Shown in pieces: positions 1-40,663 of a DNA stretch of 40,663 nt. The notes under the pieces are model-generated. The model did not search any database and was not told the origin of the DNA. It saw only the letters and a list, made by a program, of their open reading frames with translations. A program made the position numbers and the translations under genes. Position 1 is the stretch's first letter; each line of letters opens with the position of its first letter. The stretch comes from Lactobacillus equicursoris DSM 19284 = JCM 14600 = CIP 110162 (GTDB taxonomy: Bacteria; Bacillota; Bacilli; Lactobacillales; Lactobacillaceae): NCBI RefSeq assembly GCF_001434815.1, contig NZ_AZDU01000015.1, positions 1-40,663 of the forward strand. Direction: 5' to 3'.

Positions 1-90
1 TGGCTAACAAAGGTTGGGGGAATCGTCAGTCGAAAAAGTCCATGGCTACCTACAATAGGGGGCATCATCCCCCCTACCGACCAAACAAAA
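1..90. other. Window edge, no gene recognised; short GC hairpin
   Basis: No coding region is supported here. A perfect 7-bp inverted repeat (TAGGGGG at 56-62, CCCCCTA at 70-76) forms a hairpin without a following T-run. One forward frame stays open from the edge to a stop at about 121-123, but it would run through the terminator, so I do not call it a gene. The stretch may be the tail of a gene or RNA that starts outside the window. Confidence 0.4.
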
Positions 91-118
91 AACAGGCTCA
101 GATTGAGCCTGTTTTTTC
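91..118. terminator. Bidirectional intrinsic terminator
   Basis: The arms AACAGGCTCA (91-100) and TGAGCCTGTT (104-113) have a 3-nt loop, a T-run on the plus strand and an A-run on the other side. It sits directly after the stop of the minus-strand oppA paralogue and can also end a plus-strand transcript entering from the left. Confidence 0.85.
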
Positions 119-123
119 ATAGA

Positions 124-1731
124 TTAGTTAACGGATGCGTACTTGAAGTCCCAGTGGTCGCGCAAGTTGATCAAGTTCTTGATGTTTGGCCGGACGATCC
201 AAGCGCTAGTGCTGGAGTAAAGTGGTGAAACCCCAACGTCCTTCAAGAGGACGCCTTCAGCCTTAGCCAAGTCGTTAAAGCGTTCCTTGTCTGAGCCAGT
301 GGTCTTAGAAGCCTTGATCAAGTTGTCGTATTGACTATTGCTCCACTTACCGCCGTTTTGGCTGTTAGTGGTCGTCATCAATTCCAAGAAGGAGATTGGG
401 TCGTTGAAGTCAGCGCCCCAAGCAGTGACAACCATGTCGAAGTTGCCGGCGTCAGTTCTAGCCAAACGCGTCTTAAATGGCAGGTTTTGCGTAGTGATCG
501 TTACTTGTGGCAAGGTTTCTTGGATGCTTGACTGCATAGCTTCCGTTGACTTCTTAGCGCCGTCAGTATCGTCTGACAACAGCTTCAAGTTCAGCTTGCT
601 AATGCCAAGTTCTTTCATACCCTTCTTCAGGTACTTTTGAGCTTCAGCCTTGTTGTAGTCGATGTAGACTTCATCGCTCTTAGATACCAAGTTGATGTAG
701 TCTTCGCCGTTGTACTTGGTCAATTTAGCTGGCGTTAAAGTCTTGGAAACCGTGTTGCTGCCGCCCAATACCTTGATCAGGTTCTTCCGGTTAACAGCCA
801 AAGACAGCGCCTTTCTGATGTTGGCGTTCTTTAAGTACTTGTTCTTAGCTTGGTTGAATTGAATGTAAAAAGTCGTCCCGCGTGGGTAAAGAGTGTAGCC
901 CTTAACGCTCTTCAATTGCTTGCTTTGTTCAGCGTCAAGAGAAACCGCGTCAAGCTTGTTTGATTGGTACAAGTTGTAGGCCGTTGATGGCGTCTTTTGG
1001 ACGCTGTAGTTAACTGCGTCAAGCTTCACGTTCTTCTTGTCCCAGTAGTTTTGGTTCTTCTTCAGCTTCCATGACAGGTTTGACCCAGTCCAGCCAGTCA
1101 TCACGTAAGGACCGTTGTAGGCCATGTACTTAGAGGCAGTACCGTACTTAGAGCCGTACTTCTTAACGGCTTTTTCTTGTTGCGGGAAAAAGCTGGCAAA
1201 AGCCATCAGGTTGTTGAAGTAAGAAATCCGCCGGTCCAAGGTCACAACCAGCTTGTAGTCGCCAACGGCCTTGATGCCCAAAGTTTCAGGCTTCTTTTTG
1301 CCATTTTGGATGTCCATGGCGTTTTTGATGCCTTCAAAAAGGTAGGCGTATTGGGAAGCAGTCTTTGGATCAACCGTTCTTCTCCATGAGTAAACGAAGT
1401 CCTTGGCAGTAACTGGAGTACCGTCGTTCCACTTGGACTTTCTCAAAGTGAAGGTGTAAGTCTTGCCGTCCTTTGACACAGTTTCGCTAGTTGCCAGTGC
1501 CTTTTCTTGGCTCCCGTCTGACTTAGCCCGGTAAAGACCTTCCATGGTGTTGATCAATTGGGTAAAGCTGGCACTGTCAGTTGCTTTTGACAGGTCCATG
1601 GTTGGGATTTCAGCTGATTCTTCCCAGTTCAGCTCTTTTTTGCTGGAAGTGGATGAGTTGCCGCCGCAGGCAGTTAATGCCAGGGCTGCCAGCACCACGC
1701 TGCCAGCTGCGAAAAATTTAGCCTTTTTCAT
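124..1731 (-). CDS. oppA: Oligopeptide ABC transporter substrate-binding lipoprotein (OppA family)
   Basis: This 535-residue protein would capture peptides outside the membrane for an Opp-type ABC importer. It starts with a lipoprotein signal: a Lys-rich N-terminus, a hydrophobic stretch, and the lipobox LTAC with the lipidated Cys near residue 22. The body has SBP_bac_5 family hallmarks, including WNDGTPVTAKDFVYSWRR and the GPYVMTGWTGSNLSWKL region. The start has a good ribosome-binding site (AAGGAGG, minus strand). No opp permease or ATPase gene is adjacent, so it is an orphan binding protein. It resembles the two other OppA copies at 9139-10758 and 24776-26416, above all in the WTGSNL-WKL-YWDKK segment. 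It ends at a bidirectional terminator. The ligand cannot be told from sequence; family assignment is secure. Confidence 0.93.
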   Translation of the reverse strand: MKKAKFFAAGSVVLAALALTACGGNSSTSSKKELNWEESAEIPTMDLSKATDSASFTQLINTMEGLYRAKSDGSQEKALATSETVSKDGKTYTFTLRKSKWNDGTPVTAKDFVYSWRRTVDPKTASQYAYLFEGIKNAMDIQNGKKKPETLGIKAVGDYKLVVTLDRRISYFNNLMAFASFFPQQEKAVKKYGSKYGTASKYMAYNGPYVMTGWTGSNLSWKLKKNQNYWDKKNVKLDAVNYSVQKTPSTAYNLYQSNKLDAVSLDAEQSKQLKSVKGYTLYPRGTTFYIQFNQAKNKYLKNANIRKALSLAVNRKNLIKVLGGSNTVSKTLTPAKLTKYNGEDYINLVSKSDEVYIDYNKAEAQKYLKKGMKELGISKLNLKLLSDDTDGAKKSTEAMQSSIQETLPQVTITTQNLPFKTRLARTDAGNFDMVVTAWGADFNDPISFLELMTTTNSQNGGKWSNSQYDNLIKASKTTGSDKERFNDLAKAEGVLLKDVGVSPLYSSTSAWIVRPNIKNLINLRDHWDFKYASVN

Positions 1732-1929
1732 GTTTTTCCTCCTTGAAAAATGATATTGGCAAACACTAATTTCAGTTTATCAGTAAAAAATGCAGAAAGA
1801 AAGCGATTCAAGCAACTATGAGCGAAAGATGAACTAAACATTAGTTAGGGTCACCATCAAAGTGAAACAACTTTAAGTAATAGTTCAGCAAAAATTAAGA
1901 AAAACAATCGGATTATTTTTGACTAATAC

Positions 1930-1983
1930 TTGCCAAGCAAGAAAAAATGTACTACACTAACAGTGTATTAGATAACTAGTACA
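1930..1983 (+). promoter_or_regulatory. gntR promoter with overlapping operator-like inverted repeats
   Basis: A sigma-A type promoter fits: TTGCCA (1930-1935), 17-nt spacer, TACACT (1953-1958). Two overlapping dyads lie on it: TACACT-AAC-AGTGTA (1953-1967, perfect arms), which contains the -10, and TGTATTAG-ATAA-CTAGTACA (1964-1983, 7 of 8 positions paired) just downstream. YtrA-subfamily GntR regulators usually bind such dyads in their own promoter, so autorepression is the likely purpose. This is inference from position and symmetry. Confidence 0.65.
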
Positions 1984-2000
1984 GTGGATAGGTGGAAAAT

Positions 2001-2372
2001 ATGAAATTTAAAGACAACATCCCCATTTACGTGCAGATCGAAGATTACATCTTCTTAGAGCTGGCTCAGGGGAAGCTCAAAGCTGGCGACAAGCTGCCAT
2101 CAGTTCGGGCCTTGGCCGTGGAGCTGACGGTGAATGTGAACACCGTGCAAAGGGCCTTGAGAGAGTTAACGGCCCAAGGCTACATTTATTCTAAAAGAGG
2201 CGAAGGCAACTTTGTCACTGAGGACGAAGCCCTGCTAGAAGCGGCCAAGCGCAAGCTGTTGGTCAGCGAACCAGCTGCTTTTGTCAGCCGGATGGAAAAA
2301 TTAGGAGTCGAAAGGGATAAGATCGGCAGGATTTTGGAGCAATACCTGCAAGAAACGGATCGAGGAGAGTAA
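2001..2372 (+). CDS. GntR family transcriptional regulator, YtrA subfamily
   Basis: A 123-residue DNA-binding regulator. The winged helix-turn-helix spans about residues 8-75 (IPIYVQIEDYI, then LPSVRALAVEL, VNTVQRALREL and GYIYSKRGEGNFV). Only a short, helical C-terminal part of roughly 45 residues follows, as in YtrA-type GntR proteins, which lack a large effector domain. I chose ATG 2001 because AGGTGG (1990-1995) is well spaced for it; an in-frame GTG at 1992 lies inside that ribosome-binding site. The gene is the first of a three-gene operon with an ABC ATPase (start 2374) and membrane protein (3078), separated by 1-2 bases. That order is typical of YtrA-like units, which often answer cell-envelope stress. 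The inducer is unknown. Confidence 0.9.
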   Translation: MKFKDNIPIYVQIEDYIFLELAQGKLKAGDKLPSVRALAVELTVNVNTVQRALRELTAQGYIYSKRGEGNFVTEDEALLEAAKRKLLVSEPAAFVSRMEKLGVERDKIGRILEQYLQETDRGE

Positions 2373-2373
2373 T

Positions 2374-3075
2374 ATGAGCAAAACTTTGGAGATTAAGGAT
2401 TTAAGCTACCGGAAGAATTCGAAGAAAATCCTGGAGAGAGTCAACTTAAGCCTGGAAGCGGGGCAAATCGTGGCCCTCTTAGGCGCCAATGGGGCGGGCA
2501 AGACCAGCCTGATGCGGGTGATTGCCGGCGTGGCCAAGCACTACCAAGGGCAAGTTTCGGTTTGTAGGGAAAGCGATGAGGATGCCCGCAAGCAGTACCT
2601 GGCCATGACCGACAACCTGGCCTACTTTAGAGATTCAGTCAAGATCAAGGATGTGGCGGCTTTTTACCAAGGAGTTTACCCAGACTTTGACCAAGAGCAA
2701 TTTGAACAAATCCTGGAATTCATGAACTTAAATCAGGATGAAAAGCTGGGAGCTCTTTCAAAAGGGATGAAGGAGAAGTTAATCATTGCCCTGACCTTTG
2801 CCCGCCGGGCTAAGCTCTACCTTCTGGATGAGCCTTTTAGCGGGATCGACCTGATGAGCCGGAAGAAGATCGTGAAGTCGCTTCTGCTCTGGAAGCCAGA
2901 AGACGCAACCCTGGTTATCAGCGACCACGTATTAGGTGAAGTGGCTACGATCATTGATGAAGTCGTTTTGGTTAAAAATCACTCCGTTCTTGAGCAAAGA
3001 AGCGCAGACGAAATTCGGGAGCAAAACGAAAGCCTGGAAGAGTGGTACGAAGGCTTTTATGAAGGGGAGGAATAG
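2374..3075 (+). CDS. ABC transporter ATP-binding protein
   Basis: A 233-residue ABC ATPase that powers export or membrane-stress functions together with the next gene. Walker A is GANGAGKTS (about residues 37-45), the signature is LSKGMKEK (about 129-136), Walker B is LYLLDEPFSGID, and the switch His is in ISDH. Length and order are normal for a single-domain exporter-type ATPase. The start lies one base after the gntR stop, so translation is probably coupled. The partner is the multi-pass protein at 3078-3917. The substrate is unknown; YtrB-like ATPases of Bacillus are the closest functional model, by context only. Confidence 0.92.
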   Translation: MSKTLEIKDLSYRKNSKKILERVNLSLEAGQIVALLGANGAGKTSLMRVIAGVAKHYQGQVSVCRESDEDARKQYLAMTDNLAYFRDSVKIKDVAAFYQGVYPDFDQEQFEQILEFMNLNQDEKLGALSKGMKEKLIIALTFARRAKLYLLDEPFSGIDLMSRKKIVKSLLLWKPEDATLVISDHVLGEVATIIDEVVLVKNHSVLEQRSADEIREQNESLEEWYEGFYEGEE

Positions 3076-3077
3076 AA

Positions 3078-3917
3078 ATGACGAATTTTAAGTCAGTCTT
3101 TAAGACGATGCTGAAGCAAAAGAACAAGCAGGCCCTAGCCTACTTTGCCGTGGGGGCGATTGTCAGCCTGGTAGCGACGATCTTCTTTATTTTTAGATAC
3201 GGGTTAAAAAACGCTGACAGCGCGGCAATTGGGATTGGGATTAGTGCTGTGGTGCTCTTGGTCGTTTACATCGCCTTTGAATTTGCCGTGGTACTACAGG
3301 CCCACCGGGTTTCCCGGAGCCAGACCTGGCAGCTGGTGCCAGCTAAAAAGCTCGATCTCTTGTCAGCCAACGTTCTCTCGGGTACGATCAGCGTTTTCTT
3401 CATGACCCTCTTGTGCGTTGTCCTCTTTTTCTTCTTGCTGATTCCCTTCATGCTGCAGGCCAAATTTGAAGGAAACCTCTTCCTAGGGATGGGGGACGTG
3501 GTAAAAAATGGCCTCTTTTGGGAAGGACTTGTCTGGTTTATTCTCTTTGCCTTTGTAGCAGTAGTTGCCAACATTTGCTTCTTCCTTTTCCTCTTGGATC
3601 TTACCAGTGCTTTGGCCGACTTCTTGCCCCTAAAGGGCTGGACTTCGAAGCTAGTTAAAGTGGTGATCTTGTTTATCCTATTCTTCCTCGGCGGGGCCAT
3701 GATGTCCCGGATTGGAGACGTCTTCTCCAATTTTGCCACTAGTACCTTCAGCTTTGCCCTGAGCAGTAAAGGCTTTAGCTATAATTCCAATGCTAGTGGT
3801 CAAGGTCTGGGCGATTTATGGATGTTGCTCTTAGCTACGGCTATTTACGGCGCAATCTTCTTTGGCGGCGAGTATCTAATTATGAAGTACCTGACTGAAG
3901 GCAAGGATAAGTTTTAA
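3078..3917 (+). CDS. ABC transporter permease-like membrane protein
   Basis: A 279-residue integral membrane protein with about six hydrophobic segments, at roughly residues 20-40, 50-75, 105-130, 150-180, 195-215 and 245-265. No specific domain signature is recognised. It follows the ATPase gene by two bases and precedes a terminator, so it is taken as the membrane partner of that ATPase, of the ABC-2 type seen beside YtrA regulators. What it moves is unknown. Confidence 0.8.
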   Translation: MTNFKSVFKTMLKQKNKQALAYFAVGAIVSLVATIFFIFRYGLKNADSAAIGIGISAVVLLVVYIAFEFAVVLQAHRVSRSQTWQLVPAKKLDLLSANVLSGTISVFFMTLLCVVLFFFLLIPFMLQAKFEGNLFLGMGDVVKNGLFWEGLVWFILFAFVAVVANICFFLFLLDLTSALADFLPLKGWTSKLVKVVILFILFFLGGAMMSRIGDVFSNFATSTFSFALSSKGFSYNSNASGQGLGDLWMLLLATAIYGAIFFGGEYLIMKYLTEGKDKF

Positions 3918-3926
3918 GATTTTGCT

Positions 3927-3960
3927 AAAAAGCAGCTTGATTCGTTCAGGCTGCTTTTTT
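3927..3960 (+). terminator. Terminator of the gntR-ABC operon
   Basis: The arms AAAAAGCAGC (3927-3936) and GCTGCTTTTT (3950-3959) end in a run of T, ten bases after the permease stop. Confidence 0.85.
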
Positions 3961-3984
3961 CCTATATAAGTAGGAGATTATTGG

Positions 3985-4013
3985 TTGAATTTTTGACCTA
4001 TAACGAGTAAACT
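3985..4013 (+). promoter_or_regulatory. Probable gltX promoter
   Basis: TTGAAT (3985-3990), 17-nt spacer and TAAACT (4008-4013) fit a sigma-A promoter about 35 bases upstream of the gltX start. No T-box features were seen in the short leader. Confidence 0.5.
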
Positions 4014-4049
4014 AAGTAAGTTGAAGAATAGTAAGAAAGAGGCATGATT

Positions 4050-5552
4050 TTGGCTAATAAAAAAATCCGCGTTAGATACGCGCCATCACCAACTGGCCAC
4101 CTGCACATTGGTAACGCGCGTACCGCTTTGTTTAACTACTTATTTGCCCGTCACAACAAGGGTACTCTGGTTTTAAGAATCGAAGACACTGACACTGCTC
4201 GTAACGTTGAAGGCGGCGCTGAATCCCAAATCGAAAACCTGCACTGGCTGGGGATTGATTGGGACGAAGGCCCAGACGTTGGCGGCGACTACGGTCCTTA
4301 CAAGCAGTCTGAAAGAAAAGACATCTACCAAAAGTACATCGACCAACTGCTTGAAGAAGGCAAGGCTTACTACTCATTTGAAACTGAGGAAGAACTGGAA
4401 GCTCAGCGTGAAGAACAAAGAGCCATGGGGATCGCTCCTCACTACGTTTACGAATACGAAGGCATGACGGCTGACGAAATCGCCAAGTCTCAAGAAGAAG
4501 CCCGCGCTAAGGGTCTTAAGCCAGTTGTCCGTATTCACATTCCAGAAGGCGTAACCTACGAATGGGACGACATCGTTAAGGGTCACTTAAGCTTTGAATC
4601 TGACACCATCGGCGGCGACTTTGTTATCCAAAAGCGCGACGGGATGCCAACTTACAACTTTGCCGTTGTGATCGATGACCACTTGATGGAAATCAGCCAC
4701 GTTTTGCGCGGGGATGACCACATCTCAAACACGCCAAAGCAATTGTGCGTATACGAAGCCTTGGGCTGGGAAGCACCTGTTTTTGGCCACATGACTTTGA
4801 TCATCAACTCTGCAACTGGCAAGAAGTTGTCAAAGCGTGACGAATCAGTTCTGCAATTCATCGAACAATACCGGGAACTTGGTTTCCTGCCAGAAGCCAT
4901 GTTCAACTTCATCACTTTGCTGGGCTGGTCACCAGTTGGTGAAAGTGAAATCTTCTCAAAGCGGGAATTCATCAAGCAATTTGACCCAGCTCGTCTGTCC
5001 AAGTCACCAGCTGCCTTTGACCAAAAGAAGCTGGATTGGGTCAACAACCAATACATGAAGACGGCTGACCGCGATGAACTGCTTGACTTGTCCTTGCACA
5101 ACTTGCAAGAAGCTGGTCTGGTAGAAGCTAGTCCTGAACCAGGCAAGATGGAATGGGTAAGACAATTGGTCAACATGTACGCTAACCAAATGTCCTACAC
5201 CAAGCAAATCGTTGATTTGTCAAAGATCTTCTTTACTGAAGCCAAGTACCTGACTGACGAAGAAATCGATGAATTCAAGAAGGACGAAGCTCGTCCAGCC
5301 ATCGAAAACTTCAGAAGCCAATTGGAAAAATTGGACAACTTCACGGCTAAGAAGATCATGGGCGCTATCCAAGCTACCCGGAAGGAAACTGGCATCAAGG
5401 GCCGCAAGCTCTTCATGCCAATCCGGATTGCTACTACCCGGTCAATGGTGGGCCCTGGTATCGGCGAAGCCATGGAATTGATGGGCAAGGAAAAGGTCCT
5501 GGCTCACTTGGATCTGACTTTGAAGCAGCTTGACGAAGCTGGCATCGAATAA
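4050..5552 (+). CDS. gltX: Glutamyl-tRNA synthetase
   Basis: Charges tRNA-Glu and, in organisms like this, usually tRNA-Gln before amidation. It is a class I synthetase of 500 residues. The Rossmann core carries the HIGH-type motif [10 protein letters not shown] near the N-terminus and the KMSKS equivalent KLSKR near residue 255; the anticodon-binding helical region fills the C-terminal third ([14 protein letters not shown] to [10 protein letters not shown]). Two starts are possible. ATG 4044 would lie one base after the GAGG ribosome-binding site at 4039-4042, too close, while TTG 4050 is spaced by seven and gives [16 protein letters not shown], the usual family start. I therefore prefer 4050. 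Single gene with its own promoter and terminator. Confidence 0.96.
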
Positions 5553-5571
5553 GCTAAAGAACAAAGGAAAA

Positions 5572-5601
5572 GACTTTTACCAAGCGGTAAAAGCCTTTTT
5601 T
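5572..5601. terminator. gltX terminator, possibly bidirectional
   Basis: The arms CTTTTACC (5574-5581) and GGTAAAAG (5586-5593) have an AAGC loop and T6 behind. The opposite strand has a broken T-run, so it may also serve the convergent yeiH-like gene. The stem is nearly the same as the one at 7659-7685. Confidence 0.85.
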
Positions 5602-5633
5602 CATGCAATCGATTAAATTGTTTGTTTTATTTT

Positions 5634-6659
5634 TTACCAGAGCCCCATTAGCCGCTGCAAAAGCAGGCTGACGGCTGTGATCCCGGCCCAGCAGGAAGCG
5701 CCGAGCAGGAGGGGCTTGGCCCCGGACTTGACCAGCTTGACGATGTTGGAGTTAAGGCCGATCGCGGCCATGGCCATGACGATCATGAACTTGCTCAACT
5801 CCTTTAAAGGCAGGAAGACATTGGCATTTACCCCATTAGCCAGGGCAAAGGTCGTGATTAAGGATGCCAGGACAAAGTAGAGGATGAAGGCGGGGAAGGC
5901 CCGCTTCAAGCTGAAGCTGTTGCCTCTTTGCTCCTTTTTGGCGGTGAAATAGCCTAAGGCCAGGGTGATAGGGATGATGGCCAGGGTTCTGGTTAATTTG
6001 ACGGTCACGGCCTTGTCCAGGGTCTGGCTGCCCAAATGGAACATGCTGTCCCAGGTCGCCGCCGCGGCAGTGACGGAAGAAGTGTCGTTGATGGCTGTCC
6101 CGGCAAAGATGCCGAAAGAAGTCCCCGAAGTCTGGTCAAAGCCCAGGAGCTTGCCAAAGATGGGGAAGAGGATGGCGGCCAGGACGTTGAAAAAGAAGAT
6201 AACAGAGATGGCCTGGGCCACTTCGTCATCGTCAGCGTCGATAACCGGGGCGGTAGCGGCGATGGCGCTGCCCCCGCAGATGGATGAGCCAACCCCGATC
6301 AAGGTTGAGATCTTGCCGGGGATGTTTAAAGACTTGTGCAAAAGCCAGGCGAGCAAGAGAGAAGTTGAGATGGTGCAGATGATGATCGGCAGGGACTGGC
6401 GGCCGGTCTTGACGACCACCTGCAGGTCCATCCCGAAGCCCAAGAGAACGACAGCTGTTTGCAGGATATACTTGGACGACCACTTGATCCCGCTGGCCGC
6501 GCCTTGCTTGTCTTCCCAAAAGAGAGTGATGACCATGCCAAACAAGATGGCGAAGACGGCGCCCCCGATGACTGGCAGGGCCTTGCCTAAGAGCCAGGCG
6601 GGGATAGCGATGGCCAGGCAGACCAGGATGCCGGGCAGATTCTTTTTAATCCAATTCAT
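5634..6659 (-). CDS. YeiH/UPF0324 family membrane transporter (putative sulfate exporter family)
   Basis: A 341-residue multi-pass membrane protein with about ten hydrophobic segments. The family is often annotated as putative sulfate exporter; the substrate is not established. Typical segments are the [11 protein letters not shown] region, [35 protein letters not shown] and [14 protein letters not shown]. The reading frame extends upstream to 6833, but that would overlap the divergent lysR gene. ATG 6659 has GGAGG ten bases before it and gives the family-like start [10 protein letters not shown], so I use it. It is paired head-to-head with a LysR regulator, the standard arrangement of this family. 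Its G+C looks higher than the neighbourhood: one 60-base line (6361-6420) counts to 36 G+C. Confidence 0.88.
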
Positions 6660-6777
6660 TTCTTTATTGCCTCCAGATATTTTTTGAACATGCTTTAGTA
6701 TAGTAGTAAAATAGTAGAAAATAAAATTATAGATTATTATCTGTCGATAAAGCAAAATTATTGTAAGGAGGCAGGGG
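6660..6777. promoter_or_regulatory. Divergent control region of yeiH-like and lysR genes
   Basis: This 118-base AT-rich gap holds a dyad TTATC-TGTC-GATAA (6737-6750). On the minus strand a perfect TATAAT (plus 6726-6731) follows a weak TTGCTT at 18 nt, and the dyad lies within that spacer. LysR proteins commonly bind such A/T dyads between themselves and their target. Promoter placement is tentative. Confidence 0.5.
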
Positions 6778-7653
6778 ATGCTGGATTTTCGCGTCAAAAC
6801 ATTTTTAACGGTCTGTGAGACCATGAACTTCACCCGGGCGGCTGACCGCCTGCACGTGACCCAGCCGGCTGTGTCCCAGCATATCCGCTATTTGGAGAAG
6901 GAGTACCAGGTCAAGCTCTTCAGCTACCAGGGCAAGAAACTGACCTTGACTGCGGCGGGAGAGAAACTCCGCCAGGCCATGCGGCAGATGCAGAGCGATG
7001 AGCGCCTGCTTAAAGCGGAAATCAAGCAGGCTGACCTGCCGCCGGTCCGCTTTGGGGTAACCATGACGATTGGGGAATACGTCTTAGCCAGGCCGCTAAG
7101 CCGCTTTTTAAAAGATCATCCCCAGACCAATGTGGAAGTCGTCTACGGCAACACCCAGTTTTTGACCAAGAAATTGGATGAGGGGGACCTGGACTTTGCC
7201 TTGGTAGAAGGAGACCCGGCCAGGGGCTATGCCAGCCTGCGCTACCAAAGCGAGGACTTCATCGCCGTCTGCTCGCCAGATTTGGCTTTTGCCAAGGAGC
7301 CGGACCAGATCGCCGACCTTTTTGACCAGCGCCTTTTGGTCAGGGAACCGGGTTCAGGGACCAGGAAGATCCTGGAGGACAGCTTAGGCGCCCAAGGGCG
7401 GGAACTGAGCGACTTCAAGCAGTATGTCCAGGTCGGCAACATGCAGATGATCACCCAGCTGCTTTTGGCCAACTGCGGGGTCTCTTTTTTGTACCAGACT
7501 GCCGTCAGTGACCTTTTAAAGGCAGGAAAGCTGCGGAAGTTGAATTTGCGGGACTTCCAGATCCGCCATGACTTCACCTTTATCTGGGAGAAGAGCAGCC
7601 TCTACGCTGACCGCCACCAGCAGATCTGCGCGGAACTGAAGGCAAGCAGATAA
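6778..7653 (+). CDS. LysR family transcriptional regulator
   Basis: A 291-residue activator or repressor. The N-terminal winged helix-turn-helix covers about residues 1-65 ([17 protein letters not shown], then [15 protein letters not shown]), followed by a linker helix and a periplasmic-binding-like effector domain from about residue 90 ([13 protein letters not shown] to the C-terminus). A strong AAGGAGG precedes the ATG. The divergent partner is a YeiH-type transporter, so it likely controls that gene and itself; the co-inducer is unknown. Like its partner it is rich in G+C at third positions. Confidence 0.93.
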
Positions 7654-7654
7654 G

Positions 7655-7691
7655 AAAAGACTTTTACCTGTTTTTGGTAAAAGTCTTTTTT
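7655..7691. terminator. Bidirectional terminator between lysR and pepV-like gene
   Basis: The arms GACTTTTACC (7659-7668) and GGTAAAAGTC (7676-7685) are perfect, with A-run and T-run on opposite sides. It lies between two convergent stops at 7653 and 7699. Confidence 0.9.
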
Positions 7692-7698
7692 GCATATT

Positions 7699-9117
7699 CT
7701 ACTTGCTTAATTCGTAAATGGCTTCCGCGTAGATGTCCAAGCTTTTCTCCAGTTCAGCCAGGCTGACGGATTCGTCGATGGCGTGGGCGGTGTCCAGGCT
7801 GCCGGGGAAGGCAGGCCCGTAGCCGACCCCGTTTTTAAAGAAGCGGCCATAGTTGGCGCCAGCGGAGATGATGGTCTCGCCAGCTTGGCCGGTCTGCTTT
7901 TCGTAGACGGAAAGGAGGGTCTTGACGAAGGGATCGTCGCTGGCAACGAAGTGGGGCTTTTCAAAGTCTTGGTAGGGTTGGAAGGTTGTTTGGCAGAAAG
8001 CGCCGAACTTGTCGTTTAGCTGCTGGCACATTTTTTCCGGGCTGGTCCCCCGGCTGTAACGGATGTCGCTCTTGATATAGGCTTCGGCTTGGCCTTTTTG
8101 GTAGCGGAAGACGGCCGGGCAGTTGATGGACTTGCCCATCTCGGAGTCAGTATTGGCGATCCCGATCTTTTCCCCGTAGTAGTCCTCCAGCTCAAGGTCA
8201 CCGGCAAAGTCCAGGAAATTTTTAGCCCGGCCGGTGAAAGGAAAGGCCCGTAAGAAGCTGGCCAGGAGGCAGGCCCCATTTTTCCCTTCCCAGGGAACTG
8301 AGGCGTGGGCGCTGACGCCTTCTAAACTTATCTTTAAGCTAGTACCATTGTCGCCAGCTGATTCGTTGATTTCCCCAGTCAAGCCATTTTTGGCCAAAAA
8401 GTCCGGGAAAGCTGTGGCAATTTTCGCAAGATTCTCGCCAGAGACAACGGCAGTCGCGGCGGCTGGAATCATGTTGGTGGCCTGGCCGGCAGTGAAGGAC
8501 TCAAGGATTAAGCCAGTAGCTTCTTTGCCAATAAAATCTGTCTTCAAAACAGCCAGACCAGCCTGGCCGGTTACGATAGGAAAAGAGGAGTCGGGGGAGA
8601 AGACCCAGTCAGGAGCCGGGCGTTTTTGGAGGTAGTACTTCATCCCCACCCAGTCGGTTTCCTCGTCAGTGCCGATAATCAAGGAAATCTTCTTTTTCGG
8701 CTGAAAACCGGCTTCCTTTAAAGCAAGGAGGGCGTAGTAGGCGGCTAAGGCCGGACCCTTGTTGTCGCTTGCTCCCCGGCCGAAGACTCTGCCGTCTTTG
8801 ACCCAGGGGGTAAAAGGATCCTGGCTCCAGCCTTCATCCGGCGGGACAACGTCGACGTGGACGGCCACGCCTAATTCCTGGTTGCCTTGGCCAAAAGTAA
8901 CGACCCCGGCATAGTTGTCGATGTTTTCAGTTTGAAAACCGTCCCGGTCAGCAATATTTAGGAATTTTTCCAAGGCCTTGACCGGACCAGGCCCCACTGG
9001 ATATTCGGGAGTCGCCAGGTCCATGTTTCTGACAGAATCGATGGCGATCAAGTCTTTTAAGTCAGCCAGGAGGACTGGCATTTTTTTACGGGCGAATTCT
9101 TGGTAGGGAAAAGTCAT
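7699..9117 (-). CDS. pepV: PepV-like M20 family dipeptidase
   Basis: A 472-residue cytoplasmic metallopeptidase expected to split dipeptides. The two-zinc site is intact: H87 and D89 in AVHVDVVP, D118 in GASDNKGP, the pair E152-E153 in GTDEETDW, D176 in FSPDSSFP, and a late His in DTAHAIDE. The His of the lid domain is present in VSAHASVPWEGKN. Length matches PepV (about 470), and the N-terminal region IAIDSVRNMDLATPEYPVG-GPVKAL is PepV-like. From memory it differs at many positions from the classic L. delbrueckii PepV, so it may be a paralogue. It lies 21 bases behind an oppA copy on the same strand, so imported peptides and this peptidase probably share one T-box-controlled message. Confidence 0.88.
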   Translation of the reverse strand: MTFPYQEFARKKMPVLLADLKDLIAIDSVRNMDLATPEYPVGPGPVKALEKFLNIADRDGFQTENIDNYAGVVTFGQGNQELGVAVHVDVVPPDEGWSQDPFTPWVKDGRVFGRGASDNKGPALAAYYALLALKEAGFQPKKKISLIIGTDEETDWVGMKYYLQKRPAPDWVFSPDSSFPIVTGQAGLAVLKTDFIGKEATGLILESFTAGQATNMIPAAATAVVSGENLAKIATAFPDFLAKNGLTGEINESAGDNGTSLKISLEGVSAHASVPWEGKNGACLLASFLRAFPFTGRAKNFLDFAGDLELEDYYGEKIGIANTDSEMGKSINCPAVFRYQKGQAEAYIKSDIRYSRGTSPEKMCQQLNDKFGAFCQTTFQPYQDFEKPHFVASDDPFVKTLLSVYEKQTGQAGETIISAGANYGRFFKNGVGYGPAFPGSLDTAHAIDESVSLAELEKSLDIYAEAIYELSK

Positions 9118-9138
9118 CTTTTGCTCCTTAGTAGTTAA

Positions 9139-10758
9139 TTACTTGCTGATGTAAGCACCCTTGAAGTTGTAAGCAAGGCCTGCGCCTTTAAGGGTGATGT
9201 TCTTAACCTTCGGGTTGATTAAGGTCGCGGTGTTGCCGTAGTAAAGCGGGGTCACGCCCTGCTGGGTGAGGAGGATGCGTTCAGCCTTGACCAGTTCTGC
9301 CCAGCGCTTCTTGCTTGAAGTCGTGGTCTTGGAAGTTTCTATTGCCTTGTTGTAGGCCGCATTTTCCCATTTCCCGTAGTTGTTGACGTTGGTCTTTTGG
9401 AACATTTCCAGGAAGGTGTTCGGGTCAGCATAGTCGCCGCTCCAGCCGTCCAAGATGACGTCAAAGTCGCCGGCTTCTTCTCTGGCAAAGCGGTTCTTAA
9501 ATGGCATGTTGGTGACTTCGACCTTCATGCCCAGGGTGCTTTCCAGGGCGCTCTGGATGAATTCCGTGGTCTTCTTGGCGTCGTCAGTGTCATCGCCTAA
9601 AAGCTTGATGGTGATCTGCTTTTTGCCCAGTTCCTTCAAAGCCTTCTTGTAGTAAGCCTTAGCCTGGGCCTTAGTCCCGGACTGGATAGCCTTGGTCTCT
9701 TTGGTTACGACTTCCTTGCTGAATTCCTTGCCGCTAACCGGGTCAGTAATCCCGCTTGGGGTTAAAGAAGTAGCGGCGATGTCAGCAAGGTTCAGGGTCT
9801 TGGCCAGGGATTCCTTATTGATCGCAGCGGCGATAGCCCGGCGGAGGTTGACATTTCGCAGATTCTTGTCAGTCTTGAAGTTGTACATGAGGTACTGGGT
9901 CCGGTTGCTCTTCTTGATCTGCCAGCCCTTTTGGTTTTTGAGGCTCTTGCTTTGGGAGGCGGACAGGGTGGTCATGTCCAGTTTGCCGGCCTGGTAGAGG
10001 TTGTAGGAGGTGCTTTGGGACTTTTGCACGCTAAAATTGATCTTGGTCAGCTTGACATTCTTCTTGTCCCAGTAGTACTTGTTCTTGACCAGTTTCCAGG
10101 TCAGGTTGGATCCGGTCCAGCCCTTCATGACGAATGGACCGTCTGAGAGGGTGTATTTAGCGGCCGTGCCGTATTTTTTGCCAGCTTTTTCAATGAACTT
10201 CTGCTTTTGCGGGGCAAAGGCTGAGCCGGCTAAAAGGAGCTGGAAGTAAGGAAGTTTTCTTTCCAGGGTCACGACCAGCTTGTACTTGCCCACGGCCTTG
10301 ATGCCTAAGCTGGAGACGGGCTTTTTGGAAGCGACGATGGCGTCAGCGTTCTTGATGCCGGAGTACTTGTTGGACTGGGTTGAGGCGGTCTTAGGGTTGA
10401 CCTGCCGGCGCCAGGCGTAGACGAAGTCCTTGGCCGTCAAAGCTTCCCCGTTGGACCACTTGGCATTTTTCCTGAGGTTAAAGGTCCAGGTCATTCCGTC
10501 CTTGCTTTCCTTCCAGGACTTGGCGATGCCGGGCAGGATCTTGGAGTTGTTGCCCAGGCGGACCAGGCCTTCCATGGTGGCGTCCAGCTGCTCTCCGCCG
10601 TAGACGTCATTGTTCAAAGCGGGGTCCATGGTGGTGATTTCCCCGGCGGAGAACCAGTTTAAGACTTGCTTGGTCTTTGAGCTGCTGGCAGAGGTGTTGG
10701 AGCAGGCGGAAAGCAGGCTGGCGGACAGGGCGAAAGTGATGATGGCTGATTTTTTCAT
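9139..10758 (-). CDS. oppA: Oligopeptide-binding lipoprotein (OppA family), T-box controlled
   Basis: A 539-residue extracellular peptide-binding lipoprotein. The signal ends in the lipobox LSAC (Cys near residue 19). SBP_bac_5 features include TMDPALNNDVYGGEQ, WSNGEALTAKDFVYAWRRQVNPKTAS and GPFVMKGWTGSNLTWKL. No permease gene is near; the next gene is a PepV-like dipeptidase. GAGG lies eight bases before the ATG. The 5' leader of about 540 bases contains a T-box riboswitch, so expression should rise when a specific tRNA is uncharged; the specifier reads as His. This suggests a role in scavenging peptides when histidine is short. That role is inference; the family call is firm. Confidence 0.93.
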   Translation of the reverse strand: MKKSAIITFALSASLLSACSNTSASSSKTKQVLNWFSAGEITTMDPALNNDVYGGEQLDATMEGLVRLGNNSKILPGIAKSWKESKDGMTWTFNLRKNAKWSNGEALTAKDFVYAWRRQVNPKTASTQSNKYSGIKNADAIVASKKPVSSLGIKAVGKYKLVVTLERKLPYFQLLLAGSAFAPQKQKFIEKAGKKYGTAAKYTLSDGPFVMKGWTGSNLTWKLVKNKYYWDKKNVKLTKINFSVQKSQSTSYNLYQAGKLDMTTLSASQSKSLKNQKGWQIKKSNRTQYLMYNFKTDKNLRNVNLRRAIAAAINKESLAKTLNLADIAATSLTPSGITDPVSGKEFSKEVVTKETKAIQSGTKAQAKAYYKKALKELGKKQITIKLLGDDTDDAKKTTEFIQSALESTLGMKVEVTNMPFKNRFAREEAGDFDVILDGWSGDYADPNTFLEMFQKTNVNNYGKWENAAYNKAIETSKTTTSSKKRWAELVKAERILLTQQGVTPLYYGNTATLINPKVKNITLKGAGLAYNFKGAYISK

Positions 10759-10965
10759 GATCTTTTCCTCGGTGTTTTTTTAAAATTGAATTGATGTAGA
10801 ACTAACTTGTTTTCTTTTTAAAAAGCAGCGAGGGGATGTCGGCCACTTAAGGCAGACGGGGTGTTTTTGAACATGTTTGACTCTTTCATGGCGGACTCCT
10901 TTACAAAATCATTTTTAAAGCTGGCAGAAAAAGAAAGATTAAAAAAAGAGCAAGAAACGGAGAGA

Positions 10966-11297
10966 AAGAAAAAATCGCCCTCAAGGAATTGCTTCCTTGA
11001 AGACGATTGTTAGTCGTGGTCCCACTTCATTTCATCAGCTGTCTCACGGCAACTGACCTTACACTGCCGCTGACTAGTCGCCGGAAAGGGCAAAGAAAGC
11101 CAGTTTCCAGGAACAGCCAGGGCAGCCGTGGTAACGCTCGCTAGCGGGAAGGCCTACTTTATTTCGGCCAACCAGTTCTTAGATGTGTTTCGCCAGGCGG
11201 CTTTTGCTCAATCGCACCAACTTGAGCTCTCTGGGAAAAGCCGGACCTGGTTACTCTTCTAATCGATACTTTTCTTAGATTGCTTTAATTTTTAATT
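10966..11297 (-). promoter_or_regulatory. T-box riboswitch, probable histidine specifier (CAC)
   Basis: All on the minus strand. The conserved TGGGACCACG box is at about 11016-11025. The terminator arms lie at 10974-10988 and 10993-11007 with a loop of GCAA and a long T-run. Stem I contains the AGAGAGC bulge and a terminal loop with GGTGCGA, the distal loop signature. The specifier loop has an AAGAGTA 5' side (about 11251-11258) and a 3' side reading CGAAACACATCTAAG. Aligned with the well-known glyQS leader from memory (CGAAAGGCATTC), the specifier takes the place of GGC and is CAC at 11185-11187, a His codon followed by A. It controls the oppA and pepV-like pair. T-box identity is strong; the specifier reading is good but should be folded. 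Confidence 0.88.
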
Positions 11298-11303
11298 AAT
11301 GTA

Positions 11304-11332
11304 ATCTTAAAGCGTAAATGGGCTTCTGTCAA
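11304..11332 (-). promoter_or_regulatory. Promoter of the T-box-oppA-pepV operon
   Basis: On the minus strand TTGACA (plus 11327-11332) and TAAGAT (plus 11304-11309) are 17 nt apart, placing the transcript start near 11297, just before stem I of the T-box. Confidence 0.75.
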
Positions 11333-11374
11333 GCGGCTTTTTGAAAAAATTTTTACTTCTTTGCCTTATTCTAT

Positions 11375-11941
11375 TTACTTTGCCGGATAGTCCTTGAGCT
11401 TGGCGTTCAGCTTGGAGTAGATCCGGTCGACAAACCAGGGCTCGGTTGACTTTTCCAGGGCTTCATCCAAGCCAAACCAGGCAACGGCCTTATTTTCGTC
11501 TTCTTTAGGCCGGATAGCTTGCCGATCGTCGGCTTCCAGGAGATAGGTGACGTTCAGGTGCAGGTGGGAAGGAACGTATTTTCCGTGCTTTTCATGGCCA
11601 TCAACGGTCAAAATCTCGACTGAATAGATCTGATTTGTGATAGGACGCGCCACAACGCCGCTTTCTTCCGTGACTTCCTTCAGGGCCACGCGCAGCAGGT
11701 CATGGTCGCCGTCAGCATGTCCGCCCAGCCAGGCCCAAGAGTCGTAGATCCGGTGATAGGCCATTAGCGTCTTGTCGCGTGCGGGATTGACCACCCAGGC
11801 CGAAGCCGTGAAGTGCTCGGCTAAATTTGACCGCAGAAACAGCTCTTCCCCAGTTTCCAGGCGGTAGATCATTTCTTTGACATCTGTGGCCTCTTGTTCG
11901 TTGTAAGGTTGGTAGTTCTTTAAGTCCTCGAGTAGGCTCAT
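11375..11941 (-). CDS. Nudix hydrolase family protein
   Basis: A 188-residue protein of the Nudix fold, which usually cleaves nucleoside diphosphates linked to another group. The Nudix box is recognisable as GGHADGDHDLLRVALKEVTEESGV, but the first conserved Glu is replaced by His and the usual Arg before the core Glu by Lys; the EE pair is kept. The frame is open to 12055, overlapping the divergent cysS leader. I chose ATG 11941 because GAGG precedes it by six bases and it gives MSLLEDLKNYQPYNEQ. It lies divergent to cysS. The substrate is unknown; IPP isomerase-like or dNTP-cleaning roles cannot be told apart here. Confidence 0.85.
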   Translation of the reverse strand: MSLLEDLKNYQPYNEQEATDVKEMIYRLETGEELFLRSNLAEHFTASAWVVNPARDKTLMAYHRIYDSWAWLGGHADGDHDLLRVALKEVTEESGVVARPITNQIYSVEILTVDGHEKHGKYVPSHLHLNVTYLLEADDRQAIRPKEDENKAVAWFGLDEALEKSTEPWFVDRIYSKLNAKLKDYPAK

Positions 11942-12024
11942 TTCTTCCTCTTTTCTAAAAAATCCGCTTTTTTCAGATTTTACCACGCGGATCGGTCTTT
12001 TTGCCGCCAAGCGGACTAATTGTC

Positions 12025-12033
12025 TGTTACAAT
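12025..12033 (+). promoter_or_regulatory. Probable cysS operon promoter (extended -10)
   Basis: TGT-TACAAT is an extended -10 element about 56 bases before the cysS start. No convincing -35 lies at 17 nt. No T-box could be seen in the short leader. Confidence 0.45.
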
Positions 12034-12088
12034 GAAGAGTAATGATTGCAGGCAAGGAAAAACTTTTAAAAGAAAGCAGGAAAATCTA

Positions 12089-13513
12089 GTGAAAGTTTTT
12101 AACACTTTAACGCGCCAAAAAGAAGAATTTAAGCCGCTGGTTCCAGGACAGATCAGCATGTACGTCTGTGGCCCGACGGTCTACAACTACATCCACATCG
12201 GCAACGCCAGAAGCGCTATCGCCTTTGACACGATTCGCCGCTACTTTGAATACAAGGGCTACCAGGTCAAGTACGTTTCCAACTTTACCGACGTTGACGA
12301 CAAGATGATCAACGAAGCCCGCGCTGAAGGCACCACGGTGCCAGAGCTGGCTGAGCGCTATATCAAGGCCTTTTTGGAAGACACCACCGCCTTGAACATT
12401 GAACCAGCCACTCTCCACCCCCGGGCTACTCATGAAATTCCAGCGATCATCGACTTTGTCCAAAATTTGATCGACAAGGGCTACGCTTATGAAGTTGACG
12501 GGGATGTCTACTACCGGGCTAAAAAGTTTGCCAATTACGGGCAGCTCAGCGACCAAAACATCGACCAGCTGGAAGAAGGGGCTTCTAAGCACGTCAATGA
12601 TGAAGAGCAAGGCCGCAAGGAAGACCCAATCGACTTTGCCTTGTGGAAGGGGCAAAAAGCGCCTGACGAAATTGCCTGGGATTCCCCATGGGGCAAGGGC
12701 CGGCCAGGCTGGCACATTGAATGCTCGGTTATGTCTACTAAGTACTTAGGCGACACCTTCGACATCCACGGGGGTGGCCAAGACTTAGAGTTCCCGCACC
12801 ACGAAAACGAAATTGCCCAAAGTGAAGCCAAGACGGGTCAAAAGTTCGTCAACTACTGGCTCCACAACGGCTTTGTGACCGTGGGCAAGGACGAGGAAAA
12901 GATGTCCAAGTCTTTGCACAACTTTGTCACTGTGCACGATATCTTGCAAAAAGTCGATCCCCAAGTGCTCCGCTTCTTCATGGCCAGCGTCCAATACCGC
13001 AGCCAAATCAACTATTCTGAGGAAAACCTGGAACAAGCAGCTACGATCTTAAACCGGTTTAAGAACACCTTGGAAGACGTAGAAGGGCGCCTTAGCGACC
13101 AAACTGCCAGCCAAGCTGATCCAGAATTGACTGCTGCTTTGTCCAAGACCAAGGAAGCCTTTGAAGCAGCCATGGACGATGACTTTAACGTACAAAATGC
13201 CTTGACGGCCATTTACGAACTGTTGCCAGTGGTCAACTCTAACGTAAATAGTGCAGCCAGCGACAAGGAAGCATTGAAGACTTTTGTCAAAAATCTTAAG
13301 GCTTGGCTCCTGGTCTTCGGCGTTGATGCAGGCCGCCTGGTTAAGAGCGAGTCTAGCGAAGACGACAGTGAAATCGAAGCCTTAGTAGCAGAACGGACCA
13401 AGGCCCGCCAGGAAAAGAACTGGGCTAGAAGCGATGAAATCCGTGACCAACTGCAAGCCATGGGGATCGTCTTGAAGGACACCCCGCAAGGAACGAGATG
13501 GAGCCGTGAATAA
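12089..13513 (+). CDS. cysS: Cysteinyl-tRNA synthetase
   Basis: A class I synthetase of 474 residues that charges tRNA-Cys. The HIGH motif is IHIGNARSA near residue 38, the KMSKS motif is EKMSKSLHN near 270, and the zinc ligands are visible as Cys in [10 protein letters not shown], Cys in WHIECSVMS and His/Glu in [11 protein letters not shown]. The open frame reaches back to 12020, but GTG 12089 gives the family start [14 protein letters not shown] and has CAGG eight bases before it. It overlaps mrnC by eight bases, the common Firmicutes order cysS-mrnC-rlmB. Confidence 0.97.
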
Positions 13514-13949
13514 AGTGAAGAAGCTAACTGAAAAAGCCGTCGACCCCAACACCTTGAGCGGGCAAACCCTGGCTTATTTAGGCGACGGGGTCTATGAAGC
13601 GGCGATCCGCCGCCACCTGATCAAGGGCGGGATCTTAAAGCCGCAGAACCTGCAAAGAGAAGCGACCCATTATGTGTCCGCCAAGGCCCAAGCTGCCCTG
13701 ATCGCCAAGATGCTGGATAAGACCCTGTTAACGGATGAAGAAAAAACGGCTTATAAGCGCGGCCGCAATGCCAAGACCCACACCAAGGCCAAGCACACCA
13801 GTCTGGCCACCTATGAAATGTCAACCGGTTTTGAGGCCATCTTTGGCTACCTAGACCTGGCCGGGGCAAGTGACCGCGTGCAAGAATTGATTGCCTGGTG
13901 CATTGAAGAAGTAGAAAGCGAGGGCTTAAGCGAATATGTCTTCAGCTAA
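13506..13949 (+). CDS. mrnC: Mini-ribonuclease 3 (Mini-III), 23S rRNA maturation
   Basis: A 147-residue RNase III-like enzyme that trims the ends of 23S rRNA precursor in Firmicutes. It holds only the catalytic domain and no dsRNA-binding domain, as usual. Visible motifs are [18 protein letters not shown] (about residues 22-39), the [12 protein letters not shown] loop, and the second acidic signature [10 protein letters not shown]. The start is GTG 13506, overlapping cysS by eight bases; an alternative GTG lies at 13515. It overlaps rlmB by 14 bases, so the three genes are translated as a tight operon. Confidence 0.93.
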
Positions 13950-14784
13950 GCCAAGAAAAATCAGAAATAAGGATCAGCGCGATAAAAAGTCTGCAAACTT
14001 TAAGAAGCGCGATAACCGCCAAAATATTAAAAACGACTTCAACAGCGACGACTTTGTCTATGGCCGCCATGCCGGCATCGACTTTTTGAAAACGCAGGAG
14101 GCAGAAAAGATCAACAAGGTCTTTTTGGCAGAAGGCGTCCAAGAAGACTTTGCTAACGAAGTCTACCGCTACGCTAAACCTAAGAACCTGATCGTCCAAA
14201 GGGTTCCAAAGAGCAAGCTGGACCGGATGGTCAACGGGGAAAACCACCAGGGCTTGGTCTTGACGGTAGCCAGCTTTGAATATGCCGACTTAGACCAGCT
14301 CTTAGACAAACTGGATGGGAAAGATGAAGCCCCATTTTTATTGATGCTGGACAACATTGAAGATCCCCACAACCTAGGGTCCATCTTGCGGTCAAGCGAT
14401 GCTACTGGCGTCAGCGGCGTGATTATCCCTAAAAGACGGGCCAGCGGCTTGACCAGCGTGGTGGCTAAGACTTCAACGGGGGCTATTGATCATGTGCCCG
14501 TTGCCCGGGTCAACAACCTGGTTCAAACCTGCCAAACCCTGAAAGACCGGGGCTACTGGATCTTTGGCACCGCCATGGAAGGCGAAGACTACCGCCGCTG
14601 GGATGCCAAGGGCAAGACGGTCTTGGTGATCGGCAATGAAGGCAAGGGGATTTCTCCGCTGCTCTTAAAGCAGATGGACCAAACCCTGACCATTCCCATG
14701 ATCGGCCACGTGCAATCCTTGAATGCATCGGTTGCAACCGGGGTTCTGTTATACCAAGCCTTTAACAGTCGGCACCCTTTGTAA
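13936..14784 (+). CDS. rlmB: 23S rRNA (guanosine-2'-O-)-methyltransferase RlmB, TrmH/SpoU family
   Basis: A 282-residue SPOUT methyltransferase predicted to methylate a guanosine 2'-O in the peptidyl-transferase region of 23S rRNA. A basic, Lys/Arg-rich tail of about 35 residues precedes the substrate-binding domain (VYGRHAGIDFLKTQ). The knot motifs are NIEDPHNLGSILRSS, IGNEGKGISPLL and SLNASVATGVLLY. Last gene of the cysS-mrnC-rlmB operon. Its stop overlaps a GTAAAGGA-AA-TCCTTTAC dyad (14781-14798). Confidence 0.95.
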   Translation: MSSAKPRKIRNKDQRDKKSANFKKRDNRQNIKNDFNSDDFVYGRHAGIDFLKTQEAEKINKVFLAEGVQEDFANEVYRYAKPKNLIVQRVPKSKLDRMVNGENHQGLVLTVASFEYADLDQLLDKLDGKDEAPFLLMLDNIEDPHNLGSILRSSDATGVSGVIIPKRRASGLTSVVAKTSTGAIDHVPVARVNNLVQTCQTLKDRGYWIFGTAMEGEDYRRWDAKGKTVLVIGNEGKGISPLLLKQMDQTLTIPMIGHVQSLNASVATGVLLYQAFNSRHPL

Positions 14785-14811
14785 AGGAAATCCTTTACTA
14801 ATCAGGAAAAG

Positions 14812-14820
14812 TGATAAAAT
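14812..14820 (+). promoter_or_regulatory. Possible sigma-factor gene promoter (extended -10)
   Basis: TGA-TAAAAT forms an extended -10 between rlmB and the sigma-like gene, with no clear -35 at proper distance. If used, the transcript starts near 14827, just ahead of the hairpin at 14849-14893. Confidence 0.4.
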
Positions 14821-14848
14821 CAAACTCTTGTTTGATTCTCAAAACAGC

Positions 14849-14895
14849 AAAAGTCCTTTATGCTATCTGATGGATGGAGCGAAAGGGCTTTTTAT
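14849..14895 (+). terminator. Terminator-like hairpin that covers the sigma-gene ribosome-binding site
   Basis: An 11-bp stem pairs AAAAGTCCTTT (14849-14859) with AAAGGGCTTTT (14882-14892), one G-U pair, followed by more T. The stem's 3' arm contains AAAGGG, the only Shine-Dalgarno-like sequence for ATG 14897. It can therefore act as terminator of the upstream operon, as attenuator, and as a block of translation start. Confidence 0.7.
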
Positions 14896-14896
14896 T

Positions 14897-15448
14897 ATGT
14901 CTTTAACTTTAACTGAAGAGCGAAAATTAATTGTCAAGATCCAGCAAGGAGATGAGGCGGCGCTAAAAAAGCTTTACTACCACCACTACCCCATCGTCAA
15001 CAAGTTGATGATGACTTACTACATCGAGAGCTATGACCGGCAGGACTGGTTTCAAGAGGGGCTGATCATCTGCTATTTGACCGCAAAGAATTTTGACATT
15101 ACGGTGAAAAAACGTTTTGGCGGCTACTTCCGGGTCAATTTCCAAAATTGGATCTACAACATAATTCGAAAGAATCAGCGCGTCAAGCGGCAGATCCAGC
15201 AAAATACCTATAGCTTTGACTTTGACTGGAACACGATCAAGGATGATACCAATTTGATCGTGCGAGATGAAAGCGTCATGGTCGAAGAGTGGGCACCGGT
15301 GATTGCTCTCTTGAGCGACCTAGAGTTAGAAGAACTAGAGCTGGCCTTGGGCGTCAAAGAAGCTGACAAGGACTACCTAGCAGACATTGGCCTCCATAAG
15401 CGGGCCCGCTACCGGATGCGGCAAAAATTTCGGCAAAATTTGTTTTAG
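14897..15448 (+). CDS. ComX/SigH-like alternative sigma factor
   Basis: A 183-residue sigma-70 superfamily protein. The region-2-like part covers about residues 10-95 (IQQGDEAALKKLYYHHYPIVNKL, DRQDWFQEGLIICYLTAKNFD, GGYFRVNFQNWIYNIIRKNQR), and a weaker region-4-like helical segment lies near the C-terminus (LGVKEADKDYLADIGLHKRARYRMRQKF). Similar genes sit between rlmB and rpmG-secE-nusG in other lactobacilli and are called comX or sigH; they are linked to late competence genes. The open frame extends upstream to 14723 inside rlmB, but ATG 14897 gives the natural start MSLTLTEERKLIVKI. The ribosome-binding site is buried in a hairpin, so control may be after transcription starts. Confidence 0.82.
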   Translation: MSLTLTEERKLIVKIQQGDEAALKKLYYHHYPIVNKLMMTYYIESYDRQDWFQEGLIICYLTAKNFDITVKKRFGGYFRVNFQNWIYNIIRKNQRVKRQIQQNTYSFDFDWNTIKDDTNLIVRDESVMVEEWAPVIALLSDLELEELELALGVKEADKDYLADIGLHKRARYRMRQKFRQNLF

Positions 15449-15475
15449 AAACAAACCGCTTTCCCGGAAAAGGAC

Positions 15476-15510
15476 TATAATAAGGGTGTAGGATGAAATT
15501 GTTTAGGAGG
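15476..15510 (+). promoter_or_regulatory. -10 element and strong ribosome-binding site of the 71-residue gene
   Basis: A consensus TATAAT lies at 15476-15481, without a clear -35, and AGGAGG at 15505-15510 sits eight bases before the ATG. Together they argue that the small gene is really expressed. Confidence 0.5.
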
Positions 15511-15518
15511 TAATCAAA

Positions 15519-15734
15519 ATGTCAGAAATTATAAAGACAGCTTTGCTGGATCGTTCAATGAAAGAAGTTTTTGATTGGAGCGACTCCGAAACTCCTGTAA
15601 GAGATGCCCTTTGGGACTACTTCATGGAGAAGAATGGCCGCAGCACGGACAAGACCGAACAAGCAATGCTTCCATTTTTGAGCGAGTCTGACGACAAGAT
15701 TATTGCTTTTGTCAACGAGAACCTTAAGAAATAG
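15519..15734 (+). CDS. Small protein of unknown function
   Basis: A 71-residue soluble protein, acidic in its second half, with no transmembrane segment and no signal peptide. It has a strong AGGAGG site, a consensus -10 upstream and its own terminator. I do not recognise a family. The mix of aromatic residues ([14 protein letters not shown]) and the helical C-terminus suggests a compact helical fold. It stands between a sigma factor and a convergent DXS-like gene, which gives no functional hint. Confidence 0.75.
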
Positions 15735-15792
15735 ATAATTTCCCTACATTCCTGACCTCTTGTCTCCCCTGATGGGAGGGGAAGGGGCAAAC

Positions 15793-15825
15793 AAAAAGAC
15801 GGCCGTGAGGCCGCCTTTTTATTTT
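15793..15825. terminator. Terminator between the 71-residue gene and the DXS-like gene
   Basis: AAAAAGaCGGCC-GTGA-GGCCGcCTTTTT, one mismatch, with T-rich flank on the plus strand and an A-run on the other, so it can serve both convergent genes. A second small dyad, CTCCC...GGGAG, lies at about 15765-15780. Confidence 0.8.
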
Positions 15826-15838
15826 GATTTTCTTTTTG

Positions 15839-17599
15839 CTAGTTCTTGCTGCTTAATAGCTGCTTCACGTCATTGACGATTTGCTCAGCCGTTAAGTGGT
15901 TTCGATTCAAAATTTCAGCTAATGATTGGTCGACATCGGTATATTCCCGCTTTTCGCCAAAGGACTTGACCAAAACCGGCTGGTCGGCTAAGTAGCTGGC
16001 CACTTTTTGCCCAAAGCCACCATCTAAGACATTATTTTCCAGAGTGATGATGACTGAATAATGGCGGGCAAGGTGGTCCAAGCAGTCCGTGTCCAAGGTA
16101 TTGGCTGAGAGGGGATTGTAGAGACTGGCGTTAAGTTCTTCAGCAGCCTTTAGACCTAAATTAAAGGTATCGCCTAAGGATAAAATGGCTGCGCCTTGGC
16201 CAGCCCGCCACTTTTGGTAGTGGATGTGCTGGTAGCCTTCTAAAGTTGAGCCTTTTTCATCGACCGGCCAGACTGGCAATTTGATGGCCACTGGACCCGC
16301 TTTTTGCTGGATGGCCCAGTTGATCATGGCCTTTTCTTCAGCCAGGGTGGTCGGGGCCAGGTATTGCCAATTTGGCAGGTTTGAGATCATGACCTGGTCA
16401 AAGACGCCCACGTGGGTCTTGGAATTAGCTTGGATGCCGCCTCCGCCGACCAGCATGACCACTGGCAAGTTGTTTAAGGCGACGTCGTGACTCAGCTGGT
16501 CAAAGGCCCGCTGGAGGAAAGTGGAATTTTCAAACAAGATGGCCCGCCCGCCAGCCTTGACAAAGCCGGCAGCCAAAGCCACGGATTCTTGTTCGGCAAT
16601 GCCCACATCCAGGTAGTGGTCTGGGTACTGCTCTTTGAAACCATCTAGATTAAAGGCGCCAGGGATGGCCGCGTTGATGGCTAAAAGGTTTTCCTGTCCC
16701 CGGTCGATAGCCTCAGCGATGGTTTGTACAGCCACTTTTTTCGGCGTTAAGGCAGGAGCCGGGTGCTTTGGTGAATCGTCTTCCAGGTTAAAAGGCGATA
16801 CCCAGTGGTGGGCCTCTTCATTGGCTAAAGCTGGCTCATAGCCCTTGCCCTTCAAGGTGTTGACGTGCAAAACTACTGGGTGGTCTACGTCTTTAACGTC
16901 CTGAAAGGCAGCGATCATGGCTTCTAGGCTATTGCCGTCAGCCACATAGCGGTAGTCAAAGCCCATGGCCTTAAAGAGGTTGTCGCTGGCTTCACCGTTT
17001 GTGTCCCGCAATTTTTTCAAGGCAACCGGCAAGCCGCCCACGTTTTTATCGATGGACCACTGGTTGTCGTTAATGACAATCACCAGGTTGCCCTTTTCGG
17101 TAGCGGCGTTGTTTAAGCCCTCGTAGGCTAGCCCACCGGTCAAAGAGCCGTCGCCAATCACGGCCATGATCTTTTCGCTGCCGCCTAAAAGGTCCCGGGC
17201 CTTGGCCATACCGGTGGCTAGGGCAATGGACGTTGAAGTGTGACCGATGGCATAGTAGTCGTACGGGCTTTCTTCTGGGTCGGTATAAGGGGTCACCTTG
17301 CCGTAAGCTTCAGGGTCAAGCCAAGCGTACGCCCGCCCCGTCAGCATCTTGTGGGGGTAGGTTTGGTGGGAGACGTCCCAGACGATTTTGTCTCCTGGTG
17401 CATTAAAGACGTAGTGGTAGGCAATGGTCAATTCGACGATGCCCAGGTCTGGCCCCAGGTGGCCGCCCACAGCAGCATCTTTTTCAATGATCAGGTGGCG
17501 GATTTCACCGGCCACTTGCTTCATTTCGTCAAGGCTTAAGACCTTGAGGTCCGCTGGAGACTTGATCTTGTTTAGCAGGTATTCTGGATGTTGGTTCAT
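15839..17599 (-). CDS. DXS-family (1-deoxy-D-xylulose-5-phosphate synthase-like) TPP-dependent transketolase
   Basis: A 586-residue thiamine-diphosphate enzyme with clear DXS architecture: LGPDLGIVELTIAYHYVFN and WDVSHQTYPHKMLTGR at the N-terminus, the TPP/metal motif GDGSLTGGLAYEG...INDNQWSI, the catalytic Glu in VGIAEQESV, and FLQRAFDQLSHDVAL. It departs from true DXS at the substrate site. The Arg of the DRAG motif (R420 in E. coli) is replaced by Gly in GGGGIQANSKTH, the Arg pair of RYPRG (R478 region) becomes KLPVW, and AEQHAV becomes AEQESV. These arginines help bind glyceraldehyde 3-phosphate in DXS. Lactobacilli normally make isoprenoids through mevalonate, so a different acyl acceptor or a DXP role in vitamin synthesis is possible. 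Function is therefore left open. It is a lone gene, divergent from rpmG. Confidence 0.85.
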   Translation of the reverse strand: MNQHPEYLLNKIKSPADLKVLSLDEMKQVAGEIRHLIIEKDAAVGGHLGPDLGIVELTIAYHYVFNAPGDKIVWDVSHQTYPHKMLTGRAYAWLDPEAYGKVTPYTDPEESPYDYYAIGHTSTSIALATGMAKARDLLGGSEKIMAVIGDGSLTGGLAYEGLNNAATEKGNLVIVINDNQWSIDKNVGGLPVALKKLRDTNGEASDNLFKAMGFDYRYVADGNSLEAMIAAFQDVKDVDHPVVLHVNTLKGKGYEPALANEEAHHWVSPFNLEDDSPKHPAPALTPKKVAVQTIAEAIDRGQENLLAINAAIPGAFNLDGFKEQYPDHYLDVGIAEQESVALAAGFVKAGGRAILFENSTFLQRAFDQLSHDVALNNLPVVMLVGGGGIQANSKTHVGVFDQVMISNLPNWQYLAPTTLAEEKAMINWAIQQKAGPVAIKLPVWPVDEKGSTLEGYQHIHYQKWRAGQGAAILSLGDTFNLGLKAAEELNASLYNPLSANTLDTDCLDHLARHYSVIITLENNVLDGGFGQKVASYLADQPVLVKSFGEKREYTDVDQSLAEILNRNHLTAEQIVNDVKQLLSSKN

Positions 17600-17703
17600 G
17601 TTTTTTCCTCACTTTTTTGACAATACTCCGCTAATAACTCGGTTTCTCTTAATTATAAAGTAGTTAGGAAAAATAGTAAAAAGACTTTGCTTGTAATAAA
17701 TGG

Positions 17704-17732
17704 TTGCTTTTGCAAAAGAAATTTGCTAAACT
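17704..17732 (+). promoter_or_regulatory. Promoter of rpmG-secE
   Basis: TTGCTT (17704-17709), 17-nt spacer, TAAACT (17727-17732) with TGC directly before the -10. Confidence 0.6.
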
Positions 17733-17756
17733 TTATGAAGTTTGAAGGTGAAAATT

Positions 17757-17906
17757 ATGGCAGTAAAGAAAGCAGCTTTGGCCTGCAGCGTTTGCGGGTC
17801 GCGGAACTACTCAATCACTGCAAATAGCAACCGCACCAAGCGCTTGGAACTGAACAAGTTCTGCAAGCACTGCGGAAAGAAAACTTTGCATAAGGAAACG
17901 AGGTAG
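17757..17906 (+). CDS. rpmG: 50S ribosomal protein L33
   Basis: A 49-residue ribosomal protein starting [19 protein letters not shown]. Two CxxC pairs (C10-C13 and C36-C39) form the zinc ribbon, so this is the zinc-binding C+ form. GAAGGTG precedes the ATG. secE follows after five bases; the order rpmG-secE-nusG is standard in Firmicutes. Confidence 0.95.
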
Positions 17907-17911
17907 GGTAA

Positions 17912-18082
17912 ATGATTAAGTTTTTCAAGAGCGTTGGCCAAGAAATGAAGCTCGTTCACTGGCCAAGTGCTAAAGAAAATCGTCGCGACACGGTCAATGT
18001 CGTCTTGACCTCTTTGTTTTACGCAATTTTCTTGGGTGCACTGGATTGGGTATTCGAAAAATTGATTCAAATTGTTCTCTAA
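17912..18082 (+). CDS. secE: Preprotein translocase subunit SecE
   Basis: A 56-residue single-span membrane protein that clamps SecY in the Sec translocon. The amphipathic N-terminal helix (FFKSVGQEMKLVHWPSAKENRRDT) carries the conserved HWPS segment, followed by one membrane span (VNVVLTSLFYAIFLGALDWVF). Short form, as in other Gram-positives. AGGTAGGG overlaps the rpmG stop and supplies the ribosome-binding site. Confidence 0.95.
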   Translation: MIKFFKSVGQEMKLVHWPSAKENRRDTVNVVLTSLFYAIFLGALDWVFEKLIQIVL

Positions 18083-18095
18083 TGGACAAGAAGTA

Positions 18096-18104
18096 TGTTA
18101 TAAT
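18096..18104 (+). promoter_or_regulatory. Probable nusG promoter (extended -10)
   Basis: TGT-TATAAT, a full consensus extended -10, lies 14 bases after secE. The transcript would start near 18111, directly before the hairpin at 18121. Confidence 0.55.
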
Positions 18105-18120
18105 CATGCTAGTTTTAGGA

Positions 18121-18143
18121 AACCTCGTTTGAGAGGTTTTTTT
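18121..18143 (+). terminator. Terminator between secE and nusG
   Basis: AACCTC (18121-18126), loop GTTTGA, GAGGTT (18133-18138), then T5. It ends the rpmG-secE message or attenuates transcription into nusG; the promoter just before it fits the first reading less well. Confidence 0.7.
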
Positions 18144-18173
18144 GTTTGCCGAAAATAAAGGAGATTTTTTATT

Positions 18174-18728
18174 ATGGTAGAAACGGCCAAGAAGCAATGG
18201 TATGTTTTGCACACTTATTCTGGTTTTGAAGACAAGGTTAGAAGCGACTTGTTATCCCGGGCACAGTCATTAGGGATGCAAGACTACATCTTCCGGGTTG
18301 TCGTACCGCAAGAACAAAAGGTTGAAAACGTTCGTGGCAAGAAGGAAGAAGTCAGCGAAAAGGTCTTCCCTGGCTACGTTTTGGTAGAAATGGTCATGAC
18401 TGACGAAAGCTGGTTCGTGGTTCGGAACACGCCAAACGTTACTGGTTTCGTTGGCAGCCACGGCGGTGGCTCCAAGCCTTCTCCACTTTACGATGACGAA
18501 GTTGCCGCTATCTTGCAAATGCAAGGCGAACCAGCCAAGAAGAAGCGCGACATCCACTTTGAAGTGGGCGAAAGCGTCAAGATCACTGAAGGTGCCTTTA
18601 ACGGCATGGTCGGTAAGATTTCCGACATCCAAGAAGACAAGGAAAAGCTTTACCTGACCATTGACATGTTTGGTCACGCTACTACTGCGGAACTGGACTA
18701 CGACCAAGTTGACAAGATTGACGACTAA
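18174..18728 (+). CDS. nusG: Transcription termination/antitermination protein NusG
   Basis: A 184-residue RNA polymerase-binding factor that affects pausing and links transcription to translation. The N-terminal NGN domain spans about residues 5-110 (QWYVLHTYSGFEDKVRSDL, VFPGYVLVEM, VRNTPNVTGFVG), and the C-terminal KOW domain starts near 128 (FEVGESVKITEGAFNGMVGKI). AAAGGAG precedes the ATG. Followed by the rplK-rplA unit. Confidence 0.97.
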   Translation: MVETAKKQWYVLHTYSGFEDKVRSDLLSRAQSLGMQDYIFRVVVPQEQKVENVRGKKEEVSEKVFPGYVLVEMVMTDESWFVVRNTPNVTGFVGSHGGGSKPSPLYDDEVAAILQMQGEPAKKKRDIHFEVGESVKITEGAFNGMVGKISDIQEDKEKLYLTIDMFGHATTAELDYDQVDKIDD

Positions 18729-18740
18729 TTAGAAAAAGTC

Positions 18741-18769
18741 TTGCTTTTTTTACCTAGTTAAAGTATCAT
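18741..18769 (+). promoter_or_regulatory. Promoter of rplK-rplA
   Basis: TTGCTT (18741-18746), 17-nt spacer, TATCAT (18764-18769). The leader of about 75 bases that follows carries an L1-type structure. Confidence 0.55.
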
Positions 18770-18789
18770 ATTAGACGTACTTTATTATT

Positions 18790-18831
18790 GTGGGAGGAGA
18801 GTGCGGAAACTCTCCATTTTAACCGCATCAC
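18790..18831 (+). promoter_or_regulatory. rplK leader, candidate L1-binding structure
   Basis: GTGGGAGGAGAGT (18790-18802), a GCGGAA loop, then ACTCTCC (18809-18815), and a distant CAC (18829-18831) that can close with GTG. The GTGGGAG start is shared with the stronger L1-like site before rplA. Confidence 0.5.
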
Positions 18832-18852
18832 GGAATCAAGGAGGTTTTGACC

Positions 18853-19278
18853 GTGGCAAAGAAAGTTATTAATGTTGTTAAGTTACAAATTCCAGCTGGC
18901 GCTGCAACCCCTGCACCTCCAGTAGGTCCTGCTTTGGGTCAAGCAGGTATCAACATTGTTGGTTTTACTAAGGACTTCAATGCTCGTACTGCTGACCAAA
19001 AGGGCATGATCATCCCTGTAGTTATTACTGTTTACGAAGACCGTTCATTCGACTTCATCACTAAGACTCCTCCAGCTCCAATCTTGCTTAAGCAAGCTGC
19101 TGGTCTGCAAAAGGCTTCAGGTGAACCTAACAAGAACAAGGTTGGTTCAGTAACCACTGCTCAAGTTAAGGAAATCGCTGAAACTAAGATGAAGGACCTG
19201 AACGCTGCCTCAATCGAAGCTGCTATGCGTATGGTTGAAGGTACCGCTAGAAGTATGGGTATCGAAGTAAAGGACTAA
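18853..19278 (+). CDS. rplK: 50S ribosomal protein L11
   Basis: A 141-residue protein of the GTPase-associated centre. The N-terminal domain ([28 protein letters not shown]) and the C-terminal rRNA-binding domain ([15 protein letters not shown] to [13 protein letters not shown]) are complete. GTG 18853 is the start: AAGGAGG (18838-18844) lies eight bases before it and the protein starts AKKVINVV after Met. A TTG six bases upstream is in frame but too close to that site. Confidence 0.97.
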
Positions 19279-19304
19279 TTTGTTAATTTTTAATTAGCAA
19301 GTCA

Positions 19305-19338
19305 GGTGGGAGAGCAAAGAGAAAGCTCGTTTGACCAC
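19305..19338 (+). promoter_or_regulatory. L1 autoregulatory site that mimics 23S rRNA
   Basis: GGTGGGAGAGC (19305-19315), a short A-rich loop, GCTC (19325-19328) and GTTTGACCAC (19329-19338). The layout GGTGGGAG...GACC..CCAC copies the L1-binding helix of 23S rRNA as I recall it. It lies 20 bases before the rplA start, as expected for feedback by L1. Confidence 0.7.
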
Positions 19339-19358
19339 ACATACAAGGAGGATTTTTC

Positions 19359-20054
19359 ATGCCAAAGCATGGTAAGAAATACGTAGAAGCTGCTAAGAAA
19401 GTTGACAGCAGCAAGTTGTACTCAGTAGAAGAAGCTATCAAGCTCGTTAAGGAAACTTCATACGCTAACTTTGACGCTTCTGTAGAAGTTTCATACAACC
19501 TGAGCGTTGACCCAAAGCAAGCTGATCAACAAATCCGTGGCTCAATCGTTTTGCCAAACGGTACTGGTAAGTCAGTTAAGGTTATCGTTTTCGCTGAAGG
19601 CCCACAAGCTGAAGCAGCTAAGGCTGCTGGCGCTGACGAAGTTGGCTCAGACGAATTGGTAGAAAAGGTTCAAAACGGCTACTTGGACTTTGACGTTGTC
19701 ATCGCTACTCCAATGATGATGGCTAAGGTTGGTCGTTTGGGTCGGATCCTTGGGCCTAAGGGCTTGATGCCAAACCCTAAGACTGGCACTGTTACGATGG
19801 ACACTGAAAAGGCCGTTAAGAACGTTAAGGCTGGTCAAGTAGAATACCGTGTAGACCGTCAAGCTTCAATCCACACTGCGATCGGCAAGGTTTCATTTAC
19901 TGAAGAACAATTGACTGAAAACTTCAAGGCATTGCAAAACGCTATTTTGCGTGCAAAGCCAGCTTCAGCTAAGGGTCAATACATCAAGAGCTGCGCAGTT
20001 GCTGCAACCTTTGGCCCTGGGATCAAGCTTGACCCAATCGCTTTGATGGCTTAA
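19359..20054 (+). CDS. rplA: 50S ribosomal protein L1
   Basis: A 231-residue protein of the L1 stalk, also the translational repressor of its own operon. Two-domain L1 fold: [25 protein letters not shown] at the start, a central domain with [22 protein letters not shown], and [21 protein letters not shown], the family signature. AAGGAGG precedes ATG. Ends at a terminator; the usual next genes rplJ-rplL are displaced by 3.4 kb. Confidence 0.97.
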
Positions 20055-20077
20055 GCTTAACCAAAGTTAAGAAATTC

Positions 20078-20116
20078 AAAACTCTCGTGATTTGATCACG
20101 GGAGTTTTATTTTTTG
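20078..20116 (+). terminator. rplKA terminator
   Basis: AAACTCTCGTGA (about 20078-20090) and TCACGGGAGTTT (20096-20107) pair around TTTGA and are followed by a T-rich run. Confidence 0.85.
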
Positions 20117-20155
20117 GCAAAATTTAGCTTAAACCCTAATTAAAGGCTAAAAAGT

Positions 20156-20164
20156 TGCTATACT
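20156..20164 (+). promoter_or_regulatory. Probable promoter of the glycosyltransferase gene
   Basis: TGC-TATACT is an extended -10 about 48 bases before the start; no good -35 was found. Confidence 0.45.
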
Positions 20165-20212
20165 AGAAGGAAAAGCTACAAATGGCTAGAGTTGATTAGG
20201 GAGTGCTAAAAA

Positions 20213-21220
20213 ATGAGTGAAGCAGAAAAAATTATGTCGATTATCGTTCCTTGCTATAATTCGGCAGAATACTTAAAGCGCTGCGTGGATTCGCTGGTGA
20301 CGCAGCTAGACCGGGTCGAGCTGATCTTGGTCGATGACGGGTCAAGCGATGAAACAGGAGCAATGCTGGATGCCTACCAAAAAGATCATCCAGACGTCAT
20401 CGTCATCCACGAAGAAAATGCCGGCCATGGCGGGGCCATCAACAACGGGCTGACCAAGGCGACTGGCAAGTATGTCAAGATTGTGGACAGCGACGATTGG
20501 CTGGACCAAGCAGCCTACCAGCAGGTATTGGACTATCTTGAATCGATTCCGGAAATCGACCTGCTCCTATGCAACTATGCCTATGACAAGCCAGCCTTAA
20601 ACCGCCAGCGGGTAATCAAGTTTCCGCACCTGCCAGTAGGGCGGACCTTTTCCTGGGAAGAGGTTAAGCTCCGGATGGGCCAGTACTTCATACTCCACTC
20701 CGTCATCTATAATCGGCGAGTGCTCGACCGGTCCGGCGTCAAATTGCCGGTTAAGGTGTCATATGACGACAACATCTTTGTCTTTGAGCCGATGATTTAC
20801 GTGCAGACCATGCGCTATCTGCCAGTTAACCTCTACCACTACTTTATCGGCCGGGATGACCAGTCGGTTAATGAAAAGGTCATGCTGAGAAAAATTGACC
20901 AGCAGATCATGATCAACAAGCAGCTGATCGTCTTTTATGCCTCTCAAGTCAACAAGCGGGCACCATACGCCAAATACATGAAGTACTTCCTTGAAGCCGT
21001 TACTGGGGTCACCAGCGTGATCCTGATTAGGGGCAAGAAGAAAGAATATTTGGATAAAAAAGACGACCTGTGGCGCTTTTTGAAGACCTATGACCTGGAA
21101 ACTTACAAGTCCTTTAAGAGGCGGTTGGTCGGCCACTTTGTCTCAAGAGACAATCGGCCGACGCGGCAAATGGTCAGTGGAGCATATCTGCTCTTGCAGC
21201 GGCTGTATTCTTTTAACTAA
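20213..21220 (+). CDS. Glycosyltransferase family 2
   Basis: A 335-residue GT-A type transferase that would add a sugar to a lipid or cell-surface polymer. The catalytic domain fills about residues 9-200: SIIVPCYNSAEYLKRCVDSL, the nucleotide-binding VDDGSSDET, ENAGHGGAINNGL, and the DxD equivalent VDSDDW. A non-catalytic helical tail of about 130 residues follows, without transmembrane spans. The start has AGGGAG nine bases upstream; a second Met (MSIIVPCYN) is possible. It stands alone between rplA and amtB. Acceptor and sugar are unknown. Confidence 0.9.
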   Translation: MSEAEKIMSIIVPCYNSAEYLKRCVDSLVTQLDRVELILVDDGSSDETGAMLDAYQKDHPDVIVIHEENAGHGGAINNGLTKATGKYVKIVDSDDWLDQAAYQQVLDYLESIPEIDLLLCNYAYDKPALNRQRVIKFPHLPVGRTFSWEEVKLRMGQYFILHSVIYNRRVLDRSGVKLPVKVSYDDNIFVFEPMIYVQTMRYLPVNLYHYFIGRDDQSVNEKVMLRKIDQQIMINKQLIVFYASQVNKRAPYAKYMKYFLEAVTGVTSVILIRGKKKEYLDKKDDLWRFLKTYDLETYKSFKRRLVGHFVSRDNRPTRQMVSGAYLLLQRLYSFN

Positions 21221-21270
21221 ACCAGAACAATAAGTTAGAAGATAAAATCAGAAAAGATAATTACAACAGC

Positions 21271-21303
21271 AAAAAGGCTTTGGATTTTCCAAAGCCTTTT
21301 TTG
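21271..21303. terminator. Bidirectional terminator between GT2 and amtB
   Basis: AAAAAGGCTTTGG (21271-21283) and CCAAAGCCTTTTT (21289-21301) form a 13-bp stem with T-runs on both strands, between convergent genes. Confidence 0.9.
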
Positions 21304-21356
21304 TAGAGAAACTTGTCAATATAAGAGCACGCTAGATAACTTGATGCAGCTGATAA

Positions 21357-22616
21357 TTACTTGGCTGAGAAAAGGCTGCTTTCGCCCACCTGTGCATCAG
21401 CAAACTCGCCGTGTTCGCTGAGGTCTAGGCCAATCTGTTCGTCGCGTGCGGAGACCCGCATGGCGATAAACTTCTTTAAAACAGTAGTGATGGCACTGGC
21501 TGCAACTGCCGTAAAGACAATGGTGAAGAGGGTACCGGCCAGCTGAACCATGAAGAGCTTGATCCCGCCGCCGTAGAAGAGTCCACTTAAGGCAATTTGA
21601 CCGTTAACAGTCTTAGCAGCAAAGAGGCCAACCGTGAGCGAGCCAACAATGCCGGATACCCCGTGGCAGCCAAAGGCATCCAGGGGATCGTCAAACTTCA
21701 AGACTGGCTTGATGTTGTTGACGAAGAAGTAGCTGCAGATGGTGCAGAGGATGCCGGTGAAGAAGGCACCTAAAGTCGTTTCGTAGCCGGCGCCTGGCGT
21801 GATCCCAACCAGGCCACACAGAGCCCCGGTGCAGATCCCGTCTAAGCTGACCTTAGACTTGAGGATTTTTTCCAGCAGCATCCAGGTCATCATGGCGCTG
21901 GCAGCTGAAACCGTGGTGGTTAAAGCCGCAGTAACGGCAATGCTGTTCATGCCAAAGGCACTGCCGGCGTTAAAGCCGTACCAGCCAAGCCAAAGGATAG
22001 CCGTCCCCAGCAAGACCCAAGGCAGGCTGTAGCTTTCCGTCTTCTTGTTAAAGCGGGGCCCTAAGAAAATGGATAAAACCAGGGCAGTGATCCCGGCGTT
22101 GATGTGGACGACTGTGCCACCGGCAAAGTCCAGGATGCCCCAAGAAGCCAGCAGCCCGCCGGTCCCCCAGACCATGTGGACCAAAGGGTAGTAGATTAAA
22201 ATCGACCAGAGGATGACAAAGACCAAGAGGAAGTCAAACCGCATCCGGCCAACTGTGGCCCCAACAAAGAGGGCAGGGGTGATGATGGCAAACATCATTT
22301 CAAACAAGAGGTAGGTGCCAGAAGAAATCCCCTGGTCCTTCAAGATGATCTTGTTTAAGTCAACTCCTGACAAAAAGAGGTGACGGATGTGGCCGGTGAT
22401 TCCCAGGCTATCACCGTTAAAGCACATTTCGTAGCCGAAGGCGATAAAGAGGATAATCGCTACAGCAGTAATGGCAAAAACGGACAGCATGGTGTTGACT
22501 ACGTTCTTCTTGGAGACCAAGCCGCCATAAAAGAAGGCAAGACCAGGTGTCATCATTAAGACCAAAATGGCCGCGATAATTAAAAAGACAGTGTTAGCAA
22601 CATTCATTTTCGACAA
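21357..22616 (-). CDS. amtB: Ammonium transporter, Amt family
   Basis: A 419-residue channel for ammonium with the eleven-span Amt fold. Key residues known from E. coli AmtB are visible: the external ammonium-site Trp in MVWGTGG, the structural Asp in GILDFAGG, the first pore His in VVHINAGI, and the second pore His in FGCHGVSGIVGS. The N-terminus (NTVFLIIAAILVLMMTPGLAFFYGGLV) is typical and there is no cleaved signal. No glnK/glnB gene lies next to it, so a PII partner would have to be elsewhere. The upstream region has a GlnR-like dyad and a duplicated 13-mer. AAGGG lies about eight bases before ATG. Confidence 0.95.
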   Translation of the reverse strand: MSKMNVANTVFLIIAAILVLMMTPGLAFFYGGLVSKKNVVNTMLSVFAITAVAIILFIAFGYEMCFNGDSLGITGHIRHLFLSGVDLNKIILKDQGISSGTYLLFEMMFAIITPALFVGATVGRMRFDFLLVFVILWSILIYYPLVHMVWGTGGLLASWGILDFAGGTVVHINAGITALVLSIFLGPRFNKKTESYSLPWVLLGTAILWLGWYGFNAGSAFGMNSIAVTAALTTTVSAASAMMTWMLLEKILKSKVSLDGICTGALCGLVGITPGAGYETTLGAFFTGILCTICSYFFVNNIKPVLKFDDPLDAFGCHGVSGIVGSLTVGLFAAKTVNGQIALSGLFYGGGIKLFMVQLAGTLFTIVFTAVAASAITTVLKKFIAMRVSARDEQIGLDLSEHGEFADAQVGESSLFSAK

Positions 22617-22621
22617 CCCTT

Positions 22622-22699
22622 TCTAGACCAATTGTTTCCATCAAGTTATGTCTTAGTTTATATCATGGATTTCTATTTAAGAAAACTCTAGACCAATTG
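22622..22699 (-). promoter_or_regulatory. amtB control region: GlnR-like dyad over the -10 and a duplicated 13-mer
   Basis: On the minus strand an extended -10 (TGA-TATAAA) can be placed near plus 22657-22665. A dyad TGTCT-N7-TATCA (22649-22665) lies over it and is close to the GlnR consensus TGTNA-N7-TNACA, one mismatch per half. The 13-mer TCTAGACCAATTG occurs twice, at 22622-22634 and 22687-22699, flanking the promoter. Function of the 13-mers is unknown. Confidence 0.45.
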
Positions 22700-22742
22700 G
22701 GATAATGAAAAAGGGAGAGTGGAAATATACAAAAAATTAGCT

Positions 22743-22777
22743 TAAAAAAACAGCCTGTTTTACAAAAACAAGCTGTA
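22743..22777 (-). terminator. Terminator after the small membrane protein gene
   Basis: ACAGCcTGTTTT and AAAACAaGCTGT (plus 22750-22776) pair with one mismatch around a short loop; on the minus strand a run of seven T follows. Confidence 0.7.
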
Positions 22778-22818
22778 AGCGGTTCATAATTTACTTATTG
22801 AGAAAAAAATTTTTTGCC

Positions 22819-23235
22819 CTATTTTTTCTTAGGCTTTTCGTCTTGGCCAAAACTGGTTTCGTCCCGGCGCTTGACGTGGAGGTTCTTGTCGTTTTCTTGT
22901 TCTGGAACGACAAAGGCGCAGAGCAAGAAGAGGATAATCCCGGTCCAGCCGATGGCTGAATTGCCGAGGCGGTAGCCGCAAAAGGCCATCACGACGCTGA
23001 TTAAGAGGACGGTCCAGGCACTCCAAGAAAGGTATTGCCAGTTCTTAGACAGTTTCTTGTTTTCGCTTTTAACGTCTAAGAAGCCCCGCAAAACGAAGTA
23101 GCCGCTGATTAGCAAGAAGAGCAGGTCGATAGCGATGCCGCCAGCGGTGCGGTCTTTAAGCAGGCTGATCACGGCCAAGCTGCCAGAGATGCCGGCTAAA
23201 GTAAAGAAGAAGATGTCGATAAGCTTACTTTTCAA
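22819..23235 (-). CDS. Small membrane protein of unknown function
   Basis: A 138-residue protein with four predicted membrane spans, at about residues 6-24, 32-50, 72-90 and 95-112, and a charged, Lys-rich cytoplasmic tail. The start is TTG 23235 with AGGGGG six bases before it. I do not recognise a family. It lies between amtB and rplJ on the minus strand with its own terminator, so it seems independent. It is part of the segment that separates rplKA from rplJL. Confidence 0.75.
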   Translation of the reverse strand: MKSKLIDIFFFTLAGISGSLAVISLLKDRTAGGIAIDLLFLLISGYFVLRGFLDVKSENKKLSKNWQYLSWSAWTVLLISVVMAFCGYRLGNSAIGWTGIILFLLCAFVVPEQENDKNLHVKRRDETSFGQDEKPKKK

Positions 23236-23321
23236 ATTAATCCCCCTAAATTCGAATTCATAGTTATTATAGAAGATTTTAGCAGATTTTCAGACTTTTT
23301 GCGAAATAATGCAAAAAGAGT

Positions 23322-23350
23322 TTGACAGAACTTGCAGGAGATGCTATAGT
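23322..23350 (+). promoter_or_regulatory. Strong promoter of rplJ-rplL
   Basis: TTGACA (23322-23327), 17-nt spacer, TATAGT (23345-23350), with TGC before the -10. Nearly ideal sigma-A promoter. Confidence 0.85.
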
Positions 23351-23367
23351 AGATAAGGTAAATTTCT

Positions 23368-23466
23368 AACCTAAGACGTGGGTGGCGCAAGCCTCAATAA
23401 CCCGCCGAGGCCAGAAGATAATGAAGATTATTAACTCTCCATGTCTTGTTGGCATGGAGTTTTTTA
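23368..23466 (+). promoter_or_regulatory. Ribosomal L10 leader with attenuator
   Basis: The L10-leader pattern CTAAGACGTGGGTGG...AAGCCTCAATAACCCGCCGAGG (23371-23410) matches the kink-turn structure bound by L10-L12 complexes in Firmicutes. A terminator follows: CTCCATG (23437-23443), CATGGAG (23453-23459), then T6. Bound L10 should favour termination, lowering rplJ-rplL expression. Confidence 0.85.
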
Positions 23467-23507
23467 GGCCTTGTAGAATTTTACAAAATTTTATGGAGGT
23501 GAAAATT

Positions 23508-24017
23508 TTGAGCGAAGCTATTATTGCTGCTAAGGCGAAGTTTGTTGAAGCTTTTGCTGAAGAACTTAAGTCAGCTAAGTCTATCGTAGTTATCAACTAC
23601 CTTGGTTTGACTGTTGACGAAGTTACCGCCTTTCGTGCTGAATTGCGTGAAAGCAACGCCAAGATGAAGGTTGTGAAGAACACTTACCTGCGTCGTGCCG
23701 CTGCTATCGCCGGCTTGGATGACTTGGCACCAGTATTCGTTGGCCCAACTGCTGTCATTTACACTGATGACGAAGACAACGTTACTGCTCCTGCCCGCAT
23801 CGCTGCTGATTACGCTAAGAAGTTCGACGTTGTTGAAATTAAGGGTGGTGCACTTGAAGGTCAAGTTGCTACCAAGGAACAAGTCGAAGAACTTGCTGCA
23901 ATTCCAAACCGCGAAGGTTTGCTTTCAATGCTGCTTTCTGTATTGCAAGCACCTGTACGGAACTTTGCATACGTTGTTAAGGCTGTTGCTGAATCAAAGG
24001 AAGAATCAGCTGAATAG
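23508..24017 (+). CDS. rplJ: 50S ribosomal protein L10
   Basis: A 169-residue stalk base protein that binds 23S rRNA and anchors L7/L12 dimers. Family features: [55 protein letters not shown], and the helical C-terminal L12-binding tail ([27 protein letters not shown]). The frame is open from 23382 through the leader. TTG 23508 is chosen because GGAGGT (23496-23500) is seven bases before it and gives [15 protein letters not shown] after Met. Confidence 0.96.
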
Positions 24018-24070
24018 TCTGGTCATTTTAAACTAGAATAATAAATTCTAAATTTTCGGAGGATATTATA

Positions 24071-24436
24071 ATGGCTTTAGATACTGCTAACATTATTGAA
24101 CAATTGAAGGGTGCTTCAATTCTTGAATTGAACGACCTTGTACACGCTATCGAAGAAGAATTCGGCGTTACTGCTGCTGCTCCTGTAGCTGCTGCTGGTG
24201 CCGCTGCTGGTGCTGACGAAGCTAAGTCAAGCTTCGACGTTGAATTGACTTCAGCCGGTACTGAAAAGGTTAAGGTTATCAAGATCGTTAAGGAAGTTAC
24301 TGGCGCAGGCTTGCTTGAAGCTAAGAAGACTGTTGACGGTGCTCCAGTTGTTCTTAAGGAAGGCTTGTCAGAAGACGAAGCTAACGACCTTAAGGCTAAG
24401 CTTGAAGAAGTTGGTGCTACTGTTACCCTTAAATAA
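24071..24436 (+). CDS. rplL: 50S ribosomal protein L7/L12
   Basis: A 121-residue stalk protein that recruits translation GTPases. The N-terminal dimerisation part ([24 protein letters not shown]), an Ala-rich hinge (about residues 38-50), and the globular C-terminal domain ([12 protein letters not shown] to [10 protein letters not shown], with [13 protein letters not shown]) are all present. CGGAGG precedes ATG. Codons are strongly biased, as for a highly expressed gene. Confidence 0.97.
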
Positions 24437-24478
24437 TTACGGCCTTCGGGCATTAATTATCGGGCAACCAGCCAAAGA

Positions 24479-24517
24479 AAAACGCGTTTGCGGGATTCCC
24501 GCAGGCGCGTTTTTTTG
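24479..24517 (+). terminator. rplJL terminator
   Basis: AACGCGtttGCGGGA and TCCCGCaggCGCGTT pair with a small internal loop, followed by seven T. Confidence 0.9.
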
Positions 24518-24775
24518 TGTTATTTTATTACCAACAATTATAAAAATGCAATATTCTTCCAAATAATGCTTGCAATCTGCTGAAAAACAGGTAAAATTAC
24601 AATTAACTTAAAAATATTTGTGAAATACTCATTTAAGCCTAAAAATACCAAACATAAGGACGGTGAACAAAATGAATCAGGAGTTTAATTTCAGGCGACA
24701 TCAAGCAGATCCCGGTAAATTAGTATTTTTACTGGTTCATTTTGCTTGAGCCAGTTAGTATTTTGAGGTAAAAAA
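24517..24775 (+). promoter_or_regulatory. Promoter and long leader of the third oppA
   Basis: TTGCAA (24570-24575), 16-nt spacer and TAAAAT (24592-24597) give a transcript start near 24604 and a leader of about 170 bases. No T-box core was found in it. It holds a 25-codon reading frame (24672-24749), a direct repeat TTAGTATTTT (24719 and about 24754), and a dyad ACTGG...CCAGT that spans the end of the small frame. Confidence 0.5.
24672..24749 (+). CDS. Possible 25-residue upstream reading frame in the oppA leader
   Basis: ATG 24672 to TGA 24749, starting MNQEFNFRRHQADPGK and ending with a hydrophobic tail. AAGGACGG lies about nine bases upstream. It ends 26 bases before the oppA ATG. It could be a leader peptide or just chance; there is no homology evidence. 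Confidence 0.25.
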   Translation: MNQEFNFRRHQADPGKLVFLLVHFA

Positions 24776-26416
24776 ATGAAATTTAACAAGTTGGCTATCA
24801 GCAGTTTGGCAATCGCATCCCTTTTTTCCCTGACTGCCTGTTCCAAGTCGTCATCATCATCCAGCAAGGCAGCTTCCGCTGACAAGCAGAAGCTCAACTG
24901 GATGGAAGAAGCCGAGCTGTCCACGATCGACGGCTCCAAGATCTTGGACGACACGTCCTTTAACCAGGTCAACCAGGTGATGGAGGGACTCTACACCTTA
25001 GGCAACAACGCCAAGGTCAAGAATGCTTTGGCCACCAAGACCACCGTTTCTAAGGACAAGAAGACCTGGACCTTTACCTTGCGCAAGAACGCCAAATGGT
25101 CCAACGGGGATGCCGTAACCGCCAAGGACTTCGTCTTCTCCTGGCGGCGGACGGTCAACCCTAAGACGGCGTCTGAATATTCGTATCTTTTTTCCGGTAT
25201 TAAAAACGCCGACGCCATTGTCGCTGGTAAAAAGAAACCAGCTGCTTTAGGCGTCAAGGCAGTTGGCAAGTACAAGCTGGTCGTTAGCCTGGAGCAGCCA
25301 ATCCCTTACTTCAAGTTGCTGATGGCATTCCCGCTCTTCTTCCCGCAAAACGAAAGTGCGGTCAAGGAGTACGGCTCTAAATATGGCACGGCTTCTAAGT
25401 ACATGGTTTATAACGGACCTTTTGTCCACAAGGGCTGGACGGGGTCTAACCTTTCCTGGAAACTGGTTAAGAACCAAAATTACTGGGACAAAAAGCACGT
25501 CAAGCTGCAGACCATCAACTACTCAGTGCAAAAGTCGCCTTCGACTTCTTACAACCTCTACCAGGCAAATAAGCTGGACGGGGCTATCTTAGACGCCCAG
25601 GCTTCTAAGCAGCTGCAAAAGTCAACTGGCTACACGGTTCGTAAGCTGGCATCAACTCAGTACCTTCAGTTCAACATCAAGAAGTACAAGAAGTTCAATA
25701 ATGCCGACCTGCGTCGGGGGATCTCCATGGCCATCAACCGTTCTGCCTTGTCCAAGACCCTGGGGGCCACTTATGAAGCGGCGACAACTTTTACCTCAAG
25801 CGGCTTAACGACCGTGGGCGGTCAAGACTTCACCAAATTGGCTACGGGCAAGGCGGGGAAGACTTACACCACTTACAACAAGTCTTTGGCTAAAAAGTAC
25901 TTTGAAAAGGGGCTAAAAGAAGCTGGGATTTCCAAGCTGTCCTTTACGCTCTTGTCAACGGATGACGATACCTCTAAAAAGCTAGCTGAATTCGTTCAAA
26001 GTCAGCTAGAAACCAACCTTGGTAGTAAAGTTTCAGTCAAGGTGCAAAGCATTCCGTCGAAGACTAAGCTGAACCGGGTTTTGGCCGGCAACTTTGAATG
26101 TACCCTGTCTGGCTGGATTGCCGACTACGCTGACCCAATCTCCTTCCTGGACTGTGAAACAACCGGGAACTCCTACAACTACGGCAAGTGGAGCAACAAG
26201 GAATACGACAAGCTGATTGCCGCTTCGAAGAAGGCCAGCGGGACGGCCCGGATGAAGCTTTTGGCCCAAGCCGAAAAGGTTCTGATGGCTGAACAAGGCG
26301 TGACGCCACTGGTGCAATCTAACAAGGCCTGGATGGTCAAGGGCAAGGTTAAGGGAATCATCTACAACAGTGCCGGGGTTTGCTACAACTTCAAGTATGC
26401 CTACATTGCTAAGTAA
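24776..26416 (+). CDS. oppA: Oligopeptide-binding lipoprotein (OppA family)
   Basis: A 546-residue peptide-binding lipoprotein, third OppA copy of the window. Lipobox LTAC with Cys near residue 22, followed by a Ser-rich linker. SBP_bac_5 features: WSNGDAVTAKDFVFSWRRTVNPKTAS, GPFVHKGWTGSNLSWKL and NYWDKKHVKLQTINYSVQKSPSTSYNLYQANK. It looks closer to the copy at 124-1731 than to the T-box copy: both keep SEYSYLFSGIKNA/ASQYAYLFEGIKNA and a PFFPQ region. GAGG precedes the ATG. There is no permease or ATPase nearby, so it must share a core transporter coded elsewhere. Confidence 0.93.
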   Translation: MKFNKLAISSLAIASLFSLTACSKSSSSSSKAASADKQKLNWMEEAELSTIDGSKILDDTSFNQVNQVMEGLYTLGNNAKVKNALATKTTVSKDKKTWTFTLRKNAKWSNGDAVTAKDFVFSWRRTVNPKTASEYSYLFSGIKNADAIVAGKKKPAALGVKAVGKYKLVVSLEQPIPYFKLLMAFPLFFPQNESAVKEYGSKYGTASKYMVYNGPFVHKGWTGSNLSWKLVKNQNYWDKKHVKLQTINYSVQKSPSTSYNLYQANKLDGAILDAQASKQLQKSTGYTVRKLASTQYLQFNIKKYKKFNNADLRRGISMAINRSALSKTLGATYEAATTFTSSGLTTVGGQDFTKLATGKAGKTYTTYNKSLAKKYFEKGLKEAGISKLSFTLLSTDDDTSKKLAEFVQSQLETNLGSKVSVKVQSIPSKTKLNRVLAGNFECTLSGWIADYADPISFLDCETTGNSYNYGKWSNKEYDKLIAASKKASGTARMKLLAQAEKVLMAEQGVTPLVQSNKAWMVKGKVKGIIYNSAGVCYNFKYAYIAK

Positions 26417-26425
26417 GAATCGATT

Positions 26426-26455
26426 AAAAAGGATGCCAGTTGGCATCCTTTTTAC
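26426..26455. terminator. Terminator after third oppA
   Basis: AAAAAGGATGCCA (26426-26438) and TGGCATCCTTTTT (26441-26453) form a 13-bp stem around GT. Confidence 0.9.
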
Positions 26456-26556
26456 TTGTCACTAATTGTAATTGCCTTGATCAAATCGTAAAATTAAAAT
26501 AGGAAAAGTATTTATAGCAATAGACTAGACTTTTTATCAAAGAAAGAAGCATAATT

Positions 26557-27018
26557 ATGAAGATTGCAATGGCCAATGACCACGCCGGCACCCGGATGAA
26601 GAACGAAATTAAGAAGTACTTGGAAAGCGAAGGCTACGAAGTCGTTGACTTCGGCACGGACACGGAAGAGTCCTGTGACCTGTCTGACTTTGTCTACCCA
26701 GCCTCTTTGGCAGTAGCCAAGGGCGAATGCGACCGCGGCATCTTTGTTGATGGGGTGGGCTACGGCAGCGCCTTGATCGCCAACAAGATTAACGGCATCT
26801 ACGCCGCTGTGTGCCAGGATCCTTTCTGCGCAAAGCTGGCTCGCCAGCACACGGATTCAAACGTGCTCTGCATCGGCGCCAAGATTATCGGTGATATGAT
26901 GGCCGAAGAAATCGTGAAGACTTGGCTTCATACCGATCCTTTGACTGAAGAGAAATACGTTCGCCGGGTTAACAAGGTTAAGGCAATTAACGACAAGCAT
27001 TGCGTCCCAGTTAAGTAA
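26557..27018 (+). CDS. Sugar-phosphate isomerase, RpiB/LacA/LacB family
   Basis: A 153-residue isomerase of the ribose-5-phosphate isomerase B / galactose-6-phosphate isomerase family. Family features: MKIAMANDHAG (substrate His at position 9), IANKINGIYAAVCQD, AKLARQHTDSNVLCIGAKIIG and the late phosphate-binding RRV. The catalytic Cys65 of RpiB (in CGTG) is replaced by Asp65 in VDGVGYGSA, closer to the LacA form, which also lacks that Cys. So the substrate may be ribose 5-phosphate, allose 6-phosphate, galactose 6-phosphate or another aldose phosphate. It is a single gene with its own terminator. Family firm, substrate open. Confidence 0.85.
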   Translation: MKIAMANDHAGTRMKNEIKKYLESEGYEVVDFGTDTEESCDLSDFVYPASLAVAKGECDRGIFVDGVGYGSALIANKINGIYAAVCQDPFCAKLARQHTDSNVLCIGAKIIGDMMAEEIVKTWLHTDPLTEEKYVRRVNKVKAINDKHCVPVK

Positions 27019-27021
27019 TTG

Positions 27022-27046
27022 AAGCTGCCTTTCGGGGCGGCTTTTT
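27022..27046 (+). terminator. Terminator after the isomerase gene
   Basis: AAGCTGCC (27022-27029) pairs with GGCGGCTT (27036-27043), one G-U pair, followed by T. Confidence 0.75.
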
Positions 27047-27090
27047 GATCAAAAAATGGTTTAGGAATGTTAGAAAATTGGGAGATTTAG

Positions 27091-28815
27091 ATGGTGAAGA
27101 TTCATATCAGCAATATTCATAACGCAGCTCTGTCAGATCGTGTAAAACTGCAGCATAAGTTAGCCGAAGCTGGGCATGCCCTGGGGATGTATGAACTGGG
27201 TATTTTTTCTTATCCGGTAGATAGTGATACCCCAGAACAATTGAGTACGCGGCTCGACGGTTTGGTGTCATCGCTTGAACACGGTGACCGAGTAATTCTG
27301 CAACTGCCAACCGGTAATGGTAGAGAGTTTGAAGAGAAATTGGCTTGGCGGATTCAGACTTATACAGGACATTATCCTTTCTTTTTAGTAAGTACTGAAA
27401 TAGGTAAGGATTATTTGTCTATGCTTCATAATAGTGAACGAGTTTTGGCCGTAAAACGTTGGCTTTATGAAGATCTAAAAGAGGTAATGGGGCGTGATGC
27501 GAGTGAAAAGTTGTTTTTCCATTATGCTGATGAAACTACTAGTGAACTTGATGATCGAGCATGTTTGACTGGCTTCCTAGATGAATTAGGAGATCTAAAA
27601 GAAAATAAAGATGCGATCCAGGTTTGCTTTGCTTTGCATGATAATGATGGCACATATTCTAGTAGAGTGGCTGTTGCAATGTTATCAGTTATGCGTAAAA
27701 CTAAGAGTCCTGTTTGCTTCCATATTTTGCTGGATGAGTCTGTGGATGAGGTCAACCGGAGAAGGCTAAAGAGAGTAGCTAGGAGCAATGGTGCTGAGGT
27801 TGAGTTCCACTTGTTGCCTTTAAATTTTGGAAAAGAATATATTTCAAATTATTATTTGAAACTGTTCTCTACTGCAGGACTTTTTAGAATGCTTCTGCCA
27901 GACTTATTACTTGAGGTAAAACAAGTTATTTATCTAGATGCAGATATAATGGTTAATTGTGATCTGGTAGAATTATGGAATCAGCATTTATATGGCAAGT
28001 CTATAGGGGCTGTTGTTGATAGTGGGATTAAGAAGGGAAGATATACATCTAAGATAATAGGTAGAGGGCTAGTTGAAAAAGACAAGTATTTTAATTCTGG
28101 TGTTTTATTAATGAATCTAAACAGAATTAGAGAAAAAGGTAATCTCTGGGAAAAATTTTTATCTTTTATAGAGAAAAATTCTAATGCTTGGCTTATAGAT
28201 CAAGATGCTTTGAATTGTATCTTTAAAGATGATATTTATTTCTTGAATTCAAAATGGAATACATTGATAATTGATGAACGTGCTGATAATCCTAAACTAC
28301 AACCTGCGATTTATCATTTTGCAGGGGATAAAAGAATCTATTATTATAATTTCACTGATATAGATCGTGTATACCTAGACTTACGAGAAGAAGTACCTTT
28401 TGAAAGAAATATTATTGATAATGTTTTTTTACAGTTGTTGAACTCAAATCTTTTTAAAATTGATGAATTACAGAAATTGATTGGAAAGCTAAGCGAGCGA
28501 CCTCAAAAAATAATTTTCTATGGTGAGGATCGGTCATCACTGAGGACAATGACGAGGATAATAGGGGCAGAAAATATTGCGTATTTTATTGATGGGAGTT
28601 CAAGTAATTCCAATAAAAAACGTTATGATCGACCTGTAAAACCTTTTTCAGAATTAAAAGAGGAAGAAAAGGGAACTTTCGTGGTGATTGTTCTGCCAGA
28701 TGCTGATCAGAATCGTGCAATTGAAAAAGTCGAAAAAATTAATTTGAAGCGTGATATTGATTACTTTGTTGCGCCAACTATGACTACTAAACCACAAGGT
28801 GGTTATGAGGTATGA
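27091..28815 (+). CDS. Glycosyltransferase family 8 with Gtf3-like N-terminal part
   Basis: A 574-residue protein in three parts. Residues 1 to about 110 (SDRVKLQHKLAEAGHALGMYELGIFSYP, TRLDGLVSSLEHGDRVILQLPT) resemble the N-terminus of Gtf3-type serine-rich-protein glycosyltransferases. Residues about 185-450 are a GT8 domain: FALHDNDGTYSSRVAVAMLSV, the metal-binding DAD at 283-285 in YLDADIMV, and YFNSGVLLMNL. The last ~110 residues (PQKIIFYGEDRSSLRTMTRII) look like a Rossmann-type nucleotide or sugar-binding module. GT8 enzymes use UDP-sugars and keep the anomer. Likely role: glycosylation of surface protein or polysaccharide. It overlaps the next GT2 gene by four bases. The DNA is clearly AT-rich after about 27600. 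Confidence 0.88.
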   Translation: MVKIHISNIHNAALSDRVKLQHKLAEAGHALGMYELGIFSYPVDSDTPEQLSTRLDGLVSSLEHGDRVILQLPTGNGREFEEKLAWRIQTYTGHYPFFLVSTEIGKDYLSMLHNSERVLAVKRWLYEDLKEVMGRDASEKLFFHYADETTSELDDRACLTGFLDELGDLKENKDAIQVCFALHDNDGTYSSRVAVAMLSVMRKTKSPVCFHILLDESVDEVNRRRLKRVARSNGAEVEFHLLPLNFGKEYISNYYLKLFSTAGLFRMLLPDLLLEVKQVIYLDADIMVNCDLVELWNQHLYGKSIGAVVDSGIKKGRYTSKIIGRGLVEKDKYFNSGVLLMNLNRIREKGNLWEKFLSFIEKNSNAWLIDQDALNCIFKDDIYFLNSKWNTLIIDERADNPKLQPAIYHFAGDKRIYYYNFTDIDRVYLDLREEVPFERNIIDNVFLQLLNSNLFKIDELQKLIGKLSERPQKIIFYGEDRSSLRTMTRIIGAENIAYFIDGSSSNSNKKRYDRPVKPFSELKEEEKGTFVVIVLPDADQNRAIEKVEKINLKRDIDYFVAPTMTTKPQGGYEV

Positions 28816-29705
28816 GAAAGAGTATGGGAGAAAAAATATCAGTAATTGTTCCAGTTTATAACCAAGAAGTTCATCTTAAGCAATGCATTGAAAGTATTCT
28901 GAATCAAACATACCAGAATTTAGAATTGATTCTAGTGAATGACGGCTCAACAGACGGTACAGTTCAAATTCTTGAGAATTATCGGCAAAGTGATAGTCGC
29001 GTAAGAGTACTCAATAAGGTAAATGGTGACTTAGGAAGTAGTCGCAATGCAGGGTTATCAATGGCGACTGGAGATTATATTGTCTTTGTTGATAGTGATG
29101 ATTGGATAGATAAACAACAGTTGGAAATTCTGCATCAAAAAATGAATGAATATGATGCGCAGGTGGCTATTGCTAATTTTATGAAATTTAGGCAAGAAGA
29201 TAGCACTTTTTTAATTCACATAAAAGATAACGACTATTTTGAAAAATTGTACTCTAGAGATGAATGGCTTCAAAAGGGCTATGCTAGCGAATACAACTTA
29301 ACGTACTGCTTCACCGTAGCTTGGGGTAAGATGTATAGGCGTGAATTGCTTAATAATATTTTTTATCCTGAAGATAAACCAGATGAAGATGATCCAACTA
29401 CTTGGAAGATATATCTTAATGCTGAAAAGATTATTTATATAAATAAAGCACTTTATTACTGGCGTCAGACTAATTCTAGTAAGAGCAAAGAAATGAATGT
29501 TGAGGATTTGTTGTCTGTTGAGGCAGTAGAAGAAAGAATCGCCCTAAAGGCAGCCCTTGGTCTTGATTATAGTCACGAACTATCCGCATATAAGTGGCGC
29601 TTGCAGCTTACACGTGATAATGCTTTGAAAGCCGGATCCACTGGCATCTATCGTTATCGAAATGCAGTGTTAAAACTGAAACTTCTGGAAAAATACGGTC
29701 GTTAA
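28812..29705 (+). CDS. Glycosyltransferase family 2
   Basis: A 297-residue GT-A type transferase: ISVIVPVYNQEVHLKQCIESIL, LVNDGSTDGT, NGDLGSSRNAGL and the DxD region VDSDDW. A C-terminal helical part of about 100 residues (TYCFTVAWGKMYRRELL, KIIYINKALYYWRQTNSS) is common in exopolysaccharide and glycoprotein GT2 enzymes. ATG 28812 overlaps the GT8 stop (ATGA), so the two are translationally coupled and probably build the same glycan. The codons are AT-rich like the second half of the GT8 gene and unlike the flanks, which suggests recent acquisition. Confidence 0.9.
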   Translation: MRKSMGEKISVIVPVYNQEVHLKQCIESILNQTYQNLELILVNDGSTDGTVQILENYRQSDSRVRVLNKVNGDLGSSRNAGLSMATGDYIVFVDSDDWIDKQQLEILHQKMNEYDAQVAIANFMKFRQEDSTFLIHIKDNDYFEKLYSRDEWLQKGYASEYNLTYCFTVAWGKMYRRELLNNIFYPEDKPDEDDPTTWKIYLNAEKIIYINKALYYWRQTNSSKSKEMNVEDLLSVEAVEERIALKAALGLDYSHELSAYKWRLQLTRDNALKAGSTGIYRYRNAVLKLKLLEKYGR

Positions 29706-29779
29706 GCCTTGTGCTGCTTCTTCATTTGAAAAAGCTTTCAATATTTTTGCCCAGAAGGGCTGTTGCTTTGCCGAACTTT

Positions 29780-29848
29780 TGTTATAATTAGCGTATGACA
29801 TGCTTCGCAGAGTTCGAAGCCTTTTATCGATAGAAAGATGAGGAAACA
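29780..29848 (+). promoter_or_regulatory. hup promoter and leader
   Basis: An extended -10, TGT-TATAAT (29780-29788), and a leader hairpin GCTTCG-CAGAGTT-CGAAGC (29802-29820) before hup. Confidence 0.6.
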
Positions 29849-29850
29849 AG

Positions 29851-30123
29851 ATGAACAAGACTGAACTTGTATCAGCTGTAAGTGAAAAGACCGAATTTAG
29901 CAAGAAGGAATCCGCACAAATCGTTGACGCCCTTTTTGCAGCTATTGAAGAAAAGCTGGCTGAAGGCGAAAAGGTTCAATTGATTGGCTTTGGTACCTTT
30001 GAAGTTCGTGACCGCGCTGCTCGCAAGGGCCGCAACCCACAAACTGGTGCAGAAATCGAAATTCCTGCAAGCAAGGTTCCAGCTTTCAAGCCAGGCAAGG
30101 CTTTGAAGGACGCTGTTAAGTAA
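29851..30123 (+). CDS. hup: DNA-binding protein HU
   Basis: A 90-residue histone-like protein that bends and compacts DNA as a dimer. Hallmarks: [29 protein letters not shown], the core [25 protein letters not shown], and the DNA-binding arm with its Pro tip, ending [14 protein letters not shown]. Length and sequence are standard for Firmicutes HU. It has its own promoter and terminator. Codon use is that of a highly expressed gene, in contrast to the AT-rich transferases before it. Confidence 0.97.
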
Positions 30124-30148
30124 TTCAAATTTAGTAAATTAAGTAAAG

Positions 30149-30176
30149 AGGCTTCAGAATTCTGAAGCCTTTTTCT
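30149..30176 (+). terminator. hup terminator
   Basis: AGGCTTCAGA (30149-30158) and TCTGAAGCCT (30161-30170), then a T-run. Confidence 0.9.
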
Positions 30177-30261
30177 TTTGCTCAAATTTCAACTTGTAAA
30201 AGCAATTTCGTTGTCAAAGTTATTAGTTAATTTTTTTGAAAGAAGTCAAAGAATACCCAAT

Positions 30262-30297
30262 AAAAGGCGAGTGTATACAAAATACTCGCCTTTTTTC
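30262..30297 (+). terminator. Second, stand-alone terminator after hup
   Basis: AAAAGGCGAGT and ACTCGCCTTTT flank GTATACAAAAT, followed by more T. No gene lies between it and the hup terminator 86 bases upstream. It may be a back-up terminator or end a small RNA. Confidence 0.75.
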
Positions 30298-30308
30298 TGC
30301 ATATATCC

Positions 30309-30337
30309 TTGACTTGAATCAGGAAAATCTATATAGT
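30309..30337 (+). promoter_or_regulatory. Promoter of carAB
   Basis: TTGACT (30309-30314), 17-nt spacer, TATAGT (30332-30337). The transcript should start near 30344, at the front of the PyrR leader. Confidence 0.8.
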
Positions 30338-30343
30338 TAAGAA

Positions 30344-30549
30344 AACAGAAGAAGAGCCTTTAAAGTTAGTCCCGTGAGGCTAAGAAGGTTTAGCAATTTG
30401 CAAACGAGATAGCAGTAATTATTTATTTTTGTTCGGAATATGTGGCTAATGTCGTATTAGATCCTTTTTTCCTTCATAACTTGAAGTCTGTCTCCTTGCC
30501 CAAGCAAAGACCATCTTAGCAGCGGACCTGCTAAAGATGGTCTTTTTTG
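30344..30549 (+). promoter_or_regulatory. PyrR-type attenuator of carAB
   Basis: The PyrR-binding loop AGTCCCGTGAGGCT (30368-30381) is flanked by CCTT (30357-30360) and AAGG that close the stem. A long terminator follows: AAAGACCATCTTAGCAG (30506-30522), loop, CTGCTAAAGATGGTC (30528-30542), T6. In the known pyr model, UMP-bound PyrR fixes the anti-antiterminator and transcription stops before carA, so pyrimidine plenty lowers carbamoyl phosphate supply. Confidence 0.88.
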
Positions 30550-30587
30550 CTGGAGATAAGTTGATTAAGAGACAGCGAGGTTAATTA

Positions 30588-31673
30588 ATGAAACGGTATT
30601 TAGTTCTGGAAGACGGCACGGTCTTTGAGGGGACCGCTTTTGGAGCAAAGGCAGAAAAGTTTGGTGAAGTCGTCTTTACGACTGGGATGACCGGCTACCA
30701 AGAAGCCATCACCGACCAGTCATACGCCAAGCAAATCCTGGTGTTTACCAACCCCTTGATCGGCAACTACGGGGTAAACGTGGAAGACAACGAATCCATC
30801 GATCCCCAAATCAGCGGGGTGGTCTGCCAGGAACTAGCCAGAGTGCCTTCTAACTGGCGGATGGGTGACAGTCTGGACCACTTTTTAGCGGAGAAAGGCA
30901 TCCCAGGAATTGCCGGCGTTGATACCCGGAAATTGACCAAGATTTTGAGAAACGAAGGTTCCTTAAAAGGCTGCCTGGTTAGCGAACTAGATAAGGAAGC
31001 TGACCTAGCTGCCATTGCGGATCATGACTACAGCGGCTTTTTAGCTCCGGCCGTTTCCACCACCAAGCCTTACCCAAACCCGGGCACCAAGCGCAATGTG
31101 GTTTTGATTGACTACGGGGTGAAGCACTCTATTCTACGCGAGCTCTCAGCCCGCGGCTGCAACACGGTCGTCTTGCCATATACAGCTACGGCAGAAGACG
31201 TTTTGAGCCTGCACCCAGACGGGGTCATGCTGTCAAACGGACCGGGCGACCCAGAAACCATGACCGAAGCGGCCAAGATGGTGGCTGAAGTGGAAAAGCA
31301 CGTGCCGATTTTTGGCATTTGCATGGGCCACCAAATTTTAGCCCGGGCCAACGGTGCCAAGACCTTCAAAATGAAGTTTGGCCACCGGGGCTTCAACCAC
31401 CCAGTCAAGGACCTGGAAACTGGCGAAATCGCCTTTACTTCGCAAAACCACGGCTATGCGATCGATCCAGCCTCCCTTGACCCAGAAAAAATCACCGTCA
31501 CTCACCAAGAAATCAACGACGGCGTAATCGAAGGGATCCAGCTGAAAAAGTACCCAGCCTTTTCAGTTCAATTCCACCCAGATGCAGCGCCAGGGCCTTT
31601 AGACGCCGTAAGTCTTTTTGACAAGTTCATGAAACTGATTGATGAAGGGAAGGAAAAGAAGCAAAATGCCTAA
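30588..31673 (+). CDS. carA: Carbamoyl-phosphate synthase small subunit
   Basis: A 361-residue glutaminase subunit that feeds ammonia to CarB for carbamoyl phosphate in pyrimidine and arginine synthesis. The N-terminal CarA domain ([16 protein letters not shown]) is followed by a class I glutamine amidotransferase domain from about residue 170. The nucleophile is Cys245 in FGICMGHQ and the His is His330 in FHPDAAPGP. The third triad residue, normally Glu, reads Asp332 (HPD instead of HPE). PyrR-type leader upstream; overlaps carB by eight bases. Because of the PyrR leader this copy is the pyrimidine-controlled one (also named pyrAA). Confidence 0.95.
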
Positions 31674-34600
31674 GAGAAGCGATATCCACAAGATCATGGT
31701 GATTGGGTCTGGCCCCATTATTATCGGCCAAGCTGCCGAATTTGACTATTCTGGCACCCAGGCCTGCCTGGCCTTAAGAGAAGAAGGCTACGAAGTCGTT
31801 TTGGTCAACTCTAACCCCGCCACGATCATGACTGATACGGAAATTGCCGACAAGGTTTACATTGAGCCTTTGACGGTCGGATCACTGTCTCGGATCATCC
31901 GCCAAGAATACCCAGATGCCATCTTGCCAACCTTGGGCGGGCAGACCGGCTTAAACATGGCCATTGCCCTCCACAAGTCAGGGCTGCTTGACGAACTCGG
32001 CATTGAACTGCTCGGCACCAAGCTGGACGCTATCGATCAGGCTGAAGACCGGGAGCGCTTCAAGCAGCTGATGGAAGACTTGGGTGAACCCGTTCCGCCA
32101 TCAAAAACCGTCCACACGGTAGAAGAAGCAGTGGACTTTGCTAAGGAAATTGGCTACCCGCTGATCGTCCGCCCAGCCTTTACCATGGGCGGCACTGGCG
32201 GCGGGATGTGCGACAATGAAGACGAACTCCGGGCCATTACCGCTAACGGCCTGGACCTAAGTCCGGCAACTGAATGCTTGATTGAAAAATCCATTGCCGG
32301 CTTCAAGGAAATTGAATATGAAGTCATGCGGGACTCTAAAGACAATGCCATGGTGGTCTGCTCCATGGAAAACTTTGACCCTGTCGGCATCCACACCGGG
32401 GATTCCATTGTCTTTTCCCCAACCCAAACCTTGAGTGACCGGGAATACCAGATGCTCCGCAACTGCGCCTTGAAGTTAATCCGGGCCCTCAAGATTGAGG
32501 GGGGATGCAACGTCCAGCTAGCTCTTGACCCTGGCAGCTATCAGTACTACGTGATCGAAGTCAACCCTCGGGTGTCTCGCTCATCTGCCTTGGCTTCTAA
32601 GGCTACGGGCTACCCAATTGCCAAGCTGGCTGCCAAGATCGCGGTTGGTTTAACCTTGGACGAGATCAAGAATCCTGTTACCAAAAAGACTTTTGCCGAA
32701 TTTGAGCCAGCTCTTGACTATGTGGTCGCTAAGGTTCCGCGTTGGCCTTTTGACAAGTTCGTCAAGGCTGACCGCCGCCTAGGCACCCAGATGAAGGCGA
32801 CCGGGGAAGTCATGGCTTTAGGGAGAAATGCTGAAGAAGCCCTGCAAAAGGCCGTCAGTTCTCTAGAAATCGATGAAAAGGACCTTTGCTTCACCAATTT
32901 AGGTGATAAGTCTCAAGGAGTACTGGAACAAAAATTGGCTGTTGCTGAAGACGACCGACTTTTTTACATCGCGGAAGCCTTTAGACGGGGTTACAGCTTG
33001 GAAGCCGTTCACGACTTGACCAAGATCAACCTCTACTTCTTGGACATCGTCAAGCACATTGTGGAATTAGAAGACGAAATCAAGGCTCAGCCGCAGGATT
33101 TGGACGTCTTAAAGGCCGCCAAGTACTATGGCTATGCCGACCAAACCATTGCCAAGCTCTGGGGCGCAAGCGAAGACGAGGTCCGCAACTTGCGCAGGGC
33201 AAACGGACTAGTGCCAGTTTATAAGATGGTCGACACCTGCGCCGGCGAATTTGCCTCAAGCACGCCATACTTTTACTCCACTTACGGCCTAGAAAACGAA
33301 AGCGTCAAGAGCGGCAAGCCTTCCGTGATCGTGCTGGGCTCTGGTCCAATCAGAATTGGGCAAGGGGTGGAATTTGACTACGCGACCGTGCACTCAGTCA
33401 AGGCCCTGCAAAAGCTGGGCTATGAAGCCGTTGTCATCAATTCTAACCCCGAAACGGTCTCAACCGACTTCTCCATTTCCAACAAGCTCTACTTTGAGCC
33501 GGTTACTTTAGAAAAAGTTTTGGACGTAATCGACCTGGAGCAGCCAATTGGGGTTATCGTCCAGTTCGGCGGCCAAACCGCTATCAACCTGGCTAAGGGC
33601 CTAGAAGACCACGGCGTCAAGGTTCTAGGGACCACGGTTAAAGACATTGACCGGGCCGAAGACCGGGAGCTTTTTGACGAGATTATTAAAAAGCTAAAGC
33701 TTAAGCAGCCAATTGGCAAGACCGCTGAAACGCCAGAAGCCGTGATCGAATACGCCAAGGAACTGGGCTACCCAGTCTTGGTTCGTCCATCCTACGTCTT
33801 GGGCGGCCGGGCCATGGAAATCGTCTATAACGAAGCTGAACTCCGCAGCTACCTGAAGGACAATCCGCCTGCAAGCAACGGGCACCCAATCCTGGTTGAC
33901 ACCTACCTGGAAGGCCTGGAAGGTGAAGTCGACGCCATCTGCGACGGCCAGCAAGTCCTCATGCCAGGGATCATGCAGCACATTGAGCGCGCCGGCGTCC
34001 ACTCTGGGGACTCCATGGCGGTCTACCCTCCGCAAAACTTCCCCGAAGAAGTGAAAAAGCAGATTGTGGATGTGACCGAAAAACTGGCACTTGCCCTTAA
34101 CTGCGTGGGCATCATGAACGTGCAGTTTATCGTACGCGGCGGGGAAGTCTACATTATTGAAGTCAACCCGCGGGCGTCCCGGACGGTGCCATTTTTGAGC
34201 AAGGTAACCGGGATTGAAATGGCCCAAGCCGCAACTCGCTGCATCATGGGCCAGAGCCTGAAAGAGCAAGGCTACACGGAAACGCTGCAGCCAGAAAGCG
34301 AGATTATCCACGTGAAGGCGCCAGTCTTCTCCTTCAGTAAATTGGCTAACGTCGACAGCCTCTTGGGGCCAGAAATGAAGTCCACCGGGGAAGTCATGGG
34401 GAGCGACCACACCTTCTCCAAGGCCCTCTACAAGGCCTTTGAAGGGACTGGCATCCGCTTGCCAAACAACGGGTCAGTCCTGTTGACGATCGAAGACAAG
34501 GATAAGGAAAAAATCCTGCCACTGGCTGACCGCTTTGCCAAGATCGGCTACCGCCTCTTTGCGACGGCCGGGACGGCTGAATTCCTCCGGGAGCAAGGCC

Positions 34601-34851
34601 TGCACGTCACGCAAGTGGCTAAGATTGGGGAAATAGCTTCAAAGGACCTGCCAATCTTAGACGTCATCAAGAACGGGCAAGTGGACGTGACCATCAACAC
34701 CATGGGCCATGACCTGACGGCCAGTTCCGACGGCTTCGTGATCCGGGAAACGGCCATCATGCACAATGTGCCAGTCTTGACTTCTCTTGATACGGTTGCA
34801 GCTCTTTTGACGAGTCTGGAAAACCGGTCATTTGCTACGGAAGCCTTATAG
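31666..34851 (+). CDS. carB: Carbamoyl-phosphate synthase large subunit
   Basis: A 1061-residue ATP-grasp enzyme in the usual two homologous halves. The first half starts at [23 protein letters not shown] and makes carboxyphosphate and carbamate; the second starts near residue 555 ([21 protein letters not shown]) and makes carbamoyl phosphate. The last ~130 residues are the MGS-like allosteric domain ([19 protein letters not shown]). ATG 31666 gives [10 protein letters not shown] and overlaps carA by eight bases; the frame could run upstream to 31639, but that would lie inside carA without need. Ends at a terminator. Confidence 0.97.
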
Positions 34852-34886
34852 TATAAAGATTTTGGTCCATATAGGATAAACAATAA

Positions 34887-34932
34887 AAATCGTCTCTAAT
34901 TCGCTATTTAGAGGCGATTTTGCTTGTTTTTT
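34887..34932 (+). terminator. carAB terminator
   Basis: AAAATCGTCTCTAA and TTTAGAGGCGATTTT pair around TTCGCTA (one G-U pair), followed by TGCTTG and eight T. Confidence 0.85.
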
Positions 34933-34983
34933 TTCCTGATCGGTCTATAATGTCATTATATTTTAAGGAAGCGAGATGAAACG

Positions 34984-36099
34984 TTGGCTAAATTAGGGAA
35001 GAAGATATTGGTGCTGCTGGCTCTGGTGATTTTGTGCCTGGGGATGCTGCCAGCCCACCAGGTCGGCAAGGACCAGGCCAAGGCCGCGGACATGCAGGCT
35101 TTTGTCAAAAAGCTGATGAAGAAGAAGCACATCGCTGGCTCCATCGCCGTGGTTCATAACGCCACCGTGCAAGTTGTCTCATATGGCCGGGCCAAAAAGG
35201 GCTTGAAAAACGGCGCTAAGAACGTGGTCTACCCAGTAGCGTCCTTGCAAAAGCAGGTGACGGCTGCCATGGTCATGCAGCTCATGGCCGAAAAGCAGGG
35301 GTCAAGCAAGTTTTTTAGCCAAGACACCAAGATTTCTCGCTGGTACCCTGGCTTAAGAGGGGCAAGCAAGATCACGGTAGGCAACTTATTGACCCACACC
35401 TCCGGCTTGCAGATTCCAGAAATTGAAGTTGACCGCGGGGTTACATATTCTGAAGCTGGCTCCGTGAACTGGGTCGTTAACCGCCTGAACCAGGCAAGCC
35501 AAGATGCAGTTGGGACTTACCACTACAGCGACGTCAACTATATCTTGCTGGCCGGCATTATTCGAAAAGTAACGGGCAAGTCATATGCTACTAATTTTAA
35601 AAAGCGGATCGTGAACCGGCTGGGCCTGCGTCACACCTTTTTAATAGGAAAGGTGCCGGCCAAGTACCAAGTAGCGGCTTCTTATGACTACCAAAACGGC
35701 AAGAACTACCAAAATCGGCGTTACCTGTCAAAGACCCGCTTGTCGCAGTTGATTGGGGCGGCCCAGCTGATAACGACGCCAAGCGACTATTACGAGTTCG
35801 TGTCAGCCCTTGGGACCGGACAGCTGCTAGCGCCGTCAACCTACCGTTTGATGACTCATTTAAAGAGCAAGAAGACGCGGTATTGCAGTGGCTTTTACAT
35901 CAAGAAGGGCGGCAAGGTTAAGCTGGCTTACGGGGCCTTGGGCGGCGCCCACTATGCTGGCTACTACCAGTTGACCAGCGACAACCAAAATGGGATCGTG
36001 ATGATGATCAACCAGCGTAGTTGCGGCGAAAACAAGCTGAAGGGCATCGGCTACCAAATCTTGCAAAAATTAGAGTTGAATACTTTTTCTCAGACGTAA
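34984..36099 (+). CDS. Secreted serine hydrolase, beta-lactamase/penicillin-binding (class C-like) family
   Basis: A 371-residue protein with a signal-peptide-like N-terminus (LGKKILVLLALVILCLGML), then the serine hydrolase domain. The SxxK motif is SLQK at 87-90, the second motif is YSD at 181-183 (YHYSDVN), HTSG appears at THTSGLQIPE, and a GGAHYAG segment near the end likely stands for the third motif. Such proteins act as D-alanyl-D-alanine peptidases or esterases on the cell wall. The start is doubtful. The good ribosome-binding site AAGGA (34965-34969) fits ATG 34976, but that frame stops after MKRWLN. The long frame opens only from TTG 34984, 14 bases from the site. A one-base shift, or coupled re-initiation, is possible. 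Confidence 0.82.
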   Translation: MAKLGKKILVLLALVILCLGMLPAHQVGKDQAKAADMQAFVKKLMKKKHIAGSIAVVHNATVQVVSYGRAKKGLKNGAKNVVYPVASLQKQVTAAMVMQLMAEKQGSSKFFSQDTKISRWYPGLRGASKITVGNLLTHTSGLQIPEIEVDRGVTYSEAGSVNWVVNRLNQASQDAVGTYHYSDVNYILLAGIIRKVTGKSYATNFKKRIVNRLGLRHTFLIGKVPAKYQVAASYDYQNGKNYQNRRYLSKTRLSQLIGAAQLITTPSDYYEFVSALGTGQLLAPSTYRLMTHLKSKKTRYCSGFYIKKGGKVKLAYGALGGAHYAGYYQLTSDNQNGIVMMINQRSCGENKLKGIGYQILQKLELNTFSQT

Positions 36100-36128
36100 A
36101 AAGGAAGACCTTAGGGTCTTCCTTTTTT
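36098..36128. terminator. Terminator after the serine hydrolase
   Basis: AAAAAGGAAGACC (36098-36110), TTAG, GGTCTTCCTTTTT (36115-36127). Confidence 0.9.
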
Positions 36129-36141
36129 GCATAGTGGTTCA

Positions 36142-36429
36142 ATGGCTTTTTGCTCAAAAAATAGGTCAACTACGGTTGGGTGTGCTCAAAACCTTACTCA
36201 AGTATGGTTGGGTGTGCTCAAAACCTTACTCAAGTATGGTTGGGTGTGCTCAAAACCTTACTCAAGTGCGGCAAAAGCTGCTCAAAAACTTACTCAAGTA
36301 TGGCAAAAGCTGCTCAAAACCTTACTCAAGTATGGAAAATACTGCTCAAAACCTTACTCAACTGTGGTAAATGCTGCTCAAAACCTTACTCAACTATGGT
36401 AAAAGCTGCTCAAAATCTTACTCAATTGG
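36142..36429 (+). repeat. Tandem array of 32-bp repeats (eight units plus one degenerate)
   Basis: Units start at 36174, 36206, 36238, 36270, 36302, 36334, 36366 and 36398, exactly 32 bases apart. A decayed unit occupies 36142-36173. The constant part is TGCTCAAAACCTTACTCAA; the first nine bases vary in blocks (GGTTGGGTG in units 1-3, GGCAAAAGC in units 4-5, GGwAAAwrC-like in 6-8). The AAGTA/TACT pair gives a small dyad (TACT-CA-AGTA). There are no unique spacers, so it is not CRISPR. All three forward frames stay open because 32 is not a multiple of three and the unit lacks stops; I do not take these as genes. Confidence 0.92.
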
Positions 36430-36444
36430 CCCTTGATCGCTTTT

Positions 36445-36841
36445 GGTTGAGTAAGTTTTGGGCCGTCACTTTGCTTACTTGAGTATGTTTTTGTGCACAT
36501 TTTTTCTAAAAAACACCGTGGTTGAGTAAGTTTTGGGTCGTCACCTTGCTTACTTGAGTATGTTTTTGTGAAGCTATTTCTAAAAAAGCACCTTAGTTGA
36601 GTCAACTTTGGGCCACTACTTTGCTTACTTGAGTATGTTTTTGTGCACATTTTTTCTAAAAAATACCTTAGTTGAGTAAGGTTTGGGCCACCCTCTTGCT
36701 TACTTGAGTATGTTTTTGTGAAGCTATTTCTAAAAAAGCACCTTAGTTGAGTCAACTTTGGGCCACCATCTTGCTTACTTGAGTATGTTTTTGTGCAGAT
36801 TTTTTCCAAAAACACCTTAGTTGAGTCAGTTATTGTGCAAT
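36445..36841 (-). repeat. Tandem array of 75-bp repeats in opposite orientation
   Basis: Five units start at 36445, 36520, 36595, 36670 and 36745, followed by a partial one from 36819 (last period 74). Each has TTGAGT near its start and TTGCTTACTTGAGTATGTTTTTGTG in the middle. Two forms alternate: units 1, 3 and 5 have GTGCACATTTTTTCTAAAAAACACC or close, units 2 and 4 have GTGAAGCTATTTCTAAAAAAGCACC. The true unit may therefore be a 150-bp dimer. Read on the minus strand the array carries TTACTCAA words like the 32-bp array. It begins directly at the stop of the minus-strand GH3 gene, in the place of a normal terminator. Confidence 0.92.
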
Positions 36842-37816
36842 TTACCGATAAACAAATTCCCTTAAAGCCTGAAGCCGGTCAAGAGAAGCGTCAATCTGCC
36901 CTTCGCTAACCAATCTATTTTCCATAGCCTGGACCAGGCGTGGCAGGGTGGCCAAGTCGCCGCCTAGCAGGAGGTCGTTGCCAGCTTCTAAAGCCAACAG
37001 TTCAGCCGGTTCATTTTCACTGCCGGCCAGCTTGGCAGCCGCCATGGCTAAGTCGTCGGTTAAAATGACGCCGTTATAGCCAAGATCTTGCCGCAAGTAC
37101 TTGTGCACCTTTTTAGACAAAGAAGCAGGCTGGTCGTCAAAAATGGTCACGGCCAGGTGGGCCACCATGATGGAGGGGACGCCGGCAGCGATCGCCGCCT
37201 TAAAGGGGAGCAGGTCGTTTTCCGCTTCGGCACGGGTTCGGTCATCTCTCGCAAAAGCCGTGTGGGTATCGCCAGCATCTCCGTAGCCAGGGAAGTGCTT
37301 GGCGGTAGAGATCAGGCCCAGGTCTTGGTAAAGCTTGATGAAGGAAGTAGTGGCCTTGCTAGTTTTTTCCAGGCCGCTCTGAAAGGTCCGTCCGTAAATG
37401 AAGCTGGACCGATTTTGGGCAAAGTCGGCGACTGGTGCAAAGTTCCAGTTGAAGCCTAGGTCCTTTAATTCTAGCGCGGTTTCTTTACTCTTTTGCAAAA
37501 AAGCATCCAGTCCTTGCCTTAAAAGTTGGCCTTGGCTCGGATAAAAGTTAGATGAGAGGGCCGACAAGCGGCTGACCAGTCCGCCTTCTTGGTCGATGCC
37601 AATCAACAGCTTGGGGCGGGCTTGCTTGTATACCGCCAGTTCTTGCTTGACTTGTGTTCGGCTTTTTCCTTCCAAGTCTTTGGCAAAAAGGATGATGCCG
37701 CTAGGCTGGTATTTTTGCAAGATTTGCAGATTTTTTTGAAAGTCGCCAAGGCTATCGATGAAAAATAGCTGACTGAGTTTGGATGATAATGAATGATTCA
37801 TATATTTTATTAACAT
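36842..37816 (-). CDS. Glycoside hydrolase family 3, beta-N-acetylhexosaminidase (NagZ-like)
   Basis: A 324-residue GH3 enzyme that removes terminal N-acetylglucosamine from cell-wall fragments or glycans. Motifs: LLIGIDQEGGLVSRL (sugar binding), KHFPGYGDAGDTHTAF with the Asp-His acid/base pair of the NagZ type (usual KHFPGHG), and ILTDDLAM with the nucleophile Asp. It lacks the second GH3 domain, as NagZ proteins do. No signal peptide is visible, so it is probably cytoplasmic. The start is weakly supported: Met 37816 and Met 37801 (MNHSLSSKL) both lack a strong ribosome-binding site. Its end abuts the 75-bp repeat array. It is divergent from the secreted galactanase. Confidence 0.88.
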   Translation of the reverse strand: MLIKYMNHSLSSKLSQLFFIDSLGDFQKNLQILQKYQPSGIILFAKDLEGKSRTQVKQELAVYKQARPKLLIGIDQEGGLVSRLSALSSNFYPSQGQLLRQGLDAFLQKSKETALELKDLGFNWNFAPVADFAQNRSSFIYGRTFQSGLEKTSKATTSFIKLYQDLGLISTAKHFPGYGDAGDTHTAFARDDRTRAEAENDLLPFKAAIAAGVPSIMVAHLAVTIFDDQPASLSKKVHKYLRQDLGYNGVILTDDLAMAAAKLAGSENEPAELLALEAGNDLLLGGDLATLPRLVQAMENRLVSEGQIDASLDRLQALREFVYR

Positions 37817-37984
37817 TTTGCTTATCGAAATGATCTTTTTCTAAAAATTACCAAACGTTAGTAAGAGCAACTATAAGTAACAAGACAATTTTGTTACAAG
37901 TTTAAAAGTATTTAAACAAAGTTCTTGAAAACGGTATAATACATTATGATACAAGTTCATTGTGAAAAAGGTTGGAAAAGCAAA
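37817..37984. promoter_or_regulatory. Divergent control region with candidate cre site
   Basis: TGAAAACGGTATAA (37926-37939) matches the cre consensus TGWAANCGNTNWCA at every specified position but one, and covers the galactanase -10 TATAAT (37935-37940). CcpA should thus repress the galactanase on good sugars. The -35 at 37912-37917 (TTAAAC) is weak. A second imperfect dyad around AACGTT (TTACCAAACGTTAGTAA, 37849-37865) could be an operator of a LacI-type regulator. Confidence 0.55.
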
Positions 37985-40663
37985 ATGAAGAAAAAAATCA
38001 GACACTTCAAGACTAACAAGAAATTAGTTGCCGCTGAATTGGCATTGCTGGCAACGGGGCTGGCTTATAACCCGGCTACGGTTAAGGCTGACACGATTGC
38101 TAATGACCAAGCAGCCAAGACTGCGACGGCTACCCAAGCTGCTACGGCAGCAACCACTACTGCTGACCAGACTGCAGCTAATGACCAAGCAGCGGCAGAT
38201 ACGACTAAAACTGCTGATGTTGCTAAGTCCGTTGCTACGGCCGCAACCGTAGCAAGCGACAGCACTAAGGCGGCAACTACTGACAGCACTAAGGCTGCTC
38301 AAGCCGCAGCTCCAGCAGCTAAGTCAACTGTTGCCAAGACTGCCACTGCAACTAAGGCAGTGACAGCTACTAAGGAAACGATGACCACTGTTGCAACCAA
38401 CAAGAATACTTTTAAGACTACTAATGGCACCACCCAATACTACGATGCCAATGGCAAGGTCGTGAAGGCTCAAGTTTTCAAGGTTAACGACAAAGAGTAC
38501 TACGCTGACAAGAACGGCAAGATTGCTAAAAATACCACTAAAAAGGTTAACGGCATTACTGTTTCCTTTAATGCTGACGGCTCAGTTAAGAACAACCTGG
38601 ACTTTAGCCAGCTTTTAAGAGACCAAGTTGAATTTGCGACTGCCATTAAGCTGAAGCAAAACGTCAAGTACGACTGGACCGAAAAGAAGAACGATTACCA
38701 AGAATCAGCTGTTCACGAAATGGCGCAACTTTTGGCGCAAGGCGATGTCAAAAATGACAACAGCATTATTTCTTCATTGATGGAAAAGAACTCTTCAATG
38801 TCCGGTCAAGTCTTGGCAGCCTTGACTTTGAACGTTGGTCAAAACGGCTACAATGCTAACCAAATTGCTAGTGCCTTGGTTGCCAAGCTGGGTACGACTG
38901 CCGCTACTGGCAGCGTAATCGGTGCCGGCTACTACAACGGTACTGCTGCCGCGCTTTTATATAAGGTTGAATCTGTTAAAAAGGCTGAACAAGCTGCTTC
39001 GAAGATTTCAACCAGCGTAAAGACTGTCTACAGTGATGCTGGCAAGGTCAAGAACCCAGTCACTAACAAGATGAGTGCTGCTGACGAAAAGCAAGTAACT
39101 GATGGCGTTTCTAGCTCCCTTTTGACCGGGGACAAGGGCACGGCGATCAATGAACAAGTTTTAAAGACAATTTTTGCCGGATTAGCAGGCGATACAACTG
39201 CCCTTGAAGGCCAAGCCAGCTACTATGACGATAACGGCAAGGTTTACCACTACCAATTCTGGCTTGATGGCAAAGACAGCGCTGAAAAATTGGCCAACTT
39301 CTTGAAGGCTAACGCCGGCGCTAAGTACGGCGATGCCATCAAGGCTATTTACACGGCAACTTTGGTGGCTGGCGCTAACGACAAGACTGCGGCAACTGAC
39401 GAAACGCCAACCAGCAAGAAGACTAGTGATGAAATCACTGTTGCCTTCCAAACTGGCGATGAAACTGGCTTGAAGTACGAAAGCGTCAAGGTGGAAAAGA
39501 TTGCGGGCATGACCAAGGACATGATCCGCGGGGTCGACATTTCAACCTACCAATCCTTGATCAACGCTGGCGTTAAGTTCTACGACTTTGAAGGCAAGGA
39601 AGCCAGCCTGATCAAGGTGTTGTCTGATGCAGGCGTCAACTGGATCCGGCTGAGAATCTGGAATGACCCATATAACGCTGATGGCTTAGGCTACGGCGGC
39701 GGTAACACCGACGAAGAAAGCGTCATTAAGATGGCTGCTGAAGCCAAGAAGTACGGTATGAAGGTTCTTTTGGACTTCCACTACTCCGACTTTTGGGCTG
39801 ACCCAGCCAAGCAGGTTTTACCAAAGGCTTGGAAGAGTCTGTCAGTTAATGCTTTGAATAAATCGATCCAGCTTTATACTGAAAAAGTCTTGCATGACTT
39901 AAGAGATGCCGGCGCTAGCGCGGACATGGTCCAAGTCGGCAACGAAATCACTAACGGGGCCTTTGGTCTGTATACTGACCGGGACCACGGCGGCAACTGG
40001 GAAGACCTGTGGAAGAGCGCCAAGGGTACTCAGGTTGCCCAATACCTGAAGACGGCCGCTAAGGCAGTAAGAAACGCTGCTCCGCAAGCTAAGATTGCCT
40101 TGCAGCTGGAAACGCCAAACATCGACAAGTACCGGACGATCATGACGGTCTTCAAGAACAACGGCATTGACTATGACTATCTTGGGACTTCTTACTACCC
40201 ATTCTGGTCAACTGGCAACAGCAACGGGACATACAAGGGCCAAGATCTGGGCCAGGGTGCCAACACTCCTAAGAACCTTTTAGCAGTTGAACAAATGGCT
40301 AAGGAAGAATTCGGCAAGTCTACGGTTGTTTTGGAAACCGGCTGGTTCAACAACCTGAACGACTCAGACGGTACTGGCGACTCAGTCGGCACCATGCCAG
40401 ACATGCCAAGCGGCGTTTCCTACACGGCTGACCCACAAGGGCAAGTCAACGAAATGAGCGACATGTACAAGGCCATTATTGCTGGTGGCGGCGTAGGCTC
40501 CTTCTACTGGGAACCAGCCCAAATCGCGGTTAAGGCTGGTTGGGACAACTGGTCTTACAACAAGGAAATGTCAAACGTCTACGGTACTGGCTGGGCATCT
40601 AAGTACGCTATCGGTTACGCTCCAGACAATGTAATGTACTGGAACGGCAAGGAAACTTGGGGC
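37985..40663 (+). CDS. Secreted GH53 arabinogalactan endo-beta-1,4-galactanase (partial, runs off the window)
   Basis: At least 893 codons, no stop before the window end. Signal peptide (MKKKIRHFKTNKKLVAAELALLATG, likely cut after VKA near residue 35), then an Ala/Thr-rich low-complexity stretch to about residue 140, a YYDANGKVV / YYADKNGKI pair that resembles cell-wall or glucan-binding repeats (about 155-185), a large region of unknown role, and a GH53 domain from RGVDIS at 515. GH53 residues: the acid/base Glu654 in VGNEIT and the nucleophile Glu784 in VLETGW; also WIRLRIWNDPYN and LLDFHYSDFW. The enzyme should cut galactan chains of plant cell walls outside the cell. Wall anchoring beyond the edge cannot be judged. 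Confidence 0.9.
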   Translation, partial: MKKKIRHFKTNKKLVAAELALLATGLAYNPATVKADTIANDQAAKTATATQAATAATTTADQTAANDQAAADTTKTADVAKSVATAATVASDSTKAATTDSTKAAQAAAPAAKSTVAKTATATKAVTATKETMTTVATNKNTFKTTNGTTQYYDANGKVVKAQVFKVNDKEYYADKNGKIAKNTTKKVNGITVSFNADGSVKNNLDFSQLLRDQVEFATAIKLKQNVKYDWTEKKNDYQESAVHEMAQLLAQGDVKNDNSIISSLMEKNSSMSGQVLAALTLNVGQNGYNANQIASALVAKLGTTAATGSVIGAGYYNGTAAALLYKVESVKKAEQAASKISTSVKTVYSDAGKVKNPVTNKMSAADEKQVTDGVSSSLLTGDKGTAINEQVLKTIFAGLAGDTTALEGQASYYDDNGKVYHYQFWLDGKDSAEKLANFLKANAGAKYGDAIKAIYTATLVAGANDKTAATDETPTSKKTSDEITVAFQTGDETGLKYESVKVEKIAGMTKDMIRGVDISTYQSLINAGVKFYDFEGKEASLIKVLSDAGVNWIRLRIWNDPYNADGLGYGGGNTDEESVIKMAAEAKKYGMKVLLDFHYSDFWADPAKQVLPKAWKSLSVNALNKSIQLYTEKVLHDLRDAGASADMVQVGNEITNGAFGLYTDRDHGGNWEDLWKSAKGTQVAQYLKTAAKAVRNAAPQAKIALQLETPNIDKYRTIMTVFKNNGIDYDYLGTSYYPFWSTGNSNGTYKGQDLGQGANTPKNLLAVEQMAKEEFGKSTVVLETGWFNNLNDSDGTGDSVGTMPDMPSGVSYTADPQGQVNEMSDMYKAIIAGGGVGSFYWEPAQIAVKAGWDNWSYNKEMSNVYGTGWASKYAIGYAPDNVMYWNGKETWG

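Follow-up and report, generated by a model that had tools for sequence, protein, structure and literature searches.

The array of 32-bp repeats between two convergent genes of Lactobacillus equicursoris DSM 19284 is probably one of two head-to-head arms made of iteron-like sites to which the product of a chromosomal gene, NERD-Rep3, would bind. This protein joins a nuclease-related domain to the winged-helix part of a Rep3 plasmid replication initiator, and the copy of the element described here would be a gene-less derivative. In a few species of Lactobacillus, a module for the start of plasmid replication may have been converted into a repeat element of the chromosome. The argument is built on computed features: (i) the repeats, their quantised spacing and their dispersed copies, (ii) the co-occurrence and adjacency of gene and array, with type-specific motifs, and (iii) the Rep3-like fold, conserved NERD residues and purifying selection of the protein. 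The array lies in a contig of 40,663 nucleotides (NZ_AZDU01000015.1), analysed whole and hereafter termed the window, of a genome (G000) of 2.05 Mb in 182 contigs; G072 is a related MAG. Among the papers listed by literature searches, none deals with these arrays or with a protein that fuses NERD to Rep3.

A two-armed element between convergent genes

The element and its neighbours are arranged as follows (window coordinates):

34984..36099, plus strand: flanking gene of the beta-lactamase/serine hydrolase family (PF00144; Pfam)
36095..36127, plus strand: terminator-like hairpin belonging to the upstream gene and followed by the element after about 20 bp (read in the sequence)
36150..36840, no strand: whole two-armed, head-to-head, gene-less element, 691 bp, with outer ends TTGCTCA... 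and ...TGTGCAA
36151..36425, minus strand: left arm, nine units at 32 bp (one degenerate and eight), the core on the minus strand reading TTGAGTAAGGTTTTGAGCA
36426..36445, no strand: central spacer between the arms, 20 bp
36446..36840, plus strand: right arm, 11 core copies (TTGAGTAAG.., TTGAGTATG.. or TTGAGTCA..) in alternating 32/43-bp steps that form a 75-bp super-unit
36842..37816, minus strand: flanking convergent gene with a glycoside hydrolase family 3 (GH3) N-terminal domain (PF00933; Pfam)

The right arm carries the core on the strand opposite to that of the left arm, and its last step is 42 bp. An earlier note on this DNA had described eight 32-bp units. The units are real; the stretch in question (36142-36429, 288 bases) holds nine of them and is the left arm only, the second arm at 36446-36840 having been overlooked. 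The exact 32-base spacing was read correctly, as the core TGCTCAAAACCTTACTCAA starts at 36183, 36215, 36247, 36279, 36311, 36343, 36375 and 36407, with every step at 32. Six of these eight cores are identical and two have one substitution, while the degenerate ninth unit starts at 36151 and differs from the core at 5 of 19 positions. Tandem Repeats Finder reports the repeat at 36183-36425 (period 32, 7.6 copies, score 302). The variable lead changes in blocks, with boundaries less sharp than had been claimed, and this blockwise variation bears out the suggestion of growth by local duplication.

The array is intergenic and placed between convergent genes as the earlier note had it (PF00144 gene on the plus strand, GH3 gene on the minus strand), and the right end of the element stops one base short of the GH3 stop codon (36842-36844). 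The claim that every frame is open is mistaken: 36142-36429 has one stop in each plus-strand frame, and 10, 8 and 10 stops in the minus-strand frames. Three ORFs run through the arms, and these have no Pfam match. In an Rfam scan of the whole window, no family reaches the gathering score at the array; the scan detects only a T-box leader (10996-11275, minus strand, RF00230, 105 bits) and a ribosomal protein L10 leader (23352-23475, plus strand, RF00557) elsewhere. Searches of phage and plasmid collections with the array DNA were also without a match. The core is, thus, part of no known element in the collections searched and of no ORF with a Pfam match, and the view that it belongs to no known insertion element stands to that extent; that the element is dispersed and two-armed had been missed.

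G072 and G045 have no array at the window site, only a short intergenic stretch with a terminator-like hairpin of different sequence. Five orthologous sites were compared in all: the window against G072 and G045, and four G072 elements (L091, left side only, L092, L093 and L094) against G045. At these five sites, no target-site duplication or clean filled/empty junction was seen, and the whole intergenic stretch differs between genomes. A MITE/DDE transposon origin, suggested by the inverted outer ends, was dropped as the main reading because no target duplication was visible at these sites and the gene found in a relative matches no transposase family. At L093 and its G045 counterpart (L104), the coding flanks are 96-97% identical, whereas the intergenic DNA differs over its full length, including the promoter region; by eye, the G072 version resembles that of locus L053 of G000. 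The right flank of L094 and locus L107 (G045 contig C46) have tandem units of about 106 bp with a lysine-tRNA-like gene (by eye).

Dispersed families and their distribution

Taken together, two DNA searches place the 32-bp family at 20 loci in the window genome. By reading, 15 of the 20 have two arms arranged head to head as in the window, and the remaining five (L033, L035, L038, L048 and L052) are cut by contig ends. Chance is excluded for this family since G000 has 162 core matches at two or fewer mismatches versus none for a reversed control pattern. Across the seven genomes in which the core was counted, matches fall to 37 in G072 and nine in G051 (one control match each), and to three, three, seven and eight in G045, G042, G028 and G062 (controls of one, three, one and one, respectively); units of a sister family make up seven of the eight G062 matches. 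The array DNA was also compared with 61 same-genus genomes, a set that contained G000 but not G072; only G000, G051 and G042 matched, the G042 match being a mere 24 bases (36131-36154) ahead of the repeats. Among named genomes, a two-unit pattern is found only in the MAG 'uncultured Lactobacillus sp. isolate E27__bin119'.

The sister family has a 42-bp period (GCCCCCNANTTGACTCAACC), with 191 matches in G000 (control 0) and 31 in G062. Among 75 same-genus genomes, it is also detected in G045 (two matches), G072 (one) and G029 (one), and is absent from 70, with a single control hit overall. In four G000 loci (L045, L047, L049 and L053), 42-bp-family repeats directly continue 32-bp-family elements at a junction of ...GTGCA|TCCC, forming mixed elements. 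Several loci have the inverted outer ends TTGCACA.../...TGTGCAA. One array is common to G000 (L046) and G051 (L050) at the same site and with 84% identity; thus, at least one insertion is old. This is the one array locus of G051, a genome that is 67% complete and has no NERD-Rep3 gene; G045 has two 42-bp units, likewise without the gene.

At least seven G000 contigs (C104, C119, C126, C127, C140, C142 and C157) end within arrays. The arrays, therefore, account for breakpoints of this draft assembly, and the copy numbers of elements and gene-bearing copies may be too low.

The NERD-Rep3 gene and protein

In G072 (locus L091/L144), a 534-codon gene lies between two array elements, at the same chromosomal site as the gene-less locus L043 of G000 (flanks 84-94% identical). 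Recombination between the two flanking elements of G072 would give the gene-less form. The G072 protein has a nuclease-related NERD domain at residues 86-194 and a Rep3_N domain at 294-419 (Pfam); Rep3 proteins are plasmid initiators of the iteron-binding type. Of eight full-length proteins, all have NERD, seven have Rep3_N and two have Rep3_C above the cut-off, and no other family is detected; in particular, Pfam assigns none of the eight to a transposase family, including the HUH/Y1 tyrosine REP-associated transposases. The residues E90, D129, E142 and K144 (P0001 numbering) are invariant in all eight, and we take these to be the active-site residues of PD-(D/E)XK nucleases. A promoter-like block with an invariant GTANTANNNAGT is found upstream of all eight genes.

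The fold of the protein agrees with this assignment. While a profile search of PDB sequences with NERD-Rep3 returned nothing, the first 37 PDB entries that Foldseek finds for the AlphaFold2 model (mean pLDDT 82.5, pTM 0.68) are plasmid initiators, RepE54 and pi among them (lowest E 5e-8, with target TM values reaching 0.73). The initiators are followed by nuclease-like proteins, Can2 for example, that match weakly (E about 1e-3, TM about 0.2). The plasmid collection has 1334 matching records, none of which covers 80% of the NERD-Rep3 protein, and the 20 matches listed are to the Rep3 half (from residue 294 or 296). Among viral contigs, 65 stretches match the search pattern and none encodes a relative.

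Full-length NERD-Rep3 is confined to three of 75 same-genus genomes: G000 (four genes), G062 (two) and G072 (two). Family-wide (397 genomes) and class-wide (398 genomes) searches detect a full-length protein only in G000, the match in G058 being limited to residues 13-274; these draws cannot have contained G062 or G072, as both would have matched. Some protein match (E 0.001) is found in 20 of the 75 genomes, and in 17 of the 20 it is partial. The NERD frames viewed in nine of these (G053, G048, G043, G030, G007, G058, G014, G068 and G020) have no Rep3-like part by eye, and the sole repeat of period 15 or more beside them has a period of 19. Stand-alone Rep3 frames were viewed in G014 and G036, one with adjoining 22-bp repeats (4.1 copies). 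A different NERD protein of 549-572 residues adjoins an ORF resembling diacylglycerol-kinase-type lipid kinases in several genomes (L111, L112, L114 and L118; by eye).

The dN/dS values of two gene pairs (0.22 for L137/L143 and 0.10 for L141/L142) indicate that the protein is under purifying selection. In the L141/L142 pair, dS is 0.12 for the gene versus 0.45 for the adjoining PTS-like gene, which hints from sequence divergence that the element was exchanged more recently than its neighbour; this is a hint only, because the identity of the PTS-like gene is uneven (77 to 96% per 100 bases).

Association of genes with arrays of their own motif

All eight full-length genes are array-associated. 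Arrays with a period of 31, 32 or 42 bp lie no more than 250 bp away from seven of them. Six of these seven genes are followed by an array that starts about 4-24 bp past the stop codon, and four are preceded by one that ends about 165-240 bp ahead of the start. For the eighth gene (L143, G062 contig C12), the distance to the upstream array is about 1.9 kb, with a transposase-like ORF (by eye) in between. ORFs that flank the loci on one or both sides look metabolic or transport-related (mostly by eye). The C150/C12 arrays are preceded by about 330 bp of well-conserved, largely non-coding DNA with a terminator-like hairpin (L137 1036-1367 and L143 681-1023); at L143, other DNA cuts off the end of the upstream gene ahead of it.

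Motif and protein vary together. Protein pairs of 97% identity (L137/L143 and L141/L142) have a common motif, whereas proteins of 35-51% identity have different motifs that are built alike, over about 20-22 bases, mostly with a TTG or TGG start and an end formed by a G run or GAGCA (core length by eye on the consensus; that of C143 is too variable to fix its end). The specificity is not sharp throughout, as TTGAGT occurs in the motifs of C14, C143 and C150/C12, which are three of the six protein types. The four proteins of G000 are 40-51% identical to the G072 protein that is encoded among 32-bp arrays. The closest cognate gene of the 32-bp family is that of G072 and is missing from G000, despite the 162 units present there. 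The cognate gene may have been lost, a relative may serve in its place, or the pairing of gene and array may be looser than proposed.

A spacing rule of whole helical turns

Core-to-core distances are quantised. In the window and 34 fetched loci (five core kinds, both strands, only distances of 21-60 bp counted), 343 neighbour distances include 135 at 31-33 bp, 207 at 41-43 bp, one at 51 bp and none at 34-40 bp. Thus, 342 of the 343 correspond to three or four helical turns, with the two classes one turn apart. With a looser core and other limits, a few distances are also noted at 29-31, 41, 44 and 51 bp and many at 12 and 20 bp, the latter two summing to 32 inside one unit. In the L041 array, 13 cores follow at exact 33-bp steps, and 11 of these are identical. 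Half a helical turn between two iterons has been reported to abolish cooperative Rep binding (PMC4980987).

Proposed mode of action and alternatives

Binding, cutting, mobility and the route of copying are inferred from the features above. The complete element would consist of the array(s) and the NERD-Rep3 gene. The Rep3 half, the winged-helix part of a plasmid initiator, would bind each core of about 20-22 bp; cores three or four helical turns apart would place neighbouring proteins on one face of the DNA and allow cooperative binding. The two arms could then be brought together and cut or nicked by the NERD half, with repair or replication restart copying the element to new intergenic sites, where arrays would afterwards grow and shrink via local duplication. 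A further and more tentative reading is that the element represents a new class of chromosomal mobile element with no known transposase, in which an initiator joined to NERD multiplies and disperses phased iteron arrays in a REPIN-RAYT way of life; this is possible rather than probable.

The earlier note had left a role in RNA or in DNA structure open; a role as DNA, in the form of protein-binding sites, is better supported than one as RNA. In an RNA role, the transcribed inverted arms would pair to form a long hairpin, which could stop or insulate transcription between genes or shield the 3' ends of mRNAs; we consider this unlikely. The window stretch 36142-36845 does fold strongly as RNA (-248.7 versus -170.2 +/- 5.1 kcal/mol for 20 shuffles, z -15.3), a very strong hairpin that results from the inversion of the arms; the left arm alone reaches only z -2.2. 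The element lies between convergent genes, and at least one gene 3' end faces the array in 14 of 16 loci with ORFs called on both sides (9/9 in G000 and 5/5 in G072). This proportion is, however, little above the expectation for random placement, two loci are divergent by ORF calls (L050 of G051 and L087 of G062), and the upstream gene in the window already has a terminator-like hairpin. The long hairpin is also inconstant: the arms have different motifs in G062 and in L141/L142, are separated by the gene in L140, and run in the same direction on both sides of the gene in L139. RNA pairing, moreover, leaves the 31-33/41-43 rule unexplained.

It is rather unlikely that NERD-Rep3 is a resident DNA-organising or replication-control factor, with the arrays as its chromosomal sites instead of mobile DNA. 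RctB sites in Vibrio cholerae provide a parallel, and the purifying selection on the genes, the 20 loci in G000 and the array common to G000 and G051 are compatible with such a function. A resident function fits poorly with the patchy presence of the full-length gene among congeners, with orthologous sites in relatives that have no array, and with the several protein types per genome, each with its own motif.

A defence in which NERD-Rep3 recognises and cuts the iteron origins of incoming plasmids, while the arrays titrate or regulate the protein, appears improbable. The joining of an initiator-like and a nuclease-related domain in one protein would suit this role, as would the resemblance of the Rep3 half to plasmid initiators noted above. 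Yet, PADLOC has no match to the six NERD-Rep3 proteins scanned, the window array DNA matches no plasmid record, and each gene copy adjoins arrays with its own motif, to which self-recognition is better suited. Plain minisatellite slippage, with proximity to NERD-Rep3 genes as coincidence, is very improbable: near-identical neighbours (e.g., the cores of L041) and the blockwise variation of the window array are as expected from slippage, but it explains neither the core common to 20 loci, the two-armed symmetry, the 31-33/41-43 restriction nor the association with all eight genes.

If the reading of the arrays as sites for NERD-Rep3 is true, the initiator-iteron pair of plasmid replication has given rise to a chromosomal repeat family, with a nuclease-related domain joined on, and to a dispersal route without any known transposase chemistry. 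The six protein types and their own arrays form a set for the study of how Rep3 proteins choose their iterons.

Comparison with known systems

Two classes of repeat DNA resemble the element in form. MITEs are gene-less and dispersed with inverted outer ends, as is the element described here; by contrast, its gene-bearing relative encodes no transposase family and no target-site duplication was seen. CRISPR arrays have regular direct repeats, a likeness that ends at the inter-core stretches, which here repeat in blocks and are not unique spacers; the earlier exclusion of CRISPR is borne out to that extent.

The theta-plasmid origins of the Rep3 (PF01051) type share with the element a direct-repeat core of about 20-22 bp beside a gene for a Rep3 winged-helix fold and steps that equal whole helical turns. 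The protein has Rep3 winged-helix domains (by Pfam and by Foldseek similarity to RepE54 and pi), and phased direct repeats with a core of about 20-22 bp (by eye) occur near all eight genes, in one case across an insertion. The theta origins of lactic acid bacteria are described as having generally three and a half 22-bp iterons (PMC4490491), whereas the period here is 31-33 or 41-43 bp and the arms are inverted. The element further differs in its location on chromosomal contigs among metabolic genes, the fused NERD domain, the many dispersed gene-less units and the presence of arrays both downstream and upstream of the gene. With neighbours that look metabolic or transport-related, and with no plasmid record that covers 80% of the protein, it does not have the features of an autonomous extrachromosomal replicon.

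REPIN/RAYT (TnpA-REP) systems combine dispersed, gene-less, inverted intergenic repeats with a few cognate genes near such repeats, and repeat and protein are reported to co-evolve (PMC3116915, PMC8266576). Many gene-less and few gene-bearing copies with the same repeats are likewise found here, with the gene-bearing copy of the 32-bp family in G072 and not in G000. By contrast, the protein is not an HUH/Y1 transposase and has NERD (8/8) and Rep3_N (7/8) domains, and the units form long phased arrays instead of short hairpins. Because it is not an extrachromosomal replicon and has no HUH transposase, the element is a full member of neither system; rather, by this comparison, it appears to work like an initiator-iteron pair and to disperse like a REPIN-RAYT system.
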